Source of the DNA: Candidatus Limicola stercorigallinarum
GTDB taxonomy: Bacteria > Actinomycetota > Coriobacteriia > Coriobacteriales > Coriobacteriaceae
DNA: 64,000 bases
Assembly (NCBI GenBank): GCA_018711625.1
Contig: DVID01000024.1
Coordinates: 1 to 64,000, forward strand
Reading direction: 5' to 3'
The notes under the pieces were generated by a model, which saw only the letters and a list, made by a program, of their open reading frames with translations, was not told the origin of the DNA and ran no database searches. Position 1 is the stretch's first letter, and each line of letters opens with the position of its first letter. Below, one piece after another: positions 1-64,000 of the stretch. The position numbers and the translations under genes are program-made.

Positions 1-1724
1 ACGTCGACCACCGGGTAACCAGCGATAACGCCGGTCTCCAGGGCCTCCTGGATACCCTTGTCGATCGAGGGGATGTACTCCTTCGGCACGACACCGCCCA
101 CGATAGCGTTGACGAACTCGTAGCCGAAGCCCTCCTCCATCTTCTCCAGCTTGATGACGGCGTGACCGTACTGACCACGACCACCGGACTGACGGACGAA
201 CTTGCCCTCGGCACGATCGACGTCGTGACCCGGAGCCTCGCGGTAAGCAACCTGCGGCTTACCAACGTTTGCCTCAACCTTGAACTCGCGGAGCAGGCGG
301 TCGACGATGATCTCCAGGTGCAGCTCGCCCATGCCGGCGATGATGGTCTGGCCGGTCTCGTGGTCGGTGCGCACGGTGAAGGTCGGGTCCTCCTCGGCGA
401 GCTTGGCAAGCGCCATGGACATCTTGTCCTGCTCGGCCTTGGTCTTGGGCTCCACGGCAACGTCGATAACGGGGTCGGGGAACTCCATGGACTCGAGAAT
501 GATTTCGTGGCCCTCCTCGCACAGGGTGTCACCGGTGGTGGTGTTCTTGAGACCCACGGCGGCGAGGATGTCGCCGGCGAAGGCGCCGTCGACGTCAACA
601 CGGTCGTTGGCGTTCATCTCGAGGATGCGACCGAAGCGCTCGCGCTGGCCGTTGGTGGCGTTCACCACGTAGGAGCCGGCGTCCACATGACCGGAGTACA
701 CACGGAAGAAGGTCAGCTTACCGACGTAGGGGTCGGTCATGATCTTGAAGGCCAGGGCGCTGAACGGCTCGTTGAAGTCGGCCTCGCGGTGGTCCTCCTC
801 GCCGGTGTCCGGGTTGGTGCCCTGCACGGGCGGAATGTCGAGCGGGCTCGGCAGGTAGTCCACGACAGCGTCGAGGAGCTCCTGAACACCCTTGTTCTTG
901 TAGGCGGAGCCTACGAGAACGGGGTTGAGCTCGTTAGCGAGCACGCCCTTGCGGATGGCGGCCTTGAGCATGTCGACGGGGATCTCCTCGTCCTCAAGAA
1001 CCATCATCATGAGCTCGTCGTCATACTCGGCGGCAGCGTCGAGCAGCTCAGAGCGCTTCTCAGCAGCGATCTCGGCAAACTCAGCCGGGATCTCGGCCAT
1101 GGGCTCGGGGTAGGTCATACCCTTGTCGTCGGCCTTGAAGTCCCAAGCGGTCATGGTCACGAGGTCGATGACGCCCCAGAACTGGTCCTCAGCGCCCATC
1201 GGGACCTGGATGGCCACAGCGTTGGCGTTGAGGCGCTCCTTCATGGTGTCGATCGCGTGCCAGAAGTCGGCGCCGACGCGGTCGTACTTGTTGATGAAGG
1301 CGATGCGCGGGACGTTGTAGTTGCGGGCCTGGCGCCACACGGTCTCGGACTGGGGCTGAACGCCGGCAACGGCGTCGAACACGGCCACAGCACCGTCGAG
1401 GACGCGGAGCGAACGCTCGACCTCGGAGGTGAAGTCAACGTGGCCCGGGGTGTCGATGATCTGGATGCGGTACGCAGGACCGTTCTTCACGTCGCCGCCC
1501 TTGTGCCAGAAGCACGTGGTAGCAGCGGAAGTGATGGTCACGCCACGCTCCTGCTCCTGGACCATCCAGTCCATGGTGGCAGCACCCTCGTGCACCTCAC
1601 CAATCTTGTGGGTCTTGCCGGTGTAGTACAGGATGCGCTCGGTAGTGGTGGTCTTACCGGCATCGATGTGGGCCATAATGCCGATGTTTCGGGTCTCGGA
1701 AAGCTTGTACTTAGCCTTAGCCAT
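1..1724 (-). CDS. fusA: Elongation factor G (3' end cut by window edge)
   Basis: Translation factor GTPase that moves tRNA and mRNA through the ribosome after peptide bond formation and helps recycle ribosomes in the cytosol. The first 574 codons are present. The N-terminus reads [20 protein letters not shown] followed by the P-loop [16 protein letters not shown], and the switch regions ([19 protein letters not shown]) follow. The ATG at 1724 sits behind an AGGAGG-type site about 1730-1742. It is the third gene of the rpsL-rpsG-fusA (str) operon, 21 bases after rpsG. The C-terminal domains IV-V continue partly beyond the left edge, so the stop codon is not seen. Confidence 0.97.
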
Positions 1725-1745
1725 GAGTATCAATTCCTCCCAGAA

Positions 1746-2219
1746 TTACCAACGGTAGTGCGAGAACGCGCGGTTGGCCTCAGCCATCTTGAAGACGTCC
1801 TCACGCTTCTTCACGGAAGCGCCAACTCCGTTGGAGGCGTCGAGGATCTCGTTGGCGAGACGCTCGGCCATGGTCTTCTCCTTACGAGCGCGGGAGAAGT
1901 TCACGATCCAGCGGATGCCCAGCTGGGTGGAACGGCGGGAGTTGACCTCCATAGGCACCTGGTAGGTGGCGCCACCAACACGCTTGGGCTTGCACTCGAG
2001 CGTGGGCTTGACGTTGTCCATGGCCTTCTTGAAAACGGCCAGCGGATCCTGGTCAGACTTCTGAGCAACGATGTCGAAGGCACCGTAAACGATGCGCTCG
2101 GCAACGGGCTTCTTGCCGTCGAGCAAGACCTTGTTGATAAGCTGCGTCACGAGACGGTTGTTATACACGGCATCGGGCATAACCTCGCGGCGATGATTCT
2201 TAGATGCACGGCGCGGCAT
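1746..2219 (-). CDS. rpsG: 30S ribosomal protein S7
   Basis: Primary 16S rRNA-binding protein that nucleates assembly of the small-subunit head and lies near the E site. The 157-residue product has the family's usual length and the hallmark start [20 protein letters not shown] and the segment [11 protein letters not shown]. An AGGAGA site lies just upstream of the ATG. It is the middle gene of the str operon, 61 bases after rpsL and 21 before fusA. In the family S7 is the autoregulator of this operon; no specific binding site was identified here. Confidence 0.98.
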
Positions 2220-2280
2220 GTTATATCTCCTCTGTAGAAAAACTCTCAGTAAACCTCGTTAGAGGCGCTTGGTATTGACG

Positions 2281-2655
2281 TTAGTTCTTAGGACGCTTCG
2301 CGCCGTAGCGGGAGCGGGACTGACGACGGTTGTTCACCGCAGCGCAGTCATAAGTGCCACGGATAATCTTGTAGCGCACACCAGGGAGGTCACGCACGCG
2401 GCCGCCGCGGATAGCGACGATGGAGTGCTCCTGGAGGTTGTGGCCCTCGCCAGGGATGTAAGCGGTAACCTCGATGCCGTTGACCAGGCGCACACGAGCG
2501 ACCTTACGAAGAGCCGAGTTAGGCTTCTTGGGGGAGGTGGTGAACACGCGGGTGCACACGCCACGCTTCTGCGGGTTGTGCTGAAGAGCCGCGTTCTTGG
2601 ACTTCGCGGGCTTGGACTTGCGGCCCTTGAGGACCAGCTGGTTAATAGTAGGCAA
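2281..2655 (-). CDS. rpsL: 30S ribosomal protein S12 (TTG start)
   Basis: Decoding-centre ribosomal protein that controls translational accuracy and is the classical streptomycin-resistance target. The 124-residue protein has the invariant motifs [19 protein letters not shown] and [10 protein letters not shown], with the lysines at the two common resistance positions unmutated. The start is TTG at 2655, with AAGGAG six bases upstream; no ATG is better placed. First gene of the str operon, driven by the near-consensus promoter at 2748-2775 and separated from rpoC by a strong terminator, so it is not simply read through from rpoBC. Confidence 0.98.
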
Positions 2656-2747
2656 AGCGTACTCCTTCTTCAGATGATTCCAGCTTTACTAAGTGCAACG
2701 GCTTGAATCGAGGTGTCAGCATCCACCTTCGAAACACGCAGTTCGCT

Positions 2748-2775
2748 ATTGTACGCCCCGTCTCAGCGGTGTCAA
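2748..2775 (-). promoter_or_regulatory. Probable housekeeping promoter of rpsL-rpsG-fusA
   Basis: On the minus strand TTGACA and TACAAT are separated by 16 bases, a near-perfect housekeeping sigma-factor promoter. It lies about 95 bases upstream of the rpsL start, leaving an untranslated leader of roughly 85 bases. The rest of the 480-base rpoC-rpsL gap holds no convincing ORF; its other clear feature is the rpoC terminator. Confidence 0.8.
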
Positions 2776-3080
2776 CAGACCACGCGCCCGGGCGTTTCCC
2801 TATTTTTGGCAATTCCCGCAGAATCTTCACAGCTCTCCCCTATGACACGCGCTGCAACACTAGTGAGCAGCTGCCCTTGCTGTTCCGCAAAACCGCTACC
2901 TTGTTTTCTTGACCTTAAAGGGGCTCAAAACGGGGCGTTCAACGTCAAATTAACAAGATAGCGGTTTGCCGCAGGAAACGTTGCCTTTGAAGAGTGACGC
3001 GGGCGGTGGAACATCCCGCGGCGCACCGCCATACCGAAGGCCGCGCGCCCTGCCACCCGCACCCGTTCCCCATGACAGCA

Positions 3081-3111
3081 AAGGCCTCGCCTCCTAGGAG
3101 AGCGAGGCCTT
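3081..3111 (-). terminator. Rho-independent terminator of rpoBC
   Basis: A 10-bp perfect stem (3081-3090 with 3102-3111, AAGGCCTCGC) closes an 11-base loop about 25 bases after the rpoC stop. On the minus strand a short T run follows. It separates rpoBC from the str operon. Confidence 0.85.
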
Positions 3112-3135
3112 CTTCAGTGCCGTATGGCGGCGTGT

Positions 3136-7626
<4,491 letters not shown>

Positions 7627-7632
7627 AGTCAA

Positions 7633-10600
7633 CTACTCCTTCTCAGTGGTGGTTGCGGTGAGCTCGCCGAGGATGGCCTCGGCCGCATCGGCGGAGGTGT
7701 CGGCCTCGTCGATGGAGGGCAGCTCGGAGATGAGGTCGTCAGAGGCGGCGGCATCAAGCGTTGCAGCGGGAGCCACCTCGGGCTCGGCGTCGTGCAGAGG
7801 CTCGATGTCGAGCGCGAGCGAACGAATCTCTTTCACGAGAACCTTGAAGGACTCGGGCACGCCAGCCGTGGGGATGTTCTCGCCCTTGACGATGGCCTCG
7901 TAGGTCTTCACGCGACCAACGGTGTCGTCGGACTTGACGGTGAGGATCTCCTGCAGCACGTTGGAAGCGCCGTACGCGTAGAGCGCCCAAACTTCCATCT
8001 CGCCGAAGCGCTGGCCGCCAAACTGGGCCTTGCCGCCGAGCGGCTGCTGGGTCACGAGGCTGTAGGGGCCCGTCGAGCGCGCGTGGATCTTGTCGTCAAC
8101 CATGTGGCCGAGCTTGAGCATGTAGGAGGTACCCACGGTGATGGGCTCACGGAACTCCTCGCCGGAGCGACCATCGTAGAGCGTGGTCTTACCGCGCTCG
8201 TCAAGCTGCGTCACGAACTCGGGGCGCATCTTCTCGCCGTAGCGCTCGCGCGCCAGGTTGATCATGTTCTTGTTGGCGCGACGGATGACCTCGGCGATCT
8301 CGTCCTCAGAGGCACCGTCGAAGACGGGCGTGGAGACAAAGAACGGGCCAGGCACGTAGGTGTCGGAATCGGCGTTCTCGGGGTCCCAGCCGCAAGCAGC
8401 CGCCCAACCAAGGTGGCACTCCAGAAGCTGGCCCACGTTCATACGCGAAGGCACGCCGAGCGGGTTCAGGATGATGTCGACGGGCGTACCGTCGGCCATG
8501 TAGGGCATGTCCTCAACCGGCAGAATCTCGGAGATAACACCCTTGTTGCCGTGACGACCAGCGATCTTGTCGCCCTGCTGGATCTTGCGGCGCTGAGCCA
8601 CGTACACGCGCACCTGCTCGTTCACGCCGGGGGCCAGATCGTCGCCGGCCTCGCGGCTGAAGCGCACCACGTCGATGACGCGGCCATAGGCGCCGTGCGG
8701 CATCTTGAGGGAGGTGTCGCGCACGTCGTGAGCCTTCGCACCGAAGATGGCCTTGAGCAGGCGCTCCTCGGCGGTCTGGGTGCTCTCGCCCTTGGGCGTG
8801 ACCTTACCCACGAGGATGTCACCGGGGCCTACCTCGGCGCCAATGCGGATGATGCCGTCCTCGTCGAGGTTGGCAAGCATGTCCTCGGAGAGGTTCGGCA
8901 CCTCGCGGGTGATCTCCTCGGGGCCAAGCTTGGTATCGCGGGCGTCAATTTCGTGGCGCGAGATGTTGATGGTGGTGAGCAGGTCCTCGGCCACCACGCG
9001 CTCGGAGACAACGATGGCGTCCTCGTAGTTGTAGCCTTCCCAGCTCATGTAGGCCACGGTGAGGTTCTGACCCAGAGCCAGCTCGCCGTGATCGGTCGAG
9101 GGGCCGTCGGCCAGGGGCTGGCCCTCCGCAACCTCGTCGCCCACGCGCACGAGCGGACGATGGTTGATGCAGGTGGACTGGTTGGAGCGCTGGTACTTGA
9201 GCAGCTTGTACTCGTCCATGCCCTCAGCGGACTTCACGATGATCTTCGAAGCATCGGCGAAGATGACCTCGCCGGCATGCTTGGCCAGGGTGACCTCGCC
9301 CGAGTCGATGGCGGCGCGGCGCTCCATGCCGGTACCCACGTACGGGGCAGCCGGGTGCACGAGCGGCACAGCCTGACGCTGCATGTTTGCACCCATGAGG
9401 GTACGCTTGGCGTCGTCGTGCTCAAGGAACGGAATGAGGGTTGCTGCGACCGAGATCATCTGGCGCGGCGACACGTCCATGTAGTCCACGTCGTCCACCG
9501 GCACGTCGGCGGGAGCACCGAAGGAGCCGTCGAAGTCGCGGGTGCGGGCGACGATGGTGTGCGGACGCACAAGGTTGCCATCGGCGTCAACCGTTACGAA
9601 CGCGCCCGTCTTGGGGTCGATCGGGGTGTTCGCCGGCGCGATGATGTGGTCCTCTTCCTCATCGGCGGTCATCCAGTCAATGACGTCGGTCACGTGACCG
9701 TTCTCCACGCGACGATACGGAGCCTCGATGAAGCCGTAGTCGTTCACGCGCGCATAGAGGGAAAGCGAACCGATAAGGCCGATGTTGGGACCTTCGGGGG
9801 TCTCGATGGGGCACATACGGCTGTAGTGCGAGTTGTGAACGTCGCGGACGGCCGTAGGCACGTTGGTGCGGCGGCTGGAGCCCGACTTGTGGCCCGCCAA
9901 GCCACCAGGGCCAAGGGCCGAGAGACGACGCTTGTGGGTAAGACCCGTGAGCGGGTTGGCCTGGTCCATGAACTGCGACAGCTGCGAGGAGCCGAAGAAC
10001 TCCTTGATGGCAGCCACGATCGGGCGGATGTTGATGAGCGACTGCGGAGTGATCTCGTCAACGTCCTGGGAGCTCATGCGCTCGCGCACGACGCGCTCCA
10101 TGCGGCTCATACCAATGCGGAACTGGTTCACCACAAGCTCGCCCACGGTGCGGACGCGGCGATTGCCAAAGTGGTCGATGTCGTCGGTCTTGAAGCCGGG
10201 CTCGCCCGCGGCAAGAGCGAGCAGGTAGCGGAGGGTGGCCACGATGTCCTCGTCGGTGAGGATGGCGACCTCCTCGGCAGTGGTGAGGCCGAGCTTCTTG
10301 TTGACCTTGTAGCGGCCCACGCGCGCCAGATCGTAGCGCTGCGGGTTGAAGAGCAGACCCTCGAGCAGGCTGCGGGAAGCGTCCACGGTGGGCGGCTCGC
10401 CCGGGCGCAGACGACGGTAGATCTCGATGAGGGCGTCCTCACGGGTGAGGGCGGTGTCACGCTCGATGGAGCGCTTCACCACGTCGGAGTCGCCCAAGAG
10501 CGAAATGATGTCGTCGTTGGTGATGGCAATGCCCAAGGCGCGCAGGAACATGGTGGCAGACTGCTTGCGCTTACGGTCGATGGACACCACGAGCTGGTCG

Positions 10601-11136
10601 CGCTTATCGACCTCAAACTCAAGCCAGGCACCGCGGGCAGGAATGATCTGCGCCTTGTACACCTGCTTGCCGCCGTCCATCTCGGTGGAGTAATACACGC
10701 CCGGCGAACGCACGAGCTGCGAAACCACGATGCGCTCGGTGCCGTTGATGATGAAGGTGCCCTGGTCGGTCATCATGGGGAAGTCGCCCATGAACACCAA
10801 CTGCTCTTTGATCTCGCCCGTTTCCTTGTTGGTGAGACGGACCTCCGTAAGCAGCGGCGCTTGGTAGGTCATATCCTTCTCGCGGCACTCCTCCACCGTG
10901 TGGGAGGGGTCGCCAAACTGATGCTCGCCAAACGTAACCTCGAGCATGTGATTCTGGCTCTGGATGGGGCTGGATTCCTTGAACGCCTCACGCAGGCCCT
11001 CACCCATGAACCGCTTGAAGGATTCCTTCTGTACGGAAATGAGGTTGGGCAGCTCCATCGCCTGCGGGATCTTCCCGAAGTCGACGCGCGTGCGCTCGGT
11101 CGCAGTGACCTGGGGTGTAGTCTTTGCGGTAGGCAC
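7633..11136 (-). CDS. rpoB: RNA polymerase subunit beta
   Basis: Beta subunit of RNA polymerase and the rifamycin target. The GTG at 11136 is preceded nine bases upstream by AGGAGG and gives 1,167 residues, the usual actinobacterial size. A longer in-frame reading back to 11220 lacks a comparable site. The rifampicin-binding cluster reads [30 protein letters not shown]. It keeps the residues usually mutated in resistance (the Asp, His, Arg and Ser positions) but has Ala where Escherichia coli has Asn518. The C-terminal domain has the expected [19 protein letters not shown] motif. It abuts rpoC. Confidence 0.98.
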
Positions 11137-11249
11137 CAGGTTCTTCCTCCTAACAAAATCGGCAGGATGGCGCGAGGTGGTGTGGGCGCCGGTGCTGAAC
11201 ACAACGCACAGGAGCGGCACACTCCGCGGGCCTCATAACGCAACCTATT

Positions 11250-11277
11250 AGTTTATCAGGGAGCCGCCGTTGAGCAA
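11250..11277 (-). promoter_or_regulatory. Candidate rpoBC promoter
   Basis: On the minus strand TTGCTC and TAAACT are separated by 16 bases, about 115 bases upstream of the rpoB GTG. This is a reasonable housekeeping promoter, although the -35 is imperfect. Confidence 0.5.
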
Positions 11278-11354
11278 GAAATGTCTTGACGTATGCGACT
11301 AAGTGAGGTATGCAAAAATCTGGCTGCTATTTCCGCAGGTAAATAGTGGTATTA

Positions 11355-11367
11355 CGAACATATGTTC
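11355..11367. promoter_or_regulatory. LexA/DinR-type palindrome (CGAACATATGTTC)
   Basis: The 12-bp perfect palindrome GAACATATGTTC is preceded by C, so it matches the Gram-positive SOS box CGAAC-N4-GTTCG except for the last base (A rather than G). It lies about 80 bases upstream of the candidate rpoB promoter and about 150 downstream of the galU stop. No SOS gene adjoins it, so its function is uncertain. Confidence 0.4.
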
Positions 11368-11463
11368 ATGGGTTTTAAATGGAGATGCCCAAACGCCTCC
11401 TGCTGTCAAGCCGTCCTCCAAGCGGTTACAAGCGGGGCGCGTGGCTGTGTATGGCACAAAAAA

Positions 11464-11488
11464 CAAGGCGGGCATATCGCCCGCCTTG
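11464..11488 (-). terminator. Rho-independent terminator of galU
   Basis: A 10-bp perfect stem (CAAGGCGGGC with its complement) and a 5-base loop are followed on the minus strand by six T residues, about 30 bases past the galU stop. Confidence 0.93.
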
Positions 11489-11516
11489 CTGCTTAGTGCA
11501 TGTGTGCTGCTGGAGC

Positions 11517-12422
11517 CTAGCGCATGAGGCCGCCGCGCTCCTCGATGGCCTCCCAGAAGGCATCGGCAAAACGCGGGTCGGACGCCGCCATGAGGGCATT
11601 CGTGGCAATCCAGCCCGAAGGCGTACCCGTATCGAAGCCCGCCAAAGGATCGATCACCACGGCATACATAGCCTCGCGGTCGAGCGAACGCGCCATGGCG
11701 TCGGTGAGCTGAATCTCGCCGCCCTTGCCCGGCTCCTGCGTGGCAAGCAGGTCCATGATGTGAGCAGACAGCAGGTAGCGGCCCACAATGTACAGGTTGG
11801 AGGGAGCATCCTCGGGCGCAGGCTTCTCAACCAGGCCCGAAACACGCCACACGGCGCCCGGATCGCAATCGCCCGCCTCTTCGGCACCCGCGAGCGCGCC
11901 AATGCGCTCGCCAGCAATCACGCCGTAGCGCGAAACCTCGTCGGGCGAGCACGGAGCCACCGCGATCACCGAGGCACCACCGTGATCGCGCGAAACCTCG
12001 AGCATCTTGGTGCAAATGTCGCGCGCGGGCACCACGTAGTCGCCCAAAAGCACCAAGAAGCTCTCCCCCGCCACCGCGTCGGCAGCGGAACGAATGGCAT
12101 GGCCCAGGCCGTTGGGCTTGTACTGGAAGCGGAAGTCAACGGGAAGACCGCCCGCCTCGGCAACGGCATGCGCGTAGGCATCTTTGCCACGCGCAGCAAG
12201 CAGCTGCTCCAACGCGGTATCGGGCTGGAAGTAGCTCAAAAGCTCAGGCTTGTTGGGGCTGGTGACAACAATAACGTCGTCAACCTCTTCGGGCTCAAGC
12301 GCCTCCTCGACCACATACTGGATGACCGGCTTGTCGAGCACCGGAAGCATCTCTTTTGGGGTGCACTTGGTGGACGGCAGGAACCGTGTGCCGAGACCTG
12401 CGGCAGGGATAATGGCCTTCAT
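11517..12422 (-). CDS. galU: UTP-glucose-1-phosphate uridylyltransferase
   Basis: Makes UDP-glucose from UTP and glucose-1-phosphate for cell-wall polysaccharide and glycolipid synthesis. The 301-residue product opens with MKAIIPAAGLGTRFLPSTK, the nucleotide-binding signature with the catalytic GxGTRxLP core. It continues with PKEMLPVLDKPVIQYVVEEA and the sugar-binding segments expected of the bacterial GalU family. The ATG at 12422 has AAAGGA six bases upstream; in-frame sequence further upstream lacks a site. Monocistronic: rplL with its terminator lies behind, and its own terminator lies before rpoB. Confidence 0.95.
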   Translation of the reverse strand: MKAIIPAAGLGTRFLPSTKCTPKEMLPVLDKPVIQYVVEEALEPEEVDDVIVVTSPNKPELLSYFQPDTALEQLLAARGKDAYAHAVAEAGGLPVDFRFQYKPNGLGHAIRSAADAVAGESFLVLLGDYVVPARDICTKMLEVSRDHGGASVIAVAPCSPDEVSRYGVIAGERIGALAGAEEAGDCDPGAVWRVSGLVEKPAPEDAPSNLYIVGRYLLSAHIMDLLATQEPGKGGEIQLTDAMARSLDREAMYAVVIDPLAGFDTGTPSGWIATNALMAASDPRFADAFWEAIEERGGLMR

Positions 12423-12776
12423 GAATTTCCTTTCGACGCGATTATGTTCGAGGCGCACAGCGAAAGCCGGCGAGCACCTCGGCGTCCTGTTGGCAACGGA
12501 CATCGACACGATGTCAAGACAGCATAGTAGCGCGGGGCGGGGCCGTCTCGGCAAAACTCAAGCAAATCACAAGGGATGGCCGAGGCGAGTCGGGCGCACG
12601 GCAGGCTTTTGGGGGTGAACGGAAGGAGGCCCTCCCGAATGGAAGTGCATCCCTCCCTGCGCACAAAAACGGGGCCTGAGGAAACCCCAGACCCCGTTGC
12701 GAAGCAAATCGCCTGCGGCAGCGACGGTATCCGCCGCTAAGCCGCTTGTTCTGGCAGGTGAAACACCTGCGCGAAC
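12423..12776. other. Gene-free stretch upstream of galU
   Basis: Holds the galU ribosome site, an undefined galU promoter region and the rplJL terminator at 12668-12698. No protein-coding signal is supported. Confidence 0.7.
12668..12698 (-). terminator. Rho-independent terminator of rplJ-rplL
   Basis: Arms 12668-12678 and 12688-12698 form an 11-bp stem with one G-U-compatible mismatch, followed on the minus strand by a T run. It lies about 80 bases after the rplL stop. Confidence 0.85.
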
Positions 12777-13154
12777 TTACTTGAGGGAGACAGCAGCGCC
12801 AGCGGCCTCGAGCTTCTCCTTGGCGGCCTCGGCGTCCTCCTTCTTGACACCCTCGAGAACGGCCTTGGGAGCGCCCTCGACGACCTCCTTGGCCTCCTTG
12901 AGGCCAAGGCTGGTGAGCTCGCGCACGACCTTGATGACCTGGATCTTGTTGTCGCCGAAGCCCTCGAGCACGACGTCAAACTCGGTCTTCTCCTCCTCCT
13001 CGGCGGCAGCAACCGGGCCAGCAGCCACGACGGCGGCAGGAGCGGCAGCGGAAACGCCGAAGGTGTCCTCGATGGCCTTCACGAGCTCGGAAGCCTCGAG
13101 CAGGGTCATCTCTTTCAGAGCCTCAATGATCTCTTCGTTGGTAAGCTTAGCCAT
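12777..13154 (-). CDS. rplL: 50S ribosomal protein L7/L12
   Basis: Stalk protein that recruits and activates translational GTPases such as EF-G and EF-Tu. The 125 residues show the canonical order: an N-terminal dimerisation helix region ([20 protein letters not shown]), an Ala/Pro/Val-rich hinge around residues 36-52, and a globular C-terminal domain ([30 protein letters not shown]). AAAGGA lies eight bases before the ATG. Second gene after rplJ, with which it forms the L8 complex. Confidence 0.98.
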
Positions 13155-13261
13155 GATGCTAATCCTTTCAGTTCTCGCACCTTAACACTAGGTGCGGGCA
13201 TATACGAGTATGGGCGCGCGCCGCGAAGCGCGCAGGTTGGCGGTACAACCGCCGAGGGCTG

Positions 13262-13783
13262 CTAGGCAGCCTTCTGCTCGGAGATCTGCTGGATCTGACG
13301 AGCAAGACCGCTGGACACACCATTGACGCACACGGCGATGTCGCGCGCGAAGCCGTTGATGAGGCCGGCAATCTGACCAAGAAGCTGATCCTTGGTGGGC
13401 AGGTCGGCGATGGCCTGAACCTCCTCGGCGGAGACGGCCTTACCATCCGAGATACCACCCTTGATCTCGAGCACACCCTTGGACTTAGCAGCGAACTCCT
13501 TGAGCGCCTTGGCGGGCTCAACAGGCTCGTTTGCATAGAACACATAGGCGAGCGGACCGGCGAGAATCTCGTCGATCTCGGGCTGGTCCTGGTTCTTGAG
13601 GGCGAGACGGACGAGGTTGTTCTTGTACACCTTCATCTCGGCACCGACCTCACGAAGCTGATGACGCAGCTCCTGGGCCTGCTTCACGGTAAGACCGTTG
13701 TAGCTGACCACGAACACGCCGTTGTTGTCCTGAATATGGGACTCGATCTCGGCAACTTTGTCGATCTTGTACTGCTGGGGCAT
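13262..13783 (-). CDS. rplJ: 50S ribosomal protein L10
   Basis: Base of the ribosomal stalk, holding L7/L12 dimers on 23S rRNA. The 173-residue protein starts MPQQYKIDKVAEIESHIQDN and has the motif VVSYNGLTVKQAQELRHQLR typical of bacterial L10. The ATG at 13783 is chosen because GAGGAG lies nine bases upstream; a GTG nine bases earlier overlaps that site. It precedes rplL by 107 bases. A leader of about 200 bases is the place where L10 normally represses its own mRNA. Confidence 0.97.
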   Translation of the reverse strand: MPQQYKIDKVAEIESHIQDNNGVFVVSYNGLTVKQAQELRHQLREVGAEMKVYKNNLVRLALKNQDQPEIDEILAGPLAYVFYANEPVEPAKALKEFAAKSKGVLEIKGGISDGKAVSAEEVQAIADLPTKDQLLGQIAGLINGFARDIAVCVNGVSSGLARQIQQISEQKAA

Positions 13784-13990
13784 TCTGTACACCTCCTCGT
13801 TGTTTTTCCGAGCACGACCCGTAGCAGAGTGACGGGGGATGCCTCGAAAAAGAAAACCCCCGCGCTGCAGGAGCGACGGAGGCGAGAAGGCAAACTACTC
13901 GACCACCTCGGCTGGCGGGTCTCCCCATTGAGCCTTGGGCGTGTGCCCGCGGCGCCGGCTGTCTCTGGCAGCGGGTTCGTGCGTGAACCA
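13784..13990 (-). promoter_or_regulatory. rplJL 5' leader, candidate L10 leader RNA
   Basis: About 210 untranslated bases lie between the promoter at 13997-14025 and rplJ. The position and length fit the L10-binding autoregulatory leader common in bacteria. I could not confirm the conserved kink-turn by eye. A GC-rich block ending in GGGGG followed by a T-rich run lies near 13840-13860 on the minus strand and could be part of a terminator. Confidence 0.4.
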
Positions 13991-13996
13991 TGGGAT

Positions 13997-14025
13997 AGTA
14001 TGCAAGCTGTACCCGTTCGAGTCAA
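13997..14025 (-). promoter_or_regulatory. Probable promoter of rplJ-rplL
   Basis: On the minus strand TTGACT and CATACT are separated by 17 bases. It lies in the divergent gap between rplJ and the ABC exporter. Confidence 0.6.
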
Positions 14026-14172
14026 GCGTTCTGTGCAGCTCGCGCAGGAAACATGCACATTTCGACCGCTTCTCCATCGCCTTCTTATCACTTTTATCCG
14101 CCCCGCGCCTTCCTTGGGGCCGCGTTCTGGCAAAGCGGTACCATAAGCCCACCTCCGTTGAAAGGAAATCCT

Positions 14173-15963
14173 GTGACCAAACGCACGCGCTCCGTTACCC
14201 TTCGCACCCTTCAGTATTACTGGGCTGTCACGCGCTCGCAGCTTCCCATGTTCATTGCCGATGTGACCGTTACCTTGGGATACGTGTTTTTCCTCACCTT
14301 TGCAAACCCCCTTATTGTGGGCGCCATCGTAGACTTGGTGGGCGCGGGCAACATCGCCGCCTCGGAGGTGCTGCCCGTGTTTGGACCCTACATTGTGGCG
14401 CTCGTGGTGGTGAATGTGCTGGGCCAGGCATGCAGCAAGCTGCAAGACTACACCTGCGCCCGCCTGGAGATCCGCGCCGGCTACGAGCTGGGGCGCCAGG
14501 CCTTCGACACGCTCTCCAACCAGTCGATGACCTTCCACACTAACCGCTTTGGCGGCTCGCTGGTAAGCTCAACGCAGAAGTTCATCTCGGCATATAGCTT
14601 GCTTATGGACAACTTCACCTACTCTGCCCTGCCCACGGCGGCAACAGCGGTGCTCACGCTTGCCATGCTCGCGCCCTTGGTGCCCGCCTATGTTGCCCTG
14701 CTGGCAGTGGTGCTTGCAGCCTACGTAGCCATCGTGTTCAAGCTCTACCGCAAGATCCTGCCCATCAATGCGGCGGCATCGGCCGCGCAAAACCGCCTCT
14801 CGGGCGAGCTCTCAGACTCCATCACCAATATCCTTGCCGTCAAGACCGCCGGACGCGAGGCCTACGAGCAGCAGCTTTTTGAACGGGCAAACCAAGAGGT
14901 GCGCGCCGCCGACAGCCAGCGCATGCGGCGCACCGTCAAAACCGGAGCCGTCACCAGCTCGCTCATTGTGCTCATGATGGGCATCACGGCGGTGTTTATC
15001 GCTGGCGGCGGCGCATGGTTTGGCATTTCGGCGGGCACACTTGTGATGATGTTCACCTACACCAACACGCTCTGCAACCGCTTCAACATGTTGTCGCAGA
15101 TGTTCCAGCAGATCAACCGTGTGTTTGGCGAAGCGCACGACCTTACCGTAGCGCTCGACGAGCCGCGCCTGGTGGCGGACGACCCTGCCGCGCCCGCGCT
15201 CCACGTGCCGCAGGGGGCCATCGAGTTTTGCGATGTTGATTTTCGCTATGCCGACGCCGGGGTAGATGACGCCGTGTTCCATGGGTTCAACCTTGTCATT
15301 CCCGCAGGACAGCGCGTTGGCCTCGTAGGGCGTTCGGGAAGTGGTAAAACCACGCTTACCACGCTCTTGCTGCGCCTGGCAGACCTCTCGGGCGGGCACA
15401 TCCTCATCGACGGCCAGGACATCGCCCACGTGAGCCAGGTGAGCCTGCGCCAGCACATTGCCTACGTGCCACAGGAGCCGCTGCTATTCCATCGCACCGT
15501 GCGTGAGAATATTGCCTACGGGCGGCCCGACGCCACCGACGAGGAAATTCGCCAGGCCGCCGCGAAGGCCAATGCGCTTGAGTTCATCGAACGCCTACCA
15601 CAAGGATTTGATACGCAGGTGGGCGAACGCGGCGTGAAGCTCTCGGGCGGGCAGCGCCAGCGCATCGCCATCGCCCGCGCCATCCTCATCGATGCGCCCA
15701 TCCTGGTGCTCGACGAGGCCACGAGCGCCCTTGACTCCGAAAGCGAACGCCTCATTCAAGAGGCGCTCACCAACCTCATGCGTGGGCGCACCTCGCTCGT
15801 AATCGCGCACCGTTTGTCTACCGTGGCGGCGCTCGACCGCATTGTGGTTATTCGCGACGGCGAGATTGTAGAAGACGGTACGCACGACGAGCTCGTGCGA
15901 GCGAGTGGCGAGTACGCGCAGCTGTGGAACCGCCAATCGGGCGCGTTCTTGGGAACGGAGTAG
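14173..15963 (+). CDS. ABC exporter, fused membrane and ATPase domains
   Basis: Half-transporter of the MsbA/LmrA type: a six-helix membrane domain in about residues 1-330 followed by an ATPase domain, 596 residues in all. Walker A is GRSGSGKTT near residue 385, the Q-loop is AYVPQEP, the signature LSGGQRQR and Walker B ILVLDEATSALD, then the H-loop IAHRLS. The GTG at 14173 has AAAGGA six bases upstream. It should work as a homodimer, exporting lipids, peptides or drugs; the substrate cannot be read from sequence. It stands alone, divergent from rplJL. Confidence 0.9.
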   Translation: MTKRTRSVTLRTLQYYWAVTRSQLPMFIADVTVTLGYVFFLTFANPLIVGAIVDLVGAGNIAASEVLPVFGPYIVALVVVNVLGQACSKLQDYTCARLEIRAGYELGRQAFDTLSNQSMTFHTNRFGGSLVSSTQKFISAYSLLMDNFTYSALPTAATAVLTLAMLAPLVPAYVALLAVVLAAYVAIVFKLYRKILPINAAASAAQNRLSGELSDSITNILAVKTAGREAYEQQLFERANQEVRAADSQRMRRTVKTGAVTSSLIVLMMGITAVFIAGGGAWFGISAGTLVMMFTYTNTLCNRFNMLSQMFQQINRVFGEAHDLTVALDEPRLVADDPAAPALHVPQGAIEFCDVDFRYADAGVDDAVFHGFNLVIPAGQRVGLVGRSGSGKTTLTTLLLRLADLSGGHILIDGQDIAHVSQVSLRQHIAYVPQEPLLFHRTVRENIAYGRPDATDEEIRQAAAKANALEFIERLPQGFDTQVGERGVKLSGGQRQRIAIARAILIDAPILVLDEATSALDSESERLIQEALTNLMRGRTSLVIAHRLSTVAALDRIVVIRDGEIVEDGTHDELVRASGEYAQLWNRQSGAFLGTE

Positions 15964-16139
15964 CCGCGTGCACCGCGCACACGGCCTCTACCTGCGCATG
16001 CAAGCGCCTCTTGCGTACTCCGGCAAAATGACAGCTGCCACTTGCTAGCCGCGTCTCTTCCCCGTGGGTACACTGGCGTCAGGGAGGTAGCCGCATGCGC
16101 GCCTCTTTCTGCCCGGCTCCTTGCGTGAAAGGAGAGCCC

Positions 16140-16949
16140 ATGAACGCCGAGGTTGCCCAATGCCTTGCTAACGCGCGTCGCGCCCGTGGCATCACGCAGG
16201 AGGAGCTGGCGAACCGCCTGGGCGTGAGCCGCCAGGCGGTATCGAACTGGGAACGCGGGGAGACATCGCCCGATACCGACAACCTCATTGCGCTCGCCCG
16301 CATCTACCACATGAGCTTGGACGAGCTGCTAGGCATTGACACTCCCCGCCCGGGCGAGGATTCGATCACGGCCGATGACGCAAGTGGTGAGGCCTACGCG
16401 GCCCGTGAAGAAGAGCAGCCAGCAGGCCCGGTAACAGCGGGCCAATCAGCGGAGAGCGATCCGGAGTCCAGCGACGATAGCCTTGCCGCCAACATTCAGA
16501 TACTCGCCGACGATGCTGAGCAGCGACAGACATTCTGGCGGCGCGTTAAGTGGGCCGCGGGAGCCGCTATCGTGTTTATAGTGATTGGCATACCCCTCAT
16601 CGTTTTGCTGCTGAGCGGCATGAGAAGGACCATGGTGATTCTGGAGGGCACCGCTACCGACGTAGACCCCTCAACCGGCGCCTTTACGCTCGTGCTCGAT
16701 GAGCCTATACGATTCTCCGAGCGCTCCCCTGCCTATACGTCCTTTGTGGTGACGCCCACGAAGGACGTCGAGTATTTCTTGCCGCCCAAAACTGATGCCG
16801 AGGGTACCGTATACGCCGGCACCGAGTATGCCGATACCTACCAACTTCCTGAAGGGGCACACGTGCGCGTGGGGTACAACACCACCGCAATCAACTCCCA
16901 TAATCTGCCGGAAGCGTTTTCTTGCGACCATATTGAGATCCTTCCGTAG
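16140..16949 (+). CDS. XRE-family regulator with a membrane anchor
   Basis: The first 65 residues form a classic XRE helix-turn-helix (GITQEELANRLGVSRQAVSNWERGETSPDTDNLIALARIY, then MSLDELLG). An acidic linker follows, then one hydrophobic membrane segment near residues 140-165 (AAIVFIVIGIPLIVLLLSG) and about 100 residues outside the membrane with no recognised domain. The ATG follows a GGAGAG site. This build, a DNA-binding head tethered to a membrane sensor, is common in Firmicutes and Actinobacteria, but the ligand is unknown. The next gene starts 76 bases later and may be co-transcribed. Confidence 0.85.
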   Translation: MNAEVAQCLANARRARGITQEELANRLGVSRQAVSNWERGETSPDTDNLIALARIYHMSLDELLGIDTPRPGEDSITADDASGEAYAAREEEQPAGPVTAGQSAESDPESSDDSLAANIQILADDAEQRQTFWRRVKWAAGAAIVFIVIGIPLIVLLLSGMRRTMVILEGTATDVDPSTGAFTLVLDEPIRFSERSPAYTSFVVTPTKDVEYFLPPKTDAEGTVYAGTEYADTYQLPEGAHVRVGYNTTAINSHNLPEAFSCDHIEILP

Positions 16950-17024
16950 TCGCGCCATGCGCGCCACCGAGATTTGTGCAGAATGGGCATACGAGCAGGC
17001 AGCGCTAAACCGAAAGGCCGGGCA

Positions 17025-17855
17025 ATGAGCACAAGCGAGCTTGAAAAGGGCGATGCAGAGGCAGGACGCCGAATTGCGTGCGTCGCTCTGGCAACGCAGG
17101 ACGAAGGACGAACCGCTGTTGAGCTTATGCTCAATGACTTTTGCGATGCTCTGGCAGCCTACGAGCGCATTTCTTCCCGCCTGGTTGGCGTCAAAAGTAC
17201 CGGCTTTCAGGCGACGCGGTTGACAGCGTTCAACCTGCTGCAGAGCGGAACGCCGCAGCGGGATGAAGAGCCAGCAGACGGCGCAAATGTACGCAACAAG
17301 GTGGCGCATGCCAGCGCATCAGAGCCCGCATCCGCCGATACGCTGGTCATTGCCCTAGCTGTGAACGCATTCCAAAACAGCGCAGGCCGCGCGACGCGAA
17401 CAGGCGCAAATGGTACAGATGCCTTCACCCTAGCGACTCTCACCGACACGCTCACCCGGAGCGCACGCGCCGCCAACCTTGTACCCGGTGGGCATGTATA
17501 CGCCATCGCAGCTGATGCTGACTGGGAGCCGGTAGCTGCTCTTACTTGTCTCGACCACTTGGAGCATGCCTGCCGCACGCCGGGCGCCTCGTGGAACGGC
17601 GGCATTGCCACGGGGGCTCTTGGGCTATTGCCCCGCCTTATGCACAGCCCACGCCTTGGCGCCTGGCGGCGCCCCCTTTCCGAGCACATCGATCGCCTGG
17701 TTGCCGCCGTGCGCATGGGCTGCACCCTGGGTGAGCTCGATCACCTCACCTCACCCGACGCGCATCCAAGCATTGCCGACAGCATCGAAACCGTGCATTA
17801 CCGTCTTCCCCGCAGGCTTTACGAGCTAGGATTTGCTCCACGCAAGCAGGGGTAA
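17025..17855 (+). CDS. Hypothetical protein, possibly flavodoxin-like
   Basis: I do not recognise this 276-residue protein with confidence. The second half (LVIALAVNAFQNS near residue 106, then W-N-G-G-I-A-T-G-A-L-G, R-x-x-L-S-E-H-I-D-R-L-V-A-A-V and a basic tail) recalls the C-terminal layout of NAD(P)H-dependent FMN reductases. The usual N-terminal flavin-phosphate loop is not evident. No signal peptide or membrane segment. The ATG at 17025 follows AAAGG. It lies 75 bases after the membrane-anchored XRE regulator on the same strand, so the two may form one unit. Confidence 0.55.
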   Translation: MSTSELEKGDAEAGRRIACVALATQDEGRTAVELMLNDFCDALAAYERISSRLVGVKSTGFQATRLTAFNLLQSGTPQRDEEPADGANVRNKVAHASASEPASADTLVIALAVNAFQNSAGRATRTGANGTDAFTLATLTDTLTRSARAANLVPGGHVYAIAADADWEPVAALTCLDHLEHACRTPGASWNGGIATGALGLLPRLMHSPRLGAWRRPLSEHIDRLVAAVRMGCTLGELDHLTSPDAHPSIADSIETVHYRLPRRLYELGFAPRKQG

Positions 17856-18007
17856 CGTCAGGCGCAACCAGCACCTTCGCCCCGAGCGAGAGCTTACCCC
17901 GCGCAAGCACGGATACACGCACTTGCCACCTTGTGATAGCGGGGTGCATCAAGCAGGTGCAGCTTTGTCTGCGTTGCACGCGCTCCAAAGAGCACGCTCC
18001 GCCGGCA

Positions 18008-18664
18008 TCACAGCAGCGGCCCAAGCGCCTCACGCCAACGGTCAATGAGCCGCTCCAAGCTCCATGCAGCGTTCGCCGGGCTCGTTGAGGGTAGCACCTC
18101 TGCTGGCAAATCCACGCGCTCTTGTAAATAGCGCCGGTAAAGACGGCCCGCCGTGCCTCCGTTGCAGAGCACCGCCTGAATGCGTGCCTGTTCGAGCACG
18201 CGCTCAATGGCTACCGGCACCACGTTTTTGATACTTGCGTCGCTCGAGCCCTTGATGTCGCAACTCTCGATTACATCCCATAGCGCTATCCCGTGCCGCA
18301 GCAGCAGATCCCGCTTGTAAGCAATCGACATCTCAAGCGTAACAGGTTGAGACGGCTCGGCCGGCAGGCACGCCTTGCTGGACGCAGCCATGCACCCTGG
18401 CAGCACATCGCGTCCGCAGGTCAGCGCTTCCTCAGCCCTCATGCTCGGAACCATCAGCTCGCCCTCGTTAGGCGGTACCGACTCATCCAGACATGCTGCC
18501 ATCACACGCCAGAACCGGTTGAGGGGGTTGCCGTAATAAAAAGCGTTTGCGCGCGAAAGAACCGACGGGAACGACCCCAGCACTAGCACACGCGAGCACC
18601 CGTCCACCACGGGATCAAAGCCGTGGTCAATATGCTGGTACTCCTGGTTGCTGCCGGTGCTCAT
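18008..18664 (-). CDS. DNA-deoxyinosine (hypoxanthine) glycosylase, UDG family 6-like
   Basis: Base-excision repair enzyme that removes deaminated bases such as hypoxanthine from DNA. The 218-residue protein has the uracil-DNA-glycosylase-fold signatures VLGSFPSVLSRANAFYYGNPLNRFWRVM near the N-terminus and PSTSPANAAWS near the C-terminus, the pattern of the hypoxanthine-DNA glycosylase branch. The ATG at 18664 follows GGGAGG. Convergent with the upstream plus-strand gene and divergent from the nicotinamidase-like gene. Confidence 0.85.
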   Translation of the reverse strand: MSTGSNQEYQHIDHGFDPVVDGCSRVLVLGSFPSVLSRANAFYYGNPLNRFWRVMAACLDESVPPNEGELMVPSMRAEEALTCGRDVLPGCMAASSKACLPAEPSQPVTLEMSIAYKRDLLLRHGIALWDVIESCDIKGSSDASIKNVVPVAIERVLEQARIQAVLCNGGTAGRLYRRYLQERVDLPAEVLPSTSPANAAWSLERLIDRWREALGPLL

Positions 18665-18823
18665 CGTGCCTCCCGAACGAAATCCCCGCAATCTGTGCGT
18701 TCATCGCGCACAACCATACCGCACATTTTGCCTGTTGGCAGGCGTGGGCACGCGTGCCACAATGACATATGTCACGCGAACGTCAACATAGCGCTGGCGC
18801 TAAGCCATATATAGGGAGGACCT

Positions 18824-19360
18824 ATGGGCAACAAGTATCTTATTGTCATCGATATGCAAAACGACTTTGTGGATGGCGCGCTCGGCACGCCCGAAGCGCA
18901 GGCCATTGCCGATGCCGTTGTTGAAGAGGCAAAATCCTTCGACGGCACGGTTGCCTTCACGCTCGACACACATGGCGAGAACTACCTCTCCTCGCAGGAA
19001 GGCGCAAACCTGCCCGTCCCCCATTGCATCAAGGGTACGCCTGGCTGGCAGCTCATCCCTGCGCTCGACAGCGTAGCCCATGAACGCAACGCGCGTATTT
19101 TTGAAAAGCCCACCTTTGGGTCAACTGATCTTGCCGCGTGGCTGCAGGCCGAAAACGCCGCGAACCCCATTGAATCCATTGAGCTGGTAGGTGTGTGCAC
19201 CGATATTTGCGTGGTATCGAACGCCCTGCTCATCAAGGCGGTGCTGCCTGAGGTCTCTCTCGTGGTGGACGCTGCGCTCTGCGCCGGAGTCACGCCCGCG
19301 GCACACGAGGCCGCCCTTGCGACCATGCGCAGCTGCCAGGTGCAGGTATTGAACGCATAG
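18824..19360 (+). CDS. Isochorismatase-family cysteine hydrolase, nicotinamidase-like
   Basis: 178-residue hydrolase of the isochorismatase superfamily. The catalytic triad is visible as Asp10 (IDMQNDF), Lys95 (FEKPTFGS) and Cys129 (VGVCTDICV). Asp48, His50 and His67 (DTH; PVPHCIKGTPGW) match the metal site of nicotinamidases. Conversion of nicotinamide to nicotinate for NAD salvage is therefore the leading guess, although related amidases share the motifs. GGAGG lies about six bases upstream of the ATG. Standalone; the element at 19399-19612 follows it. Confidence 0.85.
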   Translation: MGNKYLIVIDMQNDFVDGALGTPEAQAIADAVVEEAKSFDGTVAFTLDTHGENYLSSQEGANLPVPHCIKGTPGWQLIPALDSVAHERNARIFEKPTFGSTDLAAWLQAENAANPIESIELVGVCTDICVVSNALLIKAVLPEVSLVVDAALCAGVTPAAHEAALATMRSCQVQVLNA

Positions 19361-19398
19361 GGCAGAGCGCAAAGGCAGTTTTTTCACACGAAGCGGTT

Positions 19399-19612
19399 AT
19401 TTCTAGACAGTTAGTTCAGATATGCACGATTGCCAGCAAGCTACGTGGAAGGCGAACGCGCTAGACTATCTAAATGCTAGATGACTGCATACCCCAATTG
19501 CGCATTTCCCGCTGTTTCCAACAGTTTTGAGCAGCGCTAAGTAACGTGGCGCGCGGCCCCAAGGCGAGAGGCCGCGCGCCATCGTTCATATCTGAACTAA
19601 CTGTCTAGAAAT
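19399..19612. repeat. 214-bp element bounded by a perfect 26-bp inverted repeat
   Basis: Arms 19399-19424 and 19587-19612 are exact reverse complements (outer part ATTTCTAGACAGTTAGTTCA). They enclose 162 bases in the gap between the nicotinamidase-like gene and feoB. The interior contains an 11-bp perfect GC-rich hairpin (19550-19560 with 19570-19580, GGCGCGCGGCC). No ORF and no clear target-site duplication. Candidate MITE-like element or invertible segment. Confidence 0.75.
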
Positions 19613-19642
19613 CAGAGTGCGAGCAGAAAAAATGGCTCAAGC

Positions 19643-22003
19643 CTATGCCAGACCGAGCGCCGCACCCGCCACGCGCACGACAAAAGCCACAATCCAGGCC
19701 ACACCGCACTGCATAAGCACCACCCAGAACGCATAACGACCGCCAAGCTCGTTTTTAACAGCCGAAACTGCTGCCACGCACGGCGTATAGAGCAGTACAA
19801 ACACCAAAAACACCACGGCGGTGAGCGGCGAAAATAGCTGCGACAGAGCAGCAGTTGAACCACCCATGAGCACCGTCAACGTGGCAACCACGTTCTCCTT
19901 GGCTCCAAAGCCAGCCACCAAAGCAGCAGCGGCAATCCACGAACCAAACCCCAGCGGCGTAAACAAGGGCGCAATCAGTGTTCCCAACGCGGCGAGCATG
20001 CTCTGGCCCTGGTCAGACACCACGTTGAAGCGAATGTCAAACGTCTGCAGGAACCAAATGACCACGCTTGCCACAAAGATGATGGTAAATGCCTTTGTAG
20101 CAAAGCCCTTTGCCTTGTCCCACGCAAGCAGCAGCGTGGTTTTTGCGCTGGGCAATCGGTAGTTGGGAAGCTCCATCACAAACGGCACCGGGTCACCCTT
20201 GAACGCCGTGTGCTTGAGCACCAGCGCCACCAGCACGCCTACCACCATGCCCGCAACATACAGGCCAATCATCACGAGCGGCGCATAATCGGGGAAAAAC
20301 GCCGCCGAAAAAAGCGCGTACACCGGCAGCTTGGCCGAACAACTCATGAACGGCGTGAGCATCACCGTCATCTTGCGGTCATGCTCTGAGGGCAACGTAC
20401 GCGTAGCCATAATGGCAGGTACCGAGCAGCCAAATCCAATGAGCATTGGCACGAAGCTCCGCCCCGAAAGACCGAGCTTGCGCAGGATCTTGTCCATCAC
20501 GAAGGCCACGCGCGCCATGTAGCCCGAATCTTCAAGCACGGAAAGCAGCAGAAACAGCACCACGATAATGGGCAAAAACGAAAGCACGCTGCCCACGCCA
20601 GCAAAGACACCCTCAATAACGAGGGAATGCACCACGGGATTCACGCCAAAGTTGGTGAGTGCAGTGTCCACGACGTTGGTGAATGCTTCAATACCCATCT
20701 CGAGCAGGTCGGAGAGACGCTGGCCCACCACATCAAAGGTCAGCCAGAACACAAGTGCCATGATGAGAATAAACACCGGGATTGCCGTGTATTTACCAGT
20801 AAAGATGCGGTCGGCGGCCACAGAACGCAGGTGCTCGCGGCTCTCGTGCGGCTTCACAACGCTCGCACCGCAAACGCGCTCAATAAAGCTGAAGCGCATA
20901 TCGGCCAACGCCGCCATGCGATCACGACCAGACTCCTCTTCCATCTGACGGATGATATGCTCCACTGTCTCGATCTCGTTCTGATCGAGAGCGAGCGCAT
21001 CAAGCACGAGCTTGTCACCCTCGATGAGCTTGGTTGCAGCAAAGCGCACCGGAAGGTTCGATGCCGCTGCGTGGTCTGCGATAAGGTGGATAAGGCCGTG
21101 GATGCAGCGGTGCAGCGCGCCGTGGTCGGGACCGTCAGGAGCGCAGAAGTCTACGCGCCCGGGGTGTTCGCGATAGCGCGCCACATGGAGCGCGTGCTCA
21201 ACCAGCTCTCCAATGCCCTCGTTTTTTGCGGCCGAGATCGGCACCACGGGAATGCCAAGCGCCGTCTCGAGCGCGTTCACATCCACCGTTCCGCCGTTTT
21301 CTGTGAGCTCGTCCATCATGTTCAAGGCGAGCACCATCGGGCGATCGAGCTCCATAAGCTGCAGCGTAAGGTAGAGATTGCGCTCGATATTGGTGGCATC
21401 CACGATGTCGATGATTGCGTTGGGCTGCTCGTCCAAAATAAACCGGCGGCTCACCACCTCCTCGCTTGTATAGGGCGAAAGCGAGTAGATACCAGGCAGG
21501 TCGGTGATGGTGACGTTGGCGTGTCCCTTGATCTGGCCGTCCTTGCGGTCCACGGTAACGCCCGGGAAATTGCCCACGTGCTGGTTGGAGCCAGTAAGCT
21601 GGTTAAAAAGCGTTGTCTTGCCGCAGTTTTGGTTGCCCACCAAAGCAAAGCTCAGCTGAGCACTCTCGGGGAGTGGGGCCGTACCTTCACGACGCGGGTG
21701 TGCCGGCTCCTCTCCAAAAGCAGGATGGGCCGAGGTGCTTGCGATAGGATTTTTGCGCGGGCTGTTGTGCGCATCGTGCACGTCGGTAACCACAATGCGT
21801 GCGGCGTCGGCGCGGCGCAGCGTAAGCTCGTAGCCTCGCAGGCGAATCTCAAGCGGGTCACCCATGGGGGCATATTTCATCATGGTGACCTCGGTGCCCG
21901 GCGTAAGCCCCATATCGAGAATGTGCTGTCTGAGCGACGAATCGTCCGATTCTACCGACTCAATAATTGCATCTTTACCAATCTCGAGGTCATCGAGCTT
22001 CAT
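19643..22003 (-). CDS. feoB: Ferrous iron transporter, FeoA-FeoB fusion
   Basis: 786-residue inner-membrane Fe(II) importer. Residues 1 to about 75 are a FeoA-type SH3-like domain (MKLDDLEIGKDAIIESVES, MGLTPGTEVTMMKYAPMGDP). A low-complexity linker follows, then the FeoB G-protein domain with P-loop GNQNCGKTT near residue 120, GNFPGVTVDRKDG, DLPGIYSL and NMMDE. The membrane part carries the Gate motifs (FGCSVPAIMATRTL and MSCSAKLPVYALF) with conserved cysteines. Fusion of FeoA to FeoB occurs in several anaerobes. No separate feoA or feoC is seen. An iron-responsive repressor site is expected upstream but not identified with confidence. Confidence 0.95.
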   Translation of the reverse strand: MKLDDLEIGKDAIIESVESDDSSLRQHILDMGLTPGTEVTMMKYAPMGDPLEIRLRGYELTLRRADAARIVVTDVHDAHNSPRKNPIASTSAHPAFGEEPAHPRREGTAPLPESAQLSFALVGNQNCGKTTLFNQLTGSNQHVGNFPGVTVDRKDGQIKGHANVTITDLPGIYSLSPYTSEEVVSRRFILDEQPNAIIDIVDATNIERNLYLTLQLMELDRPMVLALNMMDELTENGGTVDVNALETALGIPVVPISAAKNEGIGELVEHALHVARYREHPGRVDFCAPDGPDHGALHRCIHGLIHLIADHAAASNLPVRFAATKLIEGDKLVLDALALDQNEIETVEHIIRQMEEESGRDRMAALADMRFSFIERVCGASVVKPHESREHLRSVAADRIFTGKYTAIPVFILIMALVFWLTFDVVGQRLSDLLEMGIEAFTNVVDTALTNFGVNPVVHSLVIEGVFAGVGSVLSFLPIIVVLFLLLSVLEDSGYMARVAFVMDKILRKLGLSGRSFVPMLIGFGCSVPAIMATRTLPSEHDRKMTVMLTPFMSCSAKLPVYALFSAAFFPDYAPLVMIGLYVAGMVVGVLVALVLKHTAFKGDPVPFVMELPNYRLPSAKTTLLLAWDKAKGFATKAFTIIFVASVVIWFLQTFDIRFNVVSDQGQSMLAALGTLIAPLFTPLGFGSWIAAAALVAGFGAKENVVATLTVLMGGSTAALSQLFSPLTAVVFLVFVLLYTPCVAAVSAVKNELGGRYAFWVVLMQCGVAWIVAFVVRVAGAALGLA

Positions 22004-22215
22004 ACGAATCCCCTCTGCACGTAATCATGTCCGGAACGATTGTAAACGCATGCCCTACATGCAACAGCCTAAGTAGCGAGTTTTATCCCATCTTTATATG
22101 AACATGTGTGCATGTGGAACACCATGGGGACGAGAGCGGGCTGGTTGCCCCATTCTCCCTGCCGCTTTCGCGCTATAGTGCTGCGTATGCCAACACCGCT
22201 CCAGAAAGGACTGAC

Positions 22216-22866
22216 ATGGCATCAGATACCGTAACTCCCGCCGCGAGCGCCGGGCCCGCGAACCGCAACATCAAGAATGTTGTCCTTGACATGGGCGGCG
22301 TGCTCATGACGTTCAATGGTCTTTCGTTCGCACGCCATTACACCGAAACCGAGAAGGATGCCCTCCTGCTCCACCAGGCCTACTTTGGGCGTAACGAGTG
22401 GGCCCTGCTCGATGCCGGCGTCATCGCCGTGCCCACCATGGAGCGCATCGCCCAAGCGCACCTGCCCGAGCGCTTGCACCCCAACCTTGCCGCCTGTGCG
22501 GCCGACTGGCAACGCTATTCGGTACCCATCCCTCAAACAGAGGAGCTGGTAAAAGACCTCAAAGCCCAAGGATACGGGCTTTATTTGCTTTCCAACGCCT
22601 CCCGCGAAATTGACAAGCAACTCGATCACTGCCCCGCCTACCAGCTTATGGATGGCCGCGTGGTTTCAGGCTTTGAGCGACTCATGAAGCCCGACCCCTC
22701 CATTTTCACGCTTTTGTGCGAGCGTTATGACCTGGACCCCGCGAGCTGCCTGTTTGTGGATGACAATGCCGACAACTGCCGCGGTGCCGAGGCTGCCGGC
22801 ATGCGCGCGTTTCACTTTACCGGCGACGCCGACGCGCTGCGTGTGCACATCGAAGCGCTGGGGTGA
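22216..22866 (+). CDS. HAD-family hydrolase
   Basis: 216-residue haloacid-dehalogenase phosphatase, probably acting on a small phosphorylated metabolite. Motif I is VVLDMGGVLMTF: the nucleophile Asp is present but the second acid of the usual DxD is replaced by Gly, as in the YihX/epoxide-hydrolase-like branch. Motif II is LLSNAS, motif III the lysine in RLMKPDPSIF, motif IV FVDDNADNCRGAEAAGM. The ATG at 22216 follows AAAGGA; in-frame codons before it lack a site. The substrate cannot be assigned. Confidence 0.85.
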   Translation: MASDTVTPAASAGPANRNIKNVVLDMGGVLMTFNGLSFARHYTETEKDALLLHQAYFGRNEWALLDAGVIAVPTMERIAQAHLPERLHPNLAACAADWQRYSVPIPQTEELVKDLKAQGYGLYLLSNASREIDKQLDHCPAYQLMDGRVVSGFERLMKPDPSIFTLLCERYDLDPASCLFVDDNADNCRGAEAAGMRAFHFTGDADALRVHIEALG

Positions 22867-23153
22867 TGCGAGGCGGCCCGTGCAGCCTCGGGCGTGCATC
22901 CGTGCAGCCGCGACCCGCATCTGCGGCCCACTGCTCCGGCCGCGTCGCTTGTCGCGCGCCCTTATCGCTGTCTACGCCGGCGCGCACCCGCGCGTTGCCG
23001 CAACCGCACGCCCTTGCCCCGCCATCCGGCCACGCGCCCTCAACCACCGTTGGGATGCATATTTCACACGTACGCCACCCCGCACGAGAGCATTGGGTAT
23101 CATGAAGGTGCCGCCGCATCGTGCGACGGAACAGGATCTCTAGGAGGATGTCC

Positions 23154-23726
23154 ATGAAACTATGGGATAAAATCAAGGGTATCGCCAGCTCCAGCGACGA
23201 CGTCACCACTCCGCAGGCCGCTTCGTTCCCCACCCGCTCCGACACTATCTACGCACCGGTCTCCGGCATTTTGATGCGTCTTGAAGAGATTAACGACGAG
23301 GTGCTCTCTGCTCACCTCTTTGGTGAGGGCTACGGCATTCTTCCGCTGAACGGCATTCTGTATGCGCCGGCAAGCGGTCGCATCGCCGCGACCACCGTCA
23401 CCAACCACTCCATCGGCATGCTCACCGATGACGGCGAAGAGCTGCTTATGCATATTGGCCTGGGCACCGTTGCCATGAATGGCAAGGGCTTCACCTGCCA
23501 TGTTCAGCAGGGTGACATCGTTAAGGCCGGCACCCCGCTCATCACCTTCGATACCGAAGCCATCAAGGCCGCCGGTTATGAAGACGTGGTAACCATCATC
23601 ATCTCCAACACCGGTGAGAATGTCCGCGTGAATCATGTGGGCAGCTCGGGCACGCTTTTGGGCGGCCGTCCGCTCGTGAAGGTGGGCGACGCGCTGCTCG
23701 TGATACGCAAGCCGCGCGAAGAGTAG
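23154..23726 (+). CDS. crr: PTS sugar transporter subunit IIA, glucose type
   Basis: 190-residue EIIA-Glc domain protein of the phosphoenolpyruvate phosphotransferase system; it takes phosphate from HPr-P and passes it to EIIB. After about 35 residues comes the fold IYAPVSGILMRLEEI. The active histidine lies in LLMHIGLGTVAMNG, and FTCHVQQGDIVKAGTPLITFD follows, all hallmarks. The ATG at 23154 has AGGAGG six bases upstream. Free-standing EIIA, followed by a strong terminator; it may serve several EIIBC permeases and have regulatory roles. The symbol is by resemblance. Confidence 0.88.
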   Translation: MKLWDKIKGIASSSDDVTTPQAASFPTRSDTIYAPVSGILMRLEEINDEVLSAHLFGEGYGILPLNGILYAPASGRIAATTVTNHSIGMLTDDGEELLMHIGLGTVAMNGKGFTCHVQQGDIVKAGTPLITFDTEAIKAAGYEDVVTIIISNTGENVRVNHVGSSGTLLGGRPLVKVGDALLVIRKPREE

Positions 23727-23775
23727 CGCCTGATTGCGCACGACATACCCGTGCGCCACACGCTATAAACGCATG

Positions 23776-23815
23776 AACCCCGGACCCTGGTGTAAGCGCA
23801 TCAGGGTCCGGGGTT
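23776..23815 (+). terminator. Rho-independent terminator of the PTS EIIA gene
   Basis: A 14-bp perfect stem (23776-23789 with 23802-23815) with a 12-base loop is followed by TTCTG, about 50 bases after the stop. Confidence 0.9.
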
Positions 23816-23840
23816 TTCTGTACACGCGTCTATGCGCATC

Positions 23841-23864
23841 TTGGCCCGGGTTCACCCGAGCCAA
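23841..23864 (-). terminator. Hairpin downstream of cutC
   Basis: Arms 23841-23851 and 23854-23864 pair over 11 bp with one mismatch, just after the cutC stop on the minus strand. No T run follows, so termination activity is a guess. Confidence 0.4.
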
Positions 23865-23876
23865 GAAGGCTGCCTA

Positions 23877-24566
23877 TTACGCCAGGCGCACAATCTTGGT
23901 GCCATGCACCTCATGCACTCCCAGGGCATTGGCAACATCCTCGGCGTTCTCCCAGGTAATACCCGCTCCGGGCAGGATGATGATATCCTCGCCGGCACAA
24001 TCCACCAGCTCCTGCAGATGCCCCAGATTCTGATTGATGGGCGTTCCCGCAAGACCGCCGTGCGTGAGAATGCGCGAGAAGCCCAAGCTTGCCAAGGTAT
24101 GCACCGCCTCGGGCTGTGCCGCCTGAGGAAGCGCATCAAACGCCATGTGAAACGTAAGCTCAAGCTCCATCTCAAACGCATCGGCAGCATGCTCCGCAAC
24201 AGTTACCAGGCGCTCCAGAGCAGGGACATCAAGCGCGAACGTGCCGTCCTCGCAAGAGCGCAAACATCCCAGCACAATCCCGTCAACACCCGCCTCGCAT
24301 GCCGAGAAGATATCGGCTTCCATGATGGAAAGCTCTTCCTCGGTGTATACAAAGTCCCCGCCGCGCGGGCGGATCATGGCCATCACCACGGTGTCGTGCA
24401 GGTGAGCGAAATCGACGGTGCGCTCCATCACGCCCGCCGAGGGCGTGGTGCCGCCCACCGCCAGGTTGTCGCAGAGCTCAATGCGAGCGGCGCCTGCCGC
24501 AATTGCCGCAGGTACGAGGGTGAAATTCTCGGCGCAAAACTCGCGCAGAAGCGGGGCTGTGGTCAT
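23877..24566 (-). CDS. cutC: CutC family protein
   Basis: 229-residue TIM-barrel protein of the CutC family, historically linked to copper homeostasis although its biochemical role is unsettled. Typical features are AARIELCDNLAVGGTTPSAG near the N-terminus, MIRPRGGDFVYTEEE, DGIVLGCL, TFHMAFD and the C-terminal RILTHGG and ILPGAGI. The ATG at 24566 has AAGGAGG seven bases upstream, and its A is also the last base of the upstream gene's TGA, so translation of the two is coupled. Confidence 0.92.
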   Translation of the reverse strand: MTTAPLLREFCAENFTLVPAAIAAGAARIELCDNLAVGGTTPSAGVMERTVDFAHLHDTVVMAMIRPRGGDFVYTEEELSIMEADIFSACEAGVDGIVLGCLRSCEDGTFALDVPALERLVTVAEHAADAFEMELELTFHMAFDALPQAAQPEAVHTLASLGFSRILTHGGLAGTPINQNLGHLQELVDCAGEDIIILPGAGITWENAEDVANALGVHEVHGTKIVRLA

Positions 24567-25900
24567 CAGCAATCCTCCTTACCGTCCGTGGGGGCATCAC
24601 ATCCCGGCAGCTCCATCCAGCACTGTCTGACGCCCACAGGCCGCATGCCCAGCTTGCGCTGAAGCGCCTGGGAAGCCGCGTTGTCGGGCGCCACATGGCA
24701 GAAGGGCGTACGGCCGCAATCGAGCATGTGCCCAATCTGAAACGCCTGAAGCACCGCCGCATATCCGCGCCGGCGTGCCTCCGGGAATACCTCCAGCATA
24801 CCCATAGACGCCTCGGTATGTTCGCCAATAAAACCCACGAGCATGTTTTCCGTGCCGTAGCCACCCCAGAGCCACCCATTCGCAAGGTGGTGCGCAATAG
24901 CATCCTGGTCAATCAGGCCATAGTGCGCCTCCACCACCTCGCGGTCGTCAAGCGTAAGCGGGCGCACCGAGAGGCCCGAGGAGCTCACATCAACAGCTGG
25001 TGGAACCGTCTGGTCGTACACCCAAAGCTCATACGGCCATGGGCCATCGGCAGGGTGAAGCTCCGGCGCGAGGGCAACATCGGGCAGAAACGCCGTTGCG
25101 CCCGGCGGGATGAGCGTTGCCATGCGCTGTAAGCCTTCCGGGGAGAAGGGCGCACAAAAATAGGTACCCTCAACGAACGTGCGCGTCAGCACGCCCACCT
25201 CCTCCTCAAGGAAAAGCACCTCCGCGCGGCCCAGGCGAAGCGGCTCCACGAGTGGCAAAAACCGCTCAGGGCCCTTTTGCGCACGCAGAAGCTCGATAGC
25301 CCGCAGGCACCGGTCCAGGCGCTCGCTTCCCAGGTCGGCAAGGTCCAGACGGCACACCGCCTCGTCACGCACCTCGCCCAAAAGGGGCGCCTCCTGCGCG
25401 CGACGCAGGCGATCGAAGATGAACCCGCACTTCTCCATCGCACGGCGCGATTTCTCATTGCCCGCATAATGCGCGCACCAAGCCACCTTCATGCCCCAGA
25501 CATCGCGGGCATGCGCCAGCAACGCGCGTGACGCCTCCGGGATATAGCCGCGGCCCCAGAAGGGAACGCCGCACCAATAGCCCAGGTCAACCTCATGATC
25601 GCCACATGCAATATCGCTTGCGTCGCTACCGCGCAGTGCCACGGCACCCACGAGCGTACCCGCCGGCTCGCCGACAGGGCCCGGATCGCGCAGGGTAACC
25701 GCATAACTTCCAGGCGCCTCAAGCACATCGTGCAGAGCGGCACGGCTCTCATCCACCGTTGTGTGCGCCGGCCAACCAGCGGCCGGGCCGATGCGCGGGT
25801 CGCGGGCAAGCTCGAAGAGGGCGGGTGCGTCGTCGTCACACCACGGACGCAAGACCAAGCGCTCGGTTTGAATCTCAGCATGATCAAATGCAGGCAACAT
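24566..25900 (-). CDS. Double GNAT acetyltransferase
   Basis: 444-residue protein with two Gcn5-related N-acetyltransferase units. The first (about residues 1-170) is RimJ/RimL-like: IQTERLVLRPWCDDDAPALFELARDP, LGYWCGVPFWGRGYIPEAS, NEKSRRAMEKCGF. The second (about 300-440) has LSVRPLTLDDREVVEAHY, LEVFPEARRRGYAAVLQAF and a weaker acetyl-CoA loop. A linker of about 120 residues separates them. The ATG at 25900 follows AAAGG. Its stop overlaps the cutC start by one base. The acetyl acceptor is unknown. Confidence 0.85.
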   Translation of the reverse strand: MLPAFDHAEIQTERLVLRPWCDDDAPALFELARDPRIGPAAGWPAHTTVDESRAALHDVLEAPGSYAVTLRDPGPVGEPAGTLVGAVALRGSDASDIACGDHEVDLGYWCGVPFWGRGYIPEASRALLAHARDVWGMKVAWCAHYAGNEKSRRAMEKCGFIFDRLRRAQEAPLLGEVRDEAVCRLDLADLGSERLDRCLRAIELLRAQKGPERFLPLVEPLRLGRAEVLFLEEEVGVLTRTFVEGTYFCAPFSPEGLQRMATLIPPGATAFLPDVALAPELHPADGPWPYELWVYDQTVPPAVDVSSSGLSVRPLTLDDREVVEAHYGLIDQDAIAHHLANGWLWGGYGTENMLVGFIGEHTEASMGMLEVFPEARRRGYAAVLQAFQIGHMLDCGRTPFCHVAPDNAASQALQRKLGMRPVGVRQCWMELPGCDAPTDGKEDC

Positions 25901-25932
25901 GGCACACCTTTCGGACATCAAGAGGAGCAATG

Positions 25933-25962
25933 AGGCGCGCGGCCAGCTGGCCGCGCGCCTCT
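25933..25962. terminator. 30-bp perfect GC-rich palindrome downstream of livF
   Basis: A self-complementary 30-base sequence (half-site GAGGCGCGCGGCCAG) lies about 50 bases after the livF stop and just before the GNAT gene. It could terminate the liv operon although no T run is present. The stem core GGCGCGCGGCC is identical to the hairpin inside the element at 19399-19612. Confidence 0.55.
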
Positions 25963-26009
25963 CACGCAATCACATTTTACGCTCCACGTACACCGTGCGC
26001 CATCCGCGC

Positions 26010-26711
26010 CTAGCCGCCCAGGTACGCCTTGCGCACGTCGTCGTTGTGCAGCAGCTCCTGGCCGGTGCCGGTGAGCGTCACCTTGCCGGTCTCCATCACG
26101 TAGCCGCGCGTGGCGATGGAGAGCGCTGCCTGCGCGTTCTGCTCTACCAGCAAGATGGTGGTTCCGGCCTCGTGCAGCGCCTCGATGATCTCGAAGATCT
26201 GCTCAACCATAATAGGAGCCAAGCCCATCGAGGGCTCGTCGAGCATCAGAAGCTTGGGGTTTGCCATAAGGCCACGGCCCATGGCAAGCATCTGCTGCTC
26301 GCCGCCTGAGAGCGTACCGGCCACCTGGCGGCGGCGCTCCTTCAAGCGCGGGAAGTACTCGTACACGCGCTCAAGGTTCTCGGCGATGGTCTCCTTGGGC
26401 TGGGTGTAGGCGCCCATGTCGAGGTTTTCCTCAACGGTCATCTGCTGGAAGATGCGCCGGCCCTCGGGCACGTGCACCAGGCCGTGCTTCACAATGCGCT
26501 CCGCAGGCATATGCATGAGGTCCTCGTCCATGAAGGTGATCGACCCGCTTCGCGAGCGCAACAAGCCAGAGAGCGTCTTGAGCGTGGTGGACTTACCTGC
26601 GCCGTTGGCACCAATAAGCGCCACAATCTCGCCGTCGTTCACGTCGAAGGAGACGTTCTTGATGGCATGGATTGCCCCATACCAAACGTTGATGTTGTAC
26701 ACCGAAAGCAT
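26010..26711 (-). CDS. livF: Branched-chain amino-acid ABC transporter ATPase LivF
   Basis: 233-residue cytoplasmic ATPase of the Liv importer. Walker A GANGAGKSTTLKTLSGL is near residue 35, the signature LSGGEQQMLAMGRGLM near 135 and Walker B LLMLDEPSMGLAP follows. The ATG at 26711 directly follows the livG TAG, so the two are translationally coupled. It is last in livJ-livH-livM-livG-livF and pairs with LivG as the ATPase heterodimer. Confidence 0.96.
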   Translation of the reverse strand: MLSVYNINVWYGAIHAIKNVSFDVNDGEIVALIGANGAGKSTTLKTLSGLLRSRSGSITFMDEDLMHMPAERIVKHGLVHVPEGRRIFQQMTVEENLDMGAYTQPKETIAENLERVYEYFPRLKERRRQVAGTLSGGEQQMLAMGRGLMANPKLLMLDEPSMGLAPIMVEQIFEIIEALHEAGTTILLVEQNAQAALSIATRGYVMETGKVTLTGTGQELLHNDDVRKAYLGG

Positions 26712-27587
26712 CTACGCCTCGACCTCCTTCCGCTTGCCCAGATAGGCCTCGACGACTGTCTCGTTCTGCTGAATCTCTTCGGGCGTGCCTTTTGCGATGA
26801 TCTTGCCAAAGTTAAGCACGCAGATGCCCTCGCAGATGTTCATAACGAGGTTCATGTCGTGCTCGATGAGCATGATGGCAATACCAAAGGTGTCACGGAT
26901 CTTGACGATATTCTCCATAAGCTCGGCGGTCTCGGAGGGGTTCATGCCCGCGGCAGGCTCGTCAAGCAGAAGGAGCTTGGGGTTCGTGGCGAGGGCACGC
27001 ACGATCTCCAGGCGGCGCTGGGCACCATACGGAAGCGACCCCGCCTCGTGGCTCGCAAGCCCCGTCATGTCAAAGATGTCCAGCAGCTCGAGCGCGCGCT
27101 CGTGATACCAGCGCTCGCTCTTCCAGTGATGCGGCAGGCGCAGGATGCTCGTGGCCATGCCGCAGTGATGCTGGTTGTGCAAGCCAACCGCCACGTTCTC
27201 CTCAACGGTGAGCGAGCTGAAGAGGCGGATGTTCTGGAAGGTACGCGCCACGCCCAGGCGGTTCACACGGGCGGGATCGAGTCCGGCGGTGTCGTGGCCG
27301 TCCACCATAATGGTGCCGCGCGTAGGCTGGTACACCTTCGTGAGCAGGTTGAACACCGTGGTCTTACCGGCGCCGTTGGGGCCGATGAGGCCACAAATCT
27401 CGGTACGACCCACAGTGATATTGAAGTCGTCAACCGCCTTAAGGCCACCAAAGTCGATGCCGAGGTGCAGGCACTCAAGAGCGGGAGCACGTCCCAGGTC
27501 GCGCTCGGGCATGATCGAAACGCTCGGTACAGGCACCATCTTCACGCCCTCACGGCGCGCCTTGGCAAAGTCGGAGAACCTACTCAT
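26712..27587 (-). CDS. livG: Branched-chain amino-acid ABC transporter ATPase LivG
   Basis: 291-residue ATPase with Walker A GPNGAGKTTVFNLLTKVY near residue 65 and the LivG-specific VARTFQNIRLFSSLTVEENV. The signature region LPYGAQRRLEIVRALA precedes Walker B LLLLDEPAAGMNPSE. The N-terminus is about 30 residues longer than usual. The ATG at 27587 overlaps the end of livM by eight bases. It energises import together with LivF. Confidence 0.95.
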   Translation of the reverse strand: MSRFSDFAKARREGVKMVPVPSVSIMPERDLGRAPALECLHLGIDFGGLKAVDDFNITVGRTEICGLIGPNGAGKTTVFNLLTKVYQPTRGTIMVDGHDTAGLDPARVNRLGVARTFQNIRLFSSLTVEENVAVGLHNQHHCGMATSILRLPHHWKSERWYHERALELLDIFDMTGLASHEAGSLPYGAQRRLEIVRALATNPKLLLLDEPAAGMNPSETAELMENIVKIRDTFGIAIMLIEHDMNLVMNICEGICVLNFGKIIAKGTPEEIQQNETVVEAYLGKRKEVEA

Positions 27588-28662
27588 CGCCCTCACCACC
27601 TTCCGTGGCAACCGCGGGCTTCTTGTGGGCAAGGCGCGAGCGCACCGCCTCGGTCACACGCTGGTAAATCTTAAGATGCGGCACAACCATCACAAGGATG
27701 AGCACCACGGCGTAAAGGAGCATACGGTAGTCGTTGATGGGACGCAGGAGTTCCGGCAGTACCGTCAAGAACGCGGCGGAGATGATGGAACCCCAGATGT
27801 TGCCCATGCCGCCCAGCACCACGTACACGAGGATGAGGATCGACTGGTTGAAGTCAAACTGCGAAGGCGTGATGGTGGAGTAGTTCATGGCATAGAGCAC
27901 GCCTGCAGCGCCTGCCAGGGCCGATGCCACCGTGAAGGCCATGAGACGATACTTGGTGACGTTGATACCCACGCTCTCCGCAGCAATGCGGTTATCGCGC
28001 ACGGCCATGATGGCGCGGCCGTCGCGGCTGTGCATGAGGTTGAGCACCACGGCAACCGTGATAAGCACGAGCACCACGCCGATGACGAAGGTCGAGATCT
28101 TATCGATACCCACAGCGCCCTTGGGGCCGTTGATGAGGATGGTGCCCTGCGTCATACCCAAAGACGAAGAATCCTTCATGGAGAAGTGCAGACCAGCGGC
28201 ATCCACGCCCACATAGAAGTTGTTGAGCAGGTTCTTGATGATCTCGCCAAAGGCCAAGGTCACGATGGCGAGGTAGTCGCCACGCAGGCGCATGACCGGG
28301 ATGCCCACCAAAAAGCCGATGATGCCAGCAGCCAGGGCACCCACCACGGCGGAGATCACAAAGAGCAGCAGCTCCGACTCAATACCAGCCTGGGTGAGGC
28401 AGCCTGCAACCACAACACCCGTGAAGGCGCCCACACTCATAAAACCGGCGTGTCCCAGCGAAAGCTCGCCCGAGACGCCAACCACGAGGTTGAGCGACAC
28501 GGCCAGGCACACATAGGCGCAGATAGGCACCAGCTGACCCGAAAGCGAATGCGAGATAAACCCCATGCCGTCAAGCACCGTCACGGCAACAAAGGCAACC
28601 ACAACAATCGCGTAGGTGAAGACGGTCGACCGCGCCTGCGGACTCAAAACTTTGATTCCCAT
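27580..28662 (-). CDS. livM: Branched-chain amino-acid ABC transporter permease LivM
   Basis: 360-residue integral membrane protein with many hydrophobic helices and the LivM signature LNLVVGVSGELSLGHAGFMSVGAFTG. The coupling region MRLRGDYLAIVTLAFGEIIKNLLNN and the C-terminal YVVLGGMGNIWGSIISAAFLTVLPE are present. Starts eight bases after livH, behind an AGGTG site, and overlaps livG by eight bases. Confidence 0.95.
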   Translation of the reverse strand: MGIKVLSPQARSTVFTYAIVVVAFVAVTVLDGMGFISHSLSGQLVPICAYVCLAVSLNLVVGVSGELSLGHAGFMSVGAFTGVVVAGCLTQAGIESELLLFVISAVVGALAAGIIGFLVGIPVMRLRGDYLAIVTLAFGEIIKNLLNNFYVGVDAAGLHFSMKDSSSLGMTQGTILINGPKGAVGIDKISTFVIGVVLVLITVAVVLNLMHSRDGRAIMAVRDNRIAAESVGINVTKYRLMAFTVASALAGAAGVLYAMNYSTITPSQFDFNQSILILVYVVLGGMGNIWGSIISAAFLTVLPELLRPINDYRMLLYAVVLILVMVVPHLKIYQRVTEAVRSRLAHKKPAVATEGGEGDE

Positions 28663-28670
28663 GTTTTCAC

Positions 28671-29552
28671 CTACACCTTCTCGTTCACGGGCTTGCCCAA
28701 AAGGCCAGCCGGACGGATGAGCAGCATCACGATGAGCACGGCAAACACCACAGCGTCAGCAAGCTGCGTACCAATGTAGGCGCGCGCGAAGATCTCGATT
28801 ACGCCCAACAGCACGCCGCCGAGCGCCGCACCCGGAATGGAACCGATGCCGCCGAGCACCGCCGCCGTGAAGGCTTTGATGCCGGGCATGGAGCCCGTGG
28901 TGGGCATAAGCGTGGGGTACGCGGCGCACATGAGCACGCCCGCGATGGCGGCCAAGCCCGAGCCGATGGCAAAGACCATCGAGATGGTGCCGTTGACGTT
29001 GATGCCCATGAGCTGCGCAGCGTCGCGATCCTCCGAGCAGGCGCGCATGGCCTTGCCCATCTTGGTCTTCGTGGTGAACATCACGAGCGCAACCATGATG
29101 ATCACGCAAGCCACAATCGTGAGCACGGCGGTGGCGCTGATGGTGAGCGCCCCGTCAAAGAGGTTGAGCGCCGGCAGGCTGATGATGCTCGAGAACGACT
29201 TAGGGTCGGAGCCCATAATAAGCAGCGCAGCGTTCTGCAAAAAGTAGCTCACGCCAATGGCGGTGATAAGCACGTTGAGCGACGGCGCGTTGCGCAGCGG
29301 CTTATAGGCAAGCCGCTCCACCACCATGCCCAGCACGGTGCAGCCCACAATGGAAAGCAGCACGCCCAGCAGCGGGTGCAGACCCAGGTAGCTCACCGAG
29401 CAGAAACAGATGTAGGCGCCCACCATAATGACGTCGCCATGTGCGAAGTTGAGCATCTTGGCAATGCCGTACACCATGGTGTAGCCCAGCGCGATGATGG
29501 CATAAACGCTGCCCAGGCTCAGGCCGTTGATGAAGTTGGTAAGAGCCTCCAT
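28671..29552 (-). CDS. livH: Branched-chain amino-acid ABC transporter permease LivH
   Basis: 293-residue permease with the LivH pattern NGLSLGSVYAIIALGYTMVYGIAKMLNFAHGDVIMVGAY at the N-terminus and the coupling loop RACSEDRDAAQLMGINVN. AVLGGIGSIPGAALGGVLLG lies towards the C-terminus. The ATG at 29552 follows AAAGGAGG; the longer frame upstream runs into the hairpin at 29573-29607. Confidence 0.95.
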   Translation of the reverse strand: MEALTNFINGLSLGSVYAIIALGYTMVYGIAKMLNFAHGDVIMVGAYICFCSVSYLGLHPLLGVLLSIVGCTVLGMVVERLAYKPLRNAPSLNVLITAIGVSYFLQNAALLIMGSDPKSFSSIISLPALNLFDGALTISATAVLTIVACVIIMVALVMFTTKTKMGKAMRACSEDRDAAQLMGINVNGTISMVFAIGSGLAAIAGVLMCAAYPTLMPTTGSMPGIKAFTAAVLGGIGSIPGAALGGVLLGVIEIFARAYIGTQLADAVVFAVLIVMLLIRPAGLLGKPVNEKV

Positions 29553-29572
29553 GCCCCCTCCTTTCATGTGAA

Positions 29573-29607
29573 AAGCGGAGACCACCGCGCGGTGGTGATC
29601 TCCGCTT
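29573..29607 (-). terminator. Hairpin between livJ and livH
   Basis: A 9-bp outer stem (AAGCGGAGA) encloses a second GC-rich stem, followed on the minus strand by TTTT. It sits after livJ and before livH, where partial termination would give more binding protein than permease, as is common in ABC operons. Confidence 0.65.
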
Positions 29608-29634
29608 CAAAACCTTCAGCTGTGTGAGGGCATC

Positions 29635-30900
29635 TTAGGCATCGAGCGGCATGTACACGCCGTCCTGAATGACCATGCCCATCGGCTGCTTGGAAATCTC
29701 GCCGGTGTCAGACCAGGTAGCAGCCTCGCCGCCGGTGGTAAGACCGGTGTAGCTGAAGTCGCCCGAAGTGAAGACCTCGACGAGCGCATCGCAAATCTCG
29801 GAGAAGTCCATATCGGCGGTAACCTCAGCCTGCTCAATGGCCTGTTTGATGGCATAAATGCAGTCGTAGGAGTCGGCGGCAAACTGGTTGGGGGTCTCGC
29901 CGTAGTCCTCCTCGTACTTCTGCACGAAGGCCTGGGTAGCCTCGTCCTCGGCGGTGGCAACAAACGGCGTCAGCAGCATGCAGCCCTCGGCGAGCTGGGT
30001 GTCAAAGCCCTCAACGGTGAGCAGGCCGTCCATGCCGTCCACGCCAAACCACTTGGGAGCATAGCCCATCTGGTTGGCCTGGGCGAGGATGAGCGAGATG
30101 GGCGTGTAATAGATGGGCAAGAACACCAGGTCGGCGCCGGCGTTCTTGGCATCGTTCAGCTGCACGGAGAAGTCGGTGGCGGAGTCGTCGGTGAAGGTGG
30201 TCTCAGAGACAATCTCCAGGCCGTACTCCTCGGCCTCGCTCTTGAAGCTCTGATAAATGCCGGTGGAGTAGGTGTCGGCGTTGTTGTAGATGATGGCGAT
30301 CTTGGTGCCCAGACCCTGCTCGGAGATGTACTGAGCGGAAGCCGCACCCTGGTTGGGGTCGGTGAAGCACATCTGGAAGACGTTCTCCTTGCGCGGCTCG
30401 GCCACGTTACCGTCGGCGTCAGGCTGGCCACCAATGACGTCGGTCGAAGAGCCGGACGGGGTGAGCTGGAACAGGTTATCGGCATTGGTCTCGGAGGACA
30501 CAGCCACGCACGGGGTGGAGGTGGTGGTGCCCATGAGGATTTGCATGCCCCAGTCCTTGAGGTTGTTGTAGGCGTTCACGGAACGCTCGGCGTCGTTCTC
30601 GTCGTCCTGGAAGTTCATCTCAAACTGAACGTCGCCGCCCTCGGCGTTAATCTCGTCGATAGCGATCTGAGCGCCGTTCTTGCAGGCATTGCCATAGATG
30701 GCAGCGCTGCCGGTGGTGGGTCCGATACCGCCGATCTTGAACGTGGCTGCGCTCGTGGCCTCACCGCTACCCGCGGGAGTGCCCGAACTCTCAGAGTTGC
30801 AGCCGGCGAGGATGCTCATCGCCCCCAGGCCTGCCACGCCAGCGATGAAACCCCTGCGATTCATAGCAGGATTGAACGACATACCATTGAGGCTCGACAT
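29635..30900 (-). CDS. livJ: Branched-chain amino-acid-binding lipoprotein LivJ/K
   Basis: 421-residue extracellular substrate-binding lipoprotein, first gene of the liv operon. The signal reads MNRRGFIAGVAGLGAMSILAGC, with twin arginines and a lipobox ending at Cys, so Tat-type lipoprotein export is possible. The mature part has the Leu/Ile/Val-binding fold: IGGIGPTTGSAAIYGNACKNGAQIAIDEINAEGG, then the TTSTPCVAVSSETNADN region. The ATG at 30900 has AGGAG seven bases upstream; later in-frame ATGs before the signal are alternatives. Ligand specificity within branched-chain or aliphatic amino acids is not certain. Confidence 0.93.
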   Translation of the reverse strand: MSSLNGMSFNPAMNRRGFIAGVAGLGAMSILAGCNSESSGTPAGSGEATSAATFKIGGIGPTTGSAAIYGNACKNGAQIAIDEINAEGGDVQFEMNFQDDENDAERSVNAYNNLKDWGMQILMGTTTSTPCVAVSSETNADNLFQLTPSGSSTDVIGGQPDADGNVAEPRKENVFQMCFTDPNQGAASAQYISEQGLGTKIAIIYNNADTYSTGIYQSFKSEAEEYGLEIVSETTFTDDSATDFSVQLNDAKNAGADLVFLPIYYTPISLILAQANQMGYAPKWFGVDGMDGLLTVEGFDTQLAEGCMLLTPFVATAEDEATQAFVQKYEEDYGETPNQFAADSYDCIYAIKQAIEQAEVTADMDFSEICDALVEVFTSGDFSYTGLTTGGEAATWSDTGEISKQPMGMVIQDGVYMPLDA

Positions 30901-31313
30901 TGCGGCTCTCCTCTCACGCACGTGCCGGGGCAGCCCGGCGAACGACCAATCTGCTTCCGCCGCGTATCGTCCCCCGAAGCTGGCGAAAACTTCGTTCTAG
31001 CCTACTCGTTTCGATGGCAAAAGGTAAGGTAGCTGCGGATAAGAAGGCTCCCATAGCGCCGCCCGAGCCCGCTCGATGCTTTGGCACACTAAAGTTTACC
31101 TGTGGTTTAGTTGACGCCTGGGCTGGTCAGAGACGATGTTACATCTCTGTTTCACACCCCCGGGAGCACGCCCGCTGGGGCGGTGTGGCACGCTCGAGGT
31201 GCTCATGTTCTGCTAGGGTGTGACAAGCGGGCGCGCGGCACTACCGGTGCCATACAGGCGCAAAAGCCCCGCTCTCTTAGCTGATCTGATCCACGCACAT
31301 CCAAGGAGGCATC
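30901..31313. other. Divergent regulatory region between livJ and hom
   Basis: 413 bases without a supported gene. It must hold the promoters of livJ (minus) and hom (plus). TTGACG at 31111 on the plus strand is a possible -35 element but lacks a good -10. I saw no T-box or known riboswitch motif. Confidence 0.5.
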
Positions 31314-32651
31314 ATGCGCACAACCAACCGTACCGTGAATGTGGGACTTATTGGCCTCGGCACGGTGGGTGGCGGCGTTGCCCGTGTTATCGCACGCCAT
31401 CACGACGAATATCTTTCCGCCTACGGCATCGACCTGCGCGTGAAGCGCGCCTGCGCCCTTGAGGCCGCGCGCGCGGCAGAGCTGGGCTTTACTGGCGATG
31501 CCTTCACGCAGGATTGGCATGACGTGGTGGCAGACCCCGAGATCGATATTGTGGTGGAGCTCATTGGCGGCGAGCATCCGGCAACCGAGATCTTTGAGGC
31601 GGCGCTCACTTCGGGCAAGCACGTTGTCTCGGCCAACAAAGCGTTGCTCGGACGCCATGTGGAGCGCCTGGCACGCCTCGCCACCGAGCATGGGGTACAA
31701 ATTCACTGCGAGGCGGCGGCGGGTGGCGGCATCCCCATCGTCAACGCACTTGAACACGCACTCGTAGGCAACGAGATTCTCACCGTCGCGGGCATCTTGA
31801 ACGGCACCACCAACTACATCCTCTCGCGCATGGACGCGGAGGGTCTCGATTTTGATGAGGTGCTCGCCGATGCGCAGCGCCTGGGCTACGCCGAGGCCGA
31901 TCCTTCGGCCGACGTGGACGGCTTTGACGCGGCCAGCAAGGTGGCCATTCTCTCCTCCATTGCGTTCCACACCCGCATCACCACCGACGACGTGTACCAG
32001 GAAGGCATCCGCAACCTCTCCGCCGCCGACATTGCCGAGGCCAAGAGCCTCGGTTACGTGGTGAAGCTTCTGGGCATTGCCCGCAACACGCCGGAGGGCG
32101 TGGATGTGCGCGTGCACCCCACGATGATCCCGGCCAACCACATGCTTGCAAGCGTGAGCGGCGCCATGAACGCCGTGTATGTGGTGGGCGACGCCGTGGG
32201 CGAGACCATGTTCTACGGCGCGGGCGCGGGCTCCTTCCCCACCGCAAGCGCCGTGGTAGGCGACGTGCTCGAGCTGGCGGACGCCATCTCGCACAGCACG
32301 GGCCCCATGGCAGAGATTGAGCCCTTCGACCGCGTGCTTGCCATCCGCTCCATCGACACGCTTGCCTGCCGCCACTACATCCGCCTGGTGGTGCAGGACC
32401 GCGTGGGCACCTTGGCACCGGTGGTCGAAGTGTTTGCGCAGCATGGCGTATCTATTTCGCAAATCAACCAGCTGCAGGATGGCGACGGCCACACCTGCTC
32501 GGTGGTGTTCTTGACGCACCAGGCCTCTGAGCGTGACCTTGCGCTTGTGCGGGCCGACCTTGAGGCGCTCGACGTGGTTGAGCGCGTGGCCAGCGTGATC
32601 CGCATCGAGAATGTTGCCGCCTGGAGCGAGGGCGCTGAGGCTAACGAGTAG
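31314..32651 (+). CDS. hom: Homoserine dehydrogenase
   Basis: Reduces aspartate semialdehyde to homoserine for threonine, methionine and isoleucine synthesis. The 445-residue protein has the NAD(P)-binding start VNVGLIGLGTVGGGVARVI, VVELIGG, VSANKALL and the catalytic-domain signature NGTTNYILSRM with DVDGFDAASKVAILSSIAF. A C-terminal ACT domain (about residues 365-440, VGTLAPVVEVFAQHGVSISQINQ) suggests feedback control, as in the threonine-sensitive family. AAGGAGG lies five bases before the ATG. A terminator follows. Confidence 0.97.
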   Translation: MRTTNRTVNVGLIGLGTVGGGVARVIARHHDEYLSAYGIDLRVKRACALEAARAAELGFTGDAFTQDWHDVVADPEIDIVVELIGGEHPATEIFEAALTSGKHVVSANKALLGRHVERLARLATEHGVQIHCEAAAGGGIPIVNALEHALVGNEILTVAGILNGTTNYILSRMDAEGLDFDEVLADAQRLGYAEADPSADVDGFDAASKVAILSSIAFHTRITTDDVYQEGIRNLSAADIAEAKSLGYVVKLLGIARNTPEGVDVRVHPTMIPANHMLASVSGAMNAVYVVGDAVGETMFYGAGAGSFPTASAVVGDVLELADAISHSTGPMAEIEPFDRVLAIRSIDTLACRHYIRLVVQDRVGTLAPVVEVFAQHGVSISQINQLQDGDGHTCSVVFLTHQASERDLALVRADLEALDVVERVASVIRIENVAAWSEGAEANE

Positions 32652-32695
32652 AGCGGCGTCGCTAGGGCGTTTTATCTGAGCCTTCAGTACAACAC

Positions 32696-32731
32696 CGGCT
32701 GGGTGTCCCGCGGGATGCCCGGCCGTTTTTT
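32696..32731 (+). terminator. Rho-independent terminator of hom
   Basis: A compound GC-rich stem (CGGC-GGG paired with CCC-GCCG) is followed by six T residues, about 45 bases after the hom stop. Confidence 0.9.
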
Positions 32732-32865
32732 GTAGCTGGATTGGATAAACGAGGCAAGGGCTACTTGCTGCATCGGGGCGGCTCAGCAGCCGGCAATGGG
32801 TACAAGCACAATGGCTTGTCATTCACGCCCCGCGCGCCCGCGGGGTCATCATCTAAGGAGCGCCC

Positions 32866-33519
32866 ATGTCTGCCACCCCCACCTACGATGCACGCCGCGT
32901 CACGCTCGTCGACCACCCGCTCGCCCAGCACAAGCTCACCTTGCTGCGCGAGCGCCACACGGGCTCGGCGCTCTTCCGCCAGCTCGTACGCGAGCTTGCC
33001 ATCCTTGAAGGGTACGAGGCCACGCGCGACCTTGCTATCGAGGATGTTCCCATCGAGACGCCCCTTGCCGAGATGGTTGGCAAGCGGCTTGCCGGCCCTC
33101 GCGTGGCGGTGCTCCCCATCCTGCGCGCCGGCCTGGGCATGGTCGACGGCATCCTCACGCTGCTGCCCGACGCCCGCGTGGGGCATATTGGCATGTACCG
33201 CGACGAGACCACGCATGAACCGCACGAGTATTACTGCAAAGTGCCTGCTGGTATCTCTGAGCGCACCTGCCTGGTGGTAGACCCCATGCTCGCCACAGGC
33301 GGGTCGGCAACTGCCGCCATCGAGTACCTGCGCGGACAGGGCGTGCGTACCATCAAGCTACTTGTGCTTGTAGCGGCGCCTGAGGGCATTGCTGCCGTGC
33401 TCGACGCCGATCCCGAAGTGCACATCTACACCTGCGCCATCGATGAACGCCTGAATGCGGACGCCTACATCCTGCCCGGACTGGGCGACGCCGGCGACCG
33501 CATCTTCGGAACGCTGTAG
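32866..33519 (+). CDS. upp: Uracil phosphoribosyltransferase
   Basis: Pyrimidine salvage enzyme that converts uracil and PRPP to UMP. The 217-residue sequence has the family start VDHPLAQHKLTLLRERHTGS, PILRAGLGMVDG, IGMYRDETTHEP and the PRPP loop VVDPMLATGGSA, and ends GDAGDRIFGT. AAGGAG lies seven bases upstream. Between the hom terminator and the hairpin at 33536-33579, so probably monocistronic. Confidence 0.97.
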   Translation: MSATPTYDARRVTLVDHPLAQHKLTLLRERHTGSALFRQLVRELAILEGYEATRDLAIEDVPIETPLAEMVGKRLAGPRVAVLPILRAGLGMVDGILTLLPDARVGHIGMYRDETTHEPHEYYCKVPAGISERTCLVVDPMLATGGSATAAIEYLRGQGVRTIKLLVLVAAPEGIAAVLDADPEVHIYTCAIDERLNADAYILPGLGDAGDRIFGTL

Positions 33520-33535
33520 AGGCGCCGCTCAATAG

Positions 33536-33579
33536 AAACCATCTAGAGGCTTCGCACCTGCGAAGCCTCTAGATGGTTT
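33536..33579. terminator. Long perfect hairpin between convergent upp and peptidase genes
   Basis: Arms 33536-33556 and 33559-33579 are exact 21-bp reverse complements separated by two bases. Both strands end with TTT, so it may terminate both converging genes. Confidence 0.75.
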
Positions 33580-33650
33580 GGCCAACGCCGGCGCCTCTCA
33601 CGCTGGCTCCCTGATGCTGCCAGCGACTGTGTAGCCGCGCCACCGACCCC

Positions 33651-34040
33651 TCAGTATCCCATCTCCTCAAGCATCGCCTCGTCGTTGCCGAAGTAGTGGC
33701 CCACCTCGTGGATAACGGTTTTGCGGATCTCTTCGAGCATGACGTCGCGTGTCTCAAAGCAACGCTCGTGCGGGCCTTTGAAGATGGTGATGACATCGGG
33801 CATATCGCCCTCGCCATACCAAACGCCACGCTCGGTAGCAGGAATACCGTCGTAGAGCCCTAAGAGCTCGCCGTCGCACACCTCAGCCCCCTCGTCGTCC
33901 AAACAGGCGAGCTGCTCATCATCGGGCTCGTCGGCAACCGTGATCACCACGTTCTCCATCGCCTCGATGAAGCGCCCGGGGATGGCCTCGAGGGCCGCCT
34001 CAACCGTGCGTTCAAACTCCTCGTCGGTCAAACGATACAT
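33651..34040 (-). CDS. Metallopeptidase-family (zincin-like) protein
   Basis: 129-residue small protein with the zinc motif HEVGHYFG near residue 113 (HExxH) and the preceding GVWYGEGDMPDVITIFKGPHE, typical of the minimal zincin (DUF1025-like) family widespread in Actinobacteria. MYRLTDEEFERTVEAALEAIPGRF opens the fold. The ATG at 34040 follows GGGAGG six bases upstream; a longer frame upstream lacks support. Peptidase activity is inferred from the motif; the cellular target is unknown. Confidence 0.9.
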   Translation of the reverse strand: MYRLTDEEFERTVEAALEAIPGRFIEAMENVVITVADEPDDEQLACLDDEGAEVCDGELLGLYDGIPATERGVWYGEGDMPDVITIFKGPHERCFETRDVMLEEIRKTVIHEVGHYFGNDEAMLEEMGY

Positions 34041-34311
34041 AGGGGGCCTCCCTTGGCGCGGCTCCTGACGTGGCTTCACTGCCAACAGTCTACCCACACC
34101 GCCGAGCGGCCACAGCATGCCGTTCACCGAAACTTTGAGAAGGTGCCATGCCCGCGCATACCCGCCAAGCAGCACGGTTAGATGGCGCGCGTTTTCTGGT
34201 CAGAATATGGGAAGCATGTTCCCTGCTAGGCTCACCTCACCTCGGGCCCGTGCCGGCTCTCCCCTTTCTGGCACGGGCCCCCGAGCATCCGCCGCCAATG
34301 AGGGAGCCGCC

Positions 34312-35067
34312 ATGTCAGAACGTCCCCGCCTCCACACCTCTTCATCGCGTGCGCTGCCGCTTGCCGCGGTACGCGCTCTTCGGGTGCTCCAGCTGCTCGT
34401 GCGCGAAAGCGACGATACCCACCGGCTGCCAGCCGCATATCTCGCCCACGAACTCAAAGCGCCCCAAGAGCCCGGCGCCCTCTCGGTGGACGCCTCGCCC
34501 TCGGACGTGCGCGATGCCGTGGCAACGTTGCGGCTTATAGGGCTGCCTGTAGCCTCCACCCACCACGGCGGATACTGGCTCAAAACAAGCCCCTTTTCTG
34601 ATGCTGAGATGGGACTTGTGCTGCACGCCGTGCGCACACATCCCCGGCTTACACGCCTTGAGCGATGCGCGCTCGAGAAACGCTTGCTTGCGCTCGGCAC
34701 ACCCACGCAGCGCTCGCGGTGGCAGCTCCACACGCCGGCAAGCACGCACAGCAAAAGGCACATGGAAAGCAGCATCATCCCCTTTGAACGCACCGATCCG
34801 CTCAGCCTTATCCGCCGCGCGCTCCCCCAGCACAGCCACGTTATCTATCAACTTGCAAGTGATGCTTCCCTAAGTAAGAGCGCATGCCAAACATTTGCCG
34901 CACACGTACTCCGGCGCTCCGAACAATCCTGGTTTGTGGGCGGCGTCGATACGTCTACGGGTCTTGTGCACCGCATGGTACGGCTCGACCGCATCGCGTG
35001 TCTTGTGACGCACGATGCCGGAGGCGTGGTGCTTATAGCTGCGGGGACGCTGAATGGCGAAGTCTGA
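34312..35067 (+). CDS. WYL-type transcriptional regulator, divergent
   Basis: 251 residues. The N-terminal half has the helix-turn-helix layout of YafY/WYL regulators (RALRVLQLLVRESDDTHRLPAAYLAHEL, SDVRDAVATLRLIGLPVASTHHGGYWLK, then an FSDAEMGLVLHAV segment). The C-terminal half looks like a WYL domain: SWFVGGVDTSTGLVHRMVRLDRIACL, with WF in place of the usual WYL. The ligand is unknown. GGGAG precedes the ATG at 34312. It stands alone just upstream of the TrpX-type transporter genes, a plausible but unproven target. Confidence 0.75.
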   Translation: MSERPRLHTSSSRALPLAAVRALRVLQLLVRESDDTHRLPAAYLAHELKAPQEPGALSVDASPSDVRDAVATLRLIGLPVASTHHGGYWLKTSPFSDAEMGLVLHAVRTHPRLTRLERCALEKRLLALGTPTQRSRWQLHTPASTHSKRHMESSIIPFERTDPLSLIRRALPQHSHVIYQLASDASLSKSACQTFAAHVLRRSEQSWFVGGVDTSTGLVHRMVRLDRIACLVTHDAGGVVLIAAGTLNGEV

Positions 35068-35409
35068 GCGCTGGGGACGCCGCGCATTACGGGACCAAAC
35101 CATGCGGGCCGCGAAAATTGCGGGTACGCAAGAAGCGCTAAACGTTAACTCTTCGTGACGTACGACGCGCCAGATCGCGCGCGCCTATGATGTACCTACT
35201 AACGTATCGGGGGATTCGGCCGCCGTATACCGCATCGCATGATGCCTCAGAGCTGCGGGCCGCTGCCTTGTTACCCGCGTGATTTCACCCGGATCAGGCT
35301 CGGTTTCCGCATAGGCGGCCACATGGCTGCGCACTGAACCATCGCTGCATCGTGCCATACGCGCCCGGTTGCCGCTTCCACAACACGACCTATGAGAAGG
35401 AGGTCGCTC
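35068..35409. other. Gene-free leader upstream of the first binding-protein gene
   Basis: About 340 bases with no supported ORF. It ends in the AAGGAGG site of the lipoprotein gene at 35410. TATGAT near 35188 is a possible -10. I looked for a T-box consensus, as tryptophan and tyrosine importers are sometimes T-box controlled, and found none. Confidence 0.5.
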
Positions 35410-36405
35410 ATGAAGCGACTCAAGACCCTCACCTCCGCCTTGGCGGTAGGCGCCCTTACGCTCGCCCTCGCTGCATGCGGCGGAGAATCCGCGGGCGGAT
35501 CGGACACCTCCACATCTACGACGGGCACCACGTACAAGATCGGCGTGCTGCAGCTTACCGAGCACGCCGCGCTCGACGCCTCCAACGAGGGCTTTGTTGC
35601 CGCGCTGGACGATGCGGGCATCGACTACGAGATCGACCAGCAGAACGCCCAGAACGACCAGTCAGCCTGCCAGACCATCGCCTCCAAGCTCGTGAACGAC
35701 GGCGACGACCTCATCCTCGCCATTGGTACGCCTGCGGCACAGGCGGTCGCCGGCGCCACGAGCGACATCCCCATCATCGGCACCGCCATCACCGACTTCG
35801 CCGAGTCTGGCCTGGTGGAGGATAACGAGGCCCCCGGCGGCAACCTCACCGGATCCTCCGACCTCACCCCAGTGACCGACCAGATCGACCTTCTGGAGCA
35901 GCTGGTGCCCGACGTTCAGACGGTGGGCCTCCTTTTCTGCACGGCCGAGGCAAACTCCGAGATTCAGATTGAGATGGCCGAGGAGGCGCTCGACGAGGCA
36001 GGCATTGGCCACGAGCGCTACACGGTCTCCTCTTCCAACGAGATTCAGCAGGTTATTGAGTCGATGGTAGGCAAAGTGGATGCCATCTACACCCCAACAG
36101 ACAACACCATCGCAGCTGGTATGGCAACCGTGGCCATGGTGGCAAACGAGAACAAGCTTCCGGTAATCGTGGGCTGCGACACCATGGTTGAGGACGGCGG
36201 CCTTGCCTCCTATAGCATCAACTACTACGACCTGGGCTATAAGGCGGGCGAGATGGCGGTTGAGATTCTCACCGAGGGCGCCGACCCTGCCGAGATGCCC
36301 ATTGCCTATCTCGCAGCAGACGAGTGCACGCTTATTGCCAACCAGGCAACGGCCGACGAGGTGGGAATTGACCTCTCGGTGCTCGACGACGCAGAAATTG
36401 TTTAG
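35410..36405 (+). CDS. TrpX-type ABC substrate-binding lipoprotein, copy 1
   Basis: 331-residue lipoprotein. The signal peptide ends LALAACGG (lipobox Cys22). The mature domain belongs to the ABC-substrate-binding family that includes tryptophan and tyrosine binders (TrpX): YKIGVLQLTEHAALDASNEGF, QNAQNDQSACQTIASKLVND, LILAIGTPAAQA and IYTPTDNTIA. AAGGAGG lies six bases before the ATG. A close paralogue follows 69 bases downstream and matching permease and ATPase genes lie beyond. The amino-acid ligand is inferred from the family, not proven. Confidence 0.88.
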   Translation: MKRLKTLTSALAVGALTLALAACGGESAGGSDTSTSTTGTTYKIGVLQLTEHAALDASNEGFVAALDDAGIDYEIDQQNAQNDQSACQTIASKLVNDGDDLILAIGTPAAQAVAGATSDIPIIGTAITDFAESGLVEDNEAPGGNLTGSSDLTPVTDQIDLLEQLVPDVQTVGLLFCTAEANSEIQIEMAEEALDEAGIGHERYTVSSSNEIQQVIESMVGKVDAIYTPTDNTIAAGMATVAMVANENKLPVIVGCDTMVEDGGLASYSINYYDLGYKAGEMAVEILTEGADPAEMPIAYLAADECTLIANQATADEVGIDLSVLDDAEIV

Positions 36406-36474
36406 CGCCGTTCATCTTTAGCTGCGCTCTTGCGCACGACGTAAACGCACACCAGCGCGGAAATGGAGGACACC

Positions 36475-37494
36475 ATGTTCAACACCCCTATTACCCGTCG
36501 TACTGCCGCCATCGGCGCACTCTCGATGGCTGGTGCCACCCTGCTCGCCGGCTGCTCTGATGAGCCCGCCGCCGAGGGCAGCTCTTCTGCCTCAGCAAAC
36601 GGCTCCACCTATAAGATCGGCGTGCTGCAGCTTACCGAGCACACTGCCCTCGACGCCGCCAACGCCGGCTTTGTGAAAGCACTCGACGACTCTGGCATTG
36701 ACTACGAGATCGACCAGCAGAACGCCCAGAACGACCAGTCGGCCTGCCAGACCATCGCCTCCAAGCTGGTGAACGACGGCTGCGACCTTATCTTGGCTAT
36801 CGCAACGCCCGCAGCCCAGGCGGTCGCCGGCGCCACGAGCGACATCCCCATCATCGGTACCGCCATCACCGACTTCGCCGAGTCTGGCCTGGTCGACGAT
36901 AACGACGCACCCGGCGTAAACCTCACCGGCACCTCGGACATGAACCCTGTTGCCGACCAGATGGACCTGCTGCAGCAGCTGCTGCCCGATGCCAAGACGG
37001 TGGGCCTGCTCTTCTGCACCGCTGAGGCAAACTCCGAGATCCAGATTCAGATGGCCGAGGAGGAGCTCGACAAGCTTGGCATCGCGCACGAGCGCTTCAC
37101 CGTCTCGAGCTCCAATGAGATTCAACAGGTTGTTGAGTCGATGGTGGGTCAGGTTGACGTTATCTACACCCCCACGGATAACACCATCGCCGCAGGTATG
37201 ACCACCGTTGCGATGGTTGCCAACGAGAACAAGCTCCCCACCATTTGTGGCGAGGTGGGCATGGTCGAAAACGGCGGCCTTGCGTCCATCTCCATCAACT
37301 ACGAGGAGCTGGGCTACCGCGCCGGCGAGATGGCCGTTGAGATTCTCACCGAGGGCGCCGACCCCGCAGAGATGCCCGTCGGCACCATGGGCTCCGACGA
37401 GTGCGACCTGGTATACAACCAGGAAACTGCCGACGAGATTGGCGTTGATGTGTCTATGTTGGCCGACGAAGGCGGCACGGACGTCTCGGCGTAG
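36475..37494 (+). CDS. TrpX-type ABC substrate-binding lipoprotein, copy 2
   Basis: 339-residue paralogue of the preceding gene. Long blocks are identical (IGVLQLTEH, DYEIDQQNAQNDQSACQTIA, ATSDIPIIGTAITDFAESGL). It has its own signal, ITRRTAAIGALSMAGATLLAGC, with paired arginines and a lipobox. The ATG at 36475 has GGAGG five bases upstream. Differences include CGEVGMVENGG in place of CDTMVEDGG, possibly affecting ligand range. It is followed by a terminator and a type A repeat before the permease gene, so binding protein and membrane parts can be expressed separately. Confidence 0.88.
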   Translation: MFNTPITRRTAAIGALSMAGATLLAGCSDEPAAEGSSSASANGSTYKIGVLQLTEHTALDAANAGFVKALDDSGIDYEIDQQNAQNDQSACQTIASKLVNDGCDLILAIATPAAQAVAGATSDIPIIGTAITDFAESGLVDDNDAPGVNLTGTSDMNPVADQMDLLQQLLPDAKTVGLLFCTAEANSEIQIQMAEEELDKLGIAHERFTVSSSNEIQQVVESMVGQVDVIYTPTDNTIAAGMTTVAMVANENKLPTICGEVGMVENGGLASISINYEELGYRAGEMAVEILTEGADPAEMPVGTMGSDECDLVYNQETADEIGVDVSMLADEGGTDVSA

Positions 37495-37551
37495 CCACGA
37501 CCACGTCTGTAGCGCCAATCGCGAGCCATCAGTCACAGACCTTGGCACAAA

Positions 37552-37583
37552 ACGTGCCGGAGCAGCCGCTCCGGCGCGTTTTT
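37552..37583 (+). terminator. Rho-independent terminator of the binding-protein pair
   Basis: A 12-bp stem with one G-U (37552-37563 with 37568-37579) and a 4-base loop is followed by TTTTT, about 60 bases after the second binding-protein gene. Confidence 0.9.
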
Positions 37584-37627
37584 GCATGGCGACGAGCACC
37601 AATTCGAACGAACGGCGGACTCCAGAG

Positions 37628-37772
37628 AAAATCGATGCGGTTATCCGACGTTTTGGGTACCCGCCTCGAGTAGAGTGGTCTTTTCGCAAAACAAAAGCGC
37701 AGGTAGATGCGTTGTGCGTTTTGCGTATACTCAACAGGTAGGAGCTAAATGTCGGATAACCGCATCGATTTT
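37628..37772. repeat. Type A intergenic element, copy 1
   Basis: Perfect 22-bp inverted arms (37628-37649 with 37751-37772, extending about 4 more pairs inward with one G-U) enclose about 100 bases. The core shares GAGTAGA (37668-37674) and, 21 bases on, AAACAAAAGCGCAGG (37689-37703) with copy 2 at 54602-54744, while the arms do not match that copy. Both copies have the same spacing and orientation. It lies after the terminator of the second binding-protein gene. Confidence 0.8.
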
Positions 37773-37868
37773 TTTCTGGGGCCTTGCACGGCGCTGCACG
37801 GGGCACCGTTGCACGCGCGGCCACACGCGTATACCGTGCTTCCGTTTCAACACCATTACAGGCCAACA

Positions 37869-37888
37869 CCCCTCAGGCAAGTGAGGGG
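37869..37888. repeat. Small hairpin upstream of the permease gene
   Basis: CCCCTCA and TGAGGGG pair over 7 bp with a 6-base loop. One of three palindromic features in the leader of the permease gene. Confidence 0.45.
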
Positions 37889-37909
37889 CATCATGCTAGA
37901 CTGAATAAT

Positions 37910-37921
37910 CCGACCGGTCGG
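37910..37921. promoter_or_regulatory. 12-bp palindrome CCGACCGGTCGG, possible operator
   Basis: Perfect palindrome about 90 bases upstream of the permease ATG, in a position suited to a repressor site. No regulator is identified. Confidence 0.35.
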
Positions 37922-37960
37922 CCCGTTTTCACGGACCCCGGCAAAAACTGAGTTTGCTCA

Positions 37961-37980
37961 CCCCGGCGCATGCGCCGGGG
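37961..37980 (+). terminator. Hairpin with T-rich tail just upstream of the permease gene
   Basis: A 20-bp perfect palindrome (half-site CCCCGGCGCA) followed by TTCTT, about 29 bases before the permease ATG. It could act as an attenuator in the permease leader or block read-through. Confidence 0.55.
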
Positions 37981-38009
37981 TTCTTGGGCTCGAACGAAGG
38001 GGGAACAAC

Positions 38010-38936
38010 ATGGGACTCGCCATGCTCGGCGCCGTCTCCCAAGGTATCCTTTGGGGCATCATGGTGCTCGGCGTGTTCATCACCTACAAGCTGCTCGACA
38101 TCGCCGACCTTACGGTTGACGGCAGTTTTGCCCTGGGCGGATGCGTATGCGCCGTGCTTGTTGTAGGCGGCGTCAACCCGCTTTTGGCCATCCTCGCCGC
38201 CATGCTCGCAGGCATGATTGCAGGCGCTGTCACCGGCTTCCTCCACACGGTGTTTGAGATTCCCGCCATCCTCGCCGGTATCCTCACCCAGATTGGCCTG
38301 TGGTCTATCAACCTGCGCATCATGGGCAAGTCCAACACGCCCCTGCTCAAGAACGACACGATCTTCTCGCAGGTAACTGATGTAACTGGCCTTTCGAGCA
38401 ATGTTGCCTCCATTATTGTGGGCCTTGCCGTTGCTGCCATCATCATCGCAGTGCTCTATTGGTTCTTTGGCACCGAGATTGGATCGGCCTGCCGTGCCAC
38501 CGGCAATAACGAAGCCATGGTGCGCGCCCTTGGCGTGAACACCAAGGTGACCAAGATGATCGCCCTCATGCTTTCCAACGGTCTTGTGGGCCTCTCCGGT
38601 GGCCTCATTTGCGAGAGCCAGAAGTATGCAGACATCGGCATGGGCACGGGCGCTATCGTAATTGGCCTTGCCGCCATCGTAATCGGCGAGGTGCTTGGCC
38701 GCCTGACCCCCGGCAAGCTTCGCGCATTTGGCAGCCGCTTGGTGGCCGCCGTTGCCGGTTCTGTGGTGTACTTCCTCATCCGCGCCTTCGTGCTGCAGAT
38801 GGGTATGGACGCCAACGACATGAAGCTGCTCTCGGCCATCATCGTCGCCCTTGCTCTGTGCATCCCGGTTGTATGGGAGAAGTACCAGCTCAAACGCAAC
38901 TATCGGCTTGCCTCGCGCGCCGAAGGGGGGCGGTAA
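38010..38936 (+). CDS. ABC transporter permease, TrpY type
   Basis: 308-residue permease of the family found with TrpX-type binding proteins (BPD_transp_2-like). Eight or more hydrophobic helices are visible, with the motifs LLDIADLTVDGSFALGG near residue 30 and GNNEAMVRALGVNTKVTKMIALMLSNGLVGLSGGLI in the coupling loop region. GGGGG precedes the ATG. The ATPase gene follows after two bases, so the pair is co-translated. Confidence 0.9.
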   Translation: MGLAMLGAVSQGILWGIMVLGVFITYKLLDIADLTVDGSFALGGCVCAVLVVGGVNPLLAILAAMLAGMIAGAVTGFLHTVFEIPAILAGILTQIGLWSINLRIMGKSNTPLLKNDTIFSQVTDVTGLSSNVASIIVGLAVAAIIIAVLYWFFGTEIGSACRATGNNEAMVRALGVNTKVTKMIALMLSNGLVGLSGGLICESQKYADIGMGTGAIVIGLAAIVIGEVLGRLTPGKLRAFGSRLVAAVAGSVVYFLIRAFVLQMGMDANDMKLLSAIIVALALCIPVVWEKYQLKRNYRLASRAEGGR

Positions 38937-38938
38937 TC

Positions 38939-39733
38939 GTGCTGTGGGTTAAACATGTGTGCAAAACCTTTAACGCAGGCACCATCAACGAAAAGCGTGC
39001 CCTCATCGACGTTGACCTGCATCTGGCGCCCGGCGACTTTGTAACCGTTATCGGCGGCAACGGCGCCGGCAAGTCGACCCTCATGAACATGATTGCTGGC
39101 GTTTACCCCATCGACTCAGGCACTATCGAGCTCGACGGTGTCAATATCTCCCAGCTTTCTGAACCCGCCCGTGCCAAATACCTGGGCCGCGTATTCCAGG
39201 ACCCTATGATGGGCACCGCGGCCGACATGCAAATTATTGAGAACCTTGCCATGGCGCAACGCCGCGGCAAGATGCGCACCCTTGCCTGGGGTGTTACCAA
39301 GAATGAGAAAGAGACCTACACCGAACTCCTTGCAACGCTGGGCCTGGGCCTTGAAAAGCGTCTCACCAGCAAAGTTGGTCTGCTTTCGGGTGGCCAGCGC
39401 CAGGCGCTCACCCTGCTCATGGCCACTCTCACCGAGCCCAAGCTGCTGCTTCTTGACGAACACACCGCAGCCCTTGACCCCAAGACAGCAGCCAAGGTGC
39501 TCGACCTTACCGAGCAGATTGTAGACAAGCACAAGCTCACCACCCTCATGGTGACGCACAACATGAACGACGCCATCCGCATGGGCAACCGTCTCATCAT
39601 GATGCACGAGGGCCACATCATCTACGATGTCTCTGGCGCCGAAAAGGCCGCGCTCACTGTGCCTGACCTGCTACAAAAGTTTGAGGAGGTCTCGGGCGGC
39701 GAGCTGGCTAACGACCGCATGCTGCTGAGCTAG
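38939..39733 (+). CDS. ABC transporter ATPase, TrpZ type
   Basis: 264-residue ATPase with Walker A GGNGAGKSTLMNMIAGVY near residue 40, the signature LSGGQRQALTLLMATL near 150 and Walker B LLLLDEHTAALDPKTA. The start is GTG at 38939, two bases after the permease stop, behind a G-rich site. It powers the importer fed by the two TrpX-type binding proteins upstream. Followed by a terminator at 39770-39809. Confidence 0.92.
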   Translation: MLWVKHVCKTFNAGTINEKRALIDVDLHLAPGDFVTVIGGNGAGKSTLMNMIAGVYPIDSGTIELDGVNISQLSEPARAKYLGRVFQDPMMGTAADMQIIENLAMAQRRGKMRTLAWGVTKNEKETYTELLATLGLGLEKRLTSKVGLLSGGQRQALTLLMATLTEPKLLLLDEHTAALDPKTAAKVLDLTEQIVDKHKLTTLMVTHNMNDAIRMGNRLIMMHEGHIIYDVSGAEKAALTVPDLLQKFEEVSGGELANDRMLLS

Positions 39734-39769
39734 CACCCAAGTCTGCACATAGGCCAAAACCCAAAGGCT

Positions 39770-39809
39770 GGGAGTTGTCGGACATGCCCGCGGCTCTCAG
39801 CCTTTTGCC
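39770..39809 (+). terminator. Terminator after the TrpYZ-type genes
   Basis: A 12-bp stem with one mismatch (AAAGGCTG on the left, CAGCCTTT on the right) is followed by TTTG, about 40 bases after the stop. Confidence 0.8.
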
Positions 39810-39921
39810 ATATCCCTTCCTCCGTTGGGCGGTTTGAAACGTACGTAAGGCGCCCACCGCATCTGCATTTGCCTATGATGATGTTTTGCAAACCTTATTT
39901 CTGTGCGCTTTGGAGGCAATC

Positions 39922-40182
39922 ATGCCGCTTGAATATGTTTCCATAGGCCTTGGCGTTGTGGCTATCGTCCTCGGATTTACCCCGTATCTACCCGTTCAAG
40001 TTCTTGGTGTATGTGCGGGCATTGCCGGCATCGTGGTCTCACGTCGCGCGGTCAAGCGCGACTATCGGCGCGATCTTCCTTCAACGGTGGGAATGGTAGC
40101 CTCCATTGCCGGTATTGTGGTGAGTGGCATCACGCCTCTTGCGACCGCCGTCATTCTTGTACTCCAGACGGTCCTCTCTTAG
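39922..40182 (+). CDS. Small two-helix membrane protein
   Basis: 86 residues with two to three hydrophobic segments (MPLEYVSIGLGVVAIVLGFTPYLP, VLGVCAGIAGIVVS, then IAGIVVSGITPLATAVILVLQ) and a basic loop RRAVKRDYRRDLP between them. It resembles the small DUF4190-like membrane proteins common in Actinobacteria. The ATG at 39922 has GGAGG five bases upstream. Function unknown. Confidence 0.75.
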   Translation: MPLEYVSIGLGVVAIVLGFTPYLPVQVLGVCAGIAGIVVSRRAVKRDYRRDLPSTVGMVASIAGIVVSGITPLATAVILVLQTVLS

Positions 40183-40301
40183 CGCAGCGCTCCCCCACCA
40201 TCCACTCACCCCCTCCCAGCAACCGCTGCAGGTAGGCTGCTCCCCATCGTCCGCACGTGGGTATAACGCATACAAGCGTTGACCGCGAGGAGGGAGCGTC
40301 C

Positions 40302-40784
40302 ATGTTCTTCAAAAAGGTGCTAGTTCCCTACGACGAATCCGAGCACGCAAAAAGCGCGCTGCACATTGCGCTCGGCATGGTGGGAGACGATCCGGGGGCA
40401 AGCGTAACAGTTGTTGCCGTGGTCTCAGTGGGCGCGCTTCCCGTACCCCTATTTGACGGAAACGCGTTTGAAGCGCTCGGCACCGATGCCGGTGCTGACA
40501 CCAACGACGACCGCGACGACATCATGGGCGCCCTGTTACATCGCGTGCGCGCCGATATGCAGCAGGTTATTGAAGGCGCGCGCGACAACGCCCGCTGCCA
40601 GGTTGTTTCCACCGCCATCATCGCATCTTCGCCTGTGGAAGGCATAGCGGAATACGTGGAAAACCACGACATTGACCTCGTGGTCATGGGCCGCCGCGGC
40701 CTTGGCGCGCTGCGCGGCATGCTTGGCAGCGTGAGCTACGGCGTGCTTCGCTCGGTTGATGTGCCCGTGCTTACGGTCAAATAG
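40302..40784 (+). CDS. Universal stress protein
   Basis: 160-residue UspA-family protein. It opens MFFKKVLVPYDESEHAKSAL, with the conserved strand and Asp, and ends with the ATP-binding motif GRRGLGALRGMLGSVSYGVLRSVDVPVLTV, the G-2x-G-9x-G-S pattern of ATP-binding members. AGGAGGG lies upstream of the ATG at 40302. Such proteins help survival under starvation or stress; partners are unknown. Confidence 0.92.
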   Translation: MFFKKVLVPYDESEHAKSALHIALGMVGDDPGASVTVVAVVSVGALPVPLFDGNAFEALGTDAGADTNDDRDDIMGALLHRVRADMQQVIEGARDNARCQVVSTAIIASSPVEGIAEYVENHDIDLVVMGRRGLGALRGMLGSVSYGVLRSVDVPVLTVK

Positions 40785-40947
40785 CTGGCGTTGGCAGTAG
40801 GTGCTGGGCCGATACTGACTGAGAGACGCACGGCAAGCCCACAGCTGGGTGGAAAGCTTGCCACTTGGAGTGAGCGTGAACGGCGGAAGGTGTGATTCTC
40901 CCGTCCACGCCCGTCGCCATGACAAGCCGCGGCAGTCTAGTGCCTCA

Positions 40948-42141
40948 TTACGCGGTCGCGTTCGCGCTCTTCCCTTTGCGCATGCTCACAAAGCACACCA
41001 CAAAACCTGCGAGCGCTACCAAGCCGCCAACCACACCAATCAGATTGATTCCCAGGCCATCAACCACCTGGCCACCCAGCCATGTTCCGCATCCAATGCC
41101 CAGATTGAAGAGGCCCGAGAAGATGGACATGGCCACGGCCGACACATACGCGGGCGTATCGTGAATAATCTCGGCTTGGAAAGCCACATTGAATGCTGTG
41201 GCGCTGAGGCCCCAAAGCGCACACACGGCAAAGGCCGCCCAGGTCGCGGCACCTGCTGTCCCCAGCAACAGAAGCGATGCTGCCACGCCAAACACCATGA
41301 TGCGTACAAAGGGGATGCGATGGTTGTCATAGAGGCGTGAGAACAAGAAGCTGCCCACAAGGCCAGCTACGCCAAACACCGTAAGACAGGCAGTGATGCT
41401 CGTATCGGGCATATCTGCCACGCGCTGCATGAAAGGTTCAATGTAGCTGTAGCCCGTGTAATATCCCGTTGCCACAAGGATAGTAACCGCGTATATCACC
41501 ATAAGCGCACGGTTGCGCAGCACATCGGGCAGCTGGCGCACCGTAAAAGGCTCGGTGCGCTCAACGCGCGGCATAGCGATTGTCATCATCACGAGCACGG
41601 CACACGCAACTGCCGCAACGCAGCTAAAGGTAGCGCGCCATCCCACGGCAAGGCCAATCACGCGCCCGAGCGGCATGCCCGCAATCATGGCGATAGACGA
41701 GCCGGTAACCACCAGCCCCATGGCACGCGAAGCCTGGCTTGGGTCGGCAATGCGCGTAGCCAGGGGCGAGGCAATCGACCAGAAAATGGCATGTGCAGCC
41801 GCCACCAGCAGGCGCGCCAGCACGAGCAAAACAAAGGTGGGAGCAACAGCAGATGCCACCTGTCCCGCCATAAACACTGCGATAACCAGCAGCAAGAGCC
41901 GACGCGGATCCAGGCGCGACGCTGCCACCATAAGGGGAAGTGAGAGAATCATCACACCCCACGCATAGACCGAAATCATCATGCCTGCCTGCGCCTCGCT
42001 GAGAGCAAAGGTGCCTGCAATATCGGTCAGCAAGCCCACTGGAATGAACTCAGATGTGTTGAACATGAACGCCGCAAGAGCAAGACCCACAATAGGCAAC
42101 CAGGTGCTAACACTTGCAGTACGCGCACGACCTTGAGACAC
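40948..42141 (-). CDS. MFS exporter, SotB/AraJ-like
   Basis: 397-residue 12-helix major facilitator. Near the start is NTSEFIPVGLLTDIAGTFALSEAQAGMMISVYAWGV, the pattern of sugar-efflux and drug-efflux members of the DHA1 group. The loop RLDPRRLLLL and the motif ATRIADPSQASRAMGLVVTGSSIAMIAGMPLGRVIG support this. The substrate, sugar or drug, is not determined. Convergent with the universal stress gene and downstream of def on the same strand, but separated by a terminator. Confidence 0.88.
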   Translation of the reverse strand: MSQGRARTASVSTWLPIVGLALAAFMFNTSEFIPVGLLTDIAGTFALSEAQAGMMISVYAWGVMILSLPLMVAASRLDPRRLLLLVIAVFMAGQVASAVAPTFVLLVLARLLVAAAHAIFWSIASPLATRIADPSQASRAMGLVVTGSSIAMIAGMPLGRVIGLAVGWRATFSCVAAVACAVLVMMTIAMPRVERTEPFTVRQLPDVLRNRALMVIYAVTILVATGYYTGYSYIEPFMQRVADMPDTSITACLTVFGVAGLVGSFLFSRLYDNHRIPFVRIMVFGVAASLLLLGTAGAATWAAFAVCALWGLSATAFNVAFQAEIIHDTPAYVSAVAMSIFSGLFNLGIGCGTWLGGQVVDGLGINLIGVVGGLVALAGFVVCFVSMRKGKSANATA

Positions 42142-42280
42142 GGGTTCCTCCCCTGCTACAAGCGGACAACAATGCCAAGGAAGCCGTTAAGCAGCATCTT
42201 GTACAGCCTGGCATCGACCAGTCCAGCCCAACCCAATCCAGATTGGAGATTCTAGGCTTATCGTGCGGTCTCGGTACAAC

Positions 42281-42323
42281 AAACCCGCGTGTTTTCCACT
42301 CTGCAATGGAAAAACACGCGGGT
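42281..42323 (-). terminator. Terminator of the deformylase-like gene
   Basis: Arms 42281-42298 and 42307-42323 pair over about 17 bp (CCGCGTGTTTT core) with one unpaired base. On the minus strand it ends in GTTTG, about 60 bases after the stop. Confidence 0.8.
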
Positions 42324-42381
42324 CCTATGCACCGTGTTGCTTCACAGGGGGCCGCCCACACCATAGCGGGCAGCGCCACTC

Positions 42382-42798
42382 CTACACCAGCTTACCAGCG
42401 AGGTGATCGAGTGCGTGCTGCACAATCTCGGCCGTCCAACCGGTGAACTTCTTCGTACGGCTCACCAAGTTGCCGCCAGCAAGCACCTGATACGAGACGC
42501 GAATGAGCTTGAAGCGCTTGACCTCGCTCGGCTCCTCGCGCGACACACAGCCCTCCATCGTGGTGTAGGGCTGCACAAAGGCCGTCATCTTGGGGTTGTA
42601 CATCACATACACGCGGCCGTTGTCCTCATAGGCAATAACAGCCTTCGTGGAGCCAATCTGATTCGAGGCCAGGCACACGCAGTCGTCGAGCGACTCCATG
42701 GTATCAATCAGATCCTGCGCCACCTGCGCGTCGTCTGCCGTCGCAGGCTCGGCGGGCTGGCTCAAAAAGGCCTCGTCTTTCACGATCTCTTTGATCAT
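42382..42798 (-). CDS. def: Peptide deformylase homologue lacking the catalytic glutamate
   Basis: 138-residue protein of the peptide deformylase family (MIKEIVKDEAFLSQPAEPATADDAQ, CVCLASNQIG, MEGCVSREE). The third motif, normally HExDH, reads QHALDHLAG: both metal-binding histidines and the motif-2 cysteine are kept, but the general-base Glu is Ala (codon GCA). The first motif is also altered (CVCLAS rather than GxGLAA). The ATG at 42798 follows AAAGG; a GTG nine bases earlier is weaker. It may be inactive or have another role, while a second deformylase elsewhere would do the housekeeping job. Confidence 0.8.
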   Translation of the reverse strand: MIKEIVKDEAFLSQPAEPATADDAQVAQDLIDTMESLDDCVCLASNQIGSTKAVIAYEDNGRVYVMYNPKMTAFVQPYTTMEGCVSREEPSEVKRFKLIRVSYQVLAGGNLVSRTKKFTGWTAEIVQHALDHLAGKLV

Positions 42799-42922
42799 GC
42801 TTGCCACCTTTCAAGGGCACAGCGGCGCGCGCCGCCTTGCCAACCATCTGTTTAGCTTATGCCGTTGGCATGATAGCAAACACCCGGGCATACCGGCGCC
42901 ACAGCCAGAACACTCATCAATC

Positions 42923-45520
42923 TTATGCGCGTGGCACAAGCCCTAACTCCTCTGCCACATAGCGGCCCGTGATACTTTCCGGGCACGCGGCGATATCCTC
43001 GGGCGTGCCCGTGGCCACCACACGTCCGCCCGCATCGCCTCCGCCTGGCCCCATATCAATCACGTAATCGGCATGAGCAATCATGTCGAGGTCGTGCTCA
43101 ATCACCACCACCGTGGCACCGTTATCCAACAGGCGCTGCAACACCGACAGCAACTTCTCCACGTCAAGCGGATGAAGACCAATGGTGGGCTCGTCAAACA
43201 CAAAGAGCGCGTCATCTTGCTTGCGCGCAAGCTCGCTTGCCAGCTTGAGCCGCTGCGCCTCGCCACCCGAAAGCGCCGGCGTGGCCTCGCCGAGGGTGAG
43301 GTAACCTAGCCCCAGCTCGGAGAGCGTCGTGAGCTTTGCAAGCACCGCCTTCAAACCCGAATCGGCTAGCGCCGTGCGCGCCTGGTCCACCGTATACGCA
43401 AGCAGCTCGGGCAGGCTGATGTCACCACCCAGCTTCACATCATGGGCTTCGCGCGCATAGCGGCTTCCTCCGCAATCGGGGCAAGGAATATCCACGTCGG
43501 GCAAAAACTGCACGTCGAGCGAAATCTGCCCGGTGCCATCACAGGTGGGACAACGCAGGCTCCCCGTGTTGTACGAGAACGCACCAGCCTTGAGCCCACG
43601 CGCGCGAGCATCGGGCAACTTTGCATAGGCACGGCGCAGATCGTCGAGCACGCCCGAATAGGTTCCCACTGTGGAGCGCACGTTGGCCCCAATGGGCGTG
43701 GCATCAATGAGGTTCGCGCGTACAATTCCCGCGGCCTCAACCGCCTTCACATGGGCGGGCAGGGGCTCACCCGCCGCGGCCGCTTTGAGCGCAGGTACCA
43801 AGCTTTCAAGCACAAGCGTGGTCTTGCCCGAGCCAGAAACACCGGTCACCGCCGTGAGGCGCCCACGCGGAATGCGCACCTCAAGCGGCTTCACCGTATG
43901 AATAGCGCTCGTGGCAAGCTCGATGGCACCCTCGGCAAAGAGCTCCTCCGCCGCCGCCCGAGCACGCGGCTCCACATGGCGCGCACCTGAGAGAAACGGA
44001 CCAATCCTCGAGGCGGGATTAGCTTCCACCTGCTCGACGGTGCCGCTCGCAATCACCGTACCGCCGTCCGCGCCCGAACCGGGGCCAATCTCCACCAGGT
44101 GGTCGGCATGGCGCAGCACGCGCACATCGTGGTCAACAAGCACCACCGAGTTACCGTCGGCAATGAGATCGTCCATCACGCCCAGAAGGCCCTCAACGTT
44201 TGAGGGATGCAAACCAATGGAAGGCTCATCCAGCACGTACAGCACGCCGCAGGTGCGATTGCGCACCGCGCGGGCAAGCTGTACACGCTGGCGCTCGCCG
44301 GTAGAAAGCGTGGAGCTGGCGCGGTCAAGCGAAAGGTAGCCCAGGCCCAGCTGCTGCAGGCGGCAGATGGGCTCGGCCATCTCGGCCACGATAGCCTCTG
44401 CCATGGGGCGCATGGCCTCGGGCATAAGCCCTGGCACCGACGGTGCCCAGGCCGCAAGCTCGTCGAGCGTCATGCGCGCAGCGTCACCCAAGTTCATACC
44501 GTCGATGCGAGGGCGGCGCGCCTGCTCAGAGAGACGCGTGCCACCGCAATCGGGGCACACGTCCTCGCGCAGGAATCTGGCCACGCGCGCCAGACCCTTC
44601 TCGTCCTTGGCCTTTGCCAGCGCATTTTCAACCGTATAGACGGCGTTGTAATAGGTGAAATCCAACTCGGCAAAGCTGTCGCCCTTTTTGGCCTTGTAAA
44701 GAATGTGTTTCTTCTCTGCCGGGCCATGAAACACAACGTCGCGCTCCTGGGGCGTGAGCTCGCAAAACGGCACATTGGTGCGCACGCCCATGGCGCCGCA
44801 CACCTGCTTCATAAGGTCCCACATGAGCGAGCCCCACGGCGCCACAGCGCCTTCGTCGATGGTCAGGCTCTCGTCGGGCACCAGCTTGGCCTCATCAACC
44901 GTACGCACGATGCCCGTGCCGCCGCAGGTAGGGCACGCGCCGGCGCTGTTGAACGCCAAATCTTCGGCACCGGGGCCGTAGAACTCAACGCCGCACTCGG
45001 AACAAACTGTGGGCTGCCCGAGCGCCACATCCATGGAGGGTGGCACGCGGTGGCCGTTGGGGCACACGTGGCTCCCCAGGCGCGAGAACATCAGACGCAA
45101 GTAATTGAGAAGCTCGGTGGAGGTACCAAAGGTGGAGTGCACACCCGGAATGCCGGGGCGCTGGCGCAGCGCGAGGGCAGCAGGCACGTGGAGCACCTCG
45201 TCCACCGTGGCACGCGCGGTTTGCGCGATGCGGCGCCGCGTGTAGGTAGAAAGCGCATCGAGGTAGCGACGGCTCCCCTCGGCATAAAGCGTGCCCAGAG
45301 CCAGCGAACTCTTGCCCGAGCCCGAGACACCGGCGATACCCACGAGCTCATGCAGCGGAATATCGACGTTGATATTCTTGAGGTTATGCACGCGAGCACC
45401 GCGCACCTGGATGGAGCGGGGCAGCGCGCGAGCTGATTCGGTGGAAGCTCCAGAACGGTCGGGGCCGCTATCAAACGCAGCGCCACGTGCGCCACTATCA
45501 AATGGTGAGATGGAAGACAT
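42923..45520 (-). CDS. UvrA-like ABC-class ATPase (UvrA2 type)
   Basis: 865-residue tandem ATPase of the excinuclease UvrA family. The first Walker A is GVSGSGKSSLALGTLYAEG, with zinc-type Cys pairs (CPNGHR/CSECG, CPTCGGTG, CPDCGGTR) and the signature LSTGERQRVQLA. The second Walker A is GVSGSGKTTLVLESL, then CPTCDGTG, CPDCGG and LSGGEAQRLKLASELA. It is shorter than housekeeping UvrA (about 940). With its placement alone and not beside uvrB, this suggests the UvrA2/DrrC branch, linked to DNA-damage tolerance or drug resistance. The ATG at 45520 has AAAGGAGG six bases upstream. Confidence 0.88.
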   Translation of the reverse strand: MSSISPFDSGARGAAFDSGPDRSGASTESARALPRSIQVRGARVHNLKNINVDIPLHELVGIAGVSGSGKSSLALGTLYAEGSRRYLDALSTYTRRRIAQTARATVDEVLHVPAALALRQRPGIPGVHSTFGTSTELLNYLRLMFSRLGSHVCPNGHRVPPSMDVALGQPTVCSECGVEFYGPGAEDLAFNSAGACPTCGGTGIVRTVDEAKLVPDESLTIDEGAVAPWGSLMWDLMKQVCGAMGVRTNVPFCELTPQERDVVFHGPAEKKHILYKAKKGDSFAELDFTYYNAVYTVENALAKAKDEKGLARVARFLREDVCPDCGGTRLSEQARRPRIDGMNLGDAARMTLDELAAWAPSVPGLMPEAMRPMAEAIVAEMAEPICRLQQLGLGYLSLDRASSTLSTGERQRVQLARAVRNRTCGVLYVLDEPSIGLHPSNVEGLLGVMDDLIADGNSVVLVDHDVRVLRHADHLVEIGPGSGADGGTVIASGTVEQVEANPASRIGPFLSGARHVEPRARAAAEELFAEGAIELATSAIHTVKPLEVRIPRGRLTAVTGVSGSGKTTLVLESLVPALKAAAAGEPLPAHVKAVEAAGIVRANLIDATPIGANVRSTVGTYSGVLDDLRRAYAKLPDARARGLKAGAFSYNTGSLRCPTCDGTGQISLDVQFLPDVDIPCPDCGGSRYAREAHDVKLGGDISLPELLAYTVDQARTALADSGLKAVLAKLTTLSELGLGYLTLGEATPALSGGEAQRLKLASELARKQDDALFVFDEPTIGLHPLDVEKLLSVLQRLLDNGATVVVIEHDLDMIAHADYVIDMGPGGGDAGGRVVATGTPEDIAACPESITGRYVAEELGLVPRA

Positions 45521-45854
45521 AAGAGGCCTCCTTTGCTTGTACGCCTCTATGGTAGCGCAGCGTGCGTACAGGGCTGCGAGGCTAAGCGGCACGGCGGCTT
45601 CCGTATGCTCCGCCTCGTTCATCCGCCCTGTGCGCTCCGCCCCTCAGCTCCCTGCAGTACGCCCCATCTTTCAGTGCCTCGCACCGCGTGCCATCCTGAG
45701 CATCCCCGCGCTCCATCCCTCAGCCCCCGCATCGCGCCCCATCCCTCGGCCCCTCCGCGGCACGTCCCACCCGCACCGCGCGCCAGTCCCCCAACCCGCT
45801 GGTATACAATGCGCTGTGCCCACCGTGACCGCCCCCGCAGGAAAGGCATAGCCC
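45521..45854. other. Divergent promoter region, pyrimidine-rich
   Basis: 334 bases between the UvrA-like gene and an MFS gene, with no supported ORF. The plus strand is C/T-rich, with imperfect repeats of CCATCCCTC-GCCCC near 45713 and 45739. Confidence 0.5.
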
Positions 45855-47090
45855 ATGTCGCATTCTTCACAGCTTAGCGCCGGCGCTCCCGCCGACGAGC
45901 GCCGCCTCACCCCTTACGCACTCGCCTGCGTGGCCCTTCTTACCGTGCTTGGCTTTTCGCTTGGCTGCTCGGAGTTTGTGGTCATTGGCATCGAGCCCGA
46001 ACTGTCTGAGGCATTTGGCGTAAGCCTCTCGCGCGTGGGCGAGCTTATCAGCTTTTTCTCGGTTGCCTACGCCGTGCTTACACCGGTGCTTGCCATCACC
46101 ACGGGACGGTTCAAGCGCTTCACCCTACTCGTGGCGTACTCGGTGATTTTCATCGCCGCCAACGTGGCCATGGCCTTTGCGCCCACCTTCGACATCCTGC
46201 TGGCCTCGCGCGTGCTGCTCGGTGCGGTCTCGGGCGCGCTGCTCGCGGTTGGCGTGACCTACATCCCCGAGCTCGTAGGCGTTAAGCGCACGTCGCTTAT
46301 GATATCTATCGTATACGCAGCGTTCTCGGTGGCCATGGTAGTTGCTACCTCAGCGGGCAAGCTCATCGCCGAAGCGCTCGACTGGCACGTGGCCATGATC
46401 GGCGTGCTTGCCATGGCGGTGGTTACCTGCGTTGTGCTGATAGCGGTGCTGCCGCGCACCGGAACTACCGACGAGGTCTCCACCATGCGCGAGCAGGCGG
46501 CGCTCTTCCTCGAACCGCAGATTCTCACCGGCATGTGCATTTTCATTTTTGGTGTGGGCTCGGTCTATGTGTTCTACGGCTACATCACCCCCTACCTCGA
46601 GACGGTACTTGGCATGGACGCGCTGGGCGCGAGCTCGGTACTCATGGCGTATGGCGTGGCGTGCTTTTTCTCCAATCTACTCTCAGGCTGGATCGATGCC
46701 CGCCTGGGCATGAAGGCGCTTGTTGCCACCTTCCCTGTGCAAGCATTGCTGCTTTTTACCCTGTGGCTCTTGGGACCCACCATGCCCGCCGCGCTGGCTC
46801 CGGTGCTCTTGGTGGGCCTCAGCATGTACTTTGTTTCAGTGCCCTGCATCAGCCTCTTTATGCGCGTTGCGCGCAACCGCCATCCCAAGGCGCTTACGCT
46901 CGCAAGTTCGCTAGAGCCCATGTCGTTTAACTGCGGGATTGCCTTTGGCACCGCCGTGGGCGGCGCCGTGGTTTCGGGGCCTGGCCTTTCGCAGGTAGGG
47001 CTTGTGGGCGGCGCATTCTCGCTTGTTGCCTGTGCGCTTGTAGCGGTGACGCTCGTGCTTGACCGGCGAGCACGGCGTCGGCAGGCGTAA
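45855..47090 (+). CDS. MFS transporter, DHA1-like
   Basis: 411 residues, 12 predicted helices. After a polar N-terminus comes GFSLGCSEFVVIGIEPELSEAFGVSLSRVGELISFFSVAYAVLTPV and the loop TTGRFKRF, the pattern of DHA1 drug/arabinose-type exporters. ARVLLGAVSGALLAVGVTYIPEL follows. The ATG follows an AGGAAAGG site. A relative of the MFS gene at 40948 but not a close copy. Substrate unknown. Confidence 0.85.
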   Translation: MSHSSQLSAGAPADERRLTPYALACVALLTVLGFSLGCSEFVVIGIEPELSEAFGVSLSRVGELISFFSVAYAVLTPVLAITTGRFKRFTLLVAYSVIFIAANVAMAFAPTFDILLASRVLLGAVSGALLAVGVTYIPELVGVKRTSLMISIVYAAFSVAMVVATSAGKLIAEALDWHVAMIGVLAMAVVTCVVLIAVLPRTGTTDEVSTMREQAALFLEPQILTGMCIFIFGVGSVYVFYGYITPYLETVLGMDALGASSVLMAYGVACFFSNLLSGWIDARLGMKALVATFPVQALLLFTLWLLGPTMPAALAPVLLVGLSMYFVSVPCISLFMRVARNRHPKALTLASSLEPMSFNCGIAFGTAVGGAVVSGPGLSQVGLVGGAFSLVACALVAVTLVLDRRARRRQA

Positions 47091-47181
47091 GGATACGTCC
47101 GCCGACCGCCTGCACAGCGATATATTCTGCAGCCCTTCGCACCCACGCTAGGCTCGGCGTTGAGTGAACATTTTGACCTCG

Positions 47182-47209
47182 TAGAACATACTCAATAGAA
47201 CATACTCAA
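47182..47209. repeat. 14-bp tandem duplication
   Basis: TAGAACATACTCAA occurs twice in a row with no gap, just after the MFS gene. Confidence 0.8.
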
Positions 47210-47313
47210 GAAACGGATAATCCCCTATTGACGCGTTTCCATAACGCCTGCGATGCCAAGCTCACTCTCGAAACCCCTCCCCAAGGAGGATTCAACGCGC
47301 AGCCACCCAAAAA

Positions 47314-47464
47314 TGGACAAAAAACCGAGAAGTCGGCGATTTTGTCTGCCTTCCGATGTTTATGCATAACGCTATCCTGGGGCTTTGCCGCCCGATGCTC
47401 CGCGGTGGAGCGATCGCACCGCCAAAACCCAGGAATCATCGCCGACTTCTCGGATTTTTGTCCA
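47314..47464. repeat. 151-bp element bounded by a 27-bp inverted repeat (type D)
   Basis: Arms 47314-47340 and 47438-47464 match at 26 of 27 positions (arm core CCGAGAAGTCGGCGAT). The 97-base interior folds again: a left segment at about 47376 (CCTGGGGCTTTG) pairs imperfectly with a right segment ending at about 47432, and GCTCC at 47396 pairs with GGAGC. The whole unit can form one long imperfect hairpin. No ORF of note. Confidence 0.75.
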
Positions 47465-47605
47465 CCTTGGGGCAGGTCGCCTGGAAAACTGTAGGTACAT
47501 GCTTGGTTTGCTCATTCCCTGATGCATAAAACAAGGAAGAGTCGCTAGATTATTGTATATTCCAATTTGACCTGCCCTATCAGGGGCCATCGACGCAACA
47601 AGGGC

Positions 47606-47647
47606 CTCCTGCACCGTGGATTGCGGCATCAATCCACGGTGCAGGAG
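47606..47647. repeat. Perfect 18-bp hairpin upstream of the MscS gene
   Basis: Arms 47606-47623 and 47630-47647 are exact complements (CTCCTGCACCGTGGATTG) with loop CGGCAT. There is no T run on either side and no gene ends nearby, so it is not an obvious terminator. Confidence 0.7.
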
Positions 47648-47765
47648 ATCTCCCCAAGGCCGGCGACGTAATCGACACGTGCCGGAGTATCATAAATGCG
47701 TCCACGCAGCCCAAACAGCAGAGCCGGCTGACACGGCAGCGCTGCCCCTGGCGAAAGGAATCCGC

Positions 47766-48617
47766 ATGCCCTCGTTTTTCGACCAACTGATGGCGTTTAT
47801 TGAGCATCCGCTTTTTCGTCGCGTGTTCTGGGCGGTCGTCATAGGGGGCATCACTCTGCTCGTCGGCCGCGTCGCTACGCGCGCCATGAAGCACCTGCTC
47901 AACAACGACAACAACTCGTTGCCCACCGCGAGCATCATTATCAACATTGTGCGTGCCACCATCTACATCGTGGGCGGCAGCATCATCCTCGATGCCTGCT
48001 TCAGCATTGATGCAAGCGCACTCATCACCGCCCTGGGCGTTGGAGGTATTGCGGTTTCGCTTGGCTTTCAGGATACGCTCTCAAACCTCATCGGCGGCCT
48101 GCAGGTAACTTTCATGGGTATTGTCCGGCCCGGCGACAATATCGAAGTTGGCTCCGAAACGGGCGTGGTGCAGGATGTGACCTGGCGCCACACCACCATC
48201 CGTGACAGTCTGGGACAAACGGTGATCATCCCCAACTCGGTCATTTCAAAAACCGCACTCGTGCACCTGCTCCCTGCCAGCCGTGTGGCCGTTCCTTTTG
48301 CCGTGTCCCGCCATGTTGATAGCGCGGTCGCTGATGCCGCTGACGCGACGGAAACTGCTGGTAAGCCGCAACGCATGGTCTCAGGCAAGTCACAGCGTGC
48401 ATCTCGCGATATCGACGCGCTTGCTGCGGCCATCGTCAAAGAAGCACGCGAGGCGGCCCAGACGGTCTCACCCATCACCGACGGGCCCAAAGTGTTCTTC
48501 TCAGAGATAAGCGAGCTGGGCATCAAGGGCAAGGTGATATTCACCATCGAGGACGCATCGCTGACGTCGGCCGCAGCCGACGCCGTAGTGCGAGCCATCG
48601 CCCGCGAGCTTGATTGA
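47766..48617 (+). CDS. Small mechanosensitive channel, MscS family
   Basis: 283-residue channel that opens under membrane tension to release solutes on osmotic downshift. Three hydrophobic segments occur in residues 15-105; the pore helix with following beta domain reads LGVGGIAVSLGFQDTLSNLIGGLQVTF, then GDNIEVGSETGVVQDVTWRHTTIRDSLGQTVIIPNSVIS. The C-terminal third is polar and less conserved. The ATG at 47766 follows AAAGGA. Confidence 0.9.
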   Translation: MPSFFDQLMAFIEHPLFRRVFWAVVIGGITLLVGRVATRAMKHLLNNDNNSLPTASIIINIVRATIYIVGGSIILDACFSIDASALITALGVGGIAVSLGFQDTLSNLIGGLQVTFMGIVRPGDNIEVGSETGVVQDVTWRHTTIRDSLGQTVIIPNSVISKTALVHLLPASRVAVPFAVSRHVDSAVADAADATETAGKPQRMVSGKSQRASRDIDALAAAIVKEAREAAQTVSPITDGPKVFFSEISELGIKGKVIFTIEDASLTSAAADAVVRAIARELD

Positions 48618-48810
48618 AACGGTTGAGACAGGCGCAGCTTGAGGCCATCTCCGCACGCAGGCGGTGAATACCACTCGCCGGCGAAAACGATACGTTTGCG
48701 AAAAGGGTCCCATCGCCCAAGAGAAGACTATAATCGTCGCGTTCCTGAGGCAGGCGCGCCCCAACCAAAGGCGCCGCCTGCCGCGTTCCTGCTGAGTAAA
48801 GGAGCTGGAC

Positions 48811-49500
48811 ATGGATACCATCATTGGCCTGGGCGGCGGCGCCTGCGTAGCCTTCCTGGGCATATACATGCTGGTCAGCGGCGATTGCCGCCTTTTGCAT
48901 GGATACCATTACGCCACAACGCCCGTGGCAGAGCGGCCTGTGCTCGCACGTGAAAATGGCGCCTGCCTTATCGCGTGCGGCATTGGCGTCGCGATTTCTA
49001 TCCCGAGTTTTCTTCCCGATTGGACCACCGCCATCGGCATCGTACTCATCGTACTTTCCCTTGTAGGGATGTTCGCCTCCATCATCCGCCATAACGGCGG
49101 GCTCATCACGGGCGGCGAGGTGAGCTACCTGAGCAGCCTAAACCCCAAGCTTCGCTTTTTGGCACTCGGCCTCCTTGGTGCCGCGCTGGCGTGCGCCGCC
49201 ATTGTGCCTGGTGCCCATATGATTACCACGGGCGACGTGAGCTCGCTTCATGATTACCACTATGCAGGTGTCGCCGCTGCGGACCTGCCTCGTCTCGCCA
49301 CCAGTGAAGGCTCGTGCATGGTCGGGATCGGCGTAAGCATCTTTCTATGCTTCCTCGCTGCAGCCGGCATGGTCAGGCGCCCCTTCAAGCGGTGGGCAGT
49401 GGTGCTCATGTCTCTCGGCACCCTGCTCTTCATGCTGAGCCTCATCGGGCTTCTGCTCTTCATCCCCTACTACGGCGGCTCGCTCACCCCTGTGGAGTAG
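48811..49500 (+). CDS. Membrane protein with an internal duplication
   Basis: 229 residues with about six hydrophobic helices arranged as two similar halves. The first half contains YMLVSGDCRLLHGYHYATTPVAERPVLARENGACLIACGIGV. The second contains HMITTGDVSSLHDYHYAGVAAADLPRLATSEGSCMVGIGV. The shared LH-YHY motif with a later P-LA---G-C suggests a duplicated four-helix-like unit of unknown function. AAAGGAG lies seven bases upstream of the ATG. Confidence 0.75.
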   Translation: MDTIIGLGGGACVAFLGIYMLVSGDCRLLHGYHYATTPVAERPVLARENGACLIACGIGVAISIPSFLPDWTTAIGIVLIVLSLVGMFASIIRHNGGLITGGEVSYLSSLNPKLRFLALGLLGAALACAAIVPGAHMITTGDVSSLHDYHYAGVAAADLPRLATSEGSCMVGIGVSIFLCFLAAAGMVRRPFKRWAVVLMSLGTLLFMLSLIGLLLFIPYYGGSLTPVE

Positions 49501-49580
49501 GCATGCAAAGGTAACGCATCTATGCTGTGAGTGCTGACTCAATGAGAGGCGTTGGCAGCAGCCAACGATGCCAGCCTTGT

Positions 49581-50612
49581 CTATTCTTCAATCACAATCT
49601 CACAGACGGCACGAGCAGGCGGAAGATTCTTTAGATGGTCTTTCAGCCGATGCGATTCAGCGTTAAGGCTCACAAAGGTCAACCCACCGGAAATGATGCC
49701 GCCCACCACAGGAACAACCTTGCTGGCAGCCTTACCCACGCTTTGTTTTGTCAGGTTCACGCCAATAAGACGCAGCGTCTTCTTGAGCGGCATGTACCAC
49801 GCAAACTTTGTGAGCGCCGCACGAGCAACATTCCTCTCAACAGCAGGACGGACAACCTGTGCAGCAAAACATGCCAATGCCTTCGAGGCCCCGCCGACGC
49901 CAAGCATCACCCCTAGAAAGGATGCCAAGATGGCAAGCGTCTCATCATCGGTCTCTTTGCAATCATCGAGAAACGACGACCATCCGTAAAGATATGCGAG
50001 CTTCTGCATCACGCGGAACGCATGCACGTAGTACTGTGTCACGTCCGCGGGGATTGTCCCCAGCATGGCAAAACCGCCGGGCAATCCCGCTGCAAACGAC
50101 ATAGCGCTCGATTTCACAGTTTCGAATGAAATGGATTCTTCGGCTATGGCGTCAAGCACCGATGCTGAGATATCAGCAGATGCGGGCCGCTCCCGCACCG
50201 CTAGCGCTATCGCTTCTTCCGGAACATCTTTTTTGCGCAACTCCACAGTAAGGAAGTGCTCGCGATCGATCTGGACTCCTTGGAGACGTAAAACCTCGCC
50301 CAAAAACGAGATCGCAAACTCGGCTGCATCTTCATTTTGGTCGGATGCCTTCTCGGCAAGTTCCTCGCTCTTTGTGTTAACCAAGCCCATGAGCGCCCCA
50401 CTGGCATTAGCGGCCGCATCTCCCACGGCATTGCCCGCCGAGCGGGCAATGCCGTCCGCCGTGGCAAGCGCACCGTCAAAAACAGCACCCACGGCTGAAC
50501 CAACCTGGCCTAAATCAAGTGCAGGAAGTGCGAAACCTCCCTGCTTGCCTGCCACCGATTCAGTATCTCCTACCCGGCCATCCATGCAGCCATCTTCCCT
50601 GTTGGAGCGCAT
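49581..50612 (-). CDS. EcsC-family protein
   Basis: 343 residues. An Ala/Gly-rich N-terminal region (about 20-80) precedes an EcsC-like domain with the hallmark FAAGLPGGFAMLGTIPADVTQYYVHAFRVMQKLAYLYGW. A hydrophobic helix region follows (SVGKAASKVVPVVGGIISGGLTFVSL). Its ATG overlaps the last base of the upstream DUF4230 gene's TAA, so the two are coupled; an ATG at 50585 is an alternative start. EcsC proteins are associated with membrane and secretion functions, but their biochemistry is unknown. Confidence 0.75.
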   Translation of the reverse strand: MRSNREDGCMDGRVGDTESVAGKQGGFALPALDLGQVGSAVGAVFDGALATADGIARSAGNAVGDAAANASGALMGLVNTKSEELAEKASDQNEDAAEFAISFLGEVLRLQGVQIDREHFLTVELRKKDVPEEAIALAVRERPASADISASVLDAIAEESISFETVKSSAMSFAAGLPGGFAMLGTIPADVTQYYVHAFRVMQKLAYLYGWSSFLDDCKETDDETLAILASFLGVMLGVGGASKALACFAAQVVRPAVERNVARAALTKFAWYMPLKKTLRLIGVNLTKQSVGKAASKVVPVVGGIISGGLTFVSLNAESHRLKDHLKNLPPARAVCEIVIEE

Positions 50613-51262
50613 TAGGCGTCTTCTTCCGTTACGGGCGCGTCACGCCAAACAAAACCAATCTCCGCCTCATCGCCAAGCGCGGCATAGAAGAGCCTTGTTA
50701 GCTGAGACTCCGCCTCTTTCTGGGCCTCATCAAGTAAGCCACCTTCTATTGCATTCTTTTCGCTTTGCTCGATGCACCAGCGATGGAACTCGTCGACATC
50801 ATCGATATGGATTGGGTTCAGGCTGTTGTTATTCTCTTCAAGGACTCCCGAGGTGTCCATATCAGGTGTGTTAGAGATAATATATGCCGGGTCAAGCGTG
50901 ATAGTTATTGCGTCGCCTTGTTCCATAAAGTCCGCCGTTTCAAGGTTGACACCCGCCTTAATCGTGCCGTTATAGCGGTACCAGAAACTATTACCCGTAA
51001 AGGGAATATCGAAAAGGCCAAAAAACGACTCAGCGTCTGATTGCTTGTCCACAATGTTGTAATCCTGGGACACAGACACGAGCTCATTCTGCTCAACGAT
51101 ACGTCCAAATACCACCGATGCGCTCTCGTGTTTATCGACGTCGGGTGGGTTGTAGTTAGACAAAAAGAGCGTTCCAGCAATACCGATAATCAATCCAACA
51201 AGCGCGCCAATGGCACCAACCTTAATCAGCTTTATCTTGCCCTTCGGCAGCTTAATGTGCAT
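50612..51262 (-). CDS. Membrane-anchored DUF4230-like protein
   Basis: 216 residues. A basic N-terminus (MHIKLPKGKIKLIKV) is followed by one membrane helix (GAIGALVGLIIGIAGTLFLS, about residues 17-36) and an extracytoplasmic domain. That domain, with VVEQNELVSVSQDYNI, FWYRYNGTIKAGVNLE and DAITITLDPAYIISNTPDM, fits DUF4230. Function unknown. Translationally coupled to the EcsC-family gene. Confidence 0.75.
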   Translation of the reverse strand: MHIKLPKGKIKLIKVGAIGALVGLIIGIAGTLFLSNYNPPDVDKHESASVVFGRIVEQNELVSVSQDYNIVDKQSDAESFFGLFDIPFTGNSFWYRYNGTIKAGVNLETADFMEQGDAITITLDPAYIISNTPDMDTSGVLEENNNSLNPIHIDDVDEFHRWCIEQSEKNAIEGGLLDEAQKEAESQLTRLFYAALGDEAEIGFVWRDAPVTEEDA

Positions 51263-51339
51263 ACTCTTCCCCCATTTCGATTTATGTATGGCACTCTAGA
51301 GAGAGACACACCACATCATATCGCACATACGCTAAACGC

Positions 51340-51555
51340 ATGAATAACGCGCGTGAAAAGAGGAGCCTTGGCTCCGCGATCCGGAATCTGCGCGAGCAGC
51401 GGGGCATATCCCAGCGCAAGCTTGCGCTTATGACCGGAACCAGCCGTTCCTATCTCTGGAAAATCGAGGCAGGAACGGCTGATGTTGGTATTGATGTGCT
51501 CATTCGCATTGCTCAGGCACTCGATGTGCAGGTGCGGGAGCTTATTGAGTTCTAG
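51340..51555 (+). CDS. Small XRE-family DNA-binding protein
   Basis: 71 residues made almost entirely of an XRE helix-turn-helix: LGSAIRNLREQRGISQRKLALMTGTSRSYLWKIEAGTADVGIDVLIRIAQALDV. Divergent from the DUF4230-EcsC pair, whose start lies 77 bases away, so it is a candidate repressor of that pair or of itself. No clear ribosome site precedes the ATG, suggesting a leaderless or weak start. Confidence 0.85.
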   Translation: MNNAREKRSLGSAIRNLREQRGISQRKLALMTGTSRSYLWKIEAGTADVGIDVLIRIAQALDVQVRELIEF

Positions 51556-51577
51556 CTGTTGGGCCAGCCAAGCATGC

Positions 51578-52435
51578 TCATGCTACCGGACTTACCGTTA
51601 GGTTAATTGACTCAACGCTCTGGGATTCAATAAGGTTATCGAACTCCGTGCCATCGGATTGCTTCATAAACGTCATGGTGATCGGCGTATTGGGAGCCAC
51701 ACTCTGTGCGGTTACCACATACCCTTTGAGCGCCTCTACGTCTGACGGATCAATATACGAGCCGTCGCTCGCCGTTATGTCAAACGTGATGAAACCGGAC
51801 CCATAGTGGTCGTTATAGGTACCTGCCATCGACACGTATCCGACGCTCGCCAAGTTGCAGCCAACATAGTCCTTCACGTAGCGCGTGTATTTATCTGGCG
51901 CAGCCTCAAGAGCTGTAAGATCGGGTGCCTTAGAGGTTGACCCCACCTCATCAACAGCAAGAACAATTGACTCATAGCTCTGCGTCGACACGAGGTTATC
52001 GTATTCGTCGCCGTTTTCATCGAGCATAAAGGTATATTTGAGTTCTGTATTTGGCGCAATGCTCTGGGCAACTACGCGATAGCTCTTTAGCTCCTCGGGA
52101 GCGTTCCCCTCATCGTCTGGTGCATACTCAAGATATGATCCGTCCGGCGTACGATAAACAATCATCAACGTGCCAGCACCATATGCATCTCGCCGCGAGC
52201 CATCAAGCGCCGTATAGCCCACCGAGGCTGCGTTCATTCCCACATAATTTTTGATATACCACGTATGCTTGTCGGTTGATTCTTTGATAGTTATCTGTTC
52301 AGGCTGTTCCTGTGTGATCTGGGCAGACGTGCTGCTTGAACCTGTCGAATTCGCAGATGGCTGTGTACCAGCATTGCAACCAGACACCAGCACTATGCTA
52401 GCCATAACGACAACAAGAAAGATATTTCTCTTCAT
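51578..52435 (-). CDS. Lipoprotein with two copies of a repeat domain
   Basis: 285 residues. The signal MKRNIFLVVVMASIVLVSGC has a lipobox Cys at 20. After a Ser/Thr/Gln-rich linker come two similar units of about 100 residues. Unit 1 has YIKNYVGMNAASVGYTALDGSRRDAYGAG and SYRVVAQSIAPNTELKYTFM; unit 2 has YVKDYVGCNLASVGYVSMAGTYNDHYGSG and GYVVTAQSVAPNTPITMTFM. The YVG-N-ASVGY motif faintly recalls PASTA domains. The ATG at 52435 has AAGGAGG five bases upstream. Function unknown. Confidence 0.8.
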   Translation of the reverse strand: MKRNIFLVVVMASIVLVSGCNAGTQPSANSTGSSSTSAQITQEQPEQITIKESTDKHTWYIKNYVGMNAASVGYTALDGSRRDAYGAGTLMIVYRTPDGSYLEYAPDDEGNAPEELKSYRVVAQSIAPNTELKYTFMLDENGDEYDNLVSTQSYESIVLAVDEVGSTSKAPDLTALEAAPDKYTRYVKDYVGCNLASVGYVSMAGTYNDHYGSGFITFDITASDGSYIDPSDVEALKGYVVTAQSVAPNTPITMTFMKQSDGTEFDNLIESQSVESINLTVSPVA

Positions 52436-52495
52436 GAATTCCTCCTTGATTACTTGATTTCTGTCTTGCAATTTCACCAGTTCAAAAGCCCTTTG

Positions 52496-53167
52496 TTACA
52501 CCCTCGCGCGGCGGCGAGCGACCACCATCCATACCGCAGCAGCCAGAAGCACCACACCCGCAACGAGATAGAGCATCTGCGCAATGCCCCAATCATGTGT
52601 GCCACTGGGCAGCACAGCGCGATCGGTGAAATCCCATACCAGCACGCGCGACGCTGCAACACAAAGCAGGCCCATAACTGCCGAGCCAATGGGCTTGCCC
52701 AAGGCAGCGAGCAACAAGGCTAGCGCGCTCAGACCAGCCGTCACGTATATAACAATGGTGACAATGAGCCAAGCGCCTCCCAGAGCGGCGTATGCCTGGG
52801 CGTATTCCAGAAGTGACAAGTCCGCCGCGTCGGCAACCGTAAGACCTGCGGGCTCATAAAACATCAGGTCAGGCATCTGCGTCGCCGCTTCGCGATACGC
52901 ACTATTAGCAGAACCCCAAGGTAAGAAGAATGCCCCTAACAACACGAGCGCAGCGACGACCATGACAATACGTGCGATAAACGTCTGTACACCGCAAGCA
53001 GAACGTGCTGTGTCAACCCTACTCACACCCACTGGTGCCGCTGGAGGCGTCTGGGCGGACGATGCGGGAACCTCCTGCTTCGCTTGCGCTCCACACTTCG
53101 ACGCCATGTGGCGAGGCCCGTCCGGCACCTCCGCGGACTTTGCTGCCCCAGACAATTTCTCATCCAT
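52496..53167 (-). CDS. Four-helix membrane protein
   Basis: 223 residues. A polar 60-residue N-terminus is followed by about four membrane helices (FIARIVMVVAALVLLGAFFLPWG, a YAALGGAWLIVTIVIYVTAGLSALALLLAALG block and MLYLVAGVVLLAAAVWMVV). The ATG overlaps the end of the MerR-type gene by eight bases, so it is co-translated with it. Function unknown; the pairing suggests it is controlled by, or signals to, that regulator. Confidence 0.75.
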   Translation of the reverse strand: MDEKLSGAAKSAEVPDGPRHMASKCGAQAKQEVPASSAQTPPAAPVGVSRVDTARSACGVQTFIARIVMVVAALVLLGAFFLPWGSANSAYREAATQMPDLMFYEPAGLTVADAADLSLLEYAQAYAALGGAWLIVTIVIYVTAGLSALALLLAALGKPIGSAVMGLLCVAASRVLVWDFTDRAVLPSGTHDWGIAQMLYLVAGVVLLAAAVWMVVARRRARV

Positions 53168-54101
53168 CAATCTTCATCCCTTCGCTCTTGTCGTTTATTC
53201 CGTTCTCAAACGCGCCCATGGCCGCCATACCAAGCAGCGAAAACGAACCTTCGCCAAACGCCAGCTCAATGGGAACGCCGTTTTCTGCCTCGGTAAGCAC
53301 GTGGCAGAGAGCCGCTCCTGCAAAGCGCAGGGAAGTCTCGTCGGGAGCGTCCGCATCGGCGGAGCCTGCGGCAGCACCCGCGCTACCAGGGCACTCGTCG
53401 GCTGTGGCATCAGTGCCGTCCGAACATACAAGCAGCCACGTTGCTTGCCCGATCATCCGGTTTGCCAGCGCCTGCGATTCCGCTTTGTCTAAAGCCCTCG
53501 CCCGCGCTGCGGCCTCACGCACATCTACAAAGCGGGGACTCTCCGGCACGTCGAATAACGGCGCCTCCACAGACAGCTCATCCCAAATGACATCAAGCAT
53601 CCGTCTGGTCAACTCATCCAGACGGGCGCGAACACGATGCACCATTGCTTCAGACGGTGCCCCATGCGCCCGCGCACTTGCCATCGCCCGCTCGGCACTA
53701 TGCGCAAGCGCCACTTCCATGACGCTCCGCAGCCGATCATCTACCGTGCGCGCTGCAGCATCCTCTAGATATTCCAGCGTGGCTAGCTTCTCGTTTAAAT
53801 CGGCTAGCCGCGTGAGTAGCTGTCGCTCTTTGTTACGCAGCGTATCCACAAATGCATCCCCCTCTTCAAGCAAGCTGAACACCGCTCGCTCGACCTCCTT
53901 GAGCGTGAAGCCCGCCTTCATAAGCTGTCGCACCAGATAGAACGCCAGCAAATCCCCCTCATCAAAGCGCGAGTACCCCGGCTTTGACACCGCTGGCTCC
54001 CAAAAGCCCAGACCGTCGCCTGATGTATTGGGGTTGCAAAGATCCTGAATCATATGGCGCGTAAGCCCCGTCAGTTGCTCGACCTGGGACCGTTTCCACA
54101 T
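53160..54101 (-). CDS. MerR-like transcriptional regulator
   Basis: 313 residues. The N-terminal 75 residues form a MerR-type winged helix (SQVEQLTGLTRHMIQDLCNPN, GYSRFDEGDLLAFYLVRQLMKAGFTLKEVERAV). A long helical segment (about 80-150) follows, then a C-terminal domain of about 160 residues without a recognised family. The ATG at 54101 has GGGAGG five bases upstream; longer in-frame readings are unsupported. A 15-bp palindrome at 54332-54346 lies upstream and is a candidate operator. Confidence 0.8.
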   Translation of the reverse strand: MWKRSQVEQLTGLTRHMIQDLCNPNTSGDGLGFWEPAVSKPGYSRFDEGDLLAFYLVRQLMKAGFTLKEVERAVFSLLEEGDAFVDTLRNKERQLLTRLADLNEKLATLEYLEDAAARTVDDRLRSVMEVALAHSAERAMASARAHGAPSEAMVHRVRARLDELTRRMLDVIWDELSVEAPLFDVPESPRFVDVREAAARARALDKAESQALANRMIGQATWLLVCSDGTDATADECPGSAGAAAGSADADAPDETSLRFAGAALCHVLTEAENGVPIELAFGEGSFSLLGMAAMGAFENGINDKSEGMKIDG

Positions 54102-54331
54102 GGGCACCTCCCTCGCGCACCATGCTGCACCGCCCGGTAACCGGGTGGCAAGAACGCCGCGGGGGGCCTCGCCACACGCATGCCCCAAGCGCTCGCGGAA
54201 CAACCTGGCGACGCCTTCGCCTTGTAGCCACAGCTTTCTCATCCGCCAATTCCTTTCACTCGATGCTGTCGGCACAATGCCGTCCTTCGAGAAAGGCCTT
54301 GTGATTTTCGCGAATGTTGAGCGCACTTTCC

Positions 54332-54346
54332 TCAGGTGTCACCTGA
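54332..54346. promoter_or_regulatory. 15-bp palindrome upstream of the MerR gene
   Basis: TCAGGTG-T-CACCTGA is symmetrical about one central base, about 230 bases upstream of the MerR-type start. TTGCAA lies beside it on the minus strand. Candidate operator; no binding data. Confidence 0.4.
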
Positions 54347-54601
54347 ATTTGCAAGCAAGAGTGGAGGCAGCAAGCACCTGCCCACGCGGCACATATGGGA
54401 TACGCTAGATGTCAGCTCACGCATCTGCGGGGCATGGGATACCTTGATCGATATCGTCCCGAGTGACAACCGCGCTGATGCTGCGCCGACCGTGTGATAT
54501 TGACGGAGCGCCGCAGCAACATCCATGTAGAAACTGAGCAGAAAACAGCGCATCGGCGACATGCATCAGCCGTGCAAACCCGCTCCTGTCGAGCTCAATC
54601 T

Positions 54602-54744
54602 AAATCTTTTCGATTTGTTGCAGTTTGGAGCGCACCCTCCGAGTAGACTGACCTTTGCGCGAAACAAAAGCGCAGGCCACAGCGTTGCGCTTCAGCCGTG
54701 TACTTTGCAAATCAGCCTCAAACTGCAACAAATCGAAAAGATTT
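54602..54744. repeat. Type A intergenic element, copy 2
   Basis: Perfect 26-bp inverted arms (54602-54627 with 54719-54744) enclose 91 bases. The core has GAGTAGA (54641-54647) and, 21 bases on, AAACAAAAGCGCAGG (54662-54676), the same two blocks at the same spacing as copy 1 at 37628-37772. The arms (beginning AAATCTTTTCGATTTGTTGC) are unrelated to those of copy 1. Confidence 0.8.
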
Positions 54745-54933
54745 TGGCCGAAAGGTTGGAAACAGGCCCCGCATCCATGCAAACCGCATTTCCCGAGAAG
54801 GTGAGAGCCCAAACGCACCTCAAGTCCCAGCAACACAGCAAGGTATGCGTAACAGATGCCCGGATAATCGCTTGGCCCGCCAGCCAGGGGATACCGGCAC
54901 AAGAGCACTGCCCCACTCATGCTGGCTGAGTAC

Positions 54934-55485
54934 CTACCACAGCTGAACGTATACTTCCACGTTTGCATGATCCGGCGCATCGATGAACGTAACCTCATAC
55001 GGCACCGTCTTATCAGCTGTAGGCACATCAACGAAACTCATGGCACCCGATACGATTGCCCCGCTCGCATCGCGAAGCAGCGCGGTCACCGCTACACCGC
55101 TCATCCACACATCATCACCTGCAGACACGAGGGAAACCTCGCCCGTTACGATGGCGTAGCCCAAGTCGTTGGGAACCTCAGAGGCGGTTGCTGCAAACTC
55201 CCACACTGGTCCCGTTGCTGTTGTCACGTTATACGCTTTGGGCCGTCCCACGGAGAAACTCACCGTGTCTGGCGGGGTACCGTTACCTGCCTGAGAGCCA
55301 CAAGCGACGTTTTGCCCCGGATAAACCAAGTTGAGCATCTGGGTATCCGTGAAGAGAATCGTCCCATCCGATGCGCGGCCGGTGATTGTGACCTCAGGGA
55401 GCTGGATAAGCAGATCATCACTTGTGTTGCGCAAAATAAAGCCGTAGTCGATATAGCCCGCCTCGGCGACCTCGCACCCACTCAT
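54934..55485 (-). CDS. Fragment of a secreted protein, probably truncated
   Basis: About 183 residues of beta-rich sequence (GYIDYGFILRNTSDDLLIQLPEV, TDTQMLNLVYPGQNVAC, a second similar half later) that resembles FxLYD-type extracytoplasmic domains. There is no signal peptide or lipobox, and the reading starts immediately after the leuB terminator with only a weak GAGG site. It looks like the C-terminal remnant of a longer exported protein, possibly a pseudogene, though expression from the TTG or ATG near 55485-55494 cannot be excluded. Confidence 0.4.
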   Translation of the reverse strand: MSGCEVAEAGYIDYGFILRNTSDDLLIQLPEVTITGRASDGTILFTDTQMLNLVYPGQNVACGSQAGNGTPPDTVSFSVGRPKAYNVTTATGPVWEFAATASEVPNDLGYAIVTGEVSLVSAGDDVWMSGVAVTALLRDASGAIVSGAMSFVDVPTADKTVPYEVTFIDAPDHANVEVYVQLW

Positions 55486-55492
55486 GCGCCTC

Positions 55493-55529
55493 AAAAACGC
55501 CCGCTTCGGCGCATAACCGAAGCGGGCGT
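55493..55529 (-). terminator. Rho-independent terminator of the leu operon
   Basis: A 13-bp perfect stem (55497-55509 with 55517-55529) and a 7-base loop are followed on the minus strand by TTTTT, about 30 bases after the leuB stop. Confidence 0.93.
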
Positions 55530-55560
55530 GTGCGTTGGCAGGCAGCTAAACGCGTGGTCC

Positions 55561-56727
55561 TTACAGCTTTTCGACCACCTTGTCGCCCATGGCGGCGGTG
55601 CCCAGAATCTTCTCGGCGGATGTGGTTTCGTCTGCGATATCGCGTGTACGCCAGCCCTCATCGAGAACGGCTGTCACCGCGGTGCGAATCGCATCCGCAG
55701 CTTCTCCCATGTCAAAGCTGTAGCGCAGCATCATCTCAACAGAAAGAATCTGAGCAAGCGGGTTGGCGATGCCCTGGCCCGCGATATCGGGCGCACTGCC
55801 GTGGCTCGGCTCGTAGAGCGCCACGCCGTCACCCAGGCTGGCGGAAGCGAGCATGCCAAGCGATCCTGTGATCTGCGCCGCCTCGTCGGAGAGGATGTCG
55901 CCAAACATGTTCTCCGTCACCACCACATCAAAGGTGGCCGGGCGATTGATGAGCTGCATGGCCGCGTTGTCTACCAGCACGTCCTCAAGCTCAACGTCCG
56001 GGTACTCCTCCTGCCCGATGCGGTGCACAATCTCGCGCCACATGCGGCTTGTCTCAAGCACATTGGCCTTGTCCACACTCGACACCTTGCCGCGACGCTT
56101 ACGCGCGGCCTCAAACGCCTGGCGCGCGATGCGCTCAATCTCGTACTCGCGGTACTCCAGCGTGTCATAGGCGCGCTGGCCGGGTGCGCCATCCGTGCCG
56201 GCGCCCTCCTCATTGTAGAAGCGCTCGCGGCGGCCAAAGTACAGGCCACCCGTGAGCTCGCGCACGATCATCATGTCCACGCCGTCGATGACCTCGGGGC
56301 GAAGCGTCGAGGCGCCTGCGAGCGCCGAGAAAATCTGCACCGGGCGCAGGTTGGTGTAGAGCCCAAGCTCCTTGCGGATCTTGAGCAGACCCTGCTCGGG
56401 ACGAGGTGCTGCGGGGTCGGTGGTATCCCACTTGGGCCCACCCACCGAAGCCAAAAGCACGGCGTCCGAGGCACGCGCCGCATCAAGCGTGGCATCGGGC
56501 AGCGGGTTGCCGCAGGCGTCGATAGCGGCACCGCCAATGAGCTCATCTTCGCAAGCAAACGACACGCCGTACTTCGCGCCCACGGCATCGAGCACCTTTT
56601 TGCCCTCGGCGATAATCTCTGGCCCAATGCCATCGCCCGGAAGGCAGCAAATCTTATACGTCTTTTTCACGTTACAGCTCCAATCTAACGAGCTCGGGCC
56701 CGCTGCAAACGGATTATCCAGCGACAT
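55561..56727 (-). CDS. leuB: 3-isopropylmalate dehydrogenase
   Basis: NAD-dependent oxidative decarboxylase, third step of leucine synthesis. Typical segments are [58 protein letters not shown] and the late block [25 protein letters not shown] with [14 protein letters not shown]. The ATG at 56727 is used because AAGGAGG lies four bases upstream. It adds an 18-residue N-terminal extension not usual in the family; a GTG at about 56673 would give the standard length. Last gene of leuA-leuC-leuD-leuB. Confidence 0.95.
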
Positions 56728-56759
56728 GCGTCCTCCTTACCCAACGAAGCGGAGATGAA

Positions 56760-56829
56760 ATGGGGCGAAACGAACCCGTCCCCATCCATCCCGAATGGGG
56801 CGAAACGAACCCGTCCCCATCCATCCCGG
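56760..56829. repeat. 35-bp tandem direct repeat, REP-like
   Basis: Two adjacent copies (56760-56794 and 56795-56829) match at 34 of 35 bases and begin ATGGGGCGAAACGAACCCGT. The motif GAAAC-AACCCGTCCCCATCCATCC recurs at 62696-62720. It lies between leuD and leuB. Confidence 0.85.
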
Positions 56830-56848
56830 AGCGCCAAGATGCGGTACC

Positions 56849-57349
56849 TCAGTTCTTGCCGGCAATCTTTTGGCGCGTACGCTCCACCAAGCCGCCCGCC
56901 TCGATAATCTCGGCAATAAAGGACGGGAAGGGCTCTGCGGTAAACGTGGCCCCCGTGTCCAGGTTGGTGATGGTTCCCGTCTCGGTATCTACAGCAACAC
57001 GCGCGCCGTCGGCGATGGCGTCTACCGCCTCGGGGCACTCCATGATGGCGAGGCCTACGTTGATGGCGTTACGGTAGAAAATGCGTGCGAAGCTCTTGGC
57101 GATGACGCACGAAACGCCCGCTGCCTTGAGCGCCACCGGCGCATGCTCACGGCTTGAGCCGCAGCCAAAGTTCTCCTCGGCCACCACAATGTCACCCTGT
57201 TGCACGCGCTCATGGAACGTAGGATCAATGTCCTCCATGGCGTGCGCCGCCAGATGCGCATGGTCGGAGCTGTTGAGATAGCGCGCCGGAATAATCACAT
57301 CGGTATCAACGTCGCGTCCATATTTAAAAACGGTACCTTCGAAGTGCAT
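56849..57349 (-). CDS. leuD: 3-isopropylmalate dehydratase small subunit
   Basis: Partner of LeuC in isomerising 2- to 3-isopropylmalate. The 166-residue sequence has the swivel-domain features [36 protein letters not shown] and [29 protein letters not shown] precedes the ATG. Two spacers flank it: a type B repeat lies between it and leuC, and the 35-bp tandem repeats lie before leuB. Confidence 0.97.
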
Positions 57350-57415
57350 GAATCTTTCCTTTCAACAACGTTGTCCTTGCATCTTTTACGGTGCGAAGGC
57401 GAACTGGTTGCACGA

Positions 57416-57489
57416 GGGATCCGGATACATCGTCCCGCGCGCAGTTCGCGCAAGCGTTGTTTGAGCACGGGATGATGTGTCCGAATCCC
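57416..57489. repeat. Type B element, copy 3 (leuC-leuD spacer)
   Basis: Arms 57416-57437 and 57468-57489 pair over 22 bp with three differences, all compatible with G-U pairing. The core contains CGCGCAGTTC and TTGTTTGAGCA, shared with the two copies between leuA and leuC, while the arms are unrelated to theirs. Confidence 0.8.
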
Positions 57490-57499
57490 CTTGAGGGAG

Positions 57500-58765
<1,266 letters not shown>

Positions 58766-58791
58766 GACTACTCCTTTATCTTCCTCAGGAC

Positions 58792-58872
58792 GTGGCACCG
58801 TTATCATCCCGTGCTCAGACAGTCCTCGCGCTTCGCGCTGCGGAACTGCGCGCGGGACGATAACGGTGCCAC
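58792..58872. repeat. Type B element, copy 1 (leuA-leuC spacer)
   Basis: Arms 58792-58811 and 58853-58872 (GTGGCACCGTTATC half) pair at 19 of 20 positions. On the minus strand the core reads CGCGCAGTTCCGCAG, a GC-rich hairpin, then GGACTGTCTGAGCA, matching copy 2 in reverse orientation. Confidence 0.82.
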
Positions 58873-58926
58873 AATCTTCCGTTGACAACATACAACTAAC
58901 AATCTCCCGGCAAAGGAGATGTGCGT

Positions 58927-59016
58927 GGGGTGGGGCCTTTTGCCCCACGCGCAGTTCCGCAGGCAAGCGAAGCGCAGCCGAGGACTGTTTGAGCATGGGG
59001 TAAAAGGCCCCACCCC
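58927..59016. repeat. Type B element, copy 2 (downstream of leuA)
   Basis: Arms 58927-58947 and 58996-59016 pair at 20 of 21 positions (GGGGTGGGGCCTTTT half). The core reads CGCGCAGTTCCGCAG, a small hairpin, then GGACTGTTTGAGCA. It lies immediately after leuA and could also act as a structured barrier in the transcript. Confidence 0.82.
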
Positions 59017-59024
59017 TGGGGGAA

Positions 59025-60551
59025 CTACTCTTGACGCTGGTCAGAAATCAAGCGGTTGAGGGCGTTGATGTAGGCCTTGGTGGAGCTCACGATGATGTCG
59101 TTGTCGGAGCCGCGGCCGGTGTAGACCTCGCCACTCTCCGAGGTCACGCGCACCGTAACCTCGCCCAGCGCATCGATGCCACGGGTCACGGCCTTGATGG
59201 CAAACTCAGAAAGGTCGTTCTCCACCATCACAATCTGGTTCACCGCCTTGTACACAGCGTCCACCGGGCCGGTGCCGTAGGCCGCCACCGTGTGCTCGCC
59301 GCCATCTTCGTCCACCAGTGTGAGCGTCGCCGTAGGCGTCAGCGGGAAGCCGCACGAAACCTGAACCGCGCCCAGGGTCCAAATAGCCTTGGTCACACGC
59401 TCGCGCTCGTGCACGATGGACTCCAGATCCTCGTCGTAGACTTCCTTCTTCTTGTCGGCCACCTCAAGGAAGGATTCATAGATCTTCTCAAACTCGTCGT
59501 CAGCAAAGGTGTAGCCCAGCTCTGCCATGCGGTGACGCAGGGCAGCATGGCCAGAGCGCGCGGAGAGGATGATCTGCGAGCCACCGGCACCCACGTCTGC
59601 CGGGTCGATAATCTCGTAGGTGTCGCGCGCCTTGAGAACACCATCCTGGTGGATGCCCGAGGAGTGCGCGAAGGCGTTGGCGCCCACGATGGCCTTGTTG
59701 GGCTGCACGTTAATGCCGGTGATAGAGCTCACGAGCTTGGAGGCGTGCGTGAGTTCCTGGGTCACGATGTCGGTGTGCGCATCGAGATCCTGGCCGTGCA
59801 TACGAATGGCCATGACCACCTCTTCGAGCGCGGTGTTGCCAGCGCGCTCGCCCAGGCCGTTGATGGTGCACTCCACCTGCGTGGCGCCGTTGCGAACCGC
59901 CTCGATAGCGAGCGCTGTGGCCATGCCCAGGTCGTTATGGGTATGCACCGAGATGATGGCGTTCTCGATGCCGTCCACGCGCTCGCGCAGGTCGCGAATA
60001 CGTGCGCCAAAGGCCCACGGCATGTTGTATCCCGTGGTATCGGGAATGTTCACCACCGTGGCGCCTGCCTTGATGGCAGCCTCGATAATGCGTACAAGGA
60101 AGTCCTGGTCGGCGCGGCCGGCGTCCTCGGCATAGAACTCAACGTCATCCACAAAGTTGCGAGCCAACTTGACGGCATGAATAGCACGCTCCACGGCCTC
60201 GTCCTCCGTCATGCGGAGCTTGTCGCGAAGATGTGACGGCGACACGCCCAGGCCCGTATGGATGCGCGGACGCTTGGCGGTCTTCAGGGCCTCGGCCGCC
60301 ACCTCAATGTCCTTGTCCACGGCGCGCGTAAGACCGCACACGACGCACTTATCGCCCGCGATACGGCCAATCTCCGAGACGCTCTTAAAATCGCCCGGGC
60401 TCGAAATGGGAAAACCCGCCTCAATAACGTCAACGTTCATACGAATGAGCTGACGGGCGATGATGAGCTTTTCCTCGGTGTTCATGCTCGCGCCAGGCGA
60501 CTGCTCACCGTCGCGCAGCGTGGTATCGAAGATGTGGATCTTGCGGGTCAT
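59025..60551 (-). CDS. leuA: 2-isopropylmalate synthase
   Basis: First committed step of leucine synthesis: condensation of acetyl-CoA with 2-oxoisovalerate. The 508-residue enzyme has the catalytic start [19 protein letters not shown], the metal-binding [11 protein letters not shown] and the conserved [15 protein letters not shown]-terminal LeuA regulatory domain (about residues 380-505) is where leucine inhibits. The ATG at 60551 has AAGGAGG five bases upstream. First structural gene after the leader peptide and terminator. Confidence 0.97.
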
Positions 60552-60628
60552 GGGGTCCTCCTTGTGCTCGAATCCTCGGGTTAACATCGAGCTCTGCAGG
60601 AGGATGACGACATGCCGCGTAGAACGCA

Positions 60629-60694
60629 AAAGGCACCCGGACGGTCCGCCAAGCCCTGCAGGGCGAGGGGCAGATACGCGTCGCGGGTGCCTTT
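60629..60694 (-). terminator. Attenuator terminator in the leuA leader
   Basis: Arms 60629-60639 and 60684-60694 (AAAGGCACCCG) form an 11-bp stem around about 44 bases that fold further (a GCCCTGCAGGGC palindrome inside). On the minus strand TTTT follows. It lies between the CTA-rich leader peptide and leuA. Confidence 0.8.
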
Positions 60695-60716
60695 GATGGT
60701 TCAGTGGCTGGTTAGC

Positions 60717-60836
60717 CTACAGACGGGCTGACACCCCCGGCGCGCATGCGCCTAGTAGTAGGGCGTCTAGGGATAGCGGCATGACAACAACAGCCAAGAT
60801 GGCCTCATGAGTGTTGTTGTTCTGCGCGAACATCAT
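60717..60836 (-). CDS. leuL: Leucine leader peptide (attenuator)
   Basis: A 39-codon ORF whose second half carries five CTA leucine codons in eight positions (residues 21, 23, 26, 27 and 28; 60753-60776), after three Val codons. CTA is rare in this GC-rich genome, so slow reading at low charged tRNA-Leu would stall the ribosome here. A GGGAAG-type site lies about seven bases upstream of the first ATG. The downstream hairpin at 60629-60694 ends in T residues before leuA. Together they make a classical ribosome-mediated attenuator for leuACDB. A second ATG directly follows the first. Confidence 0.8.
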   Translation of the reverse strand: MMFAQNNNTHEAILAVVVMPLSLDALLLGACAPGVSARL

Positions 60837-60887
60837 GCGTGCTTCCCTTCGTCTCTCGCCGGTCTTGCGGACGTGGCGATGGTATGT

Positions 60888-60915
60888 AGTTTAGCAAACT
60901 AAAGCACACGTGCAA
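60888..60915 (-). promoter_or_regulatory. Probable leu operon promoter
   Basis: On the minus strand TTGCAC and TAAACT are separated by 16 bases, about 50 bases upstream of leuL. The -10 overlaps the small inverted repeat AGTTT-GCT-AAACT, which could also be an operator. Confidence 0.65.
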
Positions 60916-60950
60916 CCCCTGGACTCAAGAGAGTCGTGTGCTCTATGCAC

Positions 60951-60986
60951 GCACGGCGCCCCGCAAAACCGTACGAGGCGCCGTGC
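60951..60986. repeat. GC-rich hairpin at the 3' end of the DUF-type membrane gene
   Basis: Arms 60951-60960 and 60977-60986 (GCACGGCGCC) are exact complements with a 16-base loop. It may terminate the gene at 61020, though no T run follows. Confidence 0.5.
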
Positions 60987-61019
60987 CAAAGGAGCTGTTT
61001 GAGCATCCGCAGCTAAGCG

Positions 61020-62213
61020 TTAATCTGTCTCAGACCAGTCAATGATATGCTCGGCAAATTCATGGCGGTCCACGATATAGCTGCGCACCTGGTCCCAAGC
61101 GTCGCTGCTTTCAAACAGCGAGCTGTTGAGTTGCGTGATGGCGTTATCGCTCGCTGTGGCAAAGCACTGCTCCACACGCGTGCGGTCAAAGAGGTAGGTA
61201 TCTGCATCCCACTGGTTGTCGTATGCCTCTTGCAACGTTACGCGCACTGAAGAGATCTCGGGGTATACCGAGAACATCGCCGCGACGTTATAGACCAAAG
61301 CCCGGTCAATCCCTTCGCCGTCGATGTCTCCCGAAACCTCGGTGTAGTCAAGATAGACCGTTGCCGCACTACCCGTGTCAATACCTGCCTCACGAAGGTT
61401 GTCGCTGAGGGGAAGCTCCGCCGCCAGCTCCGCTGCCTCAGAGGTGTTGGCACGTCCGGCATATGCCTGAAGCGTCGTTGCCGAGCTCTCGTCAATCTCG
61501 GTCATAAGGGCCATAGTTGCCTCGTACTCACGCTGATCTTCCGGATCGATGAACGTCGGAGTTGAGCTGTTGCCGGCGTTGTTGCCCTTGGAGGCGCCGT
61601 TGCCGTTGCCCGAGCTGTTACCCGCGCCGCCCAGGTTCTCCACCGTATCCTCGATGGTGTCCTCTACCTGATCGAATGTGGTCCCCAGAAGCAGGTTGAA
61701 ACCCACCATGAATACGCCGCACACCGCGATGACGATTGCAGCTATCACGGCGACCTTTTGCCAACCTGGCCGCTTTGCCTTAATTGGGGCGGCATCTTCC
61801 AGCACATCAGACGCGGCCTGGGCGCCCGTCATGCCCACAGGCGGCACCGGAGCACCGGGACGGGCGGCAGGCGCCTCCCTCGCGCTCGGAGCCTCACCCG
61901 TATCCTGCGAAGCCCCCGCAGCGGAGCCTGCAGTATCCGTTGCACTTGCACCCATTACCGTCGTGGGCGCGACATCCGACGCATGCTGCGGCTCCGCGCA
62001 CGGCTCCGCATCCTCTCCCGCCAGCACATCATCCACGCTCGTAATGCTCGCCTTTGTTTTTTCCAGCGCCTCCTCGCGCGACATGCCGGCCGCCACATAG
62101 TCCTCAAAGCGCGCTACAAGGTTGCCGTAAATCTCTTCCTTGAGCTCGATATTCTCAACGGTAAGCACCTTGCCTTCAAACAGGTGCTCCACATACATGC
62201 GAAGTTCGTTCAT
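61020..62213 (-). CDS. PadR-associated membrane protein
   Basis: 397 residues. The N-terminal about 65 residues form a helical domain seen in PadR-linked membrane proteins (MNELRMYVEHLFEGKVLTVENIELKEEIYGNLVARFEDYVAAGMSREEALEKTKASI). An Ala/Pro-rich linker, one membrane helix (VAVIAAIVIAVCGVFMVGFNLLL, about 155-177), a Gly/Asn-rich stretch and a polar extracytoplasmic domain follow. The ATG overlaps the PadR stop by four bases. Its role is unknown; PadR partners of this kind often act as membrane sensors or anti-sigma-like factors. Confidence 0.75.
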   Translation of the reverse strand: MNELRMYVEHLFEGKVLTVENIELKEEIYGNLVARFEDYVAAGMSREEALEKTKASITSVDDVLAGEDAEPCAEPQHASDVAPTTVMGASATDTAGSAAGASQDTGEAPSAREAPAARPGAPVPPVGMTGAQAASDVLEDAAPIKAKRPGWQKVAVIAAIVIAVCGVFMVGFNLLLGTTFDQVEDTIEDTVENLGGAGNSSGNGNGASKGNNAGNSSTPTFIDPEDQREYEATMALMTEIDESSATTLQAYAGRANTSEAAELAAELPLSDNLREAGIDTGSAATVYLDYTEVSGDIDGEGIDRALVYNVAAMFSVYPEISSVRVTLQEAYDNQWDADTYLFDRTRVEQCFATASDNAITQLNSSLFESSDAWDQVRSYIVDRHEFAEHIIDWSETD

Positions 62214-62560
62214 CGGTCTCCCCCATCCTGGTTGAGCAGCCTATCAATGATGTTGCGAACACGTACCCAGCGCTCAATCGCCTCATGCAACTCGTGTGCG
62301 CCGGCCTCGGTCACGCGGTAATACTTGCGTCGCGCCCCCTGCGTTTCATCGCCCCAGTAGCTCGTCACAAACCCCTGGCTCTCAAGGCGCTTCAGACTCG
62401 TGTAGAGCGAGGGCTCCTTCATCTCGTAAGCGCCCTGGCTGGTCTCGGCAACCTCTTTCAGGATCTCGTAACCATAGCTATCACCGCGCGACAAGATACG
62501 CAAGATGATGGAGTCGATATTGCCACGAATAAGGTCGCTCACCGCATCACGTGTTGCCAT
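62210..62560 (-). CDS. PadR-family transcriptional regulator
   Basis: 116-residue winged helix repressor: SIILRILSRGDSYGYEILKEVAETSQGAYEMKEPSLYTSLKRLESQGFVTSYWGDETQGARRKYYRVTEAGAHEL matches the PadR fold, and the C-terminal helix would dimerise. G-rich sequence precedes the ATG. Overlaps the membrane-protein gene by four bases (ATGA). Probably autoregulates this pair; no operator was identified. Confidence 0.92.
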   Translation of the reverse strand: MATRDAVSDLIRGNIDSIILRILSRGDSYGYEILKEVAETSQGAYEMKEPSLYTSLKRLESQGFVTSYWGDETQGARRKYYRVTEAGAHELHEAIERWVRVRNIIDRLLNQDGGDR

Positions 62561-62654
62561 GGCGTCACCCCCTTTGTCGGCGGTTCTCTGCTAGGTCTAA
62601 TTTAACACAAGGTACTATGTCTGTCGATGTATTTGAAATAGAAAGTGGGACAGT

Positions 62655-62714
62655 TGGGGACGGGGTCGTTTCAACCCATCCATCTAATCAGCGGATGAAA
62701 CAACCCCGTCCCCA
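62655..62714. repeat. REP-like inverted repeat downstream of the histidine kinase gene
   Basis: Arms 62655-62673 and 62696-62714 (TGGGGACGGGGTCGTTTCA half) pair at 18 of 19 positions, with a 22-base loop. The right half matches the 35-bp repeats at 56760-56829. May also help terminate the kinase operon. Confidence 0.75.
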
Positions 62715-62731
62715 TCCATCCACGAACACCG

Positions 62732-64000
62732 CTATGCGGCGTCTCCTTTGAGCGTAATCGTGAAGCAGGTAGACCAAAGCTCGGGCGCACAGGAAAGCTC
62801 GATGGTGCCGCCGTTAAGCTCCACACAGCGACGCGCGATGGAAAGTCCCAGGCCCGTCCCCTTGCCCACTTGGCGGGCAACATTGCTCGTCACAAAGGGG
62901 TCAAACACGCGCTCAGCCAGTTCTGAATCAATGCCGCGCCCGTTATCGAGCACTTGCACCGTCGCCACCACGCCCGACCCAGGCGCATCGTCCACGTGAC
63001 ACCTCAGCGCTACCGCAACACCGGCATCGTTGTGCACGCACGCATTCACCGCAAGGTTGGTGAGCGCACGGCGCAGCAACTCTACGTCAAGCCGTGCTGA
63101 AACAGGCCCTTCAGGGATATCGTACGAGAACATGCCCCCGTGCTGCACCACCGTGGGCTCAAGCCCTTCAGCGATGGTGCGCAGCACGGCCATGAGGTCG
63201 CAATTCAGGCGCTCGGCCTGGTAGTCAGGATGTTCGGTTGCCGCGTAGGCGCCGAGCGCCTCCACCATGTTCGAAGCGATCTCTGCTTTGTCGCATAGCG
63301 CCTGGGCAATGGCGCGCGTACGTTCGGGCGGCACCATGCCATCGCGGAAAGCCTGGGCATAACCGCGAATCACCGTGAGTGGCGTTTTGACATCGTGCGA
63401 GATGTCGGCGATCATACGCTGTTTCTCGGCCTGTGAGCGCTCCAGATCGTCCGTAAGCGCCACAAAACCATCGAGCACTGGACGCAGCTCCGTTGCAACC
63501 GCATTGCGTCCGATACTCACCTCTCGCGTCTCGCCGTAGCCTGCAATCGCGCGCGACAGGGGCCTTGTCGCCGAGCGAATGATGCGCACCTCGGCCCACA
63601 GCATAAGCACGGTTGCCACCCCGCCCACCGGCACGAGCGCCCACCAAAAGTGCTGCGCTTCGTCGACGGCGCGCCGGTACTCCCCACCCTTGAGTGTGGG
63701 CACAGCAAACACGATGGCGCGCGGCTCACCCGCATCGTTGGTGCCAATAAACTTGTTGATGACATACTGGTTTTCGGTCAGGATGCCCGAGATACGATAT
63801 CCCTCGGACGAAACATCTTCCATCACCGAAATTTCAGCCGTCGTTGAGTCTCCATCCCCCAAGCCAATAAGACCCGCGTCATCGGGATCGTAGATCCCCA
63901 GCAAAAGGCCAAACTCGCGCGTTGTGAGTCGAGTGCGGTTGGAAAACAAATCGCCCTCAACAATGTTGAGGTCGGCATCGAGCAGGGCGTAGGAGGTGAT
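62732..64000 (-). CDS. Sensor histidine kinase (N-terminus outside window)
   Basis: The reading frame is open to the right edge, so the start is not seen; 422 codons are present. An extracytoplasmic part (SNRTRLTTREFGLLLGIYD and on) is followed by a membrane helix (WALVPVGGVATVLMLWAEV). Then come the phosphoacceptor box DISHDVKTPLTVIRGYAQAF and the ATP-binding N (NLAVNACVHNDAG), D (DNGRGID) and G (GTGLGLSIARR) boxes. The phosphorylated His lies in the DVKTP helix. Its response regulator is expected immediately upstream, beyond the window. Confidence 0.93.
   Translation of the reverse strand: MTSYALLDADLNIVEGDLFSNRTRLTTREFGLLLGIYDPDDAGLIGLGDGDSTTAEISVMEDVSSEGYRISGILTENQYVINKFIGTNDAGEPRAIVFAVPTLKGGEYRRAVDEAQHFWWALVPVGGVATVLMLWAEVRIIRSATRPLSRAIAGYGETREVSIGRNAVATELRPVLDGFVALTDDLERSQAEKQRMIADISHDVKTPLTVIRGYAQAFRDGMVPPERTRAIAQALCDKAEIASNMVEALGAYAATEHPDYQAERLNCDLMAVLRTIAEGLEPTVVQHGGMFSYDIPEGPVSARLDVELLRRALTNLAVNACVHNDAGVAVALRCHVDDAPGSGVVATVQVLDNGRGIDSELAERVFDPFVTSNVARQVGKGTGLGLSIARRCVELNGGTIELSCAPELWSTCFTITLKGDAA

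Follow-up and report, generated by a model that had tools for sequence, protein, structure and literature searches.

The window, a stretch of 64,000 nucleotides from Candidatus Limicola stercorigallinarum, harbours an inverted repeat between a nicotinamidase-like gene and a FeoA-FeoB fusion gene, with the 3′ ends of both genes facing it, as the initial annotation had placed it. The 26-bp perfect repeat reported there is present (positions 19399-19424 are fully complementary to 19587-19612) and extends to arms of 35 nt at 94%, lying 144 nt apart, and the GC-rich hairpin said to lie inside the segment was confirmed as a 12-bp hairpin. The assertion that such arms exceed chance was also borne out, as the chance expectation for the 22-bp arm core in the window was 0.00 occurrences at ≤3 mismatches. 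Moreover, no inverted repeats of comparable score were found in mono-shuffled (0.8 Mb) or Markov (0.4 Mb) controls, and the window reached an inverted-repeat score of 29 against a peak of 17 in 15 Markov copies of it. The repeat was thus real, but it had been described too narrowly, since the flanking T6 and A6 tracts and the recurrence across the genome were missed. These tracts lie symmetrically about the arms; most of the copies from Enorma and from the genus of the window have them, and the Collinsella copies lack them. Among relatives, the gap between the nicotinamidase-like gene and feoB contained elements of other families in genomes G006, G002, G008 and G003. In G001, G016 and G020 it held terminator-like hairpins, and in G014 neither of them.

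The repeat belongs to a dispersed, non-coding, intergenic family of Coriobacteriaceae gut bacteria (F1), with the arm core TTCAGATATG. In the assembly that contains the window (G000; 1.96 Mb, 49 contigs), 8 F1 copies were found on 8 contigs, spanning 206 bp from arm to arm (207 bp in one of them), together with a ninth, variant copy on contig C6. The arms were near-invariant among these copies, while the interiors had diverged except for a common central stretch (Table 1). F1-related elements were present in 8 further genomes of Coriobacteriaceae, and none that was credible appeared outside those nine genomes among the 397 genomes of the order, which were searched at one per species. The hosts comprise the window's genus, Collinsella tanakaei strains, C. 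massiliensis, Enorma massiliensis, E. burkinafasonensis and uncultured Coriobacteriaceae. In public genomes, the spaced arm pattern was found at 66 loci, about 10 of which were scattered singletons in other phyla, near the estimated chance level; an exact search with a 21-bp arm gave 0 matches there, because the arms drift by species. These further copies refute the fallback of the initial annotation, a simple hairpin without other copies. The genes flanking the elements were in tandem in 46 cases, convergent in 24 and divergent in 23, with no orientation bias, and the element positions at carB and prs were kept across genera. A local cluster of eight F1 copies in 123 kb was observed on contig C10 of genome G034 (109-233 kb), away from dnaA. 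Origin-linked partition sites were ruled out, as the dnaA positions did not match the element clusters, and so was a viral origin, the 15-mer matches in viral contigs being unpaired and due to chance.

Table 1. Features of the F1 locus and further elements of the same build in the window.
Feature	Position	Strand	Remarks
Nicotinamidase-like gene (isochorismatase fold)	18824..19360	+	PF00857, 3e-26
Outer T6 tract	19379..19384	+	14 bp outside left arm
F1 element left arm	19399..19433	+	Perfect over 19399-19424; conserved in 8 genome copies
F1 interior	19434..19577	.	Length fixed; 40-58% identity (ungapped) among copies of the window's genome
Central conserved stretch	19487..19531	-	Minus strand CTCAAAACTGTTGGAAA..GGGGTATGC; common to most F1 copies of the window's genome (alignment)
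GC-rich 12-bp hairpin	19547..19581	+	Specific to the window copy; other copies without conserved inner structure
F1 element right arm	19578..19612	-	Perfect over 19587-19612; conserved in 8 genome copies
Outer A6 tract	19627..19632	+	14 bp outside right arm
FeoA-FeoB fusion gene	19643..22003	-	Flanks the F1 element
F4 element	37628..37772	.	Arm AAAATCGATGCGGTTATCCGACGTTT, centre motif AACAAAAGCGCAGG
F3 element	47314..47464	.	Arm TGGACAAAAAACCGAGAAGTCGGCGAT
F2 element	54602..54744	.	Arm AAATCTTTTCGATTTGTTGCAGTTTG, centre motif AACAAAAGCGCAGG

The lengths of the F1 elements, taken from CAGATATG to CATATCTG, fell only within 146-147, 156-159, 166-170, 177-181 and 187-189 bp (98 copies, nine genomes), with a vector strength of 0.877 at a period of 10.45 bp (n = 98, which includes one overlapping false pair (L116, 156) that was later removed). 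The control given most weight was the comparison of orthologous copies (39 pairs), whose lengths differed by 0-2 bp in 21 pairs, 9-13 in 9, 19-21 in 7 and 32 in 2. These differences correspond to 0, 1, 2 or 3 whole helical turns with no intermediate values (P < 5e-6 against uniform differences, a value that is only indicative because the pairs share genomes). Other families also stepped by one turn, with lengths of 126-127/138 and 160/181-182/192 (F7 and the CTGGCTAA family). Between orthologues of the C. tanakaei strains ET30 and ET10, identity was 89% in the arms, 63% in the interiors and 78% in the flanks, which are partly coding. As the arms and the whole-turn steps were kept and the interiors diverged, the arms and their phase are maintained at the sites of the copies themselves. 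The steps of ~10.5 bp, combined with the diverged interior, suggest that the arms are probably read as double-stranded DNA by some factor that requires helical phase. Concerted gene conversion could help to conserve the arms, but alone it would not yield whole-turn length steps. Continued binding with a benefit to the host, a penalty on site decay and frequent turnover are all candidate causes for the retention of arms and phase in old copies.

F1 is accompanied in G000 by at least eight further families of similar build with other arms, three of which are represented in the window, where their inverted repeats are perfect or near-perfect. An unbiased inverted-repeat scan that covered 436 kb from G000 and 400 kb from E. 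massiliensis found many elements there and none in the Markov control, and the elements of G000 could be sorted by arm into families F2-F9. The centre motif CCTGCG[CG]TTTTGTT occurred 27 times in G000, compared to 0 for the reversed control, and 22 of these occurrences marked the middle of an inverted repeat, its ends typically being 62 and 69 bp away; one centre motif was common to several arm families. F5 had recent copies (78-95% identical over their full length). Some of them were observed nested within F2-like elements, both being amplified together (L371, L375 and L377-L379 in G000), and the flanks of F5 were rejected as part of the F5 element for belonging to the host F2-like element.

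In the uncultured Collinsella genome G086, a 401-aa ORF beside prs was flanked by two F1 elements, and homologues of this ORF adjoined elements in many genomes. Its treatment as an unrelated, DUF559-like passenger was dropped, as it adjoins elements everywhere. A profile search gave six paralogues of this putative nuclease in each of the genomes G000 and E. massiliensis. Of these twelve, nine had a standard-size element within 400 bp and three lay between two elements with matching arms, while a fourth was flanked by a pair of identical 66-bp inverted repeats of a shorter element type (L407, G006 C2:125340; AAAGCGTCGCATAACTC). Among background ORFs of the two genomes, an element lay within 400 bp of 36 out of 208 (17%) and 20 out of 234 (8.5%), and elements lay on both sides of 3 out of 208 and 0 out of 234, two of those three sitting in nuclease units. 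Furthermore, five arm families of G000 each appeared beside their own paralogue (F1 on contig C6, F2 on C28, F3 on C48, F4 on C20 and F6 on C26), and no paralogue was assigned to F5, F7, F8 or F9. The F1 nuclease locus of G000 was inferred from contig C6, which ends just beyond its F1 element, because prs is absent from this assembly; the nuclease encoded there is 57% identical to the one at prs in E. massiliensis. The F2-associated copy (L401, G000 C28:7402-8553) may be decaying, because one in-frame TGA lies over the profile match.

At the prs site, compared in 30 genomes, an element was present in 10 of the 11 loci with the nuclease gene versus 1 of the 19 without it (Fisher P = 4e-6), although such P-values overstate independence because the genomes and loci are related. 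One of the 19 loci lacking the gene (ET10, L251) is on a truncated contig, with the gene and element on another one. The exceptions were G002, with the gene and no element, and C. tanakaei ET30, with an element and no gene, the ORF having been lost. The element remaining in ET30 combines the left outer flank of the first G086 element with the interior of the second, which is consistent with recombination between the arms of a G086-type pair. In a comparison of G086 (L117 3022-4754) with G008 (L103 2995-3163), a 1.56-kb segment with the nuclease gene was missing from G008, and the junction fell within the arms of two F1 elements in direct orientation. G018 and G008 had F1 copies with the nuclease gene absent at prs, as far as this locus is concerned.

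The partner gene is predicted to encode a nuclease of ~350 aa with a C-terminal domain of the Vsr/DUF559/EDxHD type. In a nine-member alignment, residues E209, D260, E271, R289 and G297 were invariant, the two glutamates and the aspartate pointing to a catalytic site. The alignment matched the catalytic domain of the homing endonuclease I-Bth0305I (3r3p, E = 9e-5) and the MTES_1575 nuclease family (5.5e-6), and the predicted structure (pLDDT 89.7) resembled phage homing, Vsr and DUF559 nucleases, the individual Foldseek matches in the PDB having weak E-values. Taken on predicted fold and putative catalytic residues, the protein would belong to the EDxHD/Vsr-fold endonucleases. I-Bth0305I, an EDxHD homing endonuclease with a similar catalytic domain, was reported to form a dimer on a target site almost 60 bp long, so such enzymes can read long sites (PMC3943268). 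In contrast to it, the proteins described here are not associated with an intron or intein, but are encoded by chromosomal paralogues that stand alone and are accompanied by dispersed paired elements.

The explanation that we favour, with moderate confidence, is that these are non-autonomous elements whose inverted arms are putative sites of a cognate Vsr/DUF559/EDxHD nuclease, by which they would probably also be spread. The nuclease would bind the arms, bridge both arms of one element, cut DNA and drive copying. The F1 nuclease gene would be present once per genome, ancestrally adjoining prs with a neighbouring F1 element. A dimer or larger complex of the nuclease would hold both arms at once across the looped interior, and this joint grip would oblige the arms to stay in phase on the helix, leaving most of the interior free to drift. 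Families F2, F3, F4 and F6 would repeat the same logic with other arms and paralogous nucleases. For the spread, cutting by the nuclease would be followed by repair that copies the element into new intergenic DNA, the element-nuclease-element arrangement being the complete form and solo elements a derived one.

The arms and phase retained in situ, the positions at carB and prs kept across genera and a phasing that is classic for DNA looping would also be expected of host chromosomal or regulatory sites. A host protein could bind them as looped operators or as sites that organise the nucleoid, and the nuclease-like proteins would act as site-specific DNA binders and not as mobility enzymes. We consider this somewhat unlikely, since gene orientation was unbiased, the elements did not cluster at dnaA, F5 had been amplified recently and the invariant glutamates and aspartate point to catalysis.

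The MITE-like character proposed in the initial annotation holds as far as a multicopy, non-coding, intergenic inverted-repeat element is concerned, but no target-site duplication was found and helical phasing is unexpected for a MITE. Likewise, searching genomes with the arms returned further copies, but neither a clean empty site nor a target-site duplication. Ordinary MITEs would be short insertion-sequence derivatives that depend on a classical transposase for their movement, and the nuclease genes would be mere neighbours or passengers. The terminal inverted repeats, the length of 140-260 bp and the non-coding, intergenic nature of the elements suit them, as do the F5 copies, with their 78-95% identity and their nesting in F2-like elements, and the size and repeat range is within that published for MITEs, which are likewise multicopy and shorter than 500 bp (PMC10969869). 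Nonetheless, this origin appears unlikely. The F2-F9 flanks showed no clear target-site duplication, old orthologous copies kept arms and phase around a nearly randomised interior, which is unexpected of dead MITEs, several arm families had one centre motif in common, and genes and elements co-occurred. In addition, no full-size F1-armed transposon or related transposase-bearing insertion sequence was found in G000, where the arms matched only as close pairs and nuclease units were found instead. Membership among the MITEs is therefore formally partial, no transposase-bearing relative or direct repeats having been found, and the elements also differ from MITEs in being phased, in keeping their arms in situ and in their link to a non-transposase nuclease.

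A bidirectional transcription terminator or structured RNA is very unlikely. The long stem (MFE −101 kcal/mol, z −7.7) and the terminator-like hairpins at the same intergenic site of some relatives would agree with it, but the arms were near-invariant and not covarying (covariation term −0.14), the stem lacked a downstream U-run, no Rfam match was found, half of the copies were away from gene ends and helical quantisation has no rationale in RNA. The phase-variable invertible segment also put forward by the initial annotation, which the perfect inverted arms and short interior might suggest, is hardly credible, given that the orthologues in G008 and G086 have a single orientation of the interior relative to the flanks, and so no switch, and that the placement is unbiased and not promoter-like, convergent neighbours being as frequent as divergent ones.

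Among known repeats, the Correia elements of Neisseria are also short intergenic inverted-repeat elements, with an internal protein site. Neither a cognate nuclease nor phased spacing is known for them. The closest working analogue of the elements and their putative nucleases would be the REPIN/RAYT system of Pseudomonas and E. coli, in which the elements spread in trans (PMC3116915). Both are intergenic, with a conserved arm that occurs twice in inverted orientation around a less conserved spacer, and both present several arm types per genome, each adjoining its own single-copy gene of nuclease type (F1, F2, F3, F4 and F6 here). The enzyme is not a RAYT, however, as RAYTs are Y1 (HUH) tyrosine transposases of the IS200 type, and the one found here is predicted to be a Vsr/DUF559/EDxHD-type nuclease. 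Moreover, the arms are of 26-35 bp here, compared to the short REP palindromes of REPINs, and are spaced by about 130-210 bp in steps locked to helix turns, while no helical spacing is described for REPINs in PMC3116915.

More tentatively, and with something short of even confidence, the elements may represent a new class of bacterial paired-repeat systems of non-transposase origin, in which each Vsr-type nuclease, with its own population of phased elements, would synapse both arms of one element and keep or copy it by break and repair, and in which arm specificity would have diversified to give many families per genome. A literature search, conducted largely without subscription literature, returned nothing relevant on an association of paired repeats with such nucleases, on Collinsella repeats or on DUF559 mobile elements. 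If true, the life style of REPINs and RAYTs would have arisen again with an unrelated enzyme and would therefore be a general evolutionary outcome, not a peculiarity of IS200-like transposases. Helix-turn quantisation would then be a signature, readable from sequence alone, of both arms being gripped together, and the many arm families per genome would offer natural pairs of a nuclease and a 26-bp site for studying the evolution of long DNA specificities. Finally, the repeats that fill the intergenic space of common gut Collinsella and Enorma would gain an annotation.
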